A stretch of DNA of 47,835 nucleotides from Thermoplasmatota archaeon (GTDB taxonomy: Archaea > Thermoplasmatota > Thermoplasmata > Thermoplasmatales > Thermoplasmataceae), in assembly GCA_023484105.1 (NCBI GenBank), contig JAMDBD010000020.1:1-47835 (forward strand). The letters run 5' to 3'. How positions within the stretch are numbered: the first letter of the stretch is position 1; every line of letters starts with the position of its first letter. Shown one piece after another: positions 1-47,835 of this stretch. A program made the position numbers and the translations under genes. The notes beneath the pieces are model-generated. The model had not been told where the DNA came from. It saw only the letters and a program-made list of their open reading frames with translations, and ran no database searches.

Positions 1-81
1 GTAGATCATCGTCGCGGAAATGTGCACGTCTTCTTGCCTGACGTTTACCTGGATTTAATACTGGCAGACAGGACCTGACGG

Positions 82-104
82 CATGGAAGAACTTGTTTTC
101 CATG
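82..104. repeat. Hairpin, 7-bp stem
   Basis: The arms catggaa and ttccatg form a perfect 7-bp stem around a 9-base loop. It lies in the non-coding left end of the window. An open frame without a start runs from base 1 to a TGA at 76-78, too short to identify, so this could be the 3' region of a gene cut by the window edge. Confidence 0.4.
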
Positions 105-156
105 AATATTTAACTGGTTTACGATCTAATGGGAGTTTCAACGCGATGAACCTCGC

Positions 157-181
157 AATCCTGATTTTTCCCATCAGGATT
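157..181. repeat. Hairpin, 9-bp stem
   Basis: The arms aatcctgat and atcaggatt form a perfect 9-bp stem around the 7-base loop ttttccc. It lies about 120 bases before the next gene start. It could be a transcript 3' end structure for an upstream gene or a leftover of a mobile element. The sequence alone does not decide. Confidence 0.5.
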
Positions 182-304
182 CTGGTGCTGAAAAGTACAC
201 AATAATCTTTCCTGATCGTTTATTATACATTATGAACAATCATGATGCAAATCCTTTGCATTGTGATAAGGGAACTTTTAAGATTTCTCAACCATTCTTT
301 CATT

Positions 305-730
305 ATGCAGGAGAAGGTTTTCTACGCCATTGTTTCCCCGATAGTGATTATAGGAGGAGTTGGGATTGGTGTTGCTTATGACCATCAGGTCGTTGTCAGC
401 AGCAGCTATATGAGTAATCAGCAGATTAGTGGCACATATCACCTTGACTTGGTAGAAGTCATGGACGCAAACTACAACAATTCCGTTAGGGCTCAACCTA
501 GGTACTATGAGGTTGTGAATGGTTCTCTTCAGTCCCCTTCTAATATCACGCTGCCTACACACTCCAAGATAACTGTCACCATCACTTCTTACGATATGGG
601 TAATGCCTCTGTACCATCGCAGTATTTGATAGCCAGTGGAATTCTGAATGACGAGGTCCGCCTTGCTTTTTCTCCATGGCATGTTAATCAAACTTTCAAC
701 AGCGTTAAATATAGTCTGTTTCTCCATTAG
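305..730 (+). CDS. Truncated exported cupredoxin-like protein (tentative)
   Basis: The 141-residue product starts with a hydrophobic signal or anchor segment (about residues 5-22) and continues as an extracellular beta-rich, Asn/Ser-rich region. The pattern ITVTITSYDMGN followed by SVPSQYL resembles N-terminal parts of sulfocyanin- or rusticyanin-type cupredoxins of acidophilic archaea, from memory of the family. The C-terminal copper-ligand region (Cys, His, Met) is absent because the frame stops within the start of the next gene. ATG 305 is chosen because a TATA-like acttttaaga at 274-283 lies about 25 bases upstream. An in-frame ATG also exists at 242. It is probably a degraded or shortened copy that no longer binds copper. 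Confidence 0.4.
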   Translation: MQEKVFYAIVSPIVIIGGVGIGVAYDHQVVVSSSYMSNQQISGTYHLDLVEVMDANYNNSVRAQPRYYEVVNGSLQSPSNITLPTHSKITVTITSYDMGNASVPSQYLIASGILNDEVRLAFSPWHVNQTFNSVKYSLFLH

Positions 731-732
731 TG

Positions 733-1167
733 ATGAAGTCTTTCAAATTAGATCAACTGGATCTTGATATCATTGATCTTTTAGAGGAAAATTGTTCACT
801 GACATACAATGAGGTAGCTGATAAAACAGGTAAAAACATCTGGACTGTTCGCGACAGAATTATACTCCTTCGGCAGAGGGGTATTATAAAGTCATGTCGG
901 GCAGAAATTGATTATGGAAAGCTTGGTCTTGGATGCAAGGCCATTATAGGCTTTAATGTGCCAGCCGAGAAAATAGATGACTTTGTTGAATTTACTAAGA
1001 AAGAGAAACGCATAAAGAAGTTTATAATAACAACAGGTTCCAGGAGATTTCATATACTGGTGGTGGGAAGGGAATGCAGTGAGGTCAGGAACTATGCCAG
1101 AAAACAACTCCCTGATTTTGGAATTTATGATGTTGACTTCGAAGTAGTGCTTGATGAAATCCCATAG
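733..1167 (+). CDS. Lrp/AsnC-family transcriptional regulator
   Basis: The 144-residue product has an N-terminal winged helix (about residues 5-55: LDQLDLDIIDLLEENC, then a recognition helix around NIWTVRDRI) and a C-terminal RAM-like alpha/beta domain (about 65-144). This is the usual layout and length for archaeal Lrp/AsnC proteins, which form dimers or octamers and sense amino acids or other small molecules. ATG 733 lies 2 bases after the preceding stop, and a GTG at 730 is an in-frame alternative. The ligand and target genes cannot be told from the sequence. Confidence 0.85.
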   Translation: MKSFKLDQLDLDIIDLLEENCSLTYNEVADKTGKNIWTVRDRIILLRQRGIIKSCRAEIDYGKLGLGCKAIIGFNVPAEKIDDFVEFTKKEKRIKKFIITTGSRRFHILVVGRECSEVRNYARKQLPDFGIYDVDFEVVLDEIP

Positions 1168-1304
1168 ATTGTACCCAGGTTGATTCAGCTTTTCAACATC
1201 AGGTGATTAGGTATGAGACCGGGTCCACAAAATTTGTGCCATCTCTCTTTAAAATACATTTTTTTGTCAGCATCCATTAAGTAGAAATCTCTTATTAATC
1301 TGTT

Positions 1305-2027
1305 ATGGGCAATGAAATGGAAGAAATTGAGAGGTTTGCAATATCTACACTTGGGTCTGTGCCTGAAGTAATCAAACTTTTAGGCAATCATAACGTGGAA
1401 ATGGCAAAAGAGCAGTTCAGAGAGAATAACGCTCTTTATCTTGGGAGAACAAAGCTTCCTAAAAAAATTCTTGCGCTTACGGCACTTTCAGTGTCTCTGG
1501 CCAACGGACAGCCAGAGTCTGCAATGATTCACTTCAAACTGGCTCAGAAGTTCGAGACCAGCATGCTGGAAGTTCTTGATTCTATAAAGGCGGCAAAGAT
1601 GGCACTTATGTCATCTACTATGGCTCTGCTGGGGACCATACAACCCATCGTGGAGAAATTCACCGGGCCTTCCCATAAAAGTGCAGAGGTTGAAAAGATA
1701 CTGAATGATGTAAAGACAGAATCTCGAATGGATTCCCTTCCTGAAAACCTCACTTCTCTGGCATCAGTGTCATTTGACCTGCTGGAGGAACATCTCAAGG
1801 AAAAGACAGAACTGATGGCCAGTTTTGAAGTGGAACAGAAGTATCTGTTTCTTATGGCATTTGCAGTGAGCATCTCAATAAGGTACGGGGAATGCGCCCG
1901 TGTCTATCTTACACAGTTTTTCCTCAATGGTGGGAATAAAGAAGAAATGGAGGATGCCCTTTTTGTCACCAGATTCATAACAGGAAACCGCGCACTGACC
2001 TCTGCAATGGAGATACTCAAGTGGTGA
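1305..2027 (+). CDS. Carboxymuconolactone decarboxylase/AhpD-like protein, two-domain
   Basis: The 240-residue protein is all-helical and looks like two CMD/AhpD-type repeats (about residues 1-115 and 130-240). The second repeat has RYGECARVYLTQFFLNGG followed by KEEMEDALFVTRFITGN, matching the usual CMD pattern of a Cys-containing helix, a Gly turn and an EE-initiated helix. AhpD enzymes use a CxxC pair for peroxidase chemistry. Here only one Cys is in the expected place, and the first repeat (LGRTKLPKKILALTALSVSLANG) has none, so classical disulfide reductase activity is doubtful. It is followed 40 bases later by a TDT-family channel gene and may share its transcript. The start is ATG 1305, with a second ATG four codons in. 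Confidence 0.6.
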   Translation: MGNEMEEIERFAISTLGSVPEVIKLLGNHNVEMAKEQFRENNALYLGRTKLPKKILALTALSVSLANGQPESAMIHFKLAQKFETSMLEVLDSIKAAKMALMSSTMALLGTIQPIVEKFTGPSHKSAEVEKILNDVKTESRMDSLPENLTSLASVSFDLLEEHLKEKTELMASFEVEQKYLFLMAFAVSISIRYGECARVYLTQFFLNGGNKEEMEDALFVTRFITGNRALTSAMEILKW

Positions 2028-2067
2028 TTCTGGCATGTTATGGAGTTCATAATGGTGCGGTGACTTT

Positions 2068-3141
2068 ATGAGGAAAAGCACGCTAAATCTATTTGGATCC
2101 GAATGGTTTGGTATCTCCATCTCAACTCTTGCGCTGGCCCAGGTTTATATCCTTGCCTTCGGGGAAACAGGGAGCATAGCCTTCAGGTATGTTGCAGAAG
2201 CTTTCTCAATACTTGGAATCTCAATCTTTGTGGTCATATTCAGCATATGGGTATATAGAGGATTCACCCTGAAGGATCACGTATTCTCACACTGGAACAA
2301 TCTTACCAGGATGAGTTTCACTGCACTTATTCCCATAATTGGATTTGTTGGCAATTACCAGCTCATATACTTTTTTGGCCTGACAGGAACCACTGCAGCT
2401 CTGTCAGCAGTGGATTTCTATGCCAACTACATCCTTGCACTGATACTGGGTGTGCTCCTGGGTTACAAGTTGTATACCAAGGAGATAAATCCACGTGAAA
2501 TGAATTACGCGATTGTTATACCTCCACTGGCGATCGGTACAAGCGTATTTCTTGCCGGTTCACTTATGAAATTCTACGGAGGAGTGGAGGCTCAGACAAT
2601 CTATTTCTTGGTTCTCTTGGGTTTTGGCATATTCTTCTTCCTTTTCATATTCATAGGCTCACTGGCCTTGGCAGGCCACGTTTCCACGAAGGTTCATGAG
2701 ACACTGCCCACAACCATGCTGCCTGTGGGAATATCAAGCCTCATAATCATAAACCTGCTTTCGTTTGCAAGCTTCGGAAAGATAGACCAGCTGTCCATCG
2801 GAGCATCATCCGTGGAATGGCTGTCTGTATTGCTATGGGGCTTTGAAGTCTGGAATTTCCTAGTCGTGGTAATACTCATTTTCACGCATCCTGCCAGAGG
2901 AACTCTCGGAGTATGGGCATACGGATTCCCGCTGGGGCTTTTCGCCACATCAACCATAGAGATCCTCGGGTTCACTCATTTATATGCGCTTCTCTGGGCA
3001 TACGTAACAATTGCCGTAATTCTCAACATACTGTGGGTTTATGCGTGGTTGAACACGGGAATGTTCCTCAAAAACATGTTCAGAAGGGAAATCGCCGAGA
3101 AAGGTGCAGTTCCAGTACGCAAATCGGGGAATAACAACTAA
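2068..3141 (+). CDS. TDT/SLAC1-family membrane channel or exporter
   Basis: The 357-residue polytopic membrane protein has about ten predicted transmembrane helices. Features of the TDT family (TehA, malate transporter, SLAC1, SSU1) include PTTMLPVGISSLIIIN in the middle and WAYGFPLGLFATSTIEI near the C-terminus. Members move small anions such as malate, sulfite, nitrate or tellurite-related anions, and the substrate here is unknown. The start codon follows a good ribosome-binding sequence (gcggtgact). The gene converges on arsB, with the two stop regions overlapping by 4 bases. A role in anion export next to an arsenite pump is plausible but inferred. Confidence 0.7.
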   Translation: MRKSTLNLFGSEWFGISISTLALAQVYILAFGETGSIAFRYVAEAFSILGISIFVVIFSIWVYRGFTLKDHVFSHWNNLTRMSFTALIPIIGFVGNYQLIYFFGLTGTTAALSAVDFYANYILALILGVLLGYKLYTKEINPREMNYAIVIPPLAIGTSVFLAGSLMKFYGGVEAQTIYFLVLLGFGIFFFLFIFIGSLALAGHVSTKVHETLPTTMLPVGISSLIIINLLSFASFGKIDQLSIGASSVEWLSVLLWGFEVWNFLVVVILIFTHPARGTLGVWAYGFPLGLFATSTIEILGFTHLYALLWAYVTIAVILNILWVYAWLNTGMFLKNMFRREIAEKGAVPVRKSGNNN

Positions 3142-4421
3142 ATGAAATACAGGGAAAGAAGCGTGATGGTCAGGACAGGCAGCGCAATTATAAATCCTAC
3201 CTTCATGTAGTATCCGTATCCAATTTTTATTCCATTCTTGCGATCCAGTGTGTGAAGCCATAGAAGCGTTGCAAGGGACCCTATGGGGGTAAATTTTGGT
3301 CCTATATCATTTCCTATGACGTTTGTGTAAATAAGGTAATTTGCGCTATGAATTGAGGAGATGGACAGTGCCCCCAGCATAACGGAAGGCATGTTATTCA
3401 TGCTTGAAGCCAGCAAGGCGAAGAAGTATCCAGAAAAAACATACGGAAGTGGCCCAGGAAGAGACACTATGTGCGACAGCAAAATAACCATAAGTTCCGT
3501 GAGCCCGTTCAAACCGAGGCCGTAGACAACGAGATACATTCCGAATGAGAAAACGACTATTTGCCATGGCGCTTCCCTGATAATCTTGGCTGTATCTATG
3601 TGGCCACCTGACCTTGCAGAGATCATCACAAATGCTGCCACTGCAACAGATATGAATGCAATTGGGACATTATAAATCCCCCCAACTGAATAGAGAATTA
3701 TGAGCACTATTATTACCGGAATGCTCATCTTTGCAATGAGTGGAGATCTTATTGCTTCCCCCGGATTTCCCAGGACCTGGGTTGCATAGTGCGATATGAT
3801 TGTTTTCCGATAGAATAGATATAAAATAGCAAGGGATGCAGCAATGGATGCAAGATCCGGGAGTACCATCACCCTGGCGTAGCCAAGGAATGAAATGTGG
3901 AAATAGGTGGTGCTCACTATATTTACAAGGTTACTCACAGATAGAGGAAGCGACGCAGAATCCGCGATGAATCCCGTTGCCATTATGAAAGGGAGAATGT
4001 ATTTCCTCTCCACATTCATGTTTACGAGCATTTCGTATACTATTGGGGTGAGGATCAGGGCAGTTCCATCGTTGGCAAATATTGCAGATATGCCGGACCC
4101 GAGAATTATAATAAAGAGGAACAGCAGGTTTCCATGCCCTCCTGCCATGCGTGCAATCTTAAGGGCAGCATACTTGAAGACACCCGCCTCATCCAGTACA
4201 AGTGATATAAGAATTATTGCTATGAAGGTGAAAGTGGCATTCCATACAATATCCCATACTGCTATGACGCTGGAGAAATTTATCAGACCGAGAGCGTAAC
4301 TGGCAGCTGCTCCAACCAGGGCGGAATATCCAATTCCAATGTTCTTTGGCCTCTTTATGACCAGGAACAGTGTTATTGCGAAGATTGCAGCGGAAACATA
4401 GAAACGAAATGAAAGCATCAT
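3138..4421 (-). CDS. arsB: Arsenite efflux permease ArsB-like (ArsB/NhaD superfamily)
   Basis: The 427-residue, roughly 11-12-TM permease belongs to the ArsB/NhaD (ion transporter) superfamily. Supporting segments are SLVLDEAGVFKYAALKIARMAGG, IFANDGTALILTPIVYEML and the C-terminal NVIGNDIGPKFTPIGSLATLLW, which match the signature regions of ArsB with acidic/Asn residues in re-entrant loops. ArsB extrudes arsenite (or antimonite) across the cytoplasmic membrane, alone or with an ArsA ATPase. No arsA is seen in the window. It is transcribed divergently from a dsrE/fmdE/arsR operon, and the intergenic region holds two ArsR-type palindromes, which supports the arsenic assignment over a generic anion transporter. 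Confidence 0.85.
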   Translation of the reverse strand: MMLSFRFYVSAAIFAITLFLVIKRPKNIGIGYSALVGAAASYALGLINFSSVIAVWDIVWNATFTFIAIILISLVLDEAGVFKYAALKIARMAGGHGNLLFLFIIILGSGISAIFANDGTALILTPIVYEMLVNMNVERKYILPFIMATGFIADSASLPLSVSNLVNIVSTTYFHISFLGYARVMVLPDLASIAASLAILYLFYRKTIISHYATQVLGNPGEAIRSPLIAKMSIPVIIVLIILYSVGGIYNVPIAFISVAVAAFVMISARSGGHIDTAKIIREAPWQIVVFSFGMYLVVYGLGLNGLTELMVILLSHIVSLPGPLPYVFSGYFFALLASSMNNMPSVMLGALSISSIHSANYLIYTNVIGNDIGPKFTPIGSLATLLWLHTLDRKNGIKIGYGYYMKVGFIIALPVLTITLLSLYFI

Positions 4422-4455
4422 TATAACAACTGGATTCTGCCTGTAAGCTCAACAT

Positions 4456-4471
4456 TGTATATTAACATACA
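4456..4471. promoter_or_regulatory. ArsR-type operator, arsB-proximal
   Basis: The arms tgtat and ataca flank attaac as a perfect 5-bp inverted repeat. It overlaps an AT-rich TATA-like stretch read on the minus strand, about 35-50 bases upstream of the arsB start. The core gtatattnnncatac is shared with the second palindrome at 4534-4551. It is probably bound by the ArsR protein encoded at 5557-5904. Confidence 0.6.
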
Positions 4472-4533
4472 CTAATATATAATCTGACATGTCAATCCAG
4501 ATAGAGCATTTCAGGCATTGGTAAGGCTTAATT

Positions 4534-4551
4534 AGTATATTCGCATATACT
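4534..4551. promoter_or_regulatory. ArsR-type operator, dsrE-proximal
   Basis: The arms agtatat and atatact form a perfect 7-bp inverted repeat around tcgc, ending 14 bases before ATG 4566. It overlaps the probable TATA element of the dsrE-fmdE-arsR operon (ttaattagtatat), the position expected of a repressor site. Its half-site matches that of 4456-4471. Confidence 0.7.
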
Positions 4552-4565
4552 TATTCTGTGTTGAT

Positions 4566-4925
4566 ATGGGAGGAAAAATAGCAATAGTGATAACTTCAGG
4601 GCTGGATCAGCGCGCAAAGGTAATGTCCGGTCTCCACGTTGCAAAGAGAATCCACGATGCTAGAAAAGAAAACAGTATAGACAGAGTTGAGGTTTTTCTC
4701 TTCACCGGAGGCGTCAGATCCCTTGAGAAGGGCCAGGACAATGGTGAGGTGCTGGAAGCAATCAAGGAACTGAGGGAATCTGGCATAACCATTGAAGCCT
4801 GTTCAAACCAGGTCAAGAACTGGAACATGGAGAATATTTTTTCCAGCAACGGAATAGATCTGGAATTTGCCAGGGATGCATTCTCCCGGTACGCTGTTGA
4901 GGGATATACAGTCATATCATTCTGA
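4566..4925 (+). CDS. DsrE/DsrF-like sulfur-relay protein
   Basis: The 119-residue protein has the alternating beta/alpha layout of the DsrE fold: IAIVITSGLDQRAKVMSGLHVAKR, VEVFLFTGGVRSL, GITIEACSNQV and YTVISF. The single Cys near residue 80 (EACSNQ) sits where DsrE-like proteins carry the persulfide-bearing Cys. Known members transfer sulfur or bind thiosulfate/polysulfide in sulfur metabolism. It is the first gene of an apparent operon with an fmdE-like gene (18 bases downstream) and arsR, under an ArsR-type palindrome. A role in handling thiolated arsenic or redox sulfur during arsenic stress is inference. Confidence 0.75.
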   Translation: MGGKIAIVITSGLDQRAKVMSGLHVAKRIHDARKENSIDRVEVFLFTGGVRSLEKGQDNGEVLEAIKELRESGITIEACSNQVKNWNMENIFSSNGIDLEFARDAFSRYAVEGYTVISF

Positions 4926-4943
4926 CTGCCTCAGGAGAAAAAA

Positions 4944-5576
4944 ATGATAGAAAAGAATCTACCGGTGTTCAAGGTTCTTGACACCGAATCGAGCCATGGA
5001 AGATATTCGCAGTACACCAAAGAAATAACTTTTGACGATCTGGTTAAGTTCCATGGGCATGCATGCGATGGCCTGTATCGGGGCACATATGCTCTCTCAG
5101 TTGCATTCAAAATTCTTTTTCCCAGTGGCGTCATTGATCGCACTGACCTAAGGGCAATATCACGGAACAGCCCATGCCTTGGAGACGCTGCATCATACCT
5201 CACTGGTGCAAGAGTAAGATTTGGAACGCAGGATGTTATGAACGAGCCCGGTGTATGGTATATATTGCAGAGAATTTCCACAGGAGAAGCCGTTAAGGTC
5301 ACAGAAGAAGATGGGTTTTTCCCTGCAAAGATATCCGATGCAGAGGCGTCGCTTATTTCTGCCACTAAAGAAGATCTTCCAGGAATGCTGGATCACCTGA
5401 AATCCCTTCAGGACAATTGGGTGAAGAATATTCTTCTGAAAACGAGACCAGAGGATCATTATCACGCCAGGAAAATTGAGCATAAATGGAATGAAGTGTC
5501 CTACTCAAATAAGGGCATAAGAACTGATATTATATTTAAAGATGTGATTAGATATCATGATGCATCCACAGTATAG
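4944..5576 (+). CDS. FmdE-like zinc-binding protein in arsenic operon
   Basis: The 210-residue protein carries FmdE-family signatures: KFHGHACDGLYRGTYAL with H37-G-H39-x-C41, and NSPCLGDAASYLTGAR with C78. In FmdE proteins these His/Cys residues bind metal near a cavity, and the family is named from an operon for molybdenum formylmethanofuran dehydrogenase, though its biochemical role is unsettled. No methanogenesis genes occur here, so the name should not be read as function. The typical C-terminal zinc ribbon of longer FmdE proteins is not visible. The gene follows dsrE by 18 bases with an aggag ribosome-binding site, and its 3' end overlaps the arsR start by 20 bases, which ties it to arsenic-responsive expression. 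Confidence 0.75.
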   Translation: MIEKNLPVFKVLDTESSHGRYSQYTKEITFDDLVKFHGHACDGLYRGTYALSVAFKILFPSGVIDRTDLRAISRNSPCLGDAASYLTGARVRFGTQDVMNEPGVWYILQRISTGEAVKVTEEDGFFPAKISDAEASLISATKEDLPGMLDHLKSLQDNWVKNILLKTRPEDHYHARKIEHKWNEVSYSNKGIRTDIIFKDVIRYHDASTV

Positions 5577-5904
5577 GTCTGATATAGCGAAGATGGCTGA
5601 TATTTTCAAGGTACTTGGCGATCCAAACAGGCTGCGTATTCTGTCGCTCATAAGCCATCAGGAACTGTGCGTTTGCGAAATAACTTCTGTACTCAATATT
5701 TCGCAATCTAACGCTTCCCAGCACTTGGCCAGGCTGAGATCTGTTGATCTCGTAAAGGAAAGGAGACATGCCCAGTGGATATATTATTCTCTAAATCAGG
5801 AGGCACTTCCATTGATTACGGAAATTCTGGGATATCTTCCAGATGTGTCCGATGAATTGAAAAAGATAGAAAATCTAACCAATCACCCAAACTGCAAATT
5901 ATGA
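5557..5904 (+). CDS. arsR: ArsR-family metalloregulator
   Basis: The 115-residue winged-helix repressor has the ArsR core: FKVLGDPNRLRILSLISHQ, then ELCVCEITSVLNISQSNASQHLARL as helix-turn-helix, and a wing at KERRHAQWIYYSL. C38 and C40 in the ELCVCE motif are the classical As(III)/Sb(III) ligands of ArsR, and a further Cys lies near the C-terminus (HPNCKL). It should repress its own operon and arsB until arsenite binds. It overlaps the end of the fmdE-like gene by 20 bases, so translation is probably coupled. ATG 5557 or 5560 may be used. The palindromes at 4456 and 4534 are the likely targets. Confidence 0.9.
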   Translation: MMHPQYRSDIAKMADIFKVLGDPNRLRILSLISHQELCVCEITSVLNISQSNASQHLARLRSVDLVKERRHAQWIYYSLNQEALPLITEILGYLPDVSDELKKIENLTNHPNCKL

Positions 5905-5979
5905 ATCAAAAAAGGTAAGAGTGGAGGATTATTAGCTACCCACTTTGCCCAGGCCTTTCAATATATGGTTCTCTTAATT

Positions 5980-5998
5980 CGTGGAATCAAATTCCACG
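5980..5998. repeat. Hairpin, 8-bp stem
   Basis: The arms cgtggaat and attccacg form a perfect 8-bp stem with a 3-base loop, about 75 bases after the arsR stop. It could stabilise the 3' end of the ars transcript. No T-run follows it, so it is not a bacterial-style terminator. Confidence 0.4.
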
Positions 5999-6374
5999 TG
6001 TGAAGACGCAGTTCATGGAAAAAATAGAGAATGTAGACTGTCCTGCTCGCTTCTGTGAGATGAAAACGGCAGAGGAAATAGGGGAGGGCCTAATTATGAT
6101 CCAGTACTCATGCTGAAGATACTTCCGTTAGATACTTCTTTTTTGGCAATTTTACGATTTATCGATCAGCAGGTTGAAAGCGAAATAAGAGAAAGGCTAT
6201 CACTCGGGAATTTCCATGGGATCCTGAGTAGCTTCTTGACCGGAATGAAATCTGTCACTTCCGAGAAAGATTATCAAAGAAATGAAAGGATCGTCCGGCA
6301 TTGAATGAAATAAGAGACGAGATCATGGCAAGGCGCATAAATTTAACCTGCTGCAATTCAGTGCTCCTCTATCA

Positions 6375-6524
6375 ATGAATAAGATATGGAGTCAATATAG
6401 CAAGCTCAGTGGAAAGAATGCAAAAAACCGCAGATCCTGGATGGCACATCTGGAACAGGGTATCATGAGGTGCATTTCAGATACAGGTCATATGGCCTTT
6501 ATGAACGAGTTAAAAGTAATCTGA
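6375..6524 (+). CDS. Possible 49-residue protein
   Basis: An ATG-initiated frame encodes a basic 49-residue peptide beginning MNKIWSQYSKLSG and ending ELKVI. A TATA-like cataaattt at 6336-6344 lies about 31-39 bases upstream, compatible with a short leader. It was not recognised. It may equally be a fragment of a decayed gene, given the lack of coding around it. Confidence 0.25.
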   Translation: MNKIWSQYSKLSGKNAKNRRSWMAHLEQGIMRCISDTGHMAFMNELKVI

Positions 6525-6747
6525 AAACTATCAGTGGAACAAGCTAATGTTCAGGAATCTTCAATACATCTCAGTTTTTGAGCCATTTTGTGCCATTGGA
6601 ATAGGGATATTTTGAACAATGATCCAAGAGAATTTTGAAGGAATTCTATAAATGCTGGGATCAGATCATGGAAATGTTCCAGCAGAGGAGTCATTTTCAA
6701 ATACACAACGTTTGGAAATCATGAGAAGAAAAGGAGGTTGAAGGAAG

Positions 6748-7083
6748 ATGTCTCATTGGGATACAGAATATCTTTCAAAAATTAACCGGTTCAGATCAAA
6801 CGGAAAGTTCGCAATCGACCTTCCCAGTGAATATCGGGAGTGTCCATCCGGAATCTTTTCACATGATGGCGATGAGAATAAGCCTGGTGAGCTCGGGCAG
6901 TGCAAGACCGACGAGGGAACAGCCCACCTCAGAATTCAATTGAAAGTATTGATTATCATCTGCAAACGTCTCGGGATATCGGGTTATAGAATGATCATAG
7001 GTGGCGTCAAAAACTACAACGTTCATGATCAAGGCATTTCACTGACGCATTGCAGTTGCAGATTCCCTCCAGAGGATCAATGA
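6748..7083 (+). CDS. Hypothetical protein upstream of MFS exporter
   Basis: The 111-residue product begins MSHWDTEYLSK and has no recognised domain. It contains four Cys spread over the chain (ECPSG, QCKTDE, ICKRL, HCSC) and no obvious membrane segment. A ribosome-binding-like ggaggt lies about 12 bases before the ATG, and the stop is 4 bases before the MFS start, which suggests translational coupling if it is real. Amino-acid usage looks irregular, so a decayed gene cannot be excluded. Confidence 0.35.
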   Translation: MSHWDTEYLSKINRFRSNGKFAIDLPSEYRECPSGIFSHDGDENKPGELGQCKTDEGTAHLRIQLKVLIIICKRLGISGYRMIIGGVKNYNVHDQGISLTHCSCRFPPEDQ

Positions 7084-7087
7084 TTTT

Positions 7088-8743
7088 ATGGTACAGCAAA
7101 AGTGGATCGCCCTATCAAACACAACTCTGGGACAACTGCTTGTCACAATAAACACAAGCATCATTATTGTTGCACTGCCTCCAATCTTCAAAGGAATAGG
7201 TTTGAATCCCCTCTCTTCCGGTTCATTTTCATATCTTCTCTGGGTTATAATGGGTTACATGATAGTGGTTTCTGTATTGCTTCTCACAGTAGGAAGACTG
7301 TCAGATATGTACGGAAGAGTCAGACTCTTCAACATGGGGTTTGCCATATTTACAATCGGATCGATATTGCTTTATCTGACCCCGGGGCGAGGAGATACAG
7401 CCGCCATGGAAATTATAATATTCAGAATGATCCAGGCAGTTGGCGGTTCCTTCATTCTGGCCAATAGTTTCGCTATTATCACTGATAATTTTGATACTTC
7501 AGAAAGAGGATTTGCCATCTCCGTGAACAGTGTCGCCTCAGTTTCAGGAGTCAGCATTGGAATAGTTCTGGGGGGATTACTTTCAGTCATATACTGGCGC
7601 GATGTATTTCTACTGAGTGCGCCTCTAGGTGTATTTGGCACTCTATGGTCATATCTCAAATTGAAGGAAACTTCCACAAAAGTGGAGCGGAAGATCGACG
7701 TAGTCGGGAACATCCTGTTCGCCGTTAGCATAATCGCACTCTCGCTAGGAGTAACCTATGGAATCACTCCATATGGAAACAGTCCGATGGGATGGGCAGA
7801 TCCCTACGTTATTGCAACGCTTTCCTTTGGGTTTGCAGCGTTCATAGTTTTCATATTCTGGGAGAAAAGAACTGAGAGTCCCATGTTTCACCTGCACCAC
7901 TTTAGAAACAGGGATTTTTCAATCGGGTCTTTTACCAATTTCATCTCAGCTGTGACAATGATGGGGCTTCTCTACATGTTAACTTTGTTGTTTCAGGGAA
8001 TATGGCTTCCTCTCAATGGATATACATTTTCTGTAACCCCTCTATGGGCAGGGATATACATGCTACCCATGACGATAAGCATGGGGGTGGTGGGAGTGAT
8101 TGCAGGCAGACTTTCCGATAGAATTGGATCGAGACTGTTGACAGTTACCGGCCTTTTTATTTCCGGAATGGCAATTTTCTCCCTGGCTTTACTTTCGTAC
8201 AACTTTGATTATATATGGATGGGGTTGATCATGACATTGTACGGCGTTGGTTACGGTCTCTTCAACTCGCCCAACATCTCTGCTGCGATGTCATCAATTC
8301 CGGCCAGTGAAAGAGGATCAGCGTCTGGAATGCTGAACAATATGAGAAATACAGGCTACGTAGCAAGTATGGGAGTTTTCTTCAGTATACTCATAGCAGG
8401 TCTCAGTAATAATTTATCCTCAAAAATATCGTCGGCCTTGAACGCAGCCGGAGCCTCGTCCCTATCTCCTTATTTTATTCATATGCCTCCAACCGTGGCT
8501 ATCTTTGGGGCTTTTCTTGGAATCAACCCAGCAACTGCAATTCTGAATTCATTGAGTAAACTTCCTCCATCGCTATCACCATCAACTGTTAGACTGCTTG
8601 AAAGCAATTTGTGGTTCCCCGGTGTTCTTGCAACTCCTTTTATGGCTGCTCTGGACACCGTGTTTTATGTCGCCGGTGGAATCACTATTATCGCTTCCAT
8701 AATTTCCATTTTCAGATCAAGAACACATGAGAAAAAACAATAG
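7088..8743 (+). CDS. MFS multidrug exporter, DHA2 (14-TM, EmrB/QacA-like) family
   Basis: The 551-residue membrane protein of the major facilitator superfamily has about 14 transmembrane segments. Diagnostic segments are LVTINTSIIIVALPPIF (TM1, motif D1-like), GRLSDMYGRVRLFNMG (motif A between TM2 and TM3), RMIQAVGGSFILAN (TM4, motif B) and VASVSGVSIGIVLGGLLS (TM5, motif C of drug antiporters). The A-like motif repeats as GRLSDRIGSRLL in the second half. Such proteins export drugs or toxic compounds using the proton gradient, and the substrate here is unknown. The gene is the only intact one in a low-coding stretch, which suggests it was acquired or kept while its surroundings decayed. Confidence 0.9.
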   Translation: MVQQKWIALSNTTLGQLLVTINTSIIIVALPPIFKGIGLNPLSSGSFSYLLWVIMGYMIVVSVLLLTVGRLSDMYGRVRLFNMGFAIFTIGSILLYLTPGRGDTAAMEIIIFRMIQAVGGSFILANSFAIITDNFDTSERGFAISVNSVASVSGVSIGIVLGGLLSVIYWRDVFLLSAPLGVFGTLWSYLKLKETSTKVERKIDVVGNILFAVSIIALSLGVTYGITPYGNSPMGWADPYVIATLSFGFAAFIVFIFWEKRTESPMFHLHHFRNRDFSIGSFTNFISAVTMMGLLYMLTLLFQGIWLPLNGYTFSVTPLWAGIYMLPMTISMGVVGVIAGRLSDRIGSRLLTVTGLFISGMAIFSLALLSYNFDYIWMGLIMTLYGVGYGLFNSPNISAAMSSIPASERGSASGMLNNMRNTGYVASMGVFFSILIAGLSNNLSSKISSALNAAGASSLSPYFIHMPPTVAIFGAFLGINPATAILNSLSKLPPSLSPSTVRLLESNLWFPGVLATPFMAALDTVFYVAGGITIIASIISIFRSRTHEKKQ

Positions 8744-9528
8744 AAATGCAGTCAAGTAATTACGCTGATACGCTCTGAACAGATTAACACATTCCATTGA
8801 ATTTCAAACAACACATGTCCAACGTATAATTTTGACCTAAACTCCAGACTACGAAACGGTGGTGCTGATGGCGGCTTCTGAAATATATGAGTATGGCATA
8901 TTATTTATGGTAACCCGCCTGAATTCCACTTTAGATGGAATCGAACTATCATCAAACTGGAGAAAGGGAACCGGAAAGTGCTGTGCAGATATTCTCAAGG
9001 AAGTAACAGAAGCCCGACGAACAGGAAAATGTTTAAGAGGTTGATCTGGGAAGCTCTGAAAGCTGATCAGTATTTGATTGAACCTCAGTATGGTCCATAT
9101 AGTTAGCATATCGAATCATGTGATTGGCCATCTTTATGGCATTCATGATGCTTTCCCTGCAAATATTCACTCGAAGGTATAATAGCCATTTTCTTCAAAT
9201 GGCTTCCATCAAAAGGAGCAATGAGATGATGGACTGTTCTATTGAGAAGTGCGGGGAAATAGCCTGATTCGAAGGTAAGAAGATTCTCACATGGCCCAGC
9301 GTAACAGAAAAAACCGGGGTAATGAATGGAGAACTAGGGAAGAACTACAAATTTGGTTATAGATCCAGGAATATTGATCCGAATAATTCGCGGGTTTTCG
9401 CGTCATTAAATAGTGAGTTGGCGATTTCAGGTCAGAACTCTTAAGCTGAGGATTCCAAATTTTTACGAACATAGAGATCCTTATGGAGACAGCGGGTGCA
9501 ATAGAAGATATGAGCGGACAGCAGATCT
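8744..9528. other. Gene-poor stretch after the MFS gene
   Basis: About 785 bases contain only short frames: a 61-codon frame at 8859-9044 (+) and a 45-codon GTG frame at 9033-9170 (-). Neither shows a recognisable family. The region resembles decayed coding DNA. No insertion-sequence ends, tRNA remnant or repeat array was found by eye. Confidence 0.4.
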
Positions 9529-9942
9529 TCATTGAGTTAGAGAGAACCCTCTCACAATTAGGCCACCCAATCGCCCTTTTCTTATGGAAATATCCTGCCT
9601 GCCTTTATCTATGGCACTCCACACTGCTTTGCTAACAACCAGAGTAAACTTTTCTGCCTTAATTGTTTCATACAGGGATGGATCATTGACGCCTTGAAGA
9701 ATTCTTGCAGTGATTTTAGCTTCCAATTGGCACATTTCATCTGGGCATGGGCCTTTTTCTTCAACCAGTTGCAGGAATAGAAATTTTCCTTCAGCAGCCA
9801 TCGCCACTCCTTTGCCCAATTTAATCTTCCCTCTTCCAACGACAATTGAATATGGAATGCTGAAATTATCGTCCTGCAGTTTATTTTCAGAAACGCCAGA
9901 AGATGTTCCAACCCCGGTAGTTAAATGTCTCGCTGAACTCAT
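9529..9942 (-). CDS. Hypothetical protein, 137 residues
   Basis: The product is a soluble 137-residue alpha/beta protein with no family recognised. Visible features are SIPYSIVVGRGKIKLGKGVAM, a central GPCPDEMCQLEAKI with a C-x4-C pair, and a basic C-terminus (RKGRLGGLIVRGF). A clear TATA box, ttataaatag on the minus strand (9964-9973), lies 22-31 bases before ATG 9942, which supports an expressed leaderless gene. It is monocistronic, upstream of an AT-rich gap and the copper cluster. A thiol-based redox or metal role is possible from the Cys pair but unproven. Confidence 0.65.
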   Translation of the reverse strand: MSSARHLTTGVGTSSGVSENKLQDDNFSIPYSIVVGRGKIKLGKGVAMAAEGKFLFLQLVEEKGPCPDEMCQLEAKITARILQGVNDPSLYETIKAEKFTLVVSKAVWSAIDKGRQDISIRKGRLGGLIVRGFSLTQ

Positions 9943-10078
9943 GATTTATTATAGTCATCTCAGCTATTTATAATACCATTGATCAGAATGTTCAGGAAAT
10001 TCCCGCATATCTTAACATTATGAGATCGTTTTGATAAGAATTTCTTGATCCAGAATCAGCAGCATGTATCCATTACGG

Positions 10079-10615
10079 CTAATGTCTGGAATCTTCCTCG
10101 AAAACCATCTCTCCCCTTTTCATGAGATCTCTCTCACAGTTCGGGCAACAGACGTAATATGTCTTTCCCCTTATCTCCAGTGAGATTGGACTGTCCCTGA
10201 TCTCTTTTCCGCAGTAATCACAGTGGATGTTTTCCACTCTGGTCATGTTCTCATACGATTCTCTTGAGGTTGCTATTTCAACTCTTTTTATGTCAGCCTT
10301 CTTTATCCTTATGAGGTCCTCATAGTATAAGATCACCATATATGAACCATCAATGAGAGAAAAGCGCTCCAGGATAAGATTCCCTGGTATGTTCTCCAAA
10401 CTGTCTGTGTATACGAGAACCACATCCTTTTCTTCATCTGCAAGGGAGACGGTAAATTTCTTTAGCCTTCCGCTTGATACAAGAGAGTCTAATGCCTTCT
10501 TGGCTGTAAGTCTGCTGGTGCCCAGTTCTCTCGCTATATCCACCATACTCATCCTGGAATTTTTCTTGAGCAACAGTATGAGTCTCTGTTCCAGTTCGGA
10601 GAGATTTCTTCTCAT
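10079..10615 (-). CDS. copT: Copper-responsive regulator with C-terminal TRASH domain (CopT/CopR-like)
   Basis: The 178-residue protein combines an N-terminal winged helix-turn-helix (residues 1-55, with VDIARELGTSRLTAKKALDSL), a middle RAM-like region and a C-terminal TRASH metal-binding domain: C132-x2-C135, then C156-C157-x2-C160. The same architecture is known for the CopT/CopR regulators of archaeal cop clusters, first described in Sulfolobus, where the TRASH domain senses copper. It is divergent from a small TRASH protein and a copper ATPase. A 12-bp imperfect palindrome spans its own start codon and the intergenic region, so autoregulation is likely. Whether it activates or represses cannot be read from sequence. 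Confidence 0.85.
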   Translation of the reverse strand: MRRNLSELEQRLILLLKKNSRMSMVDIARELGTSRLTAKKALDSLVSSGRLKKFTVSLADEEKDVVLVYTDSLENIPGNLILERFSLIDGSYMVILYYEDLIRIKKADIKRVEIATSRESYENMTRVENIHCDYCGKEIRDSPISLEIRGKTYYVCCPNCERDLMKRGEMVFEEDSRH

Positions 10616-10651
10616 AATGTAATGATTTTACTCAGCTACATTAACATTATG
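10613..10651. promoter_or_regulatory. Palindrome in the cop divergent promoter, probable CopT operator
   Basis: The left arm cataatgt-aatg (10613-10624) and right arm catt-a-acattatg (10639-10651) match as inverted repeats: 8 perfect outer pairs plus 4 inner pairs separated by one extra base. The left arm includes the copT start codon. The right arm ends 8 bases before the TATA-like ataatatatg (10659-10668) of the copM-copA transcript. A regulator bound here could both block copT and influence copM-copA. Confidence 0.65.
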
Positions 10652-10690
10652 GATAGAGATAATATATGTATTGCAGCACAATTCGTAACT

Positions 10691-10831
10691 ATGCCAACAG
10701 ATGTAATATGCGGAATGAAGGTGAAGGAGAGCACAGATCTGAAGAGCGAATTTCAGGGAAAAACATTCTACTTCTGCAGCAGCCACTGCAAATCGGAATT
10801 TGACAGGAATCCACTGAAATACAGCAGGTAA
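10691..10831 (+). CDS. copM: 46-residue TRASH/YHS-domain copper-binding protein (CopM-like)
   Basis: This tiny protein is essentially one TRASH/YHS zinc-ribbon-like domain with C7 (ICGM), C29 and C33 (FYFCSSHC). It corresponds in position to the CopM chaperone of archaeal cop clusters. Its length and the Cys positions match exactly the first residues of the downstream ATPase, which also starts MPTD-x-(V/I)CGM. ATG 10691 is chosen over upstream ATGs at 10622-10649 because the TATA-like box at 10659-10668 lies about 25 bases upstream and because the domain starts here. It is followed 11 bases later by the ATPase gene. The role, copper buffering or delivery to the pump, is inferred. Confidence 0.8.
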   Translation: MPTDVICGMKVKESTDLKSEFQGKTFYFCSSHCKSEFDRNPLKYSR

Positions 10832-10842
10832 TGAGAGCATAA

Positions 10843-12951
10843 ATGCCAACCGATCCCGTATGTGGAATGTTTGTACCGGAGGATACCGATCTGAAGTCGG
10901 CAGTCGACGGGCAAACATACTATTTTTGTTCAAAAACATGCCAGCAGAAGTACAGCTCGCCTGAAAAGGAAGCTGTTCGCCTGAAAAGACGGCTTGCGGT
11001 GGGTTGGGCCCTTGCGCTGCCAATCATAATCATAAACTATCAGATCCCCGGAAGCCTGTTCCATGGACAGGCCTACAAGGATATTGCTCTCTTCATTATG
11101 GCCCTTCCGGTGCAGTTTTACTCCGGCTTTGGATTCTACGAAGGAGCATATCATGCTGTAAAGAGCAAATCCGGAAACATGGACCTCCTGATCTCAATGG
11201 GAACACTTACTGCGTTCATATTCTCCAGCTATGTTACCTTTTTCCCAGGTGAGATACCGGCCACAGATGTCTACTTTGATGCGTCTGCATTCATCATCAC
11301 ACTCATACTCACAGGCAATTTCATAGAGAATCTCACAAAGGCTCGTGCCAACAGGGCGGCCAGAAAACTCCTGGACCTCATCCCAAACACCTCGCACTTG
11401 ATAAAAGAAGATGGTAATGAAATTGACATACCAACGGATGAACTAAAAGAAGGGAATGTTATACTTGTAAGACCTGGCGAATCCATTCCTGCAGACGGGA
11501 GAGTTCTCGACGGTTCTGCTGAAGTGGATGAATCCATGCTCACTGGAGAACAGGAGCCAGTAATGAAAACGAAAGACGACATGGTTTCATCTGGCACTTC
11601 CAATCTCAATGGCGTCCTTAAGATCAGTGTTACAGGGACTGGAAAGAACAGCACAGTCAGCCAGATATATGAACTGATCCAGAGAGCAGTTTCTGGCAGG
11701 GCAAAAGTGCAGAGAATTGCCGACGTGTTTTCAGCAATATTTGTTCCGGTTGTAATTGCTGCTGCCCTAGCTTCAGGGCTTTTCTGGTACTTTTATCTGA
11801 GCAGCACGGGTTTTGGGTTTCCTCTGGAAATTGCTGTGCTTGCATTTGTTTCCGTTGTAGTTATAGCCTGCCCATGTGCCATAGGACTTGCCGGGCCAAT
11901 TACACTTCTTATATCCTCCAATTATGCATCCGAGAATGGCATAATAATAAAAAATACCAGTGCACTGGACAGGCTGTCGAAGGTAAACATTGCCGTATTT
12001 GACAAGACTGGAACACTCACAGAACCAGATCCGGTGATTACAGAGATTATTCCAGAAAACGGGTGGTCAAGGGGCGATGTGCTGCATATGGCTGCGTCAG
12101 TTGAGAGATCCTCCAACCATCCCATAGCCAGGGCCATAATCCGGGAGGCTGAAAGATCAGAAATACCTCTGGATGAGTCACAGAATGTTAAGGAGATACC
12201 CGGTATGGGTATATCAGGCACTGTCGATGGCAGGGAAGTGAAAATAACAAGGGCCAGCCGTACAGGAGGATCGGTGGTATCCATTTTCGTGGATGGTTTG
12301 AATACAGGTGAAATAAAACTTTCATACGCTGTAAGGGAGGGTGCTGCTACTGCAATAACAGAACTCAGGAGGCTTGGAATAAGAACTTCCATGGTAACTG
12401 GTGATTCAAAATCTGAGGCTGAAAGGATTGCCAGGATTCTCGGCATTGATGATGTCCATGCGGAAGTGCTTCCTGAGAGCAAATCAGAAATTATTAAGGA
12501 ATACCAGATGAAAGGAGACTATGTCATGTTTACAGGAGACGGGATCAACGATACTGTGGCACTTGAAACAGCAGACGTTGGTATTGCAATGGGTTCCGGC
12601 ACCGATATAGCCAGGGAAAGCGGCGACATTATACTCATTAACAACGACCTGAGGCAGCTAATACTTACGAGGATCATAGGAACCAAAACAATCACTAAGA
12701 TTAAACAGAACATTGGGTGGGCTGTAGGATACAACACAGTGCTAATGCCAGTTGCTGGTGGGGTGCTGGTCCCATTCCTCGGGCTTTCTGTATTCTCTGT
12801 ACTTCCAATCCTTGCAGCCTTTGCAATGGGCATGAGTTCATCCTCTGTGGTGATAAACTCTATGATGCTAAGAAAGAAGATAAGCAGGGAATGGAAAAGA
12901 AGGGAGACTTACCTTTACCAGAAGACCGCTCAGATTCATCCTGCGGATTGA
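10843..12951 (+). CDS. copA: Copper-exporting P1B-type ATPase with N-terminal TRASH/YHS domain
   Basis: The 702-residue heavy-metal ATPase has, in order, an N-terminal TRASH/YHS domain (C7, C29, C33) in place of the usual HMA domain, two helices plus the core P1B membrane region, the actuator motif TGE at 234-236, the CPC metal motif at 343-345 (ACPCAIGLAGP), phosphorylation motif DKTGTLT with D387, the HP motif (SSNHPIARAI), and the hinge TGDGIND near 563. The C-terminal helices carry YNTVLMPVAGG and MGMSSSSVVINS, whose Asn-Tyr and Met-Ser-Ser residues with CPC define Cu(I) transport in P1B-1 pumps. It exports Cu(I) (possibly Ag(I)) from the cytoplasm. It is co-transcribed with the small TRASH protein. 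Confidence 0.93.
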   Translation: MPTDPVCGMFVPEDTDLKSAVDGQTYYFCSKTCQQKYSSPEKEAVRLKRRLAVGWALALPIIIINYQIPGSLFHGQAYKDIALFIMALPVQFYSGFGFYEGAYHAVKSKSGNMDLLISMGTLTAFIFSSYVTFFPGEIPATDVYFDASAFIITLILTGNFIENLTKARANRAARKLLDLIPNTSHLIKEDGNEIDIPTDELKEGNVILVRPGESIPADGRVLDGSAEVDESMLTGEQEPVMKTKDDMVSSGTSNLNGVLKISVTGTGKNSTVSQIYELIQRAVSGRAKVQRIADVFSAIFVPVVIAAALASGLFWYFYLSSTGFGFPLEIAVLAFVSVVVIACPCAIGLAGPITLLISSNYASENGIIIKNTSALDRLSKVNIAVFDKTGTLTEPDPVITEIIPENGWSRGDVLHMAASVERSSNHPIARAIIREAERSEIPLDESQNVKEIPGMGISGTVDGREVKITRASRTGGSVVSIFVDGLNTGEIKLSYAVREGAATAITELRRLGIRTSMVTGDSKSEAERIARILGIDDVHAEVLPESKSEIIKEYQMKGDYVMFTGDGINDTVALETADVGIAMGSGTDIARESGDIILINNDLRQLILTRIIGTKTITKIKQNIGWAVGYNTVLMPVAGGVLVPFLGLSVFSVLPILAAFAMGMSSSSVVINSMMLRKKISREWKRRETYLYQKTAQIHPAD

Positions 12952-13127
12952 AATACGCGCCTGATGAAACATGTGGAAATCGGATCAGAATTCCTCCAGG
13001 TGTAAAATGGCGTAAAATTGTGAGTGGGCCTCTTGCAGAACCCAGATTTTTTTCTTCTGCTAATCATAATCTGGTATAACTGAGAGCCACTGGCATCTTG
13101 TTTAAGAAGTATCCAGAGTTTAATGCG

Positions 13128-13145
13128 CCCATCCTGCTGGATGGG
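13128..13145. repeat. Hairpin, 7-bp stem
   Basis: The arms cccatcc and ggatggg form a perfect 7-bp stem with loop tgct. It lies 35 bases before the metalloprotease-like start. It could mark the end of the copA transcript or affect initiation of the next gene. Confidence 0.4.
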
Positions 13146-13179
13146 GTTAATTAACGGAGAGAACTCATGGTGCAGGAAT

Positions 13180-14055
13180 ATGCCTGCAAGATTCAATTTA
13201 ATAGACACCTTTCCTGACTTCTTACAGATCTGGAACGAAAATATTACAGGCGATCCTGATCGACAGATACAGTTATGGGAACGTTTCTATCGTGATAGGT
13301 ATGAGGAGATTTTCAATAAGACCATCGAGAGTTATTCATCCGATGGCGAACAATGGAAAGATTTCGCAATGAAAAGGATTTTTCCCATTGATGCTGAAAA
13401 GATAATTCTTATGGAAGAAGCCCACAAGAATCTCCTGAAGGTTATATTTGATTTATGCGGAAATCCAGACACTGTCAGGTTATTTCCGTCAGATCTCACG
13501 TTTGTGATATACGTTGGTATTGGCACAGGGGCTGGATGGGCATCAAGTTACAAATCAAAACCTGCGATCTTGTTCGGCCTTGAAAACATAATAGACATGC
13601 ATTGGGAAAGTGAAATAGCGTTGAAGGGGCTTGCACTTCACGAAGCCGGACATTTGTTTCAGGAAACGGTCAGAAAGGAGAGCGGTTTTCCTTTTGGAAA
13701 AGGTCCCATCTGGTACCTGTATGAAGAGGGATTTGCTGAATATTTTGAATCACAACTGTTAACTCCGGAAATATGGCACCAGTCACTTGGACAGCCAGGG
13801 TGGAACAGATGGTGTGAAGAGCATATACAATATCTTTCCAGCTTATTCCTTGAAGACGTTGAATCTGGCAGTGAAACCACCAGATTCTTTGGCTCCTGGT
13901 ATGATATTGACGGCTGGAAAGAGACAGGATACTTCCTCGGATATATGGTGATGAAGCAATTGGAACTCCCACTGTACGACCTGGCCTGCCTTACGCCGGA
14001 ACAGGTTGAGATAAAAGTAAAACAAACATTATCTGAATTTGCCAACGCCAAATAG
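13180..14055 (+). CDS. Putative zinc metalloprotease (HExxH, YjaZ/DUF2268-like)
   Basis: The 291-residue soluble protein carries HEAGH (about residues 154-158) followed by WYLYEEGFAEYFES (about 179-191), the HExxH plus downstream Glu pattern of gluzincin peptidases. Upstream segments VIYVGIGTGAGWA and PAILFGLENIIDMHW resemble, from memory, YjaZ/DUF2268-like predicted proteases more common in bacteria, so lateral acquisition is possible. ATG 13180 is preferred because the 19 residues added by the upstream ATG at 13123 overlap a hairpin and look non-coding. No signal peptide is seen, so it probably acts in the cytoplasm. Its substrate is unknown. Confidence 0.6.
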   Translation: MPARFNLIDTFPDFLQIWNENITGDPDRQIQLWERFYRDRYEEIFNKTIESYSSDGEQWKDFAMKRIFPIDAEKIILMEEAHKNLLKVIFDLCGNPDTVRLFPSDLTFVIYVGIGTGAGWASSYKSKPAILFGLENIIDMHWESEIALKGLALHEAGHLFQETVRKESGFPFGKGPIWYLYEEGFAEYFESQLLTPEIWHQSLGQPGWNRWCEEHIQYLSSLFLEDVESGSETTRFFGSWYDIDGWKETGYFLGYMVMKQLELPLYDLACLTPEQVEIKVKQTLSEFANAK

Positions 14056-14274
14056 CCTGCAGGCTGACAAAAGAGTTAGGATATGATGATAGATCCGGCA
14101 TGGCGATACCCTCAGGAATCAAGTGACACAGAAGAGAATTCAATGACATTATATCGGTAATGTGGCGTAACATGGAAAGAGTGAAATCTGAATTAAAGAC
14201 AGAATAGATAGAGTCCTGAATTTTGTGTAAAGAAAAGACCAGGCTCTAGGTCCAGGATCATGAGAGCGGAAAAC

Positions 14275-14320
14275 CTTTCATGAAAAATGAAAGGATGCCT
14301 CCAGGAATGACCCAGGAGGC
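14275..14320. repeat. Two adjacent hairpins upstream of the broken AbrB gene
   Basis: The first stem pairs ctttcat (14275-14281) with atgaaag (14287-14293) around gaaaa. The second pairs gcctcc (14297-14302) with ggaggc (14315-14320). The second sits 8 bases before ATG 14329 and its 3' arm contains the only ribosome-binding-like ggagg, so folding would hide that site. Confidence 0.4.
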
Positions 14321-14328
14321 AATAAACA

Positions 14329-14526
14329 ATGGAAGAACTGGATAAAAGAATATCGGAAATAGTAAGATCGACAGTAAAGGAGTTCAGGATCACATGTGTT
14401 AAAGAGAGGAGCTTCACTGGGAAAACTCTACCTAAAAGAATCCGTGAGAAATTTGGGCTCAAAGAAGAAGACATCGTGTGATTTAGCGAGGAGGACTGGA
14501 AAATCATACTAAGGAAGATTAATTGA
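14329..14526 (+). pseudogene. AbrB/SpoVT-like small DNA-binding protein with in-frame TGA
   Basis: The frame starts MEELDKRISEIVRS and contains TGKTLPKRIREKFGLKEEDIV, the core of swapped-hairpin AbrB domains common as archaeal antitoxin or regulator proteins. Codon 51 is TGA (14479-14481). The frame then continues FSEEDWKIILRKIN to a second TGA at 14524-14526, which looks like the expected C-terminal strand. A Trp codon (TGG) at codon 51 would restore a 65-residue protein, so a G-to-A change probably truncated it. Either the shortened 50-residue form is used or the gene is dead. No toxin gene partner is recognisable next to it. Confidence 0.55.
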
Positions 14527-14563
14527 ACCAAGCAGATCAGTCATCAGTTTTCATAACACGGCT

Positions 14564-14896
14564 TCAATCCTCCATGAATTCAAAGTCGATCAGTAGGCAT
14601 GGATGATCCTTGTTTCTCACCAAAACAGCCGTGCCAGCATGAGAGAGGAATATGGCATTAAAAGGCTCCTTTAGCTAAAGCGGAATATCCGGGTCATGTC
14701 TATGGCAGGGAAGACCCAATGCGGTGAATGGATATCCAAAACCAATGCTGAACGGATAAATGGCAATTTTCTGCCCCTCCCTGAGCTTCTTTATTTTCAG
14801 GATAACCTCCCTTCCACACGGCAGTTGTAGCTTAGAATTACTAAGCATTTTCCACCGTGCAGGTTGCACGCAGGTTACCTTTATTGCAAATGCCAT
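14564..14896 (-). pseudogene. Unknown gene interrupted by in-frame TAG
   Basis: A 73-codon frame (MAFAIKVTCVQPARWKML at the N-terminus, ending HRHDPDIPL) stops at TAG 14675-14677, but the same frame then stays open for another 36 codons (LKEPFNAIFLSHAGTAVLV, ending IDFEFMED) to TGA 14564-14566. The downstream part reads like ordinary protein sequence. A single change from TGG would give a 110-residue protein. The family is not recognised. It is convergent with the AbrB-like pseudogene 38 bases away, which has the same type of lesion. A short real gene ending at the TAG remains possible. Confidence 0.35.
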
Positions 14897-15026
14897 CGAG
14901 GAATTTTATGTTGAAGTTGAACCGAAGCCTTCGGCAACATGCAGTTCATCAAAATGACATAATATCAGTGTGAAATACCTAGCACCGGCAACTCAAACCA
15001 TAAGGTTCCTATAATACGACATTGTC

Positions 15027-15049
15027 AAAAAAACCTGATCACAAAAAAA
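15027..15049 (-). terminator. Two T7 tracts after tRNA-Thr
   Basis: On the minus strand two runs of seven T (15043-15049 and 15027-15033) follow the tRNA-Thr 3' end by about 22 and 38 bases. Oligo-T runs are the usual intrinsic termination signal for archaeal RNA polymerase. Confidence 0.6.
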
Positions 15050-15070
15050 GGCTATTTATCCTTTTAAAAG

Positions 15071-15143
15071 AGCCACTGGAGGGTTTTGATCCCCCGACCT
15101 GCTGATTACAAATCAGCTGCTCTACCGCCTGAGCTACAGTGGC
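15071..15143 (-). tRNA. tRNA-Thr (anticodon TGT)
   Basis: The 73-base cloverleaf has acceptor arms GCCACTG and CAGTGGC with discriminator T, D arm TAGCTCAGGCGGTAGAGCA, anticodon stem GCTGA/TCAGC around loop TTTGTAA (anticodon TGT, plus strand 15108-15110), and T loop GATCAAAAC with its stem GGGGG/CCCTC. No CCA is encoded and no intron is seen. A TATA-like element, aataaatata on the minus strand (15171-15180), lies about 30 bases upstream. Confidence 0.95.
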
Positions 15144-15255
15144 GTTTCATGCAACCTGACAGTAATATGCTATATTTATTATATCTTTTGCCGTATTTCC
15201 GCATTCATCAATCAAAAAAGATTTATTTACACGACTCCTAACAGAGTGGAACAGA

Positions 15256-15585
15256 TTGTCTGAAGGAAATCAGGGTGACCGGAGGAGAGAGCTCTTCGAG
15301 AGGAAATGGTCCTTGCAGCAAATGGAGCCTAACCGTTCTCTGATCCGACTGCAGACAATCAGGAAAATCGTCATGGATGTCATAATTTATGCTGTCTTTA
15401 TAGGTTCCGTTCTATGGTACACTTTTTACACTCACATAATTTACGTTGTTTATCCATTCCTCATTGCAGTGTTCATTGCTGTTGGTGCAATTGTTTTTAT
15501 ACTTTACATTTACACGGGGCTCGATCCATTTGCCATAGCCAGAAGAAAGTTCAGGGAGACAAAAAGGCTGCTCCGGAAGAAATAG
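15256..15585 (+). CDS. Small two-TM membrane protein
   Basis: The 109-residue protein has a charged N-terminal cytoplasmic segment (about 1-38), two transmembrane helices (about 39-57 and 63-87: VIIYAVFIGSVLWYTFY and YPFLIAVFIAVGAIVFILYIY) and a strongly basic tail (RRKFRETKRLLRKK). The first start is TTG 15256. A TATA-like tttattta at 15222-15229 about 30 bases upstream fits a leaderless TTG start, while an ATG at codon 23 is the alternative. Its stop abuts the stop of the convergent phosphate transporter with no spacer. Function unknown. Confidence 0.6.
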   Translation: MSEGNQGDRRRELFERKWSLQQMEPNRSLIRLQTIRKIVMDVIIYAVFIGSVLWYTFYTHIIYVVYPFLIAVFIAVGAIVFILYIYTGLDPFAIARRKFRETKRLLRKK

Positions 15586-16497
15586 CTAAAGAAAATATCC
15601 AAGAAGGCCAAGAAGAAATCCTGCAAGTGGAGAAATGATCCACGTTGCCACTATTGTAAGAAATGGCCTTGTGTACATGAGCTTGTATCTGTGTGAAAGC
15701 CCGACGCCAAATATGGAGGAGGATATTGTCTGGGTGCTGGAAAGCGGTATCCCGAAGAACGTGGCAATTTCCACTGCAGCAGATGATACCGCTAATGATG
15801 TCAGTGCATTATGGTAACGGAGCGAAAAAATTTCCTCCCCAACTCTCTTGATTACACCTCCGGAAAGGAAAAAAGCACCGATCACGATTGCAGTCATCAT
15901 AACAATAATGGTCAGGTAACCCCCACCCTGAAGATCTGCTATGAGCCCCATGGTGTTGGCTCCGAGGGTATATCCAGTCAGGAATGCAACTGCTACCAGC
16001 AGCAACTTGATCAGGGACGCCTCCCGCCACACGTCGCGCATAGGATGCCTTGACGTGTATGCGTTGATGTATTTTGACACGAATATCAGGATAACCGGGG
16101 CAAATATCCAGGCCAGTGCAAGTTTAACCAGAAATGCCTGATTTATTTCACTTCCGGTGGAAAAAGCGATGCCGCTGGTAATACCTATAAGGCTCATGGT
16201 GAGTGAAACTGGAGATCGGAACATCAATGCAATTAAGAATATCCCTATTGTTCCGGCAAACGCAAAAGAGAGCAGCAAATAACTGTGAGGCGCCAGAGAT
16301 CTGGCGGCACTGCCCATCAGAGAACCCTCTGTGACAAGTCCAAGAGAAAATCCAATGATTCCTATGATCACGCCGGTCAGCCGTGACACTATTCTGGATC
16401 CGATCAGCGTTCCCACGGCGGCTGAAAGGTTATTGCCGGCCACCAGTGCGGTCAAGGTGAAAACAAGTACAATGCTGATCAGTTCGAATAACATCAT
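15586..16497 (-). CDS. pit: Low-affinity inorganic phosphate transporter, Pit family
   Basis: The 303-residue membrane protein has about ten helices and the two Pit signatures in inverted halves: GNNLSAAVGTLIGSR near residue 21 (phosphate-binding GxN) and PLSSTQTISSSIFGVGLSHR near 248. It imports phosphate with protons or sodium, or as metal phosphate. It directly follows a DUF47/PhoU-like gene (stop TGA immediately before this ATG), the arrangement seen for Pit transporters and their accessory proteins in many bacteria and archaea. It is shorter than typical Pit proteins (about 330-500 residues), lacking a long cytoplasmic loop. Confidence 0.9.
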   Translation of the reverse strand: MMLFELISIVLVFTLTALVAGNNLSAAVGTLIGSRIVSRLTGVIIGIIGFSLGLVTEGSLMGSAARSLAPHSYLLLSFAFAGTIGIFLIALMFRSPVSLTMSLIGITSGIAFSTGSEINQAFLVKLALAWIFAPVILIFVSKYINAYTSRHPMRDVWREASLIKLLLVAVAFLTGYTLGANTMGLIADLQGGGYLTIIVMMTAIVIGAFFLSGGVIKRVGEEIFSLRYHNALTSLAVSSAAVEIATFFGIPLSSTQTISSSIFGVGLSHRYKLMYTRPFLTIVATWIISPLAGFLLGLLGYFL

Positions 16498-17181
16498 TCA
16501 CGCAGAAATACTGTTGGCAATGTTGAGAAGCAGGTCAGATATATCCTCGCAGTAGTCAAGGAGGTCGTCTATTTTATGCACCATTTCCATGAGGTGTATA
16601 AAGGTCAGGTAGGTGATGTTCTCATTTTCCCTGTAGAGGCTGTCGATGAGATCATCCTTCATCTCATCAACCTCCTCCTCTTTCATCTCTATGAGTTTTC
16701 TGGTCTCCCTCATCTGGTCCAGGTTCCCTGATTTGAGCATTTCAAGCAGGATGTTGAGTGATTCTGTGTGCTTTTCTATCATCCTGGCGAAAACACTGTA
16801 AGAATCCCTTACCCATTCCGGCAAGAGATTTCTTGAAGCAGATGCAGCGTGGTTGTATCTCCTTATCTCCCTCACTATGAAGTATGATGCGTCAATGATT
16901 GTATCGCACTTCTCGACCAGCTCAGAAAGCGTACCCATGAGCGTGGAACTGATCGCACCGTGGGTTATCTCCATGTGCAGGTTGTTGGATATCTCATCTG
17001 CTCCTTTCTCCATCTCCCGCACTTTCTCATAATTTCTGTCCGTTCCACTTCCAAAATTACTGAGCATCTGGGTTATCTCAATATCTGCCTTTATCCCAAT
17101 GTTGAAGAAAGTTTCGAGCTCCTGCAGTATCTGTTTCTCTCCAACCACCAGAAATTTTTTGAAGAAGTTTCTTCCAACCAT
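16498..17181 (-). CDS. DUF47/PhoU-like Pit accessory protein
   Basis: The 227-residue, almost entirely helical protein starts FFKKFLVVGEKQILQELETFF and contains EMEKGADEISNNLHMEIT and LIEMKEEEVDEMKDDLIDSLYRE, typical acidic PhoU-type repeats that bind metal clusters. Its C-terminal YLTFIHLMEMVHKIDDLLDYCEDISDLL is the DUF47 hallmark. Such proteins modulate Pit transport. The gene lies immediately upstream of pit in the same operon. A TATA-like acttatatttaaat on the minus strand lies around 17214-17226, giving a short leader. Confidence 0.88.
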   Translation of the reverse strand: MVGRNFFKKFLVVGEKQILQELETFFNIGIKADIEITQMLSNFGSGTDRNYEKVREMEKGADEISNNLHMEITHGAISSTLMGTLSELVEKCDTIIDASYFIVREIRRYNHAASASRNLLPEWVRDSYSVFARMIEKHTESLNILLEMLKSGNLDQMRETRKLIEMKEEEVDEMKDDLIDSLYRENENITYLTFIHLMEMVHKIDDLLDYCEDISDLLLNIANSISA

Positions 17182-17232
17182 TATCCAACCTTTCCGATGA
17201 GCGCTGCAGTTGATTTAAATATAAGTAAATTT

Positions 17233-17892
17233 TCAGCTTTCTTCTGCCAGTTGCAGGAAGAGTTCGTACTGATCAGCGGTGGGCTGTCCATCAGCAGTTG
17301 GTTCATCAAGCCTTGCATAGCAGAAGTCGCTGACATAAAGACAGGCAAAATATCTCATTGCAGGAATGTTTCCCATAGGAGAGAAGCAGAAAGGCACTTC
17401 TACCCTCTCCCTTACACTGGTGGCCTCAGACATCGCCTTTACAAATTCCTGTATGTTCTGGAACGGTGAAGCCAGTTTCACGGCATATGGATCACTCCTG
17501 AGGATATCAGGCAGCACGTCATTCCATTTCCTCCAGTCCCCATGGAATGAAATTATCTTTCTGCAGTCCAAGCTGCCGGTTTGTTTCAGCAGTGAGAAGT
17601 CAATGTCAATGATATCTGCCCCTGCATTTATGGCAGAGGTGTATGCCCTGACAGATTCATGCGCACTACCCCTGAAGGTGAAAATGAAATCAAGTCCTTC
17701 TTCTTTCATGGTCCTGATCATCTCACCTATGTTGCCAGCGGGATCTCCGGCCAGATCGTATCTCAGTTCATACATTCGTGCGCCACTCAATTTTCCTGAA
17801 GATATTGCCATCCTGATATCTGCAAGATTCTTCCTCAGCGAAACAACCAGAGTCCTGCCACCCCTGATCAGGAGTCGGCGCTCTTCGCTCAT
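17233..17892 (-). CDS. aroD: Type I 3-dehydroquinate dehydratase
   Basis: The 219-residue TIM-barrel enzyme converts 3-dehydroquinate to 3-dehydroshikimate in aromatic amino-acid synthesis. Active-site features are visible: E42 and R44 (YELRYD), FTFRG near residue 71, H117 (ISFHGDW) as the general acid/base, and K139 (YAVKLA) as the Schiff-base lysine. EPTADGQ near the C-terminus matches the substrate-loop motif usually written EPTAPGQ. No other shikimate gene is in the window. The gene is divergent from a winged-helix regulator and 51 bases upstream of the phoU-pit operon. Confidence 0.93.
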   Translation of the reverse strand: MSEERRLLIRGGRTLVVSLRKNLADIRMAISSGKLSGARMYELRYDLAGDPAGNIGEMIRTMKEEGLDFIFTFRGSAHESVRAYTSAINAGADIIDIDFSLLKQTGSLDCRKIISFHGDWRKWNDVLPDILRSDPYAVKLASPFQNIQEFVKAMSEATSVRERVEVPFCFSPMGNIPAMRYFACLYVSDFCYARLDEPTADGQPTADQYELFLQLAEES

Positions 17893-17943
17893 GGCGTATT
17901 ATGTGATGCATAAATTAAAACTATGCTTTCACATTGCTCATGG

Positions 17944-18387
17944 ATGTTCAAATTCAGCCTTGTGACAGTTCCCTCAAGACCACCAACAGATGATCTGGAC
18001 AAAAACCTTGCATTCTTTCTTTCCGACATAGGATATATACCCAGGGTGAGGCCAGATTCCGACATGCAGTCCATACTCTCCTCGGCCTATTACAGGCTAA
18101 TAAGAGAGTGTTTTCTTGAATTTCCTGACAGATACTGGTCTCCAGATGAGTTACTGAGTTACCTTTCCACCAGCAGAACAACACTTTACAGGCATCTGAA
18201 TAAACTCAAATCTATGGATATACTGGAAGAGGGTCAGGACGGAAGGATCAAGAAGTACAGGCTCAGATCAGGAGATCTTTTGAAAGCCTGGAGCTGGGTG
18301 GAGATAAACATAAAGATCGCAATGGAGGGTTACAGGAAAAGCGTTGAAAAAATAGAAGCACTGCTGACCAGTGCAAAAAAGCACTGA
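17944..18387 (+). CDS. Winged-helix transcriptional regulator
   Basis: The 147-residue product has a central winged helix (about residues 40-105): YWSPDELLSYLSTSRTTLYRHLNKLKSMDILEEGQDGRIKKYRLRS, with the recognition helix SRTTLYRHLNKL and a basic wing. A C-terminal helix (AWSWVEINIKIAMEGYRKSVEKIEALL) probably mediates dimerisation. ATG 17944 is preferred because a TATA-like cataaattaaaac lies about 26-38 bases upstream. ATG 17923 is in frame as an alternative. It is divergent from aroD, so it may control aroD or itself, but the ligand and target are unknown. Confidence 0.8.
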   Translation: MFKFSLVTVPSRPPTDDLDKNLAFFLSDIGYIPRVRPDSDMQSILSSAYYRLIRECFLEFPDRYWSPDELLSYLSTSRTTLYRHLNKLKSMDILEEGQDGRIKKYRLRSGDLLKAWSWVEINIKIAMEGYRKSVEKIEALLTSAKKH

Positions 18388-18442
18388 ATCTTTGTCGTCG
18401 GCGGTTCAATCAGAAGATACCGTAAACGGTTCGGTGTTTACC

Positions 18443-18595
18443 TTATTCTGAAAATCGAATTCCGCCTTCTTCCAGAGCATGCATTCTTTCGTGCTCCTCT
18501 ATCTCATCAGGGTTTGACGTTCTGTAGTTGTGCTTCTCACAGTAGTGCACCGGAATGCCCCCTTCCTTTGTATGTTCTTTTTTCCAGAAAGACAT
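18443..18595 (-). CDS. 50-residue zinc-finger-like protein
   Basis: This short ORF starts at ATG 18595 and encodes MSFWKKEHTKEGG, then VHYCEKHNYRTSNPDEIEEHERMHALEE, ending IRFSE. C19-x2-H22-x12-H35-x3-H39 forms a C2H2-like zinc finger pattern with His in place of the second Cys. A TATA-like attaaattaaagc on the minus strand lies about 20-30 bases upstream, consistent with a leaderless transcript. Tiny single-finger proteins of this sort are frequent in archaea and mostly uncharacterised. The gene is convergent with the winged-helix regulator and was found by reading the intergenic region. Confidence 0.7.
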   Translation of the reverse strand: MSFWKKEHTKEGGIPVHYCEKHNYRTSNPDEIEEHERMHALEEGGIRFSE

Positions 18596-18599
18596 GATA

Positions 18600-19246
18600 A
18601 TATGATAACAGCTTTAATTTAATAATTTTTTCGTAAACTCGAGGCTGTCAAATCCCCCTTGATTTCCGGTATATCATCAGGACGTCCTCACTCTATTGCA
18701 GTGGAGTTCTGATCCGAGTGAGAAATGATGTTCAGAAGCGAATTTGGTCTTCTTCATCCGGGATCATAAATATACCTGAATATCTCATTAATATTCTTTC
18801 CCGGATATGTTGGGATTTTCGTATCACAGGATCATCGGAATAGGGATGCATGACAAGATCGAACATTTGCAAATGCTGGCTTTCCTCTCTGATTTTCCAC
18901 TCAATACAAGCATAGTACACTTAGGGTGTTTCTACCCGGTTATTGCTGTCCTGATATGACCGGGTATGCCCGCATGAAGAAACACCTCCATGTGTTATAA
19001 CGACGAGGCTGCACCTGTCATGAGTTGAATCGTCATCTGGAATAAAGAGAAAATTGATGATCGAATTGCTGATTTTATGGCACTAAATGATGGCTATATG
19101 TAAACTCTATCAGAACCGGAGAAAATAACCTTACTGCAGGGTTTTACAGATCCTAACTGAAAAGGTTTATAGGGTTAAAGCAATGAATATGGACTGCTCC
19201 AGAAATCCGATAAAATTAATGGAGCTTACTTTGATGGGGATTTAAT
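18600..19246. other. Intergenic stretch of about 650 bases
   Basis: No convincing protein gene is seen. A 62-codon frame at 18732-18920 (-) has no recognisable content. The main structure is the nested inverted repeat at 18925-18986. The last 50 bases carry the promoter region of the gene at 19247 (AT-rich gataaaattaatgg around 19209). A small RNA gene or a decayed gene is possible. Confidence 0.45.
18925..18986. repeat. Nested inverted repeat, possible structured RNA
   Basis: Outer arms ggtgtttct (18925-18933) and agaaacacc (18978-18986) pair perfectly over 9 bp. Inner arms acccggt (18934-18940) and accgggt (18959-18965) pair over 7 bp. The right side has a 12-base bulge between the two stems. 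No gene overlaps it. Confidence 0.55.
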
Positions 19247-19519
19247 ATGGACATGATCGAAATAAAGAAAGGCGGAAGATACACTGTTTACTCAAACGGC
19301 GGAGGAGATGAGCCACTCAAGACTGAAGGGGAGTTCGTGGGATACACAATTCTTGGGGAAGAAGGGGCAATTGTCTTCAGAATACAGGACGGCGACGGAT
19401 CAAAGCTCAGGCTGATTCCGGTTGGAGGCCTGTATTCCATAGAATTTAAGGATGAAACTCAGATGAGCATCAAAAAAGATGAGAAAAAACCTGAGGAAAA
19501 GGCATATTATATAAGCTGA
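19247..19519 (+). CDS. Small beta-rich conserved-looking protein
   Basis: The 90-residue protein starts MDMIEIKKGGRYTVYSNGG, continues EGEFVGYTILGEEGAIVFRIQDG and GSKLRLIPVGGLYSIEF, and ends in a charged tail (KKDEKKPEEKAYYIS). The five-strand, Gly-turn pattern suggests an SH3- or Sm-like barrel like those in several small archaeal proteins, but no named family is assigned. A gatttaat precedes the ATG. Its 3' end overlaps the convergent thpR gene by 13 bases. Possibly an RNA- or nucleoid-associated protein, by fold only. Confidence 0.65.
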   Translation: MDMIEIKKGGRYTVYSNGGGDEPLKTEGEFVGYTILGEEGAIVFRIQDGDGSKLRLIPVGGLYSIEFKDETQMSIKKDEKKPEEKAYYIS

Positions 19520-20007
19520 GCCTCAGCGATTTCATCATATTCTGGCCCTTCCGGCCTGAGTATGCTTCTGTAGAGAACCAACCTTCTGGCATGGAATTTC
19601 ACTTCGTAATTTGTAAGCTTGCCTTTGAACTGAGCCCTGGTTCTTGCAAGCGTTACGTGTGCTCTGAAAACTCTTTTTTCAGGATCTTCAGATATGTTCT
19701 GCAGTACTGATCTGTAAAGCATCAACGTGTCGCTGTTCAGGTCATCCATTGCTATGATCCTGCATTTATTCGGTTCAGGAAAACAGGATGGCCCAGCAAG
19801 ATGCATAATCACGGGATTCTCATAATAAAATTCTTTGAGTCTGTAAGCTACTTTTTCCGATTCTGCATCGCCTATCTCTCCGAAGAATATCATGGTCATA
19901 TGAACGTTTTCAGGGCTTACCACTCTGAGTTCAGGAAATCGTGAAAGCTGCTCAAGGATTGTACTGACCTGCTCTGCTTCTACAGGAATGCCAAGGAAAC
20001 ATCTCAT
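19507..20007 (-). CDS. thpR: RNA 2',3'-cyclic phosphodiesterase (ThpR/LigT-like)
   Basis: The 166-residue 2H phosphoesterase begins MRCFLGIPVE and carries both catalytic HxT motifs: H36-M-T38 (ENVHMTMIFFGEIGD) and H117-V-T119 (FRAHVTLART). The family hydrolyses 2',3'-cyclic phosphate ends of RNA, including tRNA halves, to 2'-phosphates, and can ligate in reverse. Length is typical. It is divergent from gcvH, with a 36-base shared promoter region. Confidence 0.9.
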   Translation of the reverse strand: MRCFLGIPVEAEQVSTILEQLSRFPELRVVSPENVHMTMIFFGEIGDAESEKVAYRLKEFYYENPVIMHLAGPSCFPEPNKCRIIAMDDLNSDTLMLYRSVLQNISEDPEKRVFRAHVTLARTRAQFKGKLTNYEVKFHARRLVLYRSILRPEGPEYDEIAEAQLI

Positions 20008-20043
20008 AGATTGATTTTATAAAGCCATTAATCATATAGATTT

Positions 20044-20415
20044 ATGTACAAGATTCCTGAGGATCTTCTTTACACAAAGACACATGAATGGTTCAAGATC
20101 GACGGCAACACAGTCACAGTAGGAATAACAGACTATGCACAGCATCAGCTCACAGATGTTGTTTACATAGAGATGCCAAAAGTTGGAGATGCAAAGAAGG
20201 CAGGCGATGTTCTTCTGACAATAGAGTCTGTAAAATCAGCAGAAGAGGTTTATTCTCCAGTTACCGGGACTGTCACCGAGATAAATGGAATTCTTGAGAA
20301 ATCCCCGGAACTGATAAACAGTGACAGTTACAGTAACTGGCTTGTCAGAATGAGGGTCGAGGGCAAGCCATCAGGCATGAGTGCAGTTGAATACAGGAAG
20401 ATCATAGGGGAATGA
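20044..20415 (+). CDS. gcvH: Glycine cleavage system H protein
   Basis: The 123-residue lipoyl-carrier protein has HEWFKIDGNTVTVGITDYAQ at the N-terminus and the lipoylation site K64 within IESVKSAEEVYSP. The fold and length match GcvH, which shuttles the aminomethyl group between the P, T and L proteins of glycine cleavage, and in some archaea serves as lipoyl donor. None of the other glycine cleavage genes is in the window. TATA-like gattttataaag (20013-20024) gives a leaderless start at ATG 20044. It overlaps rlmE by 4 bases (ATGA), so the two are translated together. Confidence 0.93.
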   Translation: MYKIPEDLLYTKTHEWFKIDGNTVTVGITDYAQHQLTDVVYIEMPKVGDAKKAGDVLLTIESVKSAEEVYSPVTGTVTEINGILEKSPELINSDSYSNWLVRMRVEGKPSGMSAVEYRKIIGE

Positions 20416-21011
20416 CCTCTCCGAAGAGACTGGACAGTTTCTATTTTCAGGCCAAGAAGCTCAGGTACAGGAGCAGGGCCGCATTCAAGCTCCTCGAGCT
20501 ACAGGAAAAGTTCAGAATCATAAATGAGGGTGCTGTTCTGGAGCTCGGAAGCTCACCAGGAGGATGGACCCAGGTGATCAGGGAACTGACAGAAGCTCCC
20601 GTTCTAGCCATGGATATGACGAACATGCGGCCAGTAGAAGGGGTGGACTTTATAAGATCAGATATGGCTATGCCTGAAGCAGAGGAAAAGATAGGAGAAT
20701 GGCTAAGGTCCAGAGGGATTCCTGGCTTTGGATCAGTACTGTCCGATGCAATGGTCAAGACATCTGGGAACAGGCTACTTGATCACTCTCGATCGGTTGA
20801 TCTTTGCGAAGCTGTTCTTAAGATAGCGGGTATTTTTCTTCTTCCAGGTGGAAACGTCGTGACGAAGATGTTCCAGGGAGAGATGACCGCAGGTTTTGTT
20901 TCTAAATACTCCAGACTCTTCAGGAGTTCAAAGGCAACCTCTGTTTCCGCCACAAGGGAAGGAAGCAGGGAAATATACATAATATTCAGGGGCTTTATCG
21001 GTCACTGCTGA
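20412..21011 (+). CDS. rlmE: 23S rRNA 2'-O-ribose methyltransferase RlmE/FtsJ
   Basis: The 199-residue Rossmann-fold methyltransferase starts with SPKRLDSFYFQAKKLRYRSRAAFKLLEL and has the SAM-binding motif VLELGSSPGGWTQ. The K-D-K-E catalytic tetrad is visible as K26 (AAFKLLE), D of LSDAMVKTSGN, K of VVTKMFQGE and E of SREIYIIF. It methylates a ribose in the A-loop of 23S rRNA. It is coupled to gcvH by a 4-base overlap, and its 3' end overlaps the convergent TraB-like gene by 10 bases. Confidence 0.92.
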   Translation: MTSPKRLDSFYFQAKKLRYRSRAAFKLLELQEKFRIINEGAVLELGSSPGGWTQVIRELTEAPVLAMDMTNMRPVEGVDFIRSDMAMPEAEEKIGEWLRSRGIPGFGSVLSDAMVKTSGNRLLDHSRSVDLCEAVLKIAGIFLLPGGNVVTKMFQGEMTAGFVSKYSRLFRSSKATSVSATREGSREIYIIFRGFIGHC

Positions 21012-21643
21012 TCCAGTGCGGATCTAACTTTCTGCAGTACGGGATCAAATATCTCATATTCCATTATTACCACAGATGACTTCCACCTGGAATCCCGGTA
21101 CATCAAGATTATCCCGGCTGAGATATCGTCTATCCTGCTCATCTGCAGTTCACGGAATCCCTTGATTTTCTCCATCTCTGTCTGCCACATGACTGTGAAC
21201 TCTTCAGGGCTGGTATCGCCAAAATCCTTCTTTCTCAACTTGGCTTTTCTCAGAGAGTGCTTTACCAATGAGTTAATCCCTATGTTTCTCACATATGAAT
21301 CGGAAAAATCACTTTCAGCACTGTCAAGAGAAACTGTTTCAATTCCATGATTTTCCGCATATTGAAGTGCATTTACGAAAATGGGAGGCGGAACCATAAC
21401 CTCGCCGTACTTTGCAAGTTTATAACCGTATATTATGTCATAATCGGAAAGTCCAACCTTAAAGGGCTCCTTCAGAAAATACTGCAATCCCCTGAGCTCC
21501 TCAGGAGATATTGAGAGGCCAATAACATCTGGTGAGATGGAATTAAGCCTTTCCTCTATGACGCGGCCCTCGCTGACAAGCCCTCTGACAGCGCCTATTA
21601 GAATGATATTTTTATCACTGCCACCAAAGGAAAATTCCTTCAT
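21002..21643 (-). CDS. Diverged TraB/Tiki-like protein
   Basis: The 213-residue soluble protein opens with IILIGAVRGLVSEGRVIEERLNSISPDVIGLSISPEELRGL, which follows the TraB/PrgY/Tiki pattern (a strand ending in GxxH, then a helix, then PDVxxxE). The usual catalytic-looking His after the first strand is replaced by Arg (GAVRG) and the Glu after PDV is replaced by Ser, so metal-dependent activity is doubtful. It overlaps the end of the upstream COG1395-like regulator by 4 bases, so the two probably work together. Function unknown. Confidence 0.5.
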   Translation of the reverse strand: MKEFSFGGSDKNIILIGAVRGLVSEGRVIEERLNSISPDVIGLSISPEELRGLQYFLKEPFKVGLSDYDIIYGYKLAKYGEVMVPPPIFVNALQYAENHGIETVSLDSAESDFSDSYVRNIGINSLVKHSLRKAKLRKKDFGDTSPEEFTVMWQTEMEKIKGFRELQMSRIDDISAGIILMYRDSRWKSSVVIMEYEIFDPVLQKVRSALDQQ

Positions 21644-22587
21644 GACTGCCTGTTTTTCTCCAGAAGAGGTCGCAGATCCCCATTCTTGCAGCTGGTTTCA
21701 AGCTCTCTTATGGTGAAGATCCTTTCTGGCAAATTGGTTATGGACTTTTCGCTGTCAGAAACAAGCAGGAACTCACTTTCAAGGGCGATGGATGCCTTTA
21801 CTATCGCCCTGATTCTGGCCATCTCATCCCTTATCATGCGTATTGCACCAAGTGTGAAAACATCACCATGATCCTCGCACGCAACCGCGTCATATGGCGT
21901 TTTCCTTGTGGGAAAAATATCGTAGCCGGCCTTCTGGATCAGGTTGAACACCTCTCTGAGAAATGAATCTGCCATATCTCCCGTTGAACTCTCAGATTTT
22001 GAATTTCTTGTGATCTGCAGTATATCTATCTCCCTTCCTATGCCGTCATTGAGCAACGACTCTATTTTCTCTGCAACCTCCACAGTAGCGGCACTCCCGG
22101 CCTCGTACAGGGACACAGACCGTCTCGATATGCCGGCTCTTGAGGATACTTGACCTATTGAATATCCAAGTGATTCCCTGAGTCTCCTCATCCTCTCTCC
22201 GTCAATCGGCATATAGTAGCCACCCGGGCCGGAGAATATGACAGGCTTATTGCCGTCAACATAATCCTCAAAGCTTTCAAGAGACAGTATCGGAACATCA
22301 TGTCTGAAATACATCACACCCTGCTCAAGTTCCCCAACGCTGGATCTGCGTCCGATAACAACGGCTCCAGCATCGATCGCCTTCGAAATGCTGATCATTT
22401 CCCGGGCAACCTCGCTCCTGAACGTGTCAATATTGTAGAGTACCTTTATCACGTACCTCTCACCACCTTTTCTGGCAATGAGATCATATGCTGTCAGGCC
22501 AGCAAGATCAAGATCGGACACCATGTATCCCCTCGAAGAGAGGATGAATACAGTATCCATGATCATCTCCTTTCTTGTAACTTCCAC
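21640..22587 (-). CDS. Archaeal HTH-type regulator, COG1395-like
   Basis: The 315-residue protein has an N-terminal endonuclease-fold-like region (VTRKEMIMDTVFILSSRGYMVSDLD, about 1-125), a Cro/C1 helix-turn-helix (RMRRLRESLGYSIGQVSSRAGISRRSVSLYEAG, about 130-170), and a C-terminal alpha/beta domain that again resembles a restriction-endonuclease-like fold (SFLREVFNLIQKAGYDIFPTRKTPYDAVAC). This three-part layout matches the conserved archaeal family annotated as putative HTH regulators (COG1395). Targets are unknown. It shares an operon with the TraB-like gene through an ATGA overlap. Confidence 0.8.
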   Translation of the reverse strand: MEVTRKEMIMDTVFILSSRGYMVSDLDLAGLTAYDLIARKGGERYVIKVLYNIDTFRSEVAREMISISKAIDAGAVVIGRRSSVGELEQGVMYFRHDVPILSLESFEDYVDGNKPVIFSGPGGYYMPIDGERMRRLRESLGYSIGQVSSRAGISRRSVSLYEAGSAATVEVAEKIESLLNDGIGREIDILQITRNSKSESSTGDMADSFLREVFNLIQKAGYDIFPTRKTPYDAVACEDHGDVFTLGAIRMIRDEMARIRAIVKASIALESEFLLVSDSEKSITNLPERIFTIRELETSCKNGDLRPLLEKNRQS

Positions 22588-22629
22588 AGTACCTATCTAT
22601 AAAAGGATGTATAAAAACTTAACGGAACG

Positions 22630-24372
22630 TCATCCTGAAATTATCTTTTCTATGAACCTTCCAGTTTCAGACATGAATTCAGGAGAACCATCGGCAATCT
22701 TTTCCACAGTGTAGACAGGGCTTGCAGGCACTGCGCTGTAACTGCATTTGCAGAGCAGGTTCTGATGAAAGAACGCAATCTCCACAGGGCCGGAGAAAAT
22801 TTTGCCTATGGAGTCATGGAACACAGATCCGTTTACAGGTCTTTTGCCAAGAAAGGAACTGGAAAACCTTATTCCGTCAACTGCAACAAGCTCATCTCCC
22901 GCCACAAGTGGGGATTCCCACGCAGGTGTCCCCTCTATTTTTCCGGAGACCACAAAAGTTCCGTTCTCCTTAGCAACGAGCAATCCCGTGAAACCTTCGC
23001 TGTCAGGTGCACCGGAAATCCTGAGGCCAATAACTGAAAGAAATCCCTGGAGATCTATTTCAGAGGTTCCATGGACATGCGTGTCGAAGAATTCCGTGAA
23101 GTCCCTTCCTGAGATTTCCTTGAGGCCTGCAAGAATATCCTTCTCCGTATAGCCTCTCCCGTCCTTCCTGTACCTCTCGAAGAGAAGTCTCATCAGGTCG
23201 TCAAGGCTTTTCTGTCCGGCTGTTGCCTTTACTATGGAAACATCCATTGCAAGGGCAATAATTTCTCCAAGAACATAGTAGCTTATCGTACTGTTCACAG
23301 AATCCGGCGTTGGCTGATATTCTTTTATCCATGTGTCAAAGGATGAATCATATGCAGATTGCATGTGCCTTCCGGGTGAATTCAGGAACCTCCCGACCAG
23401 ATCAGATAGATCATGGATGTAATCATCTCTGGACATTATGCCGGATCTCACCAGAAACTTTCTTGAGTAGTAATTCGTGAAACCCTCTGCAAGCCAGAGC
23501 ATTCCGGTGTAGTTTTCTGATCTGTAGTTGAATGTACCTAACTCAATCGGCCTTATCCTCTTTACGTTCCACATATGGAAGTATTCATGGGCAAATGTAC
23601 TTAGGATTTTCCTGTATCTTTCCGGATCGGCAAAGGAAAATCTGTCTACCATGATGACCGTGGAATTCATGTGTTCAAGCCCCCCTCCTGATCCATTGAT
23701 CTCCAGTATGAAACAGTATTTTTTCGCAGGAACTCCCCCCATCATTGCGGCGGCAGCATTGCATATCTTTTCAACATCTGCCGCTAAATTTTTAGGTTCA
23801 GTAACCATTTTCCCTGAAACTGCAATGTCATGATCCTTGCCGTCAACCTTGAAGGAGATCACTTTCTGATCCCCTATGAGCAGCGGAGAATCCACCAGAA
23901 TATCATAGTTTATGGAGCGGAACCTGTTTTCAGAGATTCTTTCCAGCACTGTGGTGACAATCCAGCCTTCAGGGACGGAGATGGCAATCTCGGAAGTCTG
24001 CTCTATGTAACCATCCACGTAGAGGAATAAGCTTGCACCGTTTATCAGGGCGTGGCGATGATCAACAAAGCTTGTCCTTGCTGTAATCTCACCAGAGAAA
24101 ACCTCGTAATTAATCACTGCTGAACGGGAATCCCCATTGTAAACTCTCCACGAGGATTTGTCAGTTTTCTGCACCTTGAGATGGCCTCCGGAGGCATCGG
24201 AAGCAATCAGGCGCCTCACCCTTCCGGAAAAGTCCCTTATCCTGTATGATCCAGGAGTCCATGCCGGCATTACCAGCGTGATTAACCTTTCAGAAATATC
24301 TTCAACAACCATATTTACTGAGAAAATCTGCTGATTTCGCCTTTCAAGGGATACAAAGTAGGTTATCTTCAT
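22630..24372 (-). CDS. M61-family (glycyl aminopeptidase-like) metallopeptidase with PDZ domain
   Basis: The 580-residue protein begins MKITYFVSLERRNQQIF, the usual M61 N-terminal beta domain. The catalytic HEYFHMWNVKRIRP lies near residue 262, with the third ligand Glu in MLWLAEGFTNYY about 35 residues on. A C-terminal PDZ-like domain includes GTPAWESPLVAGDELVAVDGIRF. Members are zinc aminopeptidases preferring N-terminal Gly or Ala, with no signal peptide seen here. ATG 24372 is chosen because the 114 upstream residues of the long frame overlap the divergent XPB gene and look non-coding. The length of 580 fits the family. Confidence 0.9.
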   Translation of the reverse strand: MKITYFVSLERRNQQIFSVNMVVEDISERLITLVMPAWTPGSYRIRDFSGRVRRLIASDASGGHLKVQKTDKSSWRVYNGDSRSAVINYEVFSGEITARTSFVDHRHALINGASLFLYVDGYIEQTSEIAISVPEGWIVTTVLERISENRFRSINYDILVDSPLLIGDQKVISFKVDGKDHDIAVSGKMVTEPKNLAADVEKICNAAAAMMGGVPAKKYCFILEINGSGGGLEHMNSTVIMVDRFSFADPERYRKILSTFAHEYFHMWNVKRIRPIELGTFNYRSENYTGMLWLAEGFTNYYSRKFLVRSGIMSRDDYIHDLSDLVGRFLNSPGRHMQSAYDSSFDTWIKEYQPTPDSVNSTISYYVLGEIIALAMDVSIVKATAGQKSLDDLMRLLFERYRKDGRGYTEKDILAGLKEISGRDFTEFFDTHVHGTSEIDLQGFLSVIGLRISGAPDSEGFTGLLVAKENGTFVVSGKIEGTPAWESPLVAGDELVAVDGIRFSSSFLGKRPVNGSVFHDSIGKIFSGPVEIAFFHQNLLCKCSYSAVPASPVYTVEKIADGSPEFMSETGRFIEKIISG

Positions 24373-24639
24373 CTTTTGACTTGGAAGTGTTTTAATGCTC
24401 TTAAGTTTTACAACTTCATAAGCATAAAAAAGCAAGTCTGTAATAGATCCGACCTGCAGGTATCCGGTACACAGCAATTTATATGCGGTCTGTTGCATGT
24501 AAACAGATCCTCTGGATGAAATTGCAGATCCGAAGACCACCAGCAGCCGGCTGTCTGTAAACGATACAGGATATTCTGTCAGAATGGAAAAAGCAGAACA
24601 TTCCAATGATTTTATAGCCCGTAATACCTTAAGGCTAGT

Positions 24640-26001
24640 ATGGACAATGTCGTACTGCGGTTCCAGTCGGGCACACTTGTGGCTGATGCGCCTGAAAGTG
24701 CCCGAATCAGGCATATGACCTATGACATCAGAACCGGAGTATTCAGGGCACTTGCATACCAGTACCCGGACATAATACGCGACAACGGAGGAATCAAAGA
24801 TCAGGTCTTTCCTGATAAAATGCCAGTCACTTTCTCGTCAGAGATCTCCTTGAGGGATTATCAGCGGGTATCGTTAAGAAAGTGGAAGGAAAACGGCTGC
24901 AGGGGAATAGTGGTACTTCCCACCGCTGCGGGAAAAACCCACATAGGTCTTGCGGCGATGGAGATGCTGAAGACCAGCACAATAGTGATTGCACCAACAA
25001 TTGACCTTATAGAGCAGTGGAAAACAAAGATATCCCAGGTCTTTGGAATTGAGGTGGGCCAGATAGGTGGCGGAGAGGACGACCTGAAGCCCATAACTGT
25101 ATGTACCTATGATTCAGCCTATCTGAGGGCTGAAAGCCTCGGCGGTAGATTCCGTCTCATGATAGTGGATGAGGTCCACCATCTTTCTGCGGAGAAATAC
25201 ATGGAAATAGCAAAACTCTATGCTGCACCTTTCAGACTGGGGCTTACGGCCACGCTGGAGCGAAATGACGGGCTGCATGAACAGCTTCCGCAGTATATGG
25301 GCGGAAAGGTGTTCGAGCTCGGCTATGAGGAACTCACAGATTTTCTCTCAAACTACGAGATAGTGAGAGTTCCAGTTTCACTTACGGACTCAGAGAGGCA
25401 GGAGTATGAACGCAACAGAAATGTATTTGTTAATTACCTGAGGAGGCACAGGATGGCTCTTAGAGGCACATGGGACTTTGAGAGGTTCATACTCAGTTCA
25501 TGGAATCCGGAAGGTCGCGAGGCACTTCTGGCATGGCGGAGGGCCAGGGAGATAGCCTTCAGCTCAAGAACAAAGATAGAGACCACAAGATCAATTCTCA
25601 GCCGGCATGTTGGTGAGAAGACAATAATATTCAGTGAGGACACGGAGACTGCCTATCTTCTTTCCAGAACCTTTCTGATTCCGGCGATCACATACCTGAC
25701 ATCTCCTGCAGAGAGGAGGGAATACCTAGAATGGTTCAGGCAGGGGAGAGTGAGGTCAATCGCCACGTCAAGGGTGCTGGATGAGGGTGTGGACGTTCCA
25801 GACGCAAGCATTGCGATTGTCCTGAGTGGATCGGGCAGCATGAGGCAGTTCAGGCAGAGGCTAGGCAGGATACTGAGACCATCTCATGGGAAGATGGCAT
25901 TCCTTTACGAAGTTGTGGCGAGCGGTACATCGGAATATGGTACTTCTTCACGGAGGAGAAAGGGTGTTCCAGTGGGATCTGGTCCAGGCCAAGAGGATTA
26001 A
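24640..26001 (+). CDS. xpb: XPB/Rad25-type DNA repair helicase
   Basis: The 453-residue SF2 helicase has an N-terminal damage-recognition-like domain (1-65), Walker A PTAAGKT (94-100), DEVH box 177-180, the motif III region LTATLERNDG, and the C-terminal helicase half with TSRVLDEGVDVPDASIAI and QFRQRLGRILRPS (motif VI). The RED motif of XPB appears here as RND. Archaeal XPB unwinds damaged DNA with the nuclease Bax1, which follows immediately and overlaps its 3' end by 38 bases. TATA-like attttatagc (24609-24618) supports a leaderless ATG 24640. Confidence 0.93.
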   Translation: MDNVVLRFQSGTLVADAPESARIRHMTYDIRTGVFRALAYQYPDIIRDNGGIKDQVFPDKMPVTFSSEISLRDYQRVSLRKWKENGCRGIVVLPTAAGKTHIGLAAMEMLKTSTIVIAPTIDLIEQWKTKISQVFGIEVGQIGGGEDDLKPITVCTYDSAYLRAESLGGRFRLMIVDEVHHLSAEKYMEIAKLYAAPFRLGLTATLERNDGLHEQLPQYMGGKVFELGYEELTDFLSNYEIVRVPVSLTDSERQEYERNRNVFVNYLRRHRMALRGTWDFERFILSSWNPEGREALLAWRRAREIAFSSRTKIETTRSILSRHVGEKTIIFSEDTETAYLLSRTFLIPAITYLTSPAERREYLEWFRQGRVRSIATSRVLDEGVDVPDASIAIVLSGSGSMRQFRQRLGRILRPSHGKMAFLYEVVASGTSEYGTSSRRRKGVPVGSGPGQED

Positions 26002-27286
26002 GGGCAGAATAATTCCTGTCTTCCTTCCTGATGACTCAGGGGGATACGCATCTGCAGTTATAGGCATTCTGAAGTCAGGCACAGGGAAGAGCAGAAAAGA
26101 TCTGGACATTGCAGAGAAGGATATGGAGTACAGGGTGAGATACCACAAGGTATTACGGGCCATGTACGGTATTGCACTGAAGTTTTGCGTATTCGTCAGG
26201 CCTTCAGATCTTGATCCTCCAACGGTAAGGAGGGAAATATTCCTTTCCAGAGGTGTTCCTGCCATAACTGAGAAGGATCGCAGTGATCTGATACAGAAGA
26301 CTGCAGAGAGACACGGGTGGGATCCTCAGGACGTTGAAAGTGCCATATTCGGCGACTTTGAATCGGAGAGCATACTGGAATCTGCAGGCATGTCAGACCC
26401 AGAGATGCTGGTGAAGATCTACAACCTGGAATTGCTGGAAACGCTAATGCTGAGATGCTCCTCACTCAGGTACAGGAGCACACGCAATCTCAGGAAAACG
26501 CTTTCAAGGGTGAAGATGCTCGGTCTTGTGTACATGCCGATTGAAAAAGGCGGAATCCTTGAGGCAATAGAGATTGACGGCCCCGCGTCGCAGCTGGAGA
26601 AGACAAGGAGGTACGGATTCAGGTTTGCACTCCTCCTGAAGTATCTCGTGAGCACAGAAGAATGGGAGATTGAGGCAGAGATACGCGACGAGAAGAGGGC
26701 GGAGGATCCCTACACCCTTTTTCTGGATGGAAGCGCCAACATCTATTTTCCACCCTATCAGGATGATACACATGGTCTTGAGATCCCTTCATGGGCATCC
26801 GGCGATGATCCTGTGCCTGTTGTTATTGGATCAAAGATATACTTCCCCGATTTCGCCTGCAATGTAAACGGAACCACGATTTTGGTTGACATCAGCACAC
26901 CCAGGTTCCTGAGCCATAACGAGGAGAGAGATAGAAAGATCAGGGAGGCCGGATTTCACTGGGAGACAGTATATGTGACAGAGGATGGGAAGCCGGTCAG
27001 AAATCATATATCTGTAAAATCACCGGTTGACTGGGAGATGGTTAGAAGACACATAGAGGTCAAGTACAGAAAAACGCCTGATCAGAAGCCAAAGGAGAGA
27101 TTCGAGCCTCTTCCGGAAGACTCTGAATCCATAAGGAATTTCATAGAGGCCAACATGGGCGACGCAGACAGGGTGATAGAATTCATTGAAGCCGCCGGAT
27201 ACAACCCTGCCAGGATGATACCGGCACTCGGCTTTACGGTGAGATGGGACGGCCTGACCCCAAAAATATCAAGGAAACGCTACTGA
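25964..27286 (+). CDS. bax1: Bax1 nuclease, XPB partner (DUF790)
   Basis: The 440-residue protein (start GTG 25964) matches DUF790/Bax1: KGRIIPVFLPDDSG at the N-terminus, helical middle, and a C-terminal nuclease-like domain with KIYFPDFACNVNGTTILVDIST, a PD-(D/E)xK-type arrangement. Known Bax1 proteins from Thermoplasma and Sulfolobus form a helicase-nuclease complex with XPB for excision repair. GTG 25964 is chosen because ggaggag lies 5-12 bases before it and because family members start close to this point. ATG 25937 is an alternative. The start lies inside the xpb reading frame in another frame, so translation is tightly coupled. The 3' end overlaps the convergent zpr1-like gene by 7 bases. 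Confidence 0.9.
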   Translation: MFQWDLVQAKRIKGRIIPVFLPDDSGGYASAVIGILKSGTGKSRKDLDIAEKDMEYRVRYHKVLRAMYGIALKFCVFVRPSDLDPPTVRREIFLSRGVPAITEKDRSDLIQKTAERHGWDPQDVESAIFGDFESESILESAGMSDPEMLVKIYNLELLETLMLRCSSLRYRSTRNLRKTLSRVKMLGLVYMPIEKGGILEAIEIDGPASQLEKTRRYGFRFALLLKYLVSTEEWEIEAEIRDEKRAEDPYTLFLDGSANIYFPPYQDDTHGLEIPSWASGDDPVPVVIGSKIYFPDFACNVNGTTILVDISTPRFLSHNEERDRKIREAGFHWETVYVTEDGKPVRNHISVKSPVDWEMVRRHIEVKYRKTPDQKPKERFEPLPEDSESIRNFIEANMGDADRVIEFIEAAGYNPARMIPALGFTVRWDGLTPKISRKRY

Positions 27287-27813
27287 ATGTACTCCACAGT
27301 TGCCCTGTCACTTGAGACGCTGCTTCTGCCGGTTTCGTCATCTATTACTAAAGTGAACGGAATATTTCCCTCTTCGGCCTCGTGCAGCAGGGCTTTCACC
27401 CTGTTGAATTCCTCCTCGTCTTCGTATGGCATCATGTCGATGTACTCATCCAGTCTCCTGAGAATACCCTCGACGGTGGTCACATATCCTGAGGATTTCT
27501 CGCCGGGAGAGATCTCAGCGCCGAATTCCGGTATGTAGACAAATGCGGCCGGAGACCTGTACACCATTGTGTTGAGCAGTGATGAACTGTCTATTCTCAG
27601 GTTTATCTTTATGTGCCGACCCGGTTCGCTGCTGAACACATTGCTCTTTTTGTAAAGGCATGAGTGGCATGTGTATGTCTGTATCATGATATGCCCCTCA
27701 TGCGGTATTTCCATCTCATAATTCATCAGAAAAAGGAGGCTTCCGCAGGCAGGGCACTCAACATTGGTGGGTATCTCCTCCGGTACCGTGTATTCATTCT
27801 CCCTCATAGGCAT
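27280..27813 (-). CDS. ZPR1-type zinc-finger protein
   Basis: The 177-residue archaeal ZPR1 protein has a four-Cys zinc finger, C20-x2-C23 (VECPACGS) and C49-x2-C52 (YTCHSCLYKKSNVF), followed by the ZPR1 beta domain with RSPAAFVYIPEFGAEISPGEKSSGYVTTVEGILRRLDEYI. In eukaryotes ZPR1 is a chaperone for translation factor EF1A. Archaeal single-domain versions are conserved but unstudied. It is the last gene of the isoprenoid operon, overlapping the fni end by 20 bases. Confidence 0.9.
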   Translation of the reverse strand: MPMRENEYTVPEEIPTNVECPACGSLLFLMNYEMEIPHEGHIMIQTYTCHSCLYKKSNVFSSEPGRHIKINLRIDSSSLLNTMVYRSPAAFVYIPEFGAEISPGEKSSGYVTTVEGILRRLDEYIDMMPYEDEEEFNRVKALLHEAEEGNIPFTLVIDDETGRSSVSSDRATVEYIQ

Positions 27814-28849
27814 CCATCCAGCTTTTCAGGGGCTCTGTTATTATTTTTCTGGCACTTGCAAGCGCATCTATGTTTCTGCTTCTGGTGAGAAGCATTGCGA
27901 TCTTCAGGTCCCTGAGGATCCATGAAATCCTTGTGGATATCTCCTCCTCGGAATTGTCTGCACTCTGCAGGAGAACTCTGGCAAAGCCCCCGGCAACTGC
28001 CCCCATGGAGATTGCCCTTGCAAGATCAAGCCCGTTTCTCAATCCGCCGCTTCCAATAACGGGAAGGCCTACCTGGCAGTATTTGACAGAGGCAGGAGAA
28101 GGAATTCCCCAGTTCCAGAAGGTGCTGCCGCTGTTCATCTTTTCCATGTCTCCGGCCTTCTTCGCCCTGTAATACTCAATGGCCGAGAATGATGTCCCTC
28201 CAAGGCCTCCGACATCAAGCGCCTTTACCCCCGCATCCTTCAGATCCTCGGCAACTTCCCTTGAAAGGCCGTTTCCGGTCTCCTTAACAATAACAGTGTA
28301 GCTTGAGGCAATCTCGGATATTCTTTTCAGTATTCCCCTTGCGTTCCTGTCTCCTTCAGGCTGCACCATTTCCTGCAAAAAATTGAGGTGTATGTAAATC
28401 GCGTCGGCCTCTATCATGGTTACAGCTCTCTCAATCTGCGCATCGGTGAACGCTTTCTTCTCCTGATCAATCAGCTGTGGTGCTCCAATGTTGGCTATCT
28501 TCAGAGGGATTCTGAATTCGTTTATCACGGAAAAGGTGTCAGCAAGTTCAGGCTTCTCAATGGCGGCTCGCATGCTTCCCACCCCCATGGCAACGCCTGC
28601 CTTTTCCGCAGCAGAAGCAAGGTTTCTGTTTATGTTCTTTGCAAGCTGTGTGCCTCCGGTCATTGAGGAGATGATCAGCGGGCTCTTCAGCCTCTTTGAG
28701 AGGAAGTTTATTCCGGTATCAAGGCTGGAAAAATCGATTTCAGGAAGAGCATGATGGATCAGCCTGACATCGTCCCAGTAGTTGTGATCTGATGTTACTG
28801 CCTCATGCTCAGCGATCCTGATGTGCTCCTCCTTCCTCTGCTCGATCAT
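27794..28849 (-). CDS. fni: Type 2 isopentenyl-diphosphate delta-isomerase
   Basis: The 351-residue FMN- and NADPH-dependent enzyme interconverts IPP and DMAPP. Family features are RKEEHIRIAEHEAVTS at the N-terminus, PLIISSMTGGT, GVAMGVGSMRAAIE, VKETGNGLSREVAEDL, DVGGLGGTSFSAIE and PVIGSGGLRNGLDLARAISMGA for phosphate and FMN binding. It overlaps the upstream isopentenyl phosphate kinase gene by 4 bases (ATGA), so the operon encodes consecutive steps from isopentenyl phosphate to DMAPP for archaeal lipids. Confidence 0.95.
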   Translation of the reverse strand: MIEQRKEEHIRIAEHEAVTSDHNYWDDVRLIHHALPEIDFSSLDTGINFLSKRLKSPLIISSMTGGTQLAKNINRNLASAAEKAGVAMGVGSMRAAIEKPELADTFSVINEFRIPLKIANIGAPQLIDQEKKAFTDAQIERAVTMIEADAIYIHLNFLQEMVQPEGDRNARGILKRISEIASSYTVIVKETGNGLSREVAEDLKDAGVKALDVGGLGGTSFSAIEYYRAKKAGDMEKMNSGSTFWNWGIPSPASVKYCQVGLPVIGSGGLRNGLDLARAISMGAVAGGFARVLLQSADNSEEEISTRISWILRDLKIAMLLTRSRNIDALASARKIITEPLKSWMDAYEGE

Positions 28850-29586
28850 GATATCACCGTTCCAATAAAACCCGGCTTCCCTATCAAGGCAATCCTTTCG
28901 GGATGATTTCCGTTAAGCACACACACATGTCTGGAATATTTCCTTATCCTGACAAGCATATCAAGCTTCAGCCTCATCCCTCCCGTTGCATCTTCCCCAG
29001 TTGCCTTTATTCCCTCATCGTTTCCGACCTCATAAACGATTCTGGCATCATGGTTCTTTTTCGGATCCTCGGTGTATATTCCGTCAACGTCGGTTAGAAA
29101 GGCAACCATATCAGGCTTCAGATTCTGGCTGATATCAAGAACTATCCTGTCGCCGGAATAGATCTCTATCCTCCCTCCCGAAATATAGGTGTCCCCGAAA
29201 AGGAGTGGAGTGAAACCCTTACGGATGTATTCTCCTATTGGGGTGCAGTCAACTCTGCCGTTTCTGATCATGGACGATGTGGAAAATATGTAGGGTTTAA
29301 AGTGTGAACCTGAAAGAACTCTCCCCACCCTCGCGGCAAGATCAAGCATGTCAGAGTGAACAGCGGACGCAGCCTCAATCCTATCTGGAGTTATTGCACC
29401 CGGGATACCATGCCGCTTTGATAGTATGTGCCCGAAGGAACCACCACCGATGACAATAGCCATCCTGTCACCTGTCTTCCTTAAATTTGCGGCAATATCC
29501 TGGGTTTTCCTGAGCCTGAAACGTCTGTAAACGCTCTTATCGGTGATCACACTGCCACCAAGCTTTACCACAGAAATTCCATCCAT
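28846..29586 (-). CDS. Isopentenyl phosphate kinase
   Basis: The 246-residue amino-acid-kinase-fold enzyme phosphorylates isopentenyl phosphate to IPP, the late step of archaeal modified mevalonate pathways. It shows KLGGSVITDKS (ATP-binding Lys), IGGGSFGHILSK with the substrate-recognition His53, FLTDVDGIYTEDP and VLNGNHPERI, closely following the Thermoplasma acidophilum enzyme as remembered. Downstream fni uses its product. The upstream small membrane-protein gene ends 5 bases before this ATG, so all four genes to zpr1 probably form one transcript. Confidence 0.95.
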   Translation of the reverse strand: MDGISVVKLGGSVITDKSVYRRFRLRKTQDIAANLRKTGDRMAIVIGGGSFGHILSKRHGIPGAITPDRIEAASAVHSDMLDLAARVGRVLSGSHFKPYIFSTSSMIRNGRVDCTPIGEYIRKGFTPLLFGDTYISGGRIEIYSGDRIVLDISQNLKPDMVAFLTDVDGIYTEDPKKNHDARIVYEVGNDEGIKATGEDATGGMRLKLDMLVRIRKYSRHVCVLNGNHPERIALIGKPGFIGTVIS

Positions 29587-29591
29587 ATGAA

Positions 29592-29975
29592 TTATATCCC
29601 CGAAAGATGGTGGAAGTTAATCAGCGCTCCCACTATTCCAACGGCAGCAAGCACAAACAGGATTATTACTATGAAGACGAGAACCATTATCCCCATCACA
29701 AAGGCATTGATCCAGTCTGTTTCATACATGGCCTTGAACACAAATAGTATACCTATCAAACCCGCAAGAAGCGATAATAATGGAAGAACAATCCCAACAA
29801 GCAGCGAAAGTACAGTGAATGCAATGAGAGCACCTATGGCGGCGATCATAGCCTTTCCGAATGTGCTCTTTCTGGGAACAACGAATTTTGATGCAAGGTA
29901 TACAGGAATGGATATGATTATCCAGAGCAGCAGAAACGAAAGTATTGCAAAAGCGAGTGCCTGAAGCGAGTACAT
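29592..29975 (-). CDS. Small multi-TM membrane protein
   Basis: The 127-residue, very hydrophobic protein has about four transmembrane helices (residues 5-27, 42-60, 60-80 and 88-117) separated by a short basic loop (KFVVPRKSTFGKAM). No family is recognised. It heads the isopentenyl phosphate kinase/fni/zpr1 operon. TATA-like attaattatatgg on the minus strand lies about 20-30 bases before ATG 29975. A membrane-lipid related role would fit the context but is not shown. Confidence 0.65.
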   Translation of the reverse strand: MYSLQALAFAILSFLLLWIIISIPVYLASKFVVPRKSTFGKAMIAAIGALIAFTVLSLLVGIVLPLLSLLAGLIGILFVFKAMYETDWINAFVMGIMVLVFIVIILFVLAAVGIVGALINFHHLSGI

Positions 29976-30051
29976 GGTCTGATAAACCGTACCATATAAT
30001 TAATATTATTCATACGGCCTGGGAATCTGAAGAAATGAAAAAGGGGTGGAA

Positions 30052-30246
30052 TCAACCTCCGGAGAAGACCTCAAGGAAGACCAGATCGTCGTCCTTTCCT
30101 GCTATCCTGTCCCATGTGGCAGGCTTTCCGTTCAGCACGGCAACATATCTCTCCTGCGTTAAACCATACTGCCTTGCTATCTCTCCAATCTCGATCTCCC
30201 TTTCAGATGCCAGATTTCTGGTCTCTCTCCCGATTATCCTTATCAT
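30052..30246 (-). CDS. Ubiquitin-like sulfur carrier/SAMP protein (MoaD/ThiS fold)
   Basis: The 64-residue beta-grasp protein reads MIRIIGRETRN, then EIEIGEIARQYGLTQERYVAVLNGKPAT and DDLVFLEVFSGG. The C-terminal Gly-Gly is the activation site of ThiS, MoaD and archaeal SAMP proteins, which carry sulfur as thiocarboxylate (thiamine, molybdopterin, tRNA 2-thiouridine) or modify proteins. ATG 30246 is chosen because residues further upstream in the same frame are the tRNA-Gln gene. The ATG lies 9 bases after the tRNA 3' end in the same direction, so the two RNAs are probably made together. Confidence 0.85.
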   Translation of the reverse strand: MIRIIGRETRNLASEREIEIGEIARQYGLTQERYVAVLNGKPATWDRIAGKDDDLVFLEVFSGG

Positions 30247-30255
30247 GATCTCACA

Positions 30256-30328
30256 CAGCCCCGGGCAGATTCGAACTGCCGTCGTCGGATCCAAAGTCCG
30301 AAATGCTTGGCCACTACACCACGGGGCT
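30256..30328 (-). tRNA. tRNA-Gln (anticodon TTG)
   Basis: The 73-base tRNA has acceptor arms AGCCCCG and CGGGGCT with discriminator G, D-arm region GTGTAGTGGCCAAGC, anticodon stem TCGGA/TCCGA around loop CTTTGGA (anticodon TTG), and T arm GGCAGTTCGAATCTGCC. No CCA and no intron. TATA-like cattataatcgg on the minus strand (about 30350-30361) lies about 22-33 bases upstream. A sulfur-carrier gene begins 9 bases downstream. Confidence 0.95.
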
Positions 30329-30403
30329 ATACCATCCATAAATGGTCAATCCGATTATAATGGTATTCGTTAGCCCACAGCAGGTTAAAAATGTGAAGGG
30401 CAA

Positions 30404-31156
30404 TCATAGAAATATCTTATCGCTTCCGGCCTCCTGCGTAGCAACCATAACATCTGGGCTGCTTATCCCGGCTGAAACCATGGCAGAAATGACTGTATTC
30501 CTGGCAATCTCAGGCCTGTTGTTCTCTTTGCTCAGATGCATCAGTATCACCCTGGCATCACCACTGTACACTGAAGCCACAAGGGACGCGCACTGATCGT
30601 TGGACAGATGCCCCTTCGGACCTGAAATCCTTCTCTTCAGATGCTCTGGATATCTGCCGTTCATCAGCATTTCCAGGTCATGGTTTGCCTCAATACCTAT
30701 TATTGAGGACCCTGACATTGCATCTATCAGCCCTTCTGAAACTGTACCGAGATCTGTGACCACTGAAATCTTCCTGCCTGATCTTTCTATGACAAAACCA
30801 ACAGGATCCACGGCATCATGAGAAACTCCGACGGATGAAACGCTGAAACTCCCGAACGCCATGTTTTCCTGCATTGCGTATCCTGAAACTCCACACGCCT
30901 CGAGGGTTTTTCTCCTGGCATAAATCTCACCGGAAATCTTCTTCCTGAAAAGCTTCACATTCCCGGCATGATCGCTGTGTTCATGCGAGATCATGAGTGC
31001 AATGGAATCAGGCTCCAAACCCTCATCATTCAGAAAAGCTGTGAACCTCTTCAGAGAAATGCCAAAGTCGATTACGAGCATGAACTCCCCATCTGTTATC
31101 ACGGAGCAGTTTCCAGAACTACCGCTGGCCAGCGATTTGAAGAATGTTCCAGGCAA
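30404..31156 (-). CDS. MBL-fold metallo-hydrolase (YycJ/WalJ-like)
   Basis: The 250-residue metallo-beta-lactamase-fold protein has FKSLASGSSGNCSVI at the N-terminus and the metal-binding SHEHSDHAGN with H58, H60, D62 and H63. Later ligands lie in GVSHDAVDPVGF, VVTDLGTVSE and ILMHLSKENNRPE. The SGSSGN plus SHEHxDH combination is typical of YycJ/WalJ-type proteins, reported in bacteria as double-strand exonucleases linked to mismatch repair. In archaea the role is untested. It follows a short gap after tRNA-Gln. Confidence 0.88.
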   Translation of the reverse strand: MPGTFFKSLASGSSGNCSVITDGEFMLVIDFGISLKRFTAFLNDEGLEPDSIALMISHEHSDHAGNVKLFRKKISGEIYARRKTLEACGVSGYAMQENMAFGSFSVSSVGVSHDAVDPVGFVIERSGRKISVVTDLGTVSEGLIDAMSGSSIIGIEANHDLEMLMNGRYPEHLKRRISGPKGHLSNDQCASLVASVYSGDARVILMHLSKENNRPEIARNTVISAMVSAGISSPDVMVATQEAGSDKIFL

Positions 31157-31349
31157 TAATCTGTATTATGCAGTGGATTAAAAAGGATGTCGTCCTGAAG
31201 AGACCACAGACTGCACAAATAGCTGCGCATCATTTTCAGGAATGCTGCCGCTATCAATGCTTCAAAGGCCTGCTCTCCCGCATAATATCTCTGAAAAGGT
31301 CTCAGGGCATAAAGCAGCAAATTATATTGACATATTCCATGCAGGCAGC

Positions 31350-31625
31350 ATGAAGCATGCCATCATGACGGACCTTGCCGGAATTTCCCCTCTTATCGAA
31401 AAGGTAAGGGAAATAAACGGGCTTAAGGAAAGGACGCCATTCCACTTTTACCATTCTGGAGTTGGTGTGCTTCATTTTCACACAGATTCCGGAGAGCTTT
31501 ATGCCGACGTTGTCGACACTAGAATATGCATGGGGGACATCAGTAACCCGAATGCAAAGGCAATGGACCTGGTTTTCAACACCCTCATCCAGAAGATCTC
31601 CGATATGAAAAGAAAAAAACCATAG
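31350..31625 (+). CDS. Hypothetical protein, 91 residues
   Basis: The small protein starts MKHAIMTDLAGISPL and contains the striking stretch PFHFYHSGVGVLHFHTD followed by GELYADVVDTRICMGD, then a C-terminal helix with a basic end (ISDMKRKKP). Several His and one Cys could bind metal, but no family is recognised. ATG 31350 is preferred over ATG 31242, because TATA-like ttatatt lies about 25 bases before it and the upstream residues look non-coding. Confidence 0.6.
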   Translation: MKHAIMTDLAGISPLIEKVREINGLKERTPFHFYHSGVGVLHFHTDSGELYADVVDTRICMGDISNPNAKAMDLVFNTLIQKISDMKRKKP

Positions 31626-31704
31626 CGTTTCACCTGCCATTCTGAAGCGAAGAATACTGATAATTCGTTAATCACACGCATCGTGGCAGTGGGAGCATGT
31701 TTCC

Positions 31705-31723
31705 ATATTACTGATGGTAATAT
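31705..31723. promoter_or_regulatory. Inverted repeat upstream of the mtn operon
   Basis: The arms atattac and gtaatat form a perfect 7-bp inverted repeat with a 5-base spacer. It ends about 8 bases before a TATA-like cttaaaatta (31731-31740) in front of mtnB, a position suited to an activator or repressor of methionine-salvage genes. Confidence 0.5.
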
Positions 31724-31779
31724 ATCTGCACTTAAAATTAATAGGGATTAATATCATCTAAAAACTGAGGAAAAAGGAA

Positions 31780-32439
31780 TTGCAAAACCTGGAGATCATC
31801 GTTGAGGGGCAGAGGGAGGCATTCAGGGAGATCAGCCGGAGGCTCATAAAGATAGGATCAGAGTTCCATTCCAGAGGCTGGCTTCTTGGTACAAGCGGAA
31901 ACCTGAGCGCGGTCGTCTCGCGCAGCCCTCTTTTGATTGCCATAACTGCGAGCGGCATTGACAAGGGCAACCTGACTGAGGATGGAATACTAGCGATTGA
32001 AGGAAGTGGTAATATCATATCAGGAACAGGAAAGCCGTCTAGCGAAACACCACTTCATATCGCGGCGATAATGGCAAGAGGAGCTGGTTCTGTTATTCAC
32101 ACTCATTCTGTCTGGGGCACTATAATATCAACCCGTTTTGAAAAGGCAGGAGGATTCAGGATTGAAGGGTATGAGATGCTGAAGGGGCTGGATAACGTCA
32201 GTTCTCATGACCATACCGAGTGGATTCCAGTGCTTCCTAACTCTCAGAATATGCCTGCCCTTTCTGTTCACATTGAGAAACTTCTTGCAGAAAGAGAGGA
32301 TCTGCACTGTTTCATGCTTGCGGGCCATGGCCTGTATGTCTGGGGGAATACGCTGGATGATGCAAAAAGGCATGCAGAGGCCATTGAATTCCTTCTGGAG
32401 GTCTATGGAAGGACTCTGATGGCAGGTGGCCAGTTCTGA
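31780..32439 (+). CDS. mtnB: Methylthioribulose-1-phosphate dehydratase
   Basis: The 219-residue class II aldolase-fold enzyme dehydrates methylthioribulose-1-phosphate in the methionine salvage pathway. It shows FHSRGWLLGTSGNLSA (phosphate-binding GTSGN at 37-41), the zinc-binding H107 and H109 in VIHTHSVWG, and a later His in MLAGHGLYVWG. MtnB, not fuculose aldolase, is favoured by the mtnD and mtnC genes downstream. The start is TTG 31780, placed after an AG-rich aggaaaaagga. No ATG near the conserved N-terminus exists. Confidence 0.92.
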   Translation: MQNLEIIVEGQREAFREISRRLIKIGSEFHSRGWLLGTSGNLSAVVSRSPLLIAITASGIDKGNLTEDGILAIEGSGNIISGTGKPSSETPLHIAAIMARGAGSVIHTHSVWGTIISTRFEKAGGFRIEGYEMLKGLDNVSSHDHTEWIPVLPNSQNMPALSVHIEKLLAEREDLHCFMLAGHGLYVWGNTLDDAKRHAEAIEFLLEVYGRTLMAGGQF

Positions 32440-32461
32440 ATGCTGTGACGGGTGAAACGAT

Positions 32462-33028
32462 ATGGCTATTGTGACAATTCCTGAGAAAGGCATAAGGATA
32501 GAGGCATACGAAGAAGCCAGGGAGTTTCTGGCGAGCTATGGCATAGTGTACGCTACATGGGGAAAGGACAGGGTGGATGGTGATTCGGCGACCCCTGATG
32601 AGATTCTCTCAGCATATGCAGGGGAAATTGAGGAATTGAAGAGAGATGGAGGGTACACAACTGCAGACGTAATAGACATGAGGCCAGACACTCCTGGAAT
32701 TGAATCTATGCTTGAGAAATTCAGAAAGGAACATACGCACAGTGAGGATGAGGTGCGCTACACCGTGAAGGGGAGGGGCATATTCCACGTTCATTCCAAT
32801 GGCGGTGATGTCATCTCAATAGAGGTTCATGAAGGTGATCTGATATCCATACCAAGGGGTACGAGGCACTGGTTCAACCTCTGCGGTGAGAAAAGGATCA
32901 GGGCAATAAGGCTCTTCCAGGACAGGAGTGGATGGACACCGCATTATACAGACAGTGGCATTGACTCCCTGCATCAGCCTGTGTGCCTTGGCCCGTATTA
33001 TTTCCAGGTTTCCGAAACACGTAGATGA
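32462..33028 (+). CDS. mtnD: Acireductone dioxygenase
   Basis: The 188-residue cupin enzyme oxidises 1,2-dihydroxy-3-keto-5-methylthiopentene to the ketoacid precursor of methionine plus formate (Fe form) or to an off-pathway product with CO (Ni form). The metal ligands H91, H93 and E97 (HTHSEDE) and H136 (TRHWFN) are intact, and GRGIFHVHS and GDLISIPRG are typical ARD cupin segments. It lies 22 bases after mtnB and overlaps mtnC by 4 bases (ATGA). Confidence 0.93.
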   Translation: MAIVTIPEKGIRIEAYEEAREFLASYGIVYATWGKDRVDGDSATPDEILSAYAGEIEELKRDGGYTTADVIDMRPDTPGIESMLEKFRKEHTHSEDEVRYTVKGRGIFHVHSNGGDVISIEVHEGDLISIPRGTRHWFNLCGEKRIRAIRLFQDRSGWTPHYTDSGIDSLHQPVCLGPYYFQVSETRR

Positions 33029-33771
33029 CAATGGGCCTCAGAGAGATGAAGATTGACTGCATAATACTTGATGTTGAGGGTACAACAACGCCGGTAGATT
33101 TTGTAAAGTCAACCCTTTTCAGTTATGCTGACCGGAAGATCCAGGCCTTCCTGGAAAATCACCAGGATTCTGCTGATTTGCGGGATCTGGAGGCAGATAT
33201 TCTTGGTACAGGGGTTCTTCCGGAAAATTACAGAAGGGCCATTGGCAGGGGTGATGGAAAGGAGAGATTGCAGGCGCTTTCTGATGCATTCAGGTATCTG
33301 ATTGCGGTTGACAGCAAGGCGCAGGTGCTCAAGGAAATAGAGGGAAGGATCTGGCATGATGGATACTCTTCCGGTGAACTAAGAGGACAGGTGTACTCAG
33401 ACGTGCCCGCAGCACTCCGCATATGGAAGAATGCCGGAATATCTGTGTACATATATTCATCAGGCAGTGTATTATCCCAGAGGCTTCTTTTCAGCACCGT
33501 GCCGGAGGGTGATCTGACCGCCTATATAGATGGCTATTTTGACACTGCGGTTGGAGGCAAAAAGGATCCGGCCAGTTACAGAAAGATATCTACGACTATA
33601 TCAGTAGCACCGGAACACATTCTTTTCATATCGGATTCTGAGGAGGAAGTTGAAGCCGCGGTGGAGGCAGGAATGAGGGGAATCCTGATAATAAGGGATG
33701 GAAAAATGCCTGGTGGAGGAAAATCAATCACCGTTGTGAGGGACCTTCTAGACCCATACCTCAGCCAGTGA
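33025..33771 (+). CDS. mtnC: Enolase-phosphatase E1
   Basis: The 248-residue HAD-family enzyme enolises and dephosphorylates 2,3-diketo-5-methylthiopentyl-1-phosphate to the acireductone used by MtnD. Motif I is D16-V-E18-G-T (IILDVEGTTTPVDFV), motif II YIYSSGSVLSQRLLF, motif III GGKKDPASYRKI and motif IV ILFISDSEEEVEAA. The eukaryote/bacterial-type E1 layout is complete. It is coupled to mtnD by overlap, so mtnB, mtnD and mtnC are expressed together. Upstream enzymes of the pathway (nucleosidase or phosphorylase, isomerase) are not in the window. Confidence 0.93.
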   Translation: MTMGLREMKIDCIILDVEGTTTPVDFVKSTLFSYADRKIQAFLENHQDSADLRDLEADILGTGVLPENYRRAIGRGDGKERLQALSDAFRYLIAVDSKAQVLKEIEGRIWHDGYSSGELRGQVYSDVPAALRIWKNAGISVYIYSSGSVLSQRLLFSTVPEGDLTAYIDGYFDTAVGGKKDPASYRKISTTISVAPEHILFISDSEEEVEAAVEAGMRGILIIRDGKMPGGGKSITVVRDLLDPYLSQ

Positions 33772-33857
33772 ACTTGAGGTCATGCTGATCAGGTAAATGG
33801 CCAAGATCCATAGCAGGAGAAATGATGAATTGAACGAAGAGAGATGCAGGGCAGTTC

Positions 33858-34247
33858 CTAAGCAATAAGTCCGGCATTCCTGATCACGGATTCGAGGATG
33901 GAATCTACCCTGATGGCAAGTTCTTCCAGCCCCTTATATCCTGCGAACATCTCTGCAGCACTCTGAACTGAAACGTGGGTTTTGCCCTGATACTGGTAGA
34001 TATATATCCTCAGAGGAGGTACTATGCCTGCCCTGATGTCGCTGCTGAAGACTTCAGAGGCCAGTTTCGGGTTGAAAACCTCAAGGATCCTGTTTCCTTC
34101 TATGTGAACCCCAATTCTTTTGAGGTTCTCCTGCGCATTAATTTCAGAAACCACCTTGAGCCCGTTATCCTCTATGGATCTTTTGAGCTGAGCTACAGTC
34201 TCCTCAAAGCCAAGTTCTGAAGTTATCTCTTTTGCATTCATTTCCAT
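33858..34247 (-). CDS. DUF302-domain protein in mercury operon
   Basis: The 129-residue protein fits DUF302: SELGFEETVAQLKRSIEDNGLKVVSEINAQENLKRIGVHIEG, a Phe/Asn-Pro turn (LEVFNPKLASEVFSS), and PPLRIYIYQYQGKTHVSVQSAAEMF. The family has no settled function, though members are often near sulfur, copper or other metal genes. No Cys is present. The ATG overlaps the merA stop (TGATG), so the protein is made with mercuric reductase. Confidence 0.85.
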   Translation of the reverse strand: MEMNAKEITSELGFEETVAQLKRSIEDNGLKVVSEINAQENLKRIGVHIEGNRILEVFNPKLASEVFSSDIRAGIVPPLRIYIYQYQGKTHVSVQSAAEMFAGYKGLEELAIRVDSILESVIRNAGLIA

Positions 34248-35695
34248 CACTCAACACAGCAGGCCATCTTCGACAGATCCCTTATGAATGACTGTGCTGC
34301 GAGCTTTACACCTTCAGAGAGCGAAGGGAATATGTGGCTTGTTGCAATGATATCATCCACGGTATAACCGTTTCTGACTGCATATGCCCCTTCCGTTATG
34401 ATGTCGGTTGCATTCGGCGCCAGTATGTGCATTCCGACAATCCTGCCATCCGCCGGGTTCACAGTGATCTTTATTATGCCCTCAGTTTCCCCCATAATGC
34501 TGGCTTTGGTCAGGTTCTCAAGGCTGAAAACCCTGCAGGAACATGCACCGTTCTTCCTGGAATACTCATTCTCCGTCATCCCGACTCCTGCAACCTGGGG
34601 GCTTGTGAACACTGCCCATGTTGCAGACTCATAATCCACAACCATATCCTCGCCGAAGAGATTGCTGGCAGCCACAGCACCTTCCCTAGCCGCAAGGGTT
34701 TCAAGAAACATTTTCTTTGAGACGCAGTCGCCGGCAGCAAATATATTGTCTGCGGTGGTCCTCATCCTGTCTGAAACGGTTATAAGGCCATGGGGATCAG
34801 TTTTCACTCCTGCAGCATCAAGGTTCAGGCGATCTGTATTTGGAGCCCTTCCAGTCGCTGCAATAACTTCAGAAACCTCCAGATTCTCGCTGCCCTTGCG
34901 CGTTATGACAGTAAGGGTCTTCCCATCTCTGGACTTCCTGACATTGCTGACCCTTGCACCCAGGACAAATTTCATACCCTCACTTTCCAGCCTTTTTTTC
35001 AGCGCAGCACCAATCTCCGGCTCGGTTTGCGGCAAAAGCGAACCCAGGGCCTCTATCACCGTAACGTCTGATCCAAGATGCAGCAGCGCCTGTCCCATTT
35101 CAAGACCTACAGCACCGCCGCCTATAATGGCAACTGATTCTGGTAAGTCATTCAGGTTCCATATGGTGTCACTTGTTATGAAACCTGACTCGGTGAGGCC
35201 ATTTATGTTTGGTACAACCGGTCTGGACCCTGTTGCAATCAGTATGTTTGATCCTGAAATCCTTGCGGTTTCATTTCCGGATGGATTTTCAACGATCACA
35301 GTGTGTGGATCAGAAAACCTGCCCAGCCCTTCATAAACTGTCACGTTGCCATAGCTCTGGATAACCTTTGCATACTTCAAATCCCTCGCATGATCCACGT
35401 AGGATCTGAGCCCATTCATGATTTCGGAAAAATCATGCTTCACCTCAGTGGAATGTATTCCGGCGATTCTTGGATGGGAGGGATTGAAGACAGCATGGGA
35501 AGCTTCAAGCAGGTATTTCGAAGGGACGCATCCGACGTTGACACATGTGCCTCCAAGCGGGCCGGTACCAACCATGGCGATCCTCATCTCCCCGTGGCTG
35601 ATCTCAGATGCCTTTATAGCAGCAGAAAATGCAGCAGCCCCCCTGCCAATTATGACAAGGTCATAAGACGAATTGCCGTTAGTGCTTTCCGTCAA
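34247..35695 (-). CDS. merA: Mercuric reductase
   Basis: The 482-residue flavin disulfide reductase reduces Hg(II) to volatile Hg(0) with NADPH. The FAD-binding IIGRGAAAFSAA lies at 15-26, the redox pair C51-x4-C56 is in GGTCVNVGCVPSK, the NAD(P) motif is AIIGGGAVGLEMGQ, and FAD is also bound at NIFAAGDC. The C-terminal C479-C480 pair (KMACCVE) is the mercury-delivering motif that separates MerA from dihydrolipoyl dehydrogenase. The N-terminal HMA domain found in many MerA proteins is absent and is encoded separately just upstream. The TTG start at 35695 follows aggtgat, a strong ribosome-binding site overlapping the stop of the HMA gene. Confidence 0.93.
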   Translation of the reverse strand: MTESTNGNSSYDLVIIGRGAAAFSAAIKASEISHGEMRIAMVGTGPLGGTCVNVGCVPSKYLLEASHAVFNPSHPRIAGIHSTEVKHDFSEIMNGLRSYVDHARDLKYAKVIQSYGNVTVYEGLGRFSDPHTVIVENPSGNETARISGSNILIATGSRPVVPNINGLTESGFITSDTIWNLNDLPESVAIIGGGAVGLEMGQALLHLGSDVTVIEALGSLLPQTEPEIGAALKKRLESEGMKFVLGARVSNVRKSRDGKTLTVITRKGSENLEVSEVIAATGRAPNTDRLNLDAAGVKTDPHGLITVSDRMRTTADNIFAAGDCVSKKMFLETLAAREGAVAASNLFGEDMVVDYESATWAVFTSPQVAGVGMTENEYSRKNGACSCRVFSLENLTKASIMGETEGIIKITVNPADGRIVGMHILAPNATDIITEGAYAVRNGYTVDDIIATSHIFPSLSEGVKLAAQSFIRDLSKMACCVE

Positions 35696-35699
35696 TTTA

Positions 35700-35933
35700 T
35701 CACCTGTCCACCAGGGTTGCCCTGTAGTGTGATGATCCTCTGAACACCGGATTTTTCAGCAAATCTTCAGGCCTGGTGGCTGACGGTTCCAGTTCAACAT
35801 CTGCACTTCCGTCCTTCAGCGAGACCTTCACATCAACGACACCATTCTGTTCCTTCAGTTTTCGGGCAACCGTAATGGCACAGTCTTCGCAGGTCATTCC
35901 GTATACCCTCAGTTTCACTCTCTTTGTTTCCAT
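35700..35933 (-). CDS. Heavy-metal-associated (HMA) protein, mercury-binding
   Basis: The 77-residue ferredoxin-fold HMA protein has the metal site GMTCEDC (C15-x2-C18) and the usual beta-alpha-beta arrangement (VVDVKVSLKDGSADVEL). It is cytoplasmic, with no signal peptide, unlike periplasmic MerP of bacteria. Immediately upstream of merA, it probably supplies Hg(II) to MerA in place of a fused N-terminal domain. A TATA-like element read on the minus strand (35951-35960) lies 18-27 bases before ATG 35933, supporting a leaderless start. Confidence 0.88.
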   Translation of the reverse strand: METKRVKLRVYGMTCEDCAITVARKLKEQNGVVDVKVSLKDGSADVELEPSATRPEDLLKNPVFRGSSHYRATLVDR

Positions 35934-35968
35934 GGATATGAATTGCCTTGAAATATAAAGATGAAAAC

Positions 35969-35984
35969 GTAAACTATTATTTAC
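35969..35984. promoter_or_regulatory. Inverted repeat in the mer divergent promoter
   Basis: The arms gtaaa and tttac flank ctatta as a perfect 5-bp inverted repeat. It covers the TATA-like tattattta (35975-35983) of the HxlR-type regulator gene and ends 9 bases from the TATA element of the HMA-merA-DUF302 operon. This is the best candidate for the regulator's binding site. Confidence 0.55.
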
Positions 35985-36004
35985 TGCGGGAACTATTCAA
36001 AATA

Positions 36005-36376
36005 ATGGACTGGAATTTGCCGGATTCTCGCATTGAGAACAGGGAGAAGGCGTGCATGTTTGAATATGGTGAAACCGTCATATGCGTTGATCCTGCACTA
36101 CCTCTTCTGAGAATTCTGGGAAAGAAATACACCATCATGATCATCGGCATACTGGGTAACCGCGTTGCAAAGAAAAACTTCAACGAGATCCTGAGGGACA
36201 TACCATTCTCAAGTGCAACAATCATCTCCAGGAGGCTCAAGGAACTGATAAGCCTGGGGATCGTGGAAAAATTCACCGGGGAGGACAGGATTCTGTTGTA
36301 CAGGCTGACAGATCTTGGCAGCAGGGTGAGGGAATCCCTCCAGCCGCTTCTTATGAACCTTCAGTCCATTAAATGA
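36005..36376 (+). CDS. HxlR-family regulator of the mercury operon
   Basis: The 123-residue winged-helix protein matches HxlR: DPALPLLRILGKKYTIMIIGILG, NFNEILRDIPFSSATIISRRLKELISLGIVEK and DRILLYRLTDLGSRV. C17 and C27 lie N-terminal to the DNA-binding domain (KACMFE and TVICVDP). In HxlR proteins a Cys near this place often senses thiol or electrophile stress, and here the pair could bind Hg(II). ATG 36005 is chosen over 35948 because TATA-like tattattta lies 22-30 bases upstream. It is divergent from the HMA-merA-DUF302 operon with 71 bases between starts, which strongly suggests it controls that operon. Confidence 0.8.
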   Translation: MDWNLPDSRIENREKACMFEYGETVICVDPALPLLRILGKKYTIMIIGILGNRVAKKNFNEILRDIPFSSATIISRRLKELISLGIVEKFTGEDRILLYRLTDLGSRVRESLQPLLMNLQSIK

Positions 36377-36471
36377 AAATGTTCAGATAATTCCAGCATT
36401 ATATGAAATGCTGTATCCATTCCCTCAGGGTAATGACACCGATATTGCTGAAACGGATCAGAGATGCGGAA

Positions 36472-38382
36472 TCATGCATTTCCCGGGCTATCCATGGAAT
36501 AATCTCTCTCCATGAAGAAGTGCAGTGCATCCTTTGCAGGATCACTGGAGGATCGAAGGCCAGGAAAGTACTTCCTGTGGGCTGAAATTCTGCTGTCGAG
36601 AATTATGGAGACCCCGTAGTCAGACTCACTTCGTATCAGCCTGCCTATCTCCTGCCTGATCCTGACTATTGCCGGGAATGTAACGGACATCTCCCATCCA
36701 CTACCGTACATCTTCTCGTAAAACTGGAACATGGCCTTCTGCCTGACGTCAGGCCTTGGGTATGGTATTCCGGCAACTATCACCATCTGGAGCTGTCTGC
36801 CTGGAAAATCCAGACCTTCGGATATTCTGCCTCCTGAGACGGCCATAAGAGGCATCTCTCCATTCCTGAAGTCAGATATGACCTCAGATATTTCCTCCTG
36901 ATTCATGGATTTCAGCTCCGCAAGGAAGGGGAATACAAATCCGCCAGAAATCACCTTTTCCATCACAGCGTGCGAGGGGAAAAAGACTATGCACTTCCTC
37001 TTCACAGTGGCAATTATGTGCTCTATCATGGATCTCATTCTCTCAATCTCAGAACTGTCAAATCTGTCATATTTGGTGGTGATCTCCGTGCTGTAAAGCA
37101 TCAGGTGGTTCCTCTCCGGAAATACAGGCCCAATGATCCTGTATCTGGATTCAGTGAAACCTGTTATTTTCATGTATGAGTCCACTGGACTCAGGGTGCC
37201 TGAAATATGAACGGTCTTGGAAAGCCTCAGGGGGTCGAGAACCCTTGATGGATCCAGGCACGAAACGGAAAGTGTCCCGCCATTATCCGATGATATGGTT
37301 GATATATAGAGATCCTCATCGAGCTCATCCATTGCCAGTATCTTCTGGGTGATCGCGAGTATGTGGGATCTTGGAATACGACCTTCCTTCTCCATAGTGC
37401 TAGCAACGTTTTCGCCGTGTATGTCAAGATTGACAAGCATCTCATGAATCTTTGCAGAAGACTGCTTTGAAACGATCATGAGGTTCTCCATGAATGCGGT
37501 GTGCTTTATCCTGGATTCATCATTATCTCCCAGGAAATCCCTGGCAAGCACCTGTATGGAATCACGCATGTACTCAACCGCATCCGAGGCATGGATACCG
37601 TGGATCAGCTCAGGATCCCCGTATCTTCCTATCTCAGACTCTGCAGCATCCAGAGATCTCACCGATATCTGAAAGGAGGCAATGTTTCTTGCCAGGTCCG
37701 GAAGGTTATGCGCCTCATCAAGAATCACCACAAGGTCGCTGCGATCAACACCCCACTGGTCAAGAAATCTCTCTGCAATGTTATAGTTCAGGAAGAATGC
37801 GTATGGTGCAACAACCAGATCCGCACTCTTCAGCGATGCCTTGACCGACTCATATGGGCATATGGTGTTTTCCCTTCCGAATAGAAGAAGTTCCTCTGCC
37901 GTCATGAAGCCGCCAAGGATCCTGTCTGAGGTCTCCCTGGACGAGATCCTGCTGTTAAAGAATCTGCAGGCTGAAGGATTACCCTCTCTTACCATCTTTT
38001 TCCTGCTGTTGCAGAATCTGGAGAGGGACTCCGAGGAAAACTCCGTCTCCTGTGAAATCTCCCTGTAGAGAAGGCACATGTTCTGCCTTCCCTGAAGCGG
38101 AGCTGCCCTTATTCCTGATCCCCTCAGAAATAATCCAAGATCTCTGAACACAGCCTGCTGCTGGGAGTTTGTCCTTGTAAGATAGAGTATTTTCCTCCCC
38201 TCTTCCGATGCATATCTGTATGCCGAAGTAAGTGCTATCAGTGTCTTACCTGAACCTGTCGGTGACTCCAGTATCACACTGTCAGCCCTTCTCAAGCCAT
38301 CAACTATGAAATCAACCGCGACTTTCTGATGCGGTCTGAGCTTCAGACCATTCAAAACAGACTCTGCATTCTGCATCGCCAT
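36472..38382 (-). CDS. xpd: XPD/Rad3-type iron-sulfur DNA helicase
   Basis: The 636-residue SF2 5'-3' helicase has Walker A ESPTGSGKT (residues 39-47), four iron-sulfur cysteines C103, C124, C139 and C175 (NMCLLY, SRFCNS, SACRFF, TICPYE), a DEAH box at 222-225, and motif V/VI region GGRISEGLDFPGRQ and RQEIGRLIRSESD. The Thermoplasma acidophilum homologue has a crystal structure. It acts in DNA repair. It lies 2 bases downstream of the ACT-domain gene in an operon with radA and gap. Confidence 0.95.
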   Translation of the reverse strand: MAMQNAESVLNGLKLRPHQKVAVDFIVDGLRRADSVILESPTGSGKTLIALTSAYRYASEEGRKILYLTRTNSQQQAVFRDLGLFLRGSGIRAAPLQGRQNMCLLYREISQETEFSSESLSRFCNSRKKMVREGNPSACRFFNSRISSRETSDRILGGFMTAEELLLFGRENTICPYESVKASLKSADLVVAPYAFFLNYNIAERFLDQWGVDRSDLVVILDEAHNLPDLARNIASFQISVRSLDAAESEIGRYGDPELIHGIHASDAVEYMRDSIQVLARDFLGDNDESRIKHTAFMENLMIVSKQSSAKIHEMLVNLDIHGENVASTMEKEGRIPRSHILAITQKILAMDELDEDLYISTISSDNGGTLSVSCLDPSRVLDPLRLSKTVHISGTLSPVDSYMKITGFTESRYRIIGPVFPERNHLMLYSTEITTKYDRFDSSEIERMRSMIEHIIATVKRKCIVFFPSHAVMEKVISGGFVFPFLAELKSMNQEEISEVISDFRNGEMPLMAVSGGRISEGLDFPGRQLQMVIVAGIPYPRPDVRQKAMFQFYEKMYGSGWEMSVTFPAIVRIRQEIGRLIRSESDYGVSIILDSRISAHRKYFPGLRSSSDPAKDALHFFMERDYSMDSPGNA

Positions 38383-38384
38383 AG

Positions 38385-38924
38385 CTAAAGTATCACCACT
38401 GCCCTGACACCCGCGACATTCCTGATGGATGGTATCAGGGCCGGATCCACCGGCCTGTCCGTAACAATCTTTGCCCTCGGTTCGCGAACTATCTCCGGAT
38501 CGTCCACTATGACCTGCCTCACGTTCAGGCCACTGCTTGCGATCACGTCAAGAACACCGGCTATTATGCCGGGGGTTGACGCCTCAACCGGTATTATCTC
38601 TATCACGCCGAAGCCGAATTTTGCCCCTATACCACTCAGATCCGGTATCGGTTTTATGCCTGAGAATATCTCTGAAAGCAATGGATCGTTCACAATTATT
38701 CCAGCAACCTCTGCCACAACCCTTCTGTCAATTTCTGTGCCTCTGGATATTGCATTCGATTTGATCTCTATGCTTCCTGAATAGAAGCGGATCTCATCAT
38801 ATTCCTTACGCACAGAAATGCCAAGGGATATCAGCGTTTTTATGGTTTCGAGCTTGGACGGGCTCTTCTGAAACTTCTCCTCAATCTGCTTCCAGAAATT
38901 TATTCGCTTCTCAGGCACTGACAT
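38385..38924 (-). CDS. ACT-domain regulator protein (COG2150-like)
   Basis: The 179-residue protein has an N-terminal helical/winged-helix-like part ([31 protein letters not shown]) and a C-terminal ACT domain ([43 protein letters not shown], then [10 protein letters not shown]-like beta strands). It corresponds to the archaeal family of predicted regulators of amino-acid metabolism. It overlaps the 3' end of radA by 14 bases and is followed by xpd 2 bases later. The link to DNA repair genes is positional only. Confidence 0.8.
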
Positions 38925-39870
38925 CGCTTATTCCGTCTTCTCCAACCTGTATGACCACCTCACCCTCAGGCAGATAGGGTGAGTCAACCAGACGTGCAAT
39001 CCTCTTTCCGGCCTTGCTCTTCCTCAGGTATATTCTGAAAGTGGCTGTGTGTCCAACAATGTTCCCGCCTATCGGTGAAGTTGGATCTCCGAAGAAGACA
39101 TCCGGCCTGGCAGAAACCTGATTTGTCACTGCTACAACAGCATTGTATATGGTGCCAAACTTCAGCAGATCATGCATGTGCCTGTTGAGCAGTTGCTGTC
39201 TCTCTGCAAGCGATCCCCTTCCCATGTATTCCGACCTGAAATGCGAAGTAAGTGAATCCACAATGAGAACCCTTATGGGAAATTCCTTCGTCATCTCGGC
39301 TGCTTTTTCTCCAAGCAGTATCTGGTGATGCGAGTTGTATGCCCTTGCAACATGTATGGATCGGAGCACCTCCTCAGGGTCAAGTCCTTTGGCTTTTGCC
39401 ATCTGTATTATTCTTTCCGGCCTGAATGTGTTCTCAGTGTCAATGAGAAGGACGTGGCATGAGAATCCGCCTCTTTCAGCAGGCATTGTGGCATTTACAG
39501 CCAGCTGGTGCATTATCTGGGTCTTTCCCGAACCAAACTCTCCATAGAATTCAGTTATGGACTGAGTTTCAACCCCTCCCCCGAGAAGATCGTCCAGTGC
39601 TTTGCTGCCCGTTGTAAGCTTGCTTATTTCACGCCTGCGCTCGAGTATCTCCTCGCCGGTTTCGAAGTTGCCAACGTCTGCCATTCTTCTGGCGGCAACA
39701 ATGATCTTTGATGCCTGGCCCTCTGCGATCCCGCTTACCTCTGCCAGATCCTTTGGCGAGGCGACTGCCAGTGTCATTAGGTCATCATAACCTGCCTCCC
39801 TGAGCTTTTCAGCGGTTGCCTCTCCAACGCCAGGCAGATCCTCTATTGCAATCTTCTTCCTCTCTTCCAT
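38911..39870 (-). CDS. radA: RadA recombinase
   Basis: The 319-residue RecA/Rad51-family recombinase has an N-terminal HhH domain ([23 protein letters not shown]), Walker [10 protein letters not shown], Walker [13 protein letters not shown], and [27 protein letters not shown] typical of archaeal RadA with its L2 loop. It forms filaments on single-stranded DNA for homologous recombination. ATG 39870 is used because it follows a gagg ribosome-binding sequence and gives the usual length. A TTG at 39921, directly after the gap stop, would add 17 Lys/Glu-rich residues. Confidence 0.95.
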
Positions 39871-39921
39871 CTTATCCTCATTCTTCTCTTCGCTTTTCCC
39901 CTCTTTCTTTCTTTCAACCAA

Positions 39922-40938
39922 TCATATCACTCTTCCCTTGATCGAGAGAGAACGATCCGTCCTCCCTATGGAATCTGCCGCACTGGCTGTACTGAACATG
40001 GCGCGGATCGCGTCCACATTCTCCGGTATGACATCGCTCTCCTGATGAACAGCCTGTATATATCTGAGCCTGTTTCCATTCAGCGTCACGCTCTCCTTCC
40101 ATATCGGTATTTCGTACAGGTCTGATCTGTCCCTGCCCATCTCCCTTGCCATATCCATGACCTGAGCGGTGGAACTTCTCCCGTCCTTCCCGCTTATAAG
40201 CATGATCCTGCGCCTTGCCTCCCATGAATCCATTATGTCTCTAAGTTGCGCAGGTTTTGAGAGATGCACCTCAACCACGTGAACGTGCATCAGGGTTGTT
40301 GGCACCTTTATCGCAACGGTCTCAACGTTCAGGCCATGCATCACAGTTCTCAGATCAGGTGCATGGTGAGATGGGATCTTCAGGCTTGGCTCAACCGCAT
40401 TTATTGGCCCCTTCTTACTGTCGTTCTGGTCTGTCGCCCTTCTGAGAAGCGTTGCATTCACCTCGGAAATGCCAAAAGATTCCTGCAGAGGAAACAGTGT
40501 TCGAGCTAGCGCAGTTGTGTTGCATGATACAACCCTCACATAGTTCTTCCCTATAGATTCTTCAAAATTGGAATATGCGTTGAAGCTTGCATCGGCCACA
40601 TCCTTCTCCTCCCCACCCTGGAATATGGCTCTGACCTTCCTCTCTTTGTAGAGTTCAAGATTCTCCTTCCCCATCCCTTCCGGGGTGCAGTCCACAACTA
40701 CGTCGGAAGCGGCAAGGAGATCTTTCAGTGTACCCTTGACCTTGATTCCCTCCTTCTCGAAAGCCTCCATTCTCTTGCCGTCAGGAACATAAATGTTGTA
40801 TCTCTCGGAAGCAAGTTTTGCAACGTAGTCCGGTGTATTCTTCACTATCCCGGTGACACTGATATCTTCCTGTAGAGAGAGAGCATAGGCAACTCTTCTG
40901 CCGATGGTACCGAATCCGTTCACCGCAGCTTTTATCAT
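39922..40938 (-). CDS. gap: Glyceraldehyde-3-phosphate dehydrogenase, archaeal (type II)
   Basis: The 338-residue enzyme starts [20 protein letters not shown] (dinucleotide-binding motif) and has catalytic C139 in [20 protein letters not shown]-like and [13 protein letters not shown] segments match archaeal type II GAPDH, which uses NAD or NADP and is thought to be mainly gluconeogenic in Thermoplasmatales. ATG 40938 is chosen because the 19 upstream residues in frame do not fit the family. It is the first gene of the gap-radA-ACT-xpd operon, an unusual mix of central metabolism and DNA repair. Confidence 0.93.
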
Positions 40939-41035
40939 GATTTGGTATAGCAGTTTGCAGTATAAATCTGCATTGATCAGGTGCGTCGAGGGCACATGCC
41001 CGGAAAAATCTTTTAAAGTTCTGCGTTACCGGGCC

Positions 41036-44000
41036 GTGAAAATCAGGGCTCTTATGGTTATGGCGGTAATACTGGTTTCAGTTGCTTCCTATATGCCGCA
41101 TAATACATTCATTCCACAGGGGAATAACACTCCGTCAGTATCAGGATACACTTACAACTTCTCGGAAATGCGGGTGGGGTCACGGCCTGAAAATTCCAGC
41201 TGGATTGGTTTTACAGTTCATGGCAGAGTGAACTATTCAGTGGAGGAAAGCCAGTATGGCGTGGGGCTCAACGTTAACACCGGGTCAATCAGATCCGGTT
41301 CATTTCTGGAATCGGTAATGGATGTTCCTGCGGGTTATTCCATCTGCATAAATTTCTCCTGGAACGACTCCCAGGATGGCGCCTACACAGGCGACACAAT
41401 CTCACTGGAAGATAACGGTTCCATGTCGGTAATGTTCGGACCCCTTTACGGATTTGAGACCCGCATGGAAATGAACGGCACCGTGATAAGCAGATCAGGC
41501 GAAATGCCCTTTGGAATTGATAGTTTAAGGGAGTTTCAGTCCTATACCGGCAACGATACAGGATTCATACAGATGGATGAGAAAGGATCTGTGCTGCCGC
41601 CAGTGTCATTCGGAAATATGGTGATGTCCGGAACTGTAACAATGTTCATTGGCGGAGACATCTCAAACATAACGGTATATGAAATCAGTCTCATCCATGA
41701 AACCGTGTTTCCGGAGTTAATGAAAAGCAGGCATCTTGATTCTGAAAACTACTCTGTCAGCGGTATACCGGAATATGGAATGGTGACGAATGAGAGCGAA
41801 TTCATGCCACAGACGAACAGCGTTCTGATCCCCTATGAGAACGGGTCTGTTTATTCATACAACTACGCAAACAGGACAGGATTTCCAGTTGTACTTCCAC
41901 CTGATGATCCTGAAAACTTCACCTTTGTGGAATCACTTGACGCAGGCAGCAGCGCATATTTCATATTTTCAGGCATCTCTGGCACTATCGTGGACAGAGT
42001 GGACTCCGGAATGAAAGTAATGACGGAGGAATATGCAAGTTCTGTAAATTACAGTTATGTGATCGGCATCGCAGGAAAAGGCCTGATCGCCATGTCCCAG
42101 TACGGCGCGATAGAACTCAACAGCAGCGGTTCCATGACGCAGTTGAAGGAATCGGCCTACGTTCAGTCAATGAAAATAATAAGCGCCCATTCCGGCACAG
42201 ATGGTATATCGGCAATACTGGAAGGTGATGGAAAAACTGTTGAAGCCTCATCATCTGCAGGCAGGATAACGCTTCAGAACATCAGTTCCTACAGCCAGGG
42301 TTTCTGGAACGGATCCTCAGTGATATCAAGAAGCGTTTCTGACGGAAGCGTGTCAAGCATTATACGATTCACAGGATACGGAAAACCATACTATATGTAC
42401 GTTTCCCCATGTTGCAGATACTTTTCAGGATCAGGAGGACTTTCATGGGTAACTGGCGGAAATCTTCTCTATGAAAAGGGATATATGATGAGCACCAACG
42501 GCACTCTTTACGTAACCGGAGTGAATTCAACGGTGAATATTATTGCCGCAGGAGATGGAATTCAGGAATGGGTCTCCATCGGCAAAGGCATTATCAAGGT
42601 TCTGATGCCACAGGGAATTCCTGCGGTGCAGGGAATGATTAGGGTTTCATTCCCGCGTGTTGTGATAGTTGAAAACACAACAGGCATAACATATAGCGTG
42701 AACAGCTCCTCAGCCTATATCGCATCACTGAAATTTTTCGGGAGAACCTTCCGATCGGTATCACAGCACATGGAAGTGAGAGCAGAGGGAATTCCAAACG
42801 GAAACTACTCCGCGGAATTTTCAGTGGCAAATGATCAGGGTATTACATACAGTGAATCTGTCACTGTTAAGGTGGATAACTACTGGCCGGGATTCACATC
42901 AACTGCTGCGAACGGATCGTTTCTATCAAACGGATCTGTTGTGAGATACAGCGTGAATGATCCTTGGATGGTCAGCGGCATCACCGTTACCTGCCTGGGT
43001 ATAACAGAGAGCATAGGCACGTCAGGAAATTTTACTCTGATCAACGGAACATTCAACGGAGCATCATGGCTGAATTTCAGCATACTAGACATCTTTGGCA
43101 GATACTACAACTACAGCTATCATGTCAGAATAATAGGGCTTTCCAGGAAAAACTTCACCACATCGCTCGTTTCAGGATACACATCATCCAGCATCATGAA
43201 TATAAGCTGGTCATCACTCTCATGGGCGAAATTCTATTCTGTCAGCGATTCAGGAAAGATCTTTGAGACGGAAAATGACAGTCTGACCATGGTGCTTCAG
43301 GAAGGTGAGAACAGGATATCCATCAGTGCATTCTCGGTTTCAGGAATAAACGTCAGCCTGGCAAATGCTACAGTGATAAGAATAGGATACGATCCCGCAC
43401 TTTACGTGCAACATTCAACTGACAGCTATTACTCATTCTGGGGAAACTCAGAAAACAACAGCTACACCATCAGCGGAATGGCGAATATAACAAGCAGTAT
43501 TTCAGTTTCCGTATTCCTGAACGGTGAATCCAAAGCAGTATATCTTTTCAACAACTCATTCAATCTGACTTTCAGCAGTCACTCTGGTATTTTCACGGTC
43601 AACGGAAATTATCAGATACAGGTGCTGGCAGTCAGTCTGAGCGGAACCAGGTCGATATACACAACCATTCTCAGGGTGAACAACACAATACCGGCCAGTC
43701 CTGACATACCTGCCAGGATATATATCAACAGCAGCACTGTGGCATTTTCCATTCCCAGAGGAGAGAGATATGATATCAACCTCTCTGGTAACGGGACTCA
43801 GCGGGAAAACCTGTCTTCAGAGGGCAGCACGATATCATTTCAGCTTCCAGAAATGAATGCCACATATTCCGTCATGGTAACTGCCATTTCGGCATCAGGA
43901 AACCATAAAAGCGCTGAAAGCATGGTTTATTCATACAATGCAGAGCCAGGCATATCTGTCTCATTATCTTCGATAAGGCTGATAATGTCACCGTTCCTGA

Positions 44001-44749
44001 ATGTGAGCTACCGCATATCAGATAAGGTTCCTGTGAAAAGCGTTCTGCTGATCATGAACGGAGAAGTCGCCAGCAGGTCACTGATGGCAAATGGCACATT
44101 CAATGTTAAGGTCCAGGTTGACGGGAATTATCAAATATCCCTTTTCGTAACCGACATGTGCGGAAATCGCAACTCCAGTGAGGCAATCAGCTTTTCAAAC
44201 CTCTACTATTCAAGCGTTACTGGTGGGAGCATTGCAGCGGTTCAGGGGATCACCGGATGGGAACTTTATGCAGATCTATCAGGGCATTTAACCCCTGAAA
44301 TCCAGGTTCGCTGGTATGTGGATGGCCATTATGCAGGGGAAGGTTACAGCATTGGAGCGGATCTTCCGCTGGGAAAAACAAACCTGACCATTATGGTCAC
44401 CTCTGACGGAAATACATATTTCTTTTCAAGAATTGTAATTAACAGCGGGTATGTTGTGGCAGTAGCCGCGATTTCAGCTGCTTTATCATACATTCTTGCA
44501 GTGTCCATCCTCGGCATAAGGGATGAGAACAGGGCAACAGAGGCCATACTGCGCAGTGGTGGGAAGAGTCTGCGTGAGGCAAGAAAAACAGCAGTAAGGG
44601 AAGGAATAAACAGGCTTGTATGGAAAAGGGCACTTAATTCCCTGAGGTCTGGCAATAAGATAATCCTTGAAAAGGACCTCGATGGAAAGAAATTCATAAT
44701 GCCAGGTCCTGATTCCAGTGAGATCACGAGGGGCGGTCGGCACTCATGA
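41036..44749 (+). CDS. Large membrane-anchored surface glycoprotein (putative)
   Basis: The 1,237-residue protein has an N-terminal signal sequence (MKIRALMVMAVILVSVASY), a very long Ser/Asn/Gly/Tyr-rich beta-strand ectodomain with more than forty N-x-S/T glycosylation sites counted by eye, and one C-terminal transmembrane helix (SGYVVAVAAISAALSYILAVSIL) followed by a cytoplasmic tail of about 80 basic residues. The ectodomain may contain repeated Ig- or beta-sandwich modules (for example VKVDNYWPGF, LRVNNTIPASP, MVYSYNAEPGI as module ends). GTG 41036 is chosen because TATA-like cttttaaag (41010-41018) is about 20 bases upstream and the signal peptide begins there. It is probably a major envelope glycoprotein in a wall-less cell, by inference. 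Confidence 0.75.
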   Translation: MKIRALMVMAVILVSVASYMPHNTFIPQGNNTPSVSGYTYNFSEMRVGSRPENSSWIGFTVHGRVNYSVEESQYGVGLNVNTGSIRSGSFLESVMDVPAGYSICINFSWNDSQDGAYTGDTISLEDNGSMSVMFGPLYGFETRMEMNGTVISRSGEMPFGIDSLREFQSYTGNDTGFIQMDEKGSVLPPVSFGNMVMSGTVTMFIGGDISNITVYEISLIHETVFPELMKSRHLDSENYSVSGIPEYGMVTNESEFMPQTNSVLIPYENGSVYSYNYANRTGFPVVLPPDDPENFTFVESLDAGSSAYFIFSGISGTIVDRVDSGMKVMTEEYASSVNYSYVIGIAGKGLIAMSQYGAIELNSSGSMTQLKESAYVQSMKIISAHSGTDGISAILEGDGKTVEASSSAGRITLQNISSYSQGFWNGSSVISRSVSDGSVSSIIRFTGYGKPYYMYVSPCCRYFSGSGGLSWVTGGNLLYEKGYMMSTNGTLYVTGVNSTVNIIAAGDGIQEWVSIGKGIIKVLMPQGIPAVQGMIRVSFPRVVIVENTTGITYSVNSSSAYIASLKFFGRTFRSVSQHMEVRAEGIPNGNYSAEFSVANDQGITYSESVTVKVDNYWPGFTSTAANGSFLSNGSVVRYSVNDPWMVSGITVTCLGITESIGTSGNFTLINGTFNGASWLNFSILDIFGRYYNYSYHVRIIGLSRKNFTTSLVSGYTSSSIMNISWSSLSWAKFYSVSDSGKIFETENDSLTMVLQEGENRISISAFSVSGINVSLANATVIRIGYDPALYVQHSTDSYYSFWGNSENNSYTISGMANITSSISVSVFLNGESKAVYLFNNSFNLTFSSHSGIFTVNGNYQIQVLAVSLSGTRSIYTTILRVNNTIPASPDIPARIYINSSTVAFSIPRGERYDINLSGNGTQRENLSSEGSTISFQLPEMNATYSVMVTAISASGNHKSAESMVYSYNAEPGISVSLSSIRLIMSPFLNVSYRISDKVPVKSVLLIMNGEVASRSLMANGTFNVKVQVDGNYQISLFVTDMCGNRNSSEAISFSNLYYSSVTGGSIAAVQGITGWELYADLSGHLTPEIQVRWYVDGHYAGEGYSIGADLPLGKTNLTIMVTSDGNTYFFSRIVINSGYVVAVAAISAALSYILAVSILGIRDENRATEAILRSGGKSLREARKTAVREGINRLVWKRALNSLRSGNKIILEKDLDGKKFIMPGPDSSEITRGGRHS

Positions 44750-44838
44750 TATATATCAGGAGATCAGGAGAAAGGGATCGTACAGTACTGTGAATCTGGG
44801 CACCATACATAATATTAATTATCCGTTTTTGTTAAACC

Positions 44839-45408
44839 ATGCCTTACATGAAGAAGTCCGTCTACATGCTAATCATCACGCCCCTGATTGCTCTCATCTT
44901 CATTGGAAGCAGTTTTTCTTCGGCTGGTATTCCCACTCTGTCACCACCACCAAGCACACTGCCCGGCTTCACTTACTACATTCAGGGTTCGCAGGGCGTC
45001 CATTATACCATAACGGACGTTCAGTGGAAGGAACTCTTCACCGATGTATTTGACAACTCAACTTATGTTTCCTATAACTGGAGTACAAACGTGACACAGT
45101 ATCTCATCGTTTTCGACCTTTCATACACTGGCCTTAATCCATACGGTATGCAGTTTGTTCTTGCGCTTTCCCAGATCGGCTTCGACTCGGTGGCCAACAT
45201 GTCCAAGGCTTTCAATATGACAAAGAACGATCAATCGCAGATTTCTGGATATACAAACATTCAGGCGCTGGATGCAGGCGCCTACCCTGGATTTTCTTGG
45301 TCCGTGCCGATCAAGAAGGCCAGCAACAATGACCTCTATTACGGTGTGCTCATAGCGATAGCTGCGTCAGTAGTCGTTCTGTATTACGTCTTCAACAGAA
45401 AGAAGTAG
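44839..45408 (+). CDS. Exported membrane-anchored protein
   Basis: The 189-residue protein has a signal sequence (KKSVYMLIITPLIALIFIGSSFSSAG), a Pro-rich linker (PTLSPPPSTLPG), a beta-rich ectodomain with several N-x-S/T sites, and a C-terminal anchor (YYGVLIAIAASVVVLYYVF) ending NRKK. No family is recognised. It follows the giant surface protein by about 90 bases in the same direction, with a TATA-like acataatattaatt around 44809-44822 of its own. It may be a small companion surface protein. UbiX follows 6 bases later. Confidence 0.65.
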   Translation: MPYMKKSVYMLIITPLIALIFIGSSFSSAGIPTLSPPPSTLPGFTYYIQGSQGVHYTITDVQWKELFTDVFDNSTYVSYNWSTNVTQYLIVFDLSYTGLNPYGMQFVLALSQIGFDSVANMSKAFNMTKNDQSQISGYTNIQALDAGAYPGFSWSVPIKKASNNDLYYGVLIAIAASVVVLYYVFNRKK

Positions 45409-45414
45409 TTTAAA

Positions 45415-45981
45415 ATGCCTGGCAAAAAAGTGGTAGTAGGCATAACAGGGGCATCCGGCAGCATACTTGCAGTCAGGCTTCTGAAGGAACTCAGGGATGA
45501 GGAAATCCACCTTGTGATGAGCGATAACTCAAAGAAGGTCATAAAGTTCGAAACTGGAATGGATCCGTCGGAACTGGAATCCAGGGCAGATTTCGTTTAT
45601 CAGGATTCAGATGTAGGGGCCAGGGTGAGTTCTGGAAGTTTCATATTTGATGCATACGTCATTGTGCCATGTTCAATTTCCACCCTTTCCAAGATTGCTG
45701 CCGGCATTTCCGATTCACTGATAACGAGGGTTGCATCAGTGGCATTGAAGGAAAGAAGAAGGTTTGTCATAGTGCCCAGAGAAACCCCTCTGAGCTCAAT
45801 AACACTGGAGAACATGCTGAAACTCTCAGTGAATGGGGTGCTTGTCCTTCCTTTTATGCCCGGATTCTATACAAAGCCCAGGTCGGTTGATGACATGGTG
45901 AACTTTGTGATATCAAGGCTGCTGGATGCCATAGGGGTTGAAAATAAAATTTCCTCCAGATGGGAAGGGCTGGATGAATAA
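45415..45981 (+). CDS. ubiX: UbiX-like flavin prenyltransferase
   Basis: The 188-residue flavoprotein has GITGASGSILAVRLL near the N-terminus, IVPCSISTLSKIAAGISDSLITR, and the signature VPRETPLSSITLENMLKLSVNGVLVLPFMPGFYTKP. UbiX attaches a dimethylallyl group to FMN, making the prenylated cofactor for UbiD-type decarboxylases. No ubiD is in the window, but the prenyl donor connects to the IPK/Fni operon elsewhere in it. It starts 6 bases after the preceding stop. Confidence 0.93.
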   Translation: MPGKKVVVGITGASGSILAVRLLKELRDEEIHLVMSDNSKKVIKFETGMDPSELESRADFVYQDSDVGARVSSGSFIFDAYVIVPCSISTLSKIAAGISDSLITRVASVALKERRRFVIVPRETPLSSITLENMLKLSVNGVLVLPFMPGFYTKPRSVDDMVNFVISRLLDAIGVENKISSRWEGLDE

Positions 45982-46038
45982 TTATTTTAATGCATTCTGT
46001 GGCAGAGAAACCATGCCTGAAAAAGTCGGTGGAGCAGA

Positions 46039-47067
46039 ATGAGGATAGTCTCCGGGAACCGTAATACAGAGAAGATGCTGATCGCCGTGGACGACGACAA
46101 TGACCTGTGGTATCTTTCGAATATAATTGAACCTGGAGATATGGTCAGGGCAACGGTCTTCAGGAGGGAAGAAAAAAGGGAGGACATGATAAGGTCAAAG
46201 GAATCCCAGCGTAAACCAGTTACTCTGAGCATCGCCGTCGATAGGGTCGAGTTCAGAAATTTTACGGATACGCTCAAGATTCTTGGCATAGTGAAGGAAG
46301 GCCCGGAAGAACTAATCAACGTCCATCAGTCTGTTAACGTTTCTCCAGGCGATTCTATAGAACTGATAGGGAAGAGATGGAACAGTGGGCAGATTGAACT
46401 GCTATCTGAGGCAACAGAACAGTCGGTCAAGGGAGTGCTCTTTATAGCTTTAGATGACGAAAGCTGTCTGGTGGCAACTGCAAGAAACTACGGAATAAAT
46501 GTTATCGCACGTATTGATTCAGGCAGGAGCGGAAAGATGTATGAGGTCAAATACAGCGAGAAGGACTATTTTAAGGAGATACAGAACACAATAAGCGGTA
46601 AGGAAGTGCATACATTAATAATACTGGGTCCAGGGCTTACGAGAATGAGGCTGGCAGATTACCTGAGATCCTCCATGAACAGTGTCAGCATTCTGAGCTA
46701 TGCAGCAGACAGGACCGATGAAGCTGCAATATATTCTTTTCTTCAGTCAGATGAGGCATCGAAGGTAATAGAATCATCAAGGCTCGTCACTGAGCAGAGG
46801 CTTCTCCAGCAGTTCTTAAAAAACCTCTCAACCAACGGTCTTGCCGCATATGGCTATGAATCCGTGAAGGCTATGGCCAAGATGTCCGCAATAGACACCC
46901 TTCTGATCACCGAGGATAAGTTCCATACCATCGAAGGATCATCCATTATTAAGATTGCAGAAGAATCAGGTTCCAGGTTCTTCGTATTCAGTGCGAGCAG
47001 CGAACCAGGAATTATGATCCAGAAATTTGGTGGTTACTGCGCAATTCTCAGATTCAGGGCAGTTTAG
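46039..47067 (+). CDS. pelA: Pelota/Dom34 mRNA surveillance protein
   Basis: The 342-residue protein has the N-terminal Sm-like Pelota domain (DDNDLWYLSNIIEPGDMVRATVFRREE, EFRNFTDTLKILGIVKEGPEE), a central release-factor-like domain (IALDDESCLVATARNYGINVIARI, TLIILGPGLTRMRLADYL) and a C-terminal L7Ae-like domain (AIDTLLITEDKFH, ESGSRFFVFSASSEPG). With ABCE1 it rescues stalled ribosomes, and in archaea it also serves as partner of aEF1A. No GGQ motif is present, as expected for Pelota. Confidence 0.95.
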   Translation: MRIVSGNRNTEKMLIAVDDDNDLWYLSNIIEPGDMVRATVFRREEKREDMIRSKESQRKPVTLSIAVDRVEFRNFTDTLKILGIVKEGPEELINVHQSVNVSPGDSIELIGKRWNSGQIELLSEATEQSVKGVLFIALDDESCLVATARNYGINVIARIDSGRSGKMYEVKYSEKDYFKEIQNTISGKEVHTLIILGPGLTRMRLADYLRSSMNSVSILSYAADRTDEAAIYSFLQSDEASKVIESSRLVTEQRLLQQFLKNLSTNGLAAYGYESVKAMAKMSAIDTLLITEDKFHTIEGSSIIKIAEESGSRFFVFSASSEPGIMIQKFGGYCAILRFRAV

Positions 47068-47198
47068 GGCAAATTTGCGCATATATTTCTTAAAAATTTT
47101 AAAGCCAAATCTTAAGGGAGATGTAAGAAGTTTACAGCTCTGCAAAAGCAGTCTGGAAGAAAAGATAAATATAACTTCGGCGGCTTACCAGCGAAAAT

Positions 47199-47273
47199 GC
47201 TCCGATGGTGTAGTCCGGCCAAGCATACCGGCCTTTCAAGCCGGCGACCCGGGTCCAAATCCCGGTCGGAGCA
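47199..47273 (+). tRNA. tRNA-Glu (anticodon TTC)
   Basis: The 75-base tRNA has acceptor arms GCTCCGA and TCGGAGC with discriminator A, D-arm region TGGTGTAGTCCGGCCAAGCAT, anticodon stem CCGGC/GCCGG around loop CTTTCAA (anticodon TTC), and T arm CCGGGTCCAAATCCCGG. No CCA and no intron. TATA-like gataaatataac (47164-47175) lies about 25-35 bases upstream. Confidence 0.95.
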
Positions 47274-47720
47274 TTCAACCATAAGATCCATTCTAATTTG
47301 AACAGTCATATAATTGCGCTATTGATGATATGAAAGAAAACTCAGAACGTGTTACGAGAAACCTTAAAAATTATACCCCATCCGAAAATAGAAATGTTAT
47401 GGATTTTTAGTTTGATGATGAGTCTCAAGAAAAATTAGGAAAAATGGACCACTGGCAATGTAAATGAACCTGCAATGCATTATTTTGCAAAAATGAAGCT
47501 TTATCTTACAGCTTATATGGGAAATGAACAGGGTACCACATACGTTTCCCTTATTTTCAAAGTCCTGTTTATTGTATTACCAAAACTATAAAACGTCGAT
47601 GCGAAACGATTGCTTCTAATACATTCTGAAAGTGCCAAAGCAGTCACGAGTCTCCTGTCAGTACTTAAATAGTAATTTTGTGCTATCGCGCAAATGAATT
47701 GAATCTGGGCCAAATGGATT
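47274..47720. other. Intergenic stretch after tRNA-Glu
   Basis: About 450 AT-rich bases contain no supported gene. A 66-codon TTG frame at 47513-47713 (-) has no recognisable content. A gatgatga at about 47414 resembles a C box, but no matching D box was found at the expected distance, so no C/D RNA is called. Confidence 0.45.
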
Positions 47721-47835
47721 TCAAAGGTGCATCACAACGGAATAGTTCTGGTACATGATGTAAATTGCAACTGCTATAACAATAATTGCAAAAATCTGTG
47801 TGAGTCTCCTTTTTGGAACTTTACCTGCAAGCCTA
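47721..47835 (-). CDS. TauE/SafE-type transporter, 3' end (partial)
   Basis: The last 37 codons of a minus-strand gene run in from the right edge: RLAGKVPKRRLTQIFAIIVIAV followed by AIYIMYQNYSVVMHL and TGA. A basic loop (KVPKRRL) leading into a final hydrophobic helix is the usual C-terminus of TauE/SafE (sulfite/sulfonate exporter, DUF81) proteins. The rest of the gene lies outside the window, so the assignment rests on this short segment. Confidence 0.5.
   Translation of the reverse strand, partial: RLAGKVPKRRLTQIFAIIVIAVAIYIMYQNYSVVMHL

Follow-up and report, generated by a model that had tools for sequence, protein, structure and literature searches.

What does it mean that a tRNA-Gln(UUG) gene stands a few nucleotides before the gene of a ubiquitin-like sulfur carrier, and are the two made as one RNA? 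The question is raised by a 47,835-nt stretch of DNA (assembly GCA_023484105.1, contig JAMDBD010000020.1), here called the window, from a Thermoplasmatota archaeon of the family Thermoplasmataceae, whose members are acidophiles. The tRNA gene lies on the minus strand at 30328-30256 (Rfam RF00005, 59.9 bits) and was also called by ARAGORN, with one base of padding at either end relative to Rfam. Both programs give the anticodon as TTG, which lies at 30294-30292, and the sequence has a discriminator G at 30256 and no encoded CCA. A 9-nt gap, TGTGAGATC (30255-30247, minus strand), with a Shine-Dalgarno-like GTGA at 30254-30251, 4 nt before the ATG, separates the tRNA from the gene identified by profile matches as a SAMP2/ThiS-type ubiquitin-like carrier (30246-30052, minus strand). 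This gene starts with ATG at 30246, stops at 30054-30052 and encodes 64 residues ending in FSGG. A first-pass annotation had given the coordinates, the shared direction, the 9-base gap and a 64-residue Gly-Gly protein, all of which hold by ARAGORN, Rfam and the sequence itself. It had also noticed a promoter before the tRNA, and a sequence match to a TATA-like box, ATTATAAT, was found at 30361-30354 (minus strand), 33-26 nt before the tRNA 5' end; this box is the presumed promoter of a tRNA-carrier dicistron. Just past the carrier stop codon a T-run at 30042-30038 (minus strand) is a possible archaeal terminator, and with the box before the tRNA and the T-run past the stop codon a transcript of about 300 nt between them is plausible. 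The upstream neighbour, a metallo-beta-lactamase-fold protein (30404-31156, minus strand; Pfam PF12706/PF00753), lies outside the pair. Elsewhere in the window, at 27794-29586 on the minus strand, two adjoining genes appear by eye to encode an isopentenyl phosphate kinase and a type 2 isopentenyl diphosphate isomerase.

The profile of 31 aligned relatives of the carrier matched the solved SAMP2 of Pyrococcus furiosus (PDB 5lda) at E 4e-8; PF1061 was also matched, and TtuB at E 2e-4. The Pfam family SAMP2 was matched by all 31 relatives at E values up to 0.1 (best 2.5e-17) and ThiS by 28 of them, and the window's sequence by itself scored 15 bits, below the Pfam SAMP2 cut-off of 27. F61, S62, G63 and G64 are invariant across the 31 relatives, the Gly-Gly being the very C-terminus with the stop codon directly after it, and by homology the fold is expected to be a beta-grasp. 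The genome encodes a single ThiF-type E1-like protein (ThiF family, contig C3, position 126284, 156.6 bits) and a single NcsA/TtuA-like thiolase (contig C30), whose best PDB match is the U34 thiolase 6scy (E 2e-45); neither reaches its NCBIfam equivalog cut-off (UbaA and NcsA, respectively). A second, weaker ATP_bind_3 match in the genome appears by eye to be a GMP-synthase-like protein. A further ThiS/MoaD gene was looked for and not found in the genome, which is 95% complete, unlike four other genomes (G020, G035, G054 and G057) with at least one second gene of that family each. The first-pass interpretation has support in these two genes, which encode an E1-like and an NcsA-like partner of a SAMP2 thiolation route. 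By homology, the protein is most likely a sulfur carrier for U34 thiolation acting with the single ThiF protein and the single NcsA-like thiolase. It resembles SAMP2 (Haloferax volcanii; Pyrococcus furiosus 5lda) and TtuB in the profile match, the C-terminal Gly-Gly and the E1-like and NcsA/TtuA-like partners; it differs from them in that a tRNA gene stands ahead of its own, in that the lone sequence lies under the Pfam SAMP2 cut-off and in that sulfur transfer or conjugation is here only putative.

A SAMP2-type protein is present in 70 of the 77 genomes of the family. Comparison of synteny among Thermoplasmatales relatives, which the first-pass annotation had proposed as a check, found the pair kept: tRNA-Gln(UUG) lies on the same strand just upstream of the carrier gene in 65 of the 70 carrier-bearing genomes, although the genomes share ancestry, so that each is not a separate event. 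About 60 of the 65 paired genomes have a gap of 1-16 nt (58 by pattern, plus G034 with 14 nt by eye and G048 with 9-24 nt depending on the start codon), and the pair extends over 18 of 19 genera. One genome counted as paired, G062, has a tRNA partly reading N that ARAGORN missed. Five genomes have wide gaps of 61 (G010), 118 (G051), 166 (G039), 167 (G040) and 206 nt (G052), by which tight spacing is not indispensable. Only in genus 15 (five genomes) is the tRNA missing upstream of the carrier. A pattern scan of named genomes returned 54 stretches, of which 41 passed a strict rule for SAMP2 likeness and a few others were recognizable but cut or frame-extended; among the named members with the pair are Ferroplasma acidarmanus Fer1, Acidiplasma aeolicum, E-plasma and a Cuniculiplasma MAG, and the matches in Micrarchaeota and Aenigmatarchaeota had other genes or none downstream of the tRNA. 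Since it recurs in 65 of the 70 carrier-bearing genomes and is one of only two recurrent pairs in the survey described below, the pairing is beyond chance; it is old and kept in the family. In outgroup families of the order the protein is present without tRNA-Gln(UUG) upstream. One member of family f6 (G116, locus L137, contig C74) has a tRNA-Arg(CCG), apparently with an encoded CCA, 7 nt before a SAMP2-like gene, apparently an independent case.

The surroundings of the pair are variable. Upstream of the tRNA stands a metallo-beta-lactamase-fold protein in genera 1, 9, 11, 18 and 19, a protein of another family in genera 2 and 5 and, as judged by eye, a ferredoxin-like protein in genera 3, 4, 6 and 14, a molybdopterin-type oxidoreductase in genera 8, 10 and 17 and a methionine-aminopeptidase-like protein in genus 16. 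Downstream of the carrier, 16 genera have a convergent gene, by eye that of an archaeal CCA-adding enzyme, which is lost in genera 1, 13 and 14 with the tRNA-carrier junction intact; the CCA-adding-enzyme-like gene (by eye) is not at this place in the window. Because the junction persists while the upstream gene differs and the downstream gene is lost, the arrangement is conserved beyond general synteny, which is ruled out as the cause.

Promoter signals were scored by genus with a TATA matrix drawn from general knowledge of archaeal promoters, taking the best score in equal 30-nt segments. The mean was 4.7 before the tRNA, only moderately over the 3.2 of shuffles made from these segments, and -0.9 before the carrier ATG, the score before the tRNA being the higher of the two real positions in 15 of 16 genera. 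Most genera have a TATA-like box some 30 nt ahead of the tRNA, which genera 3 and 17 lack. The ferredoxin-like gene of genera 4 and 6 ends so near the tRNA that the promoter may precede that gene. Carrier orthologues in the tRNA-less families f2 and f5 mostly have TATA-like boxes of their own, and a TTATAA was seen by eye within the 61-nt gap of G010, a single case.

The spacer takes two main forms. In genera 2, 5, 13 and 14 (Ferroplasma, Acidiplasma and two others) the ATG follows 1-3 nt past the discriminator; in the remaining tight-gap genera, the window included, a leader of 7-16 nt is present, often with a Shine-Dalgarno-like motif. A match of at least 4 nt to such a motif occurs in 26 of the 38 different spacers of this length, compared with a mean of 13.6 and a maximum of 22 in 1000 shuffles, a count that is not independent as the spacers are related. 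Archaeal RNase Z cuts just past the discriminator in CCA-less precursors (PMC7479834), so that the mRNA would be leaderless in the genera with a 1-3 nt spacer. In Methanococcus maripaludis RNase Z makes about 30% of its cuts 5-6 nt beyond that point (PMC7479834), and cuts of that kind would alter the leader. The near-leaderless product of tRNA 3' processing envisaged in the first-pass annotation is what these spacings, 9 nt in the window and 1-3 nt in four genera, would be expected to yield. Folding of four precursors gave no clear block of the start codon: in Ferroplasma the AUG was more paired in the precursor (probability of the first base being unpaired 0.17 vs 0.72), not clearly so in the other three.

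The arrangement is probably best explained, and we hold this with some confidence, by one transcript that carries tRNA-Gln(UUG) and the carrier mRNA and from which the mRNA is released by tRNA 3' processing. What is observed is the anatomy, the conservation and the missing TATA signal between the genes; from these we infer a shared transcript, its cleavage and the consequence for translation. A single promoter before the tRNA would give an RNA of about 300 nt holding the tRNA and the SAMP2-type mRNA; RNase P would trim the 5' end of the tRNA, and one RNase Z cut just past the discriminator would free the short mRNA together with the tRNA 3' end, to which CCA would be added. In the window the freed mRNA would have TGTGAGATC as its 9-nt leader, with the weak Shine-Dalgarno-like GTGA, and in four genera it would be leaderless (1-3 nt). 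As one cut would free both molecules, the output of the carrier would depend on how tRNA-Gln(UUG) is transcribed and matured at its 3' end.

Two alternatives deny that the carrier mRNA comes from the tRNA transcript. The carrier might have a promoter of its own inside the tRNA gene, the adjacency being compact packing, and archaeal intragenic promoters do exist, with 644 internal starts in Thermococcus kodakarensis (PMC4247193). However, no good TATA-like signal was found at -45 to -15 of the carrier ATG in any genus (mean -0.9), a stretch taken up mainly by the GC-rich acceptor stem and T arm of the tRNA, and we regard such a promoter as very unlikely. There appears to be neither room nor a TATA signal for a promoter between the tRNA and the carrier gene, in agreement with the single promoter of the first-pass annotation. 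Alternatively, the protein might begin upstream, in a frame running through the tRNA gene, and in the window a frame of 95 aa is indeed open at 30339-30052. This frame is not conserved: with spacers of 1-16 nt the carrier falls in each of the three possible frames with respect to the tRNA, and in several relatives a stop codon immediately ahead of the ATG limits the open frame to 64-66 aa. A protein read through from before the tRNA is therefore ruled out for practical purposes.

Dicistrons headed by a tRNA recur in the order. Among the 43-44 tRNAs surveyed in each of three genomes from different genera (the window's genome G000, G020 and G054), only tRNA-Gln(UUG)-SAMP2 and tRNA-Lys(UUU)-rpoH recur; the survey left out the Lys pair of G054, which has a 12-nt gap by coordinates, and took the Lys row of G020 from the congener G021. 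A wide class of conserved tRNA-mRNA pairs is ruled out, as in these three genomes 7-9 tRNAs each have an open reading frame of at least 50 aa that starts within 45 nt and only these two pairs recur. The tRNA-Lys(UUU) gene, at contig C30:8303-8376 in the window's genome, stands 11-19 nt before rpoH in 30 of 30 family loci, genus 15 included, 15-26 nt before it in members of families f2, f3 and f6 and 130-137 nt in f10 (all loci together L155-L184 and L295-L323); from this wider occurrence it is probably the older of the two pairs. It shares the layout of the Gln(UUG)-SAMP2 pair, with a gap of 11-26 nt, and differs in its wider distribution, its longer gap and its product, RNA polymerase subunit H, which has no known role in thiolation. 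In several genera a tRNA-Gln(CUG) was seen about 16-38 nt before a DUF1940-type gene (PF09155 by a Pfam run on the G000 protein only; L143:2015-2578, and L191, L197, L199, L202, L204-L206, L211 and L364); DUF1940 likewise has no known role in thiolation. In genus 15 the tRNA-Gln(UUG) stands 11-15 nt before the gene of a membrane-like protein of 146-170 residues (L192-L196). This genus is probably Thermoplasma, since its carrier gene follows what reads as a PAC2-like gene, as in two Thermoplasma genomes (PMC2948915).

Why this tRNA should head this gene is a separate matter from the transcript itself. The two may stand together for convenience, small housekeeping genes riding strong constitutive tRNA promoters with no meaning in which protein follows which tRNA. 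To this explanation we give about an even chance: it is favoured by tRNA-Lys(UUU), which heads rpoH in every one of the 30 family loci (gap 11-19 nt) and in several other families (15-26 nt), by the tRNA-Gln(CUG) before the DUF1940-type gene in several genera and by the unrelated membrane-like protein gene behind tRNA-Gln(UUG) in genus 15. Against it, the three distant genera of the survey have no more than two such pairs in common, and the tRNAs of both, Lys(UUU) and Gln(UUG), are of the U34-thiolated type, which is suggestive, though noticed afterwards and with two pairs only. The first-pass annotation had instead proposed that substrate and sulfur donor could be made from one transcript. 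Selection would then have kept the layout for the proportion between the two, the carrier giving sulfur to U34 of the co-encoded tRNA. In Haloferax, thiolation of tRNA-Lys(UUU) depends on SAMP2, UbaA and NcsA, and Gln(UUG) and Glu(UUC) were proposed as further targets (PMC4048286); the window's genome has a single NcsA-like and a single ThiF-like gene, a second gene of the ThiS/MoaD family was not found in it, and the pair outlasts its rearranged flanks. Yet the other expected targets, Lys(UUU) and Glu(UUC), are not paired with the carrier, and the Sulfolobus tRNA-Gln(UUG) is listed among the tRNAs with Um34 or s2Um34 (PMC7668247). Taken alone, the layout and its conservation do not favour the substrate as the reason for the pairing, because the pair is split in genus 15 and missing from other families, where outgroups have the carrier without the tRNA, and because rpoH and DUF1940 share the layout. 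We consider it a possible reason, with the balance somewhat against it. A stronger form, in which tRNA 3' maturation is a translation switch, is more doubtful still: a start codon 1-3 nt from the tRNA body, as in some genera, would be unusable until RNase Z has cut, and the carrier would then thiolate U34 of the released tRNA, giving a self-proportioning pair.

Co-transcription of a tRNA with an mRNA is already known in archaea. In T. kodakarensis a tRNA-Lys lies within the 5'-UTR of TK0306 (PMC4247193), likewise an archaeal tRNA apparently co-transcribed ahead of a protein gene; that tRNA is part of the 159-nt 5'-UTR of a gene for a DEAD-box helicase, whereas the present pair is separated by 9 nt, or by 1-3 nt in some genera, and is kept throughout the family. 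In Nanoarchaeum equitans a tRNA half precedes the valyl-tRNA synthetase gene, and RNase Z would free an sRNA from a tRNA-sRNA precursor (PMC3491384). For the latter, too, the proposal is that the RNase Z cut at the tRNA generates the 5' end of the RNA behind it, which is a C/D box sRNA and not an mRNA. The ThiS-PAC2 neighbourhood described in two Thermoplasma genomes (Makarova and Koonin, PMC2948915) apparently concerns the same orthologous carrier and fits genus 15, with the difference that the tRNA no longer lies upstream; that paper treats the protein neighbours of archaeal ubiquitin-like genes, and its text contains neither 'tRNA gene' nor 'Gln'. No report of a tRNA-Gln(UUG)-SAMP2 or a tRNA-Lys-rpoH pair was found in a literature search of partial coverage.

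If the reading of a tRNA-headed dicistron is true, tRNA processing would conservedly make leaderless or near-leaderless archaeal mRNAs from at least two pairs, those of SAMP2 and of RNA polymerase subunit H. Such mRNAs, with a 5'-monophosphate and without a start site of their own, would be misread in maps of transcription starts. The pair would then allow, in cultured species (Ferroplasma acidarmanus, for example), a direct test of whether the supply of the carrier is matched to the supply of a tRNA that it possibly modifies.
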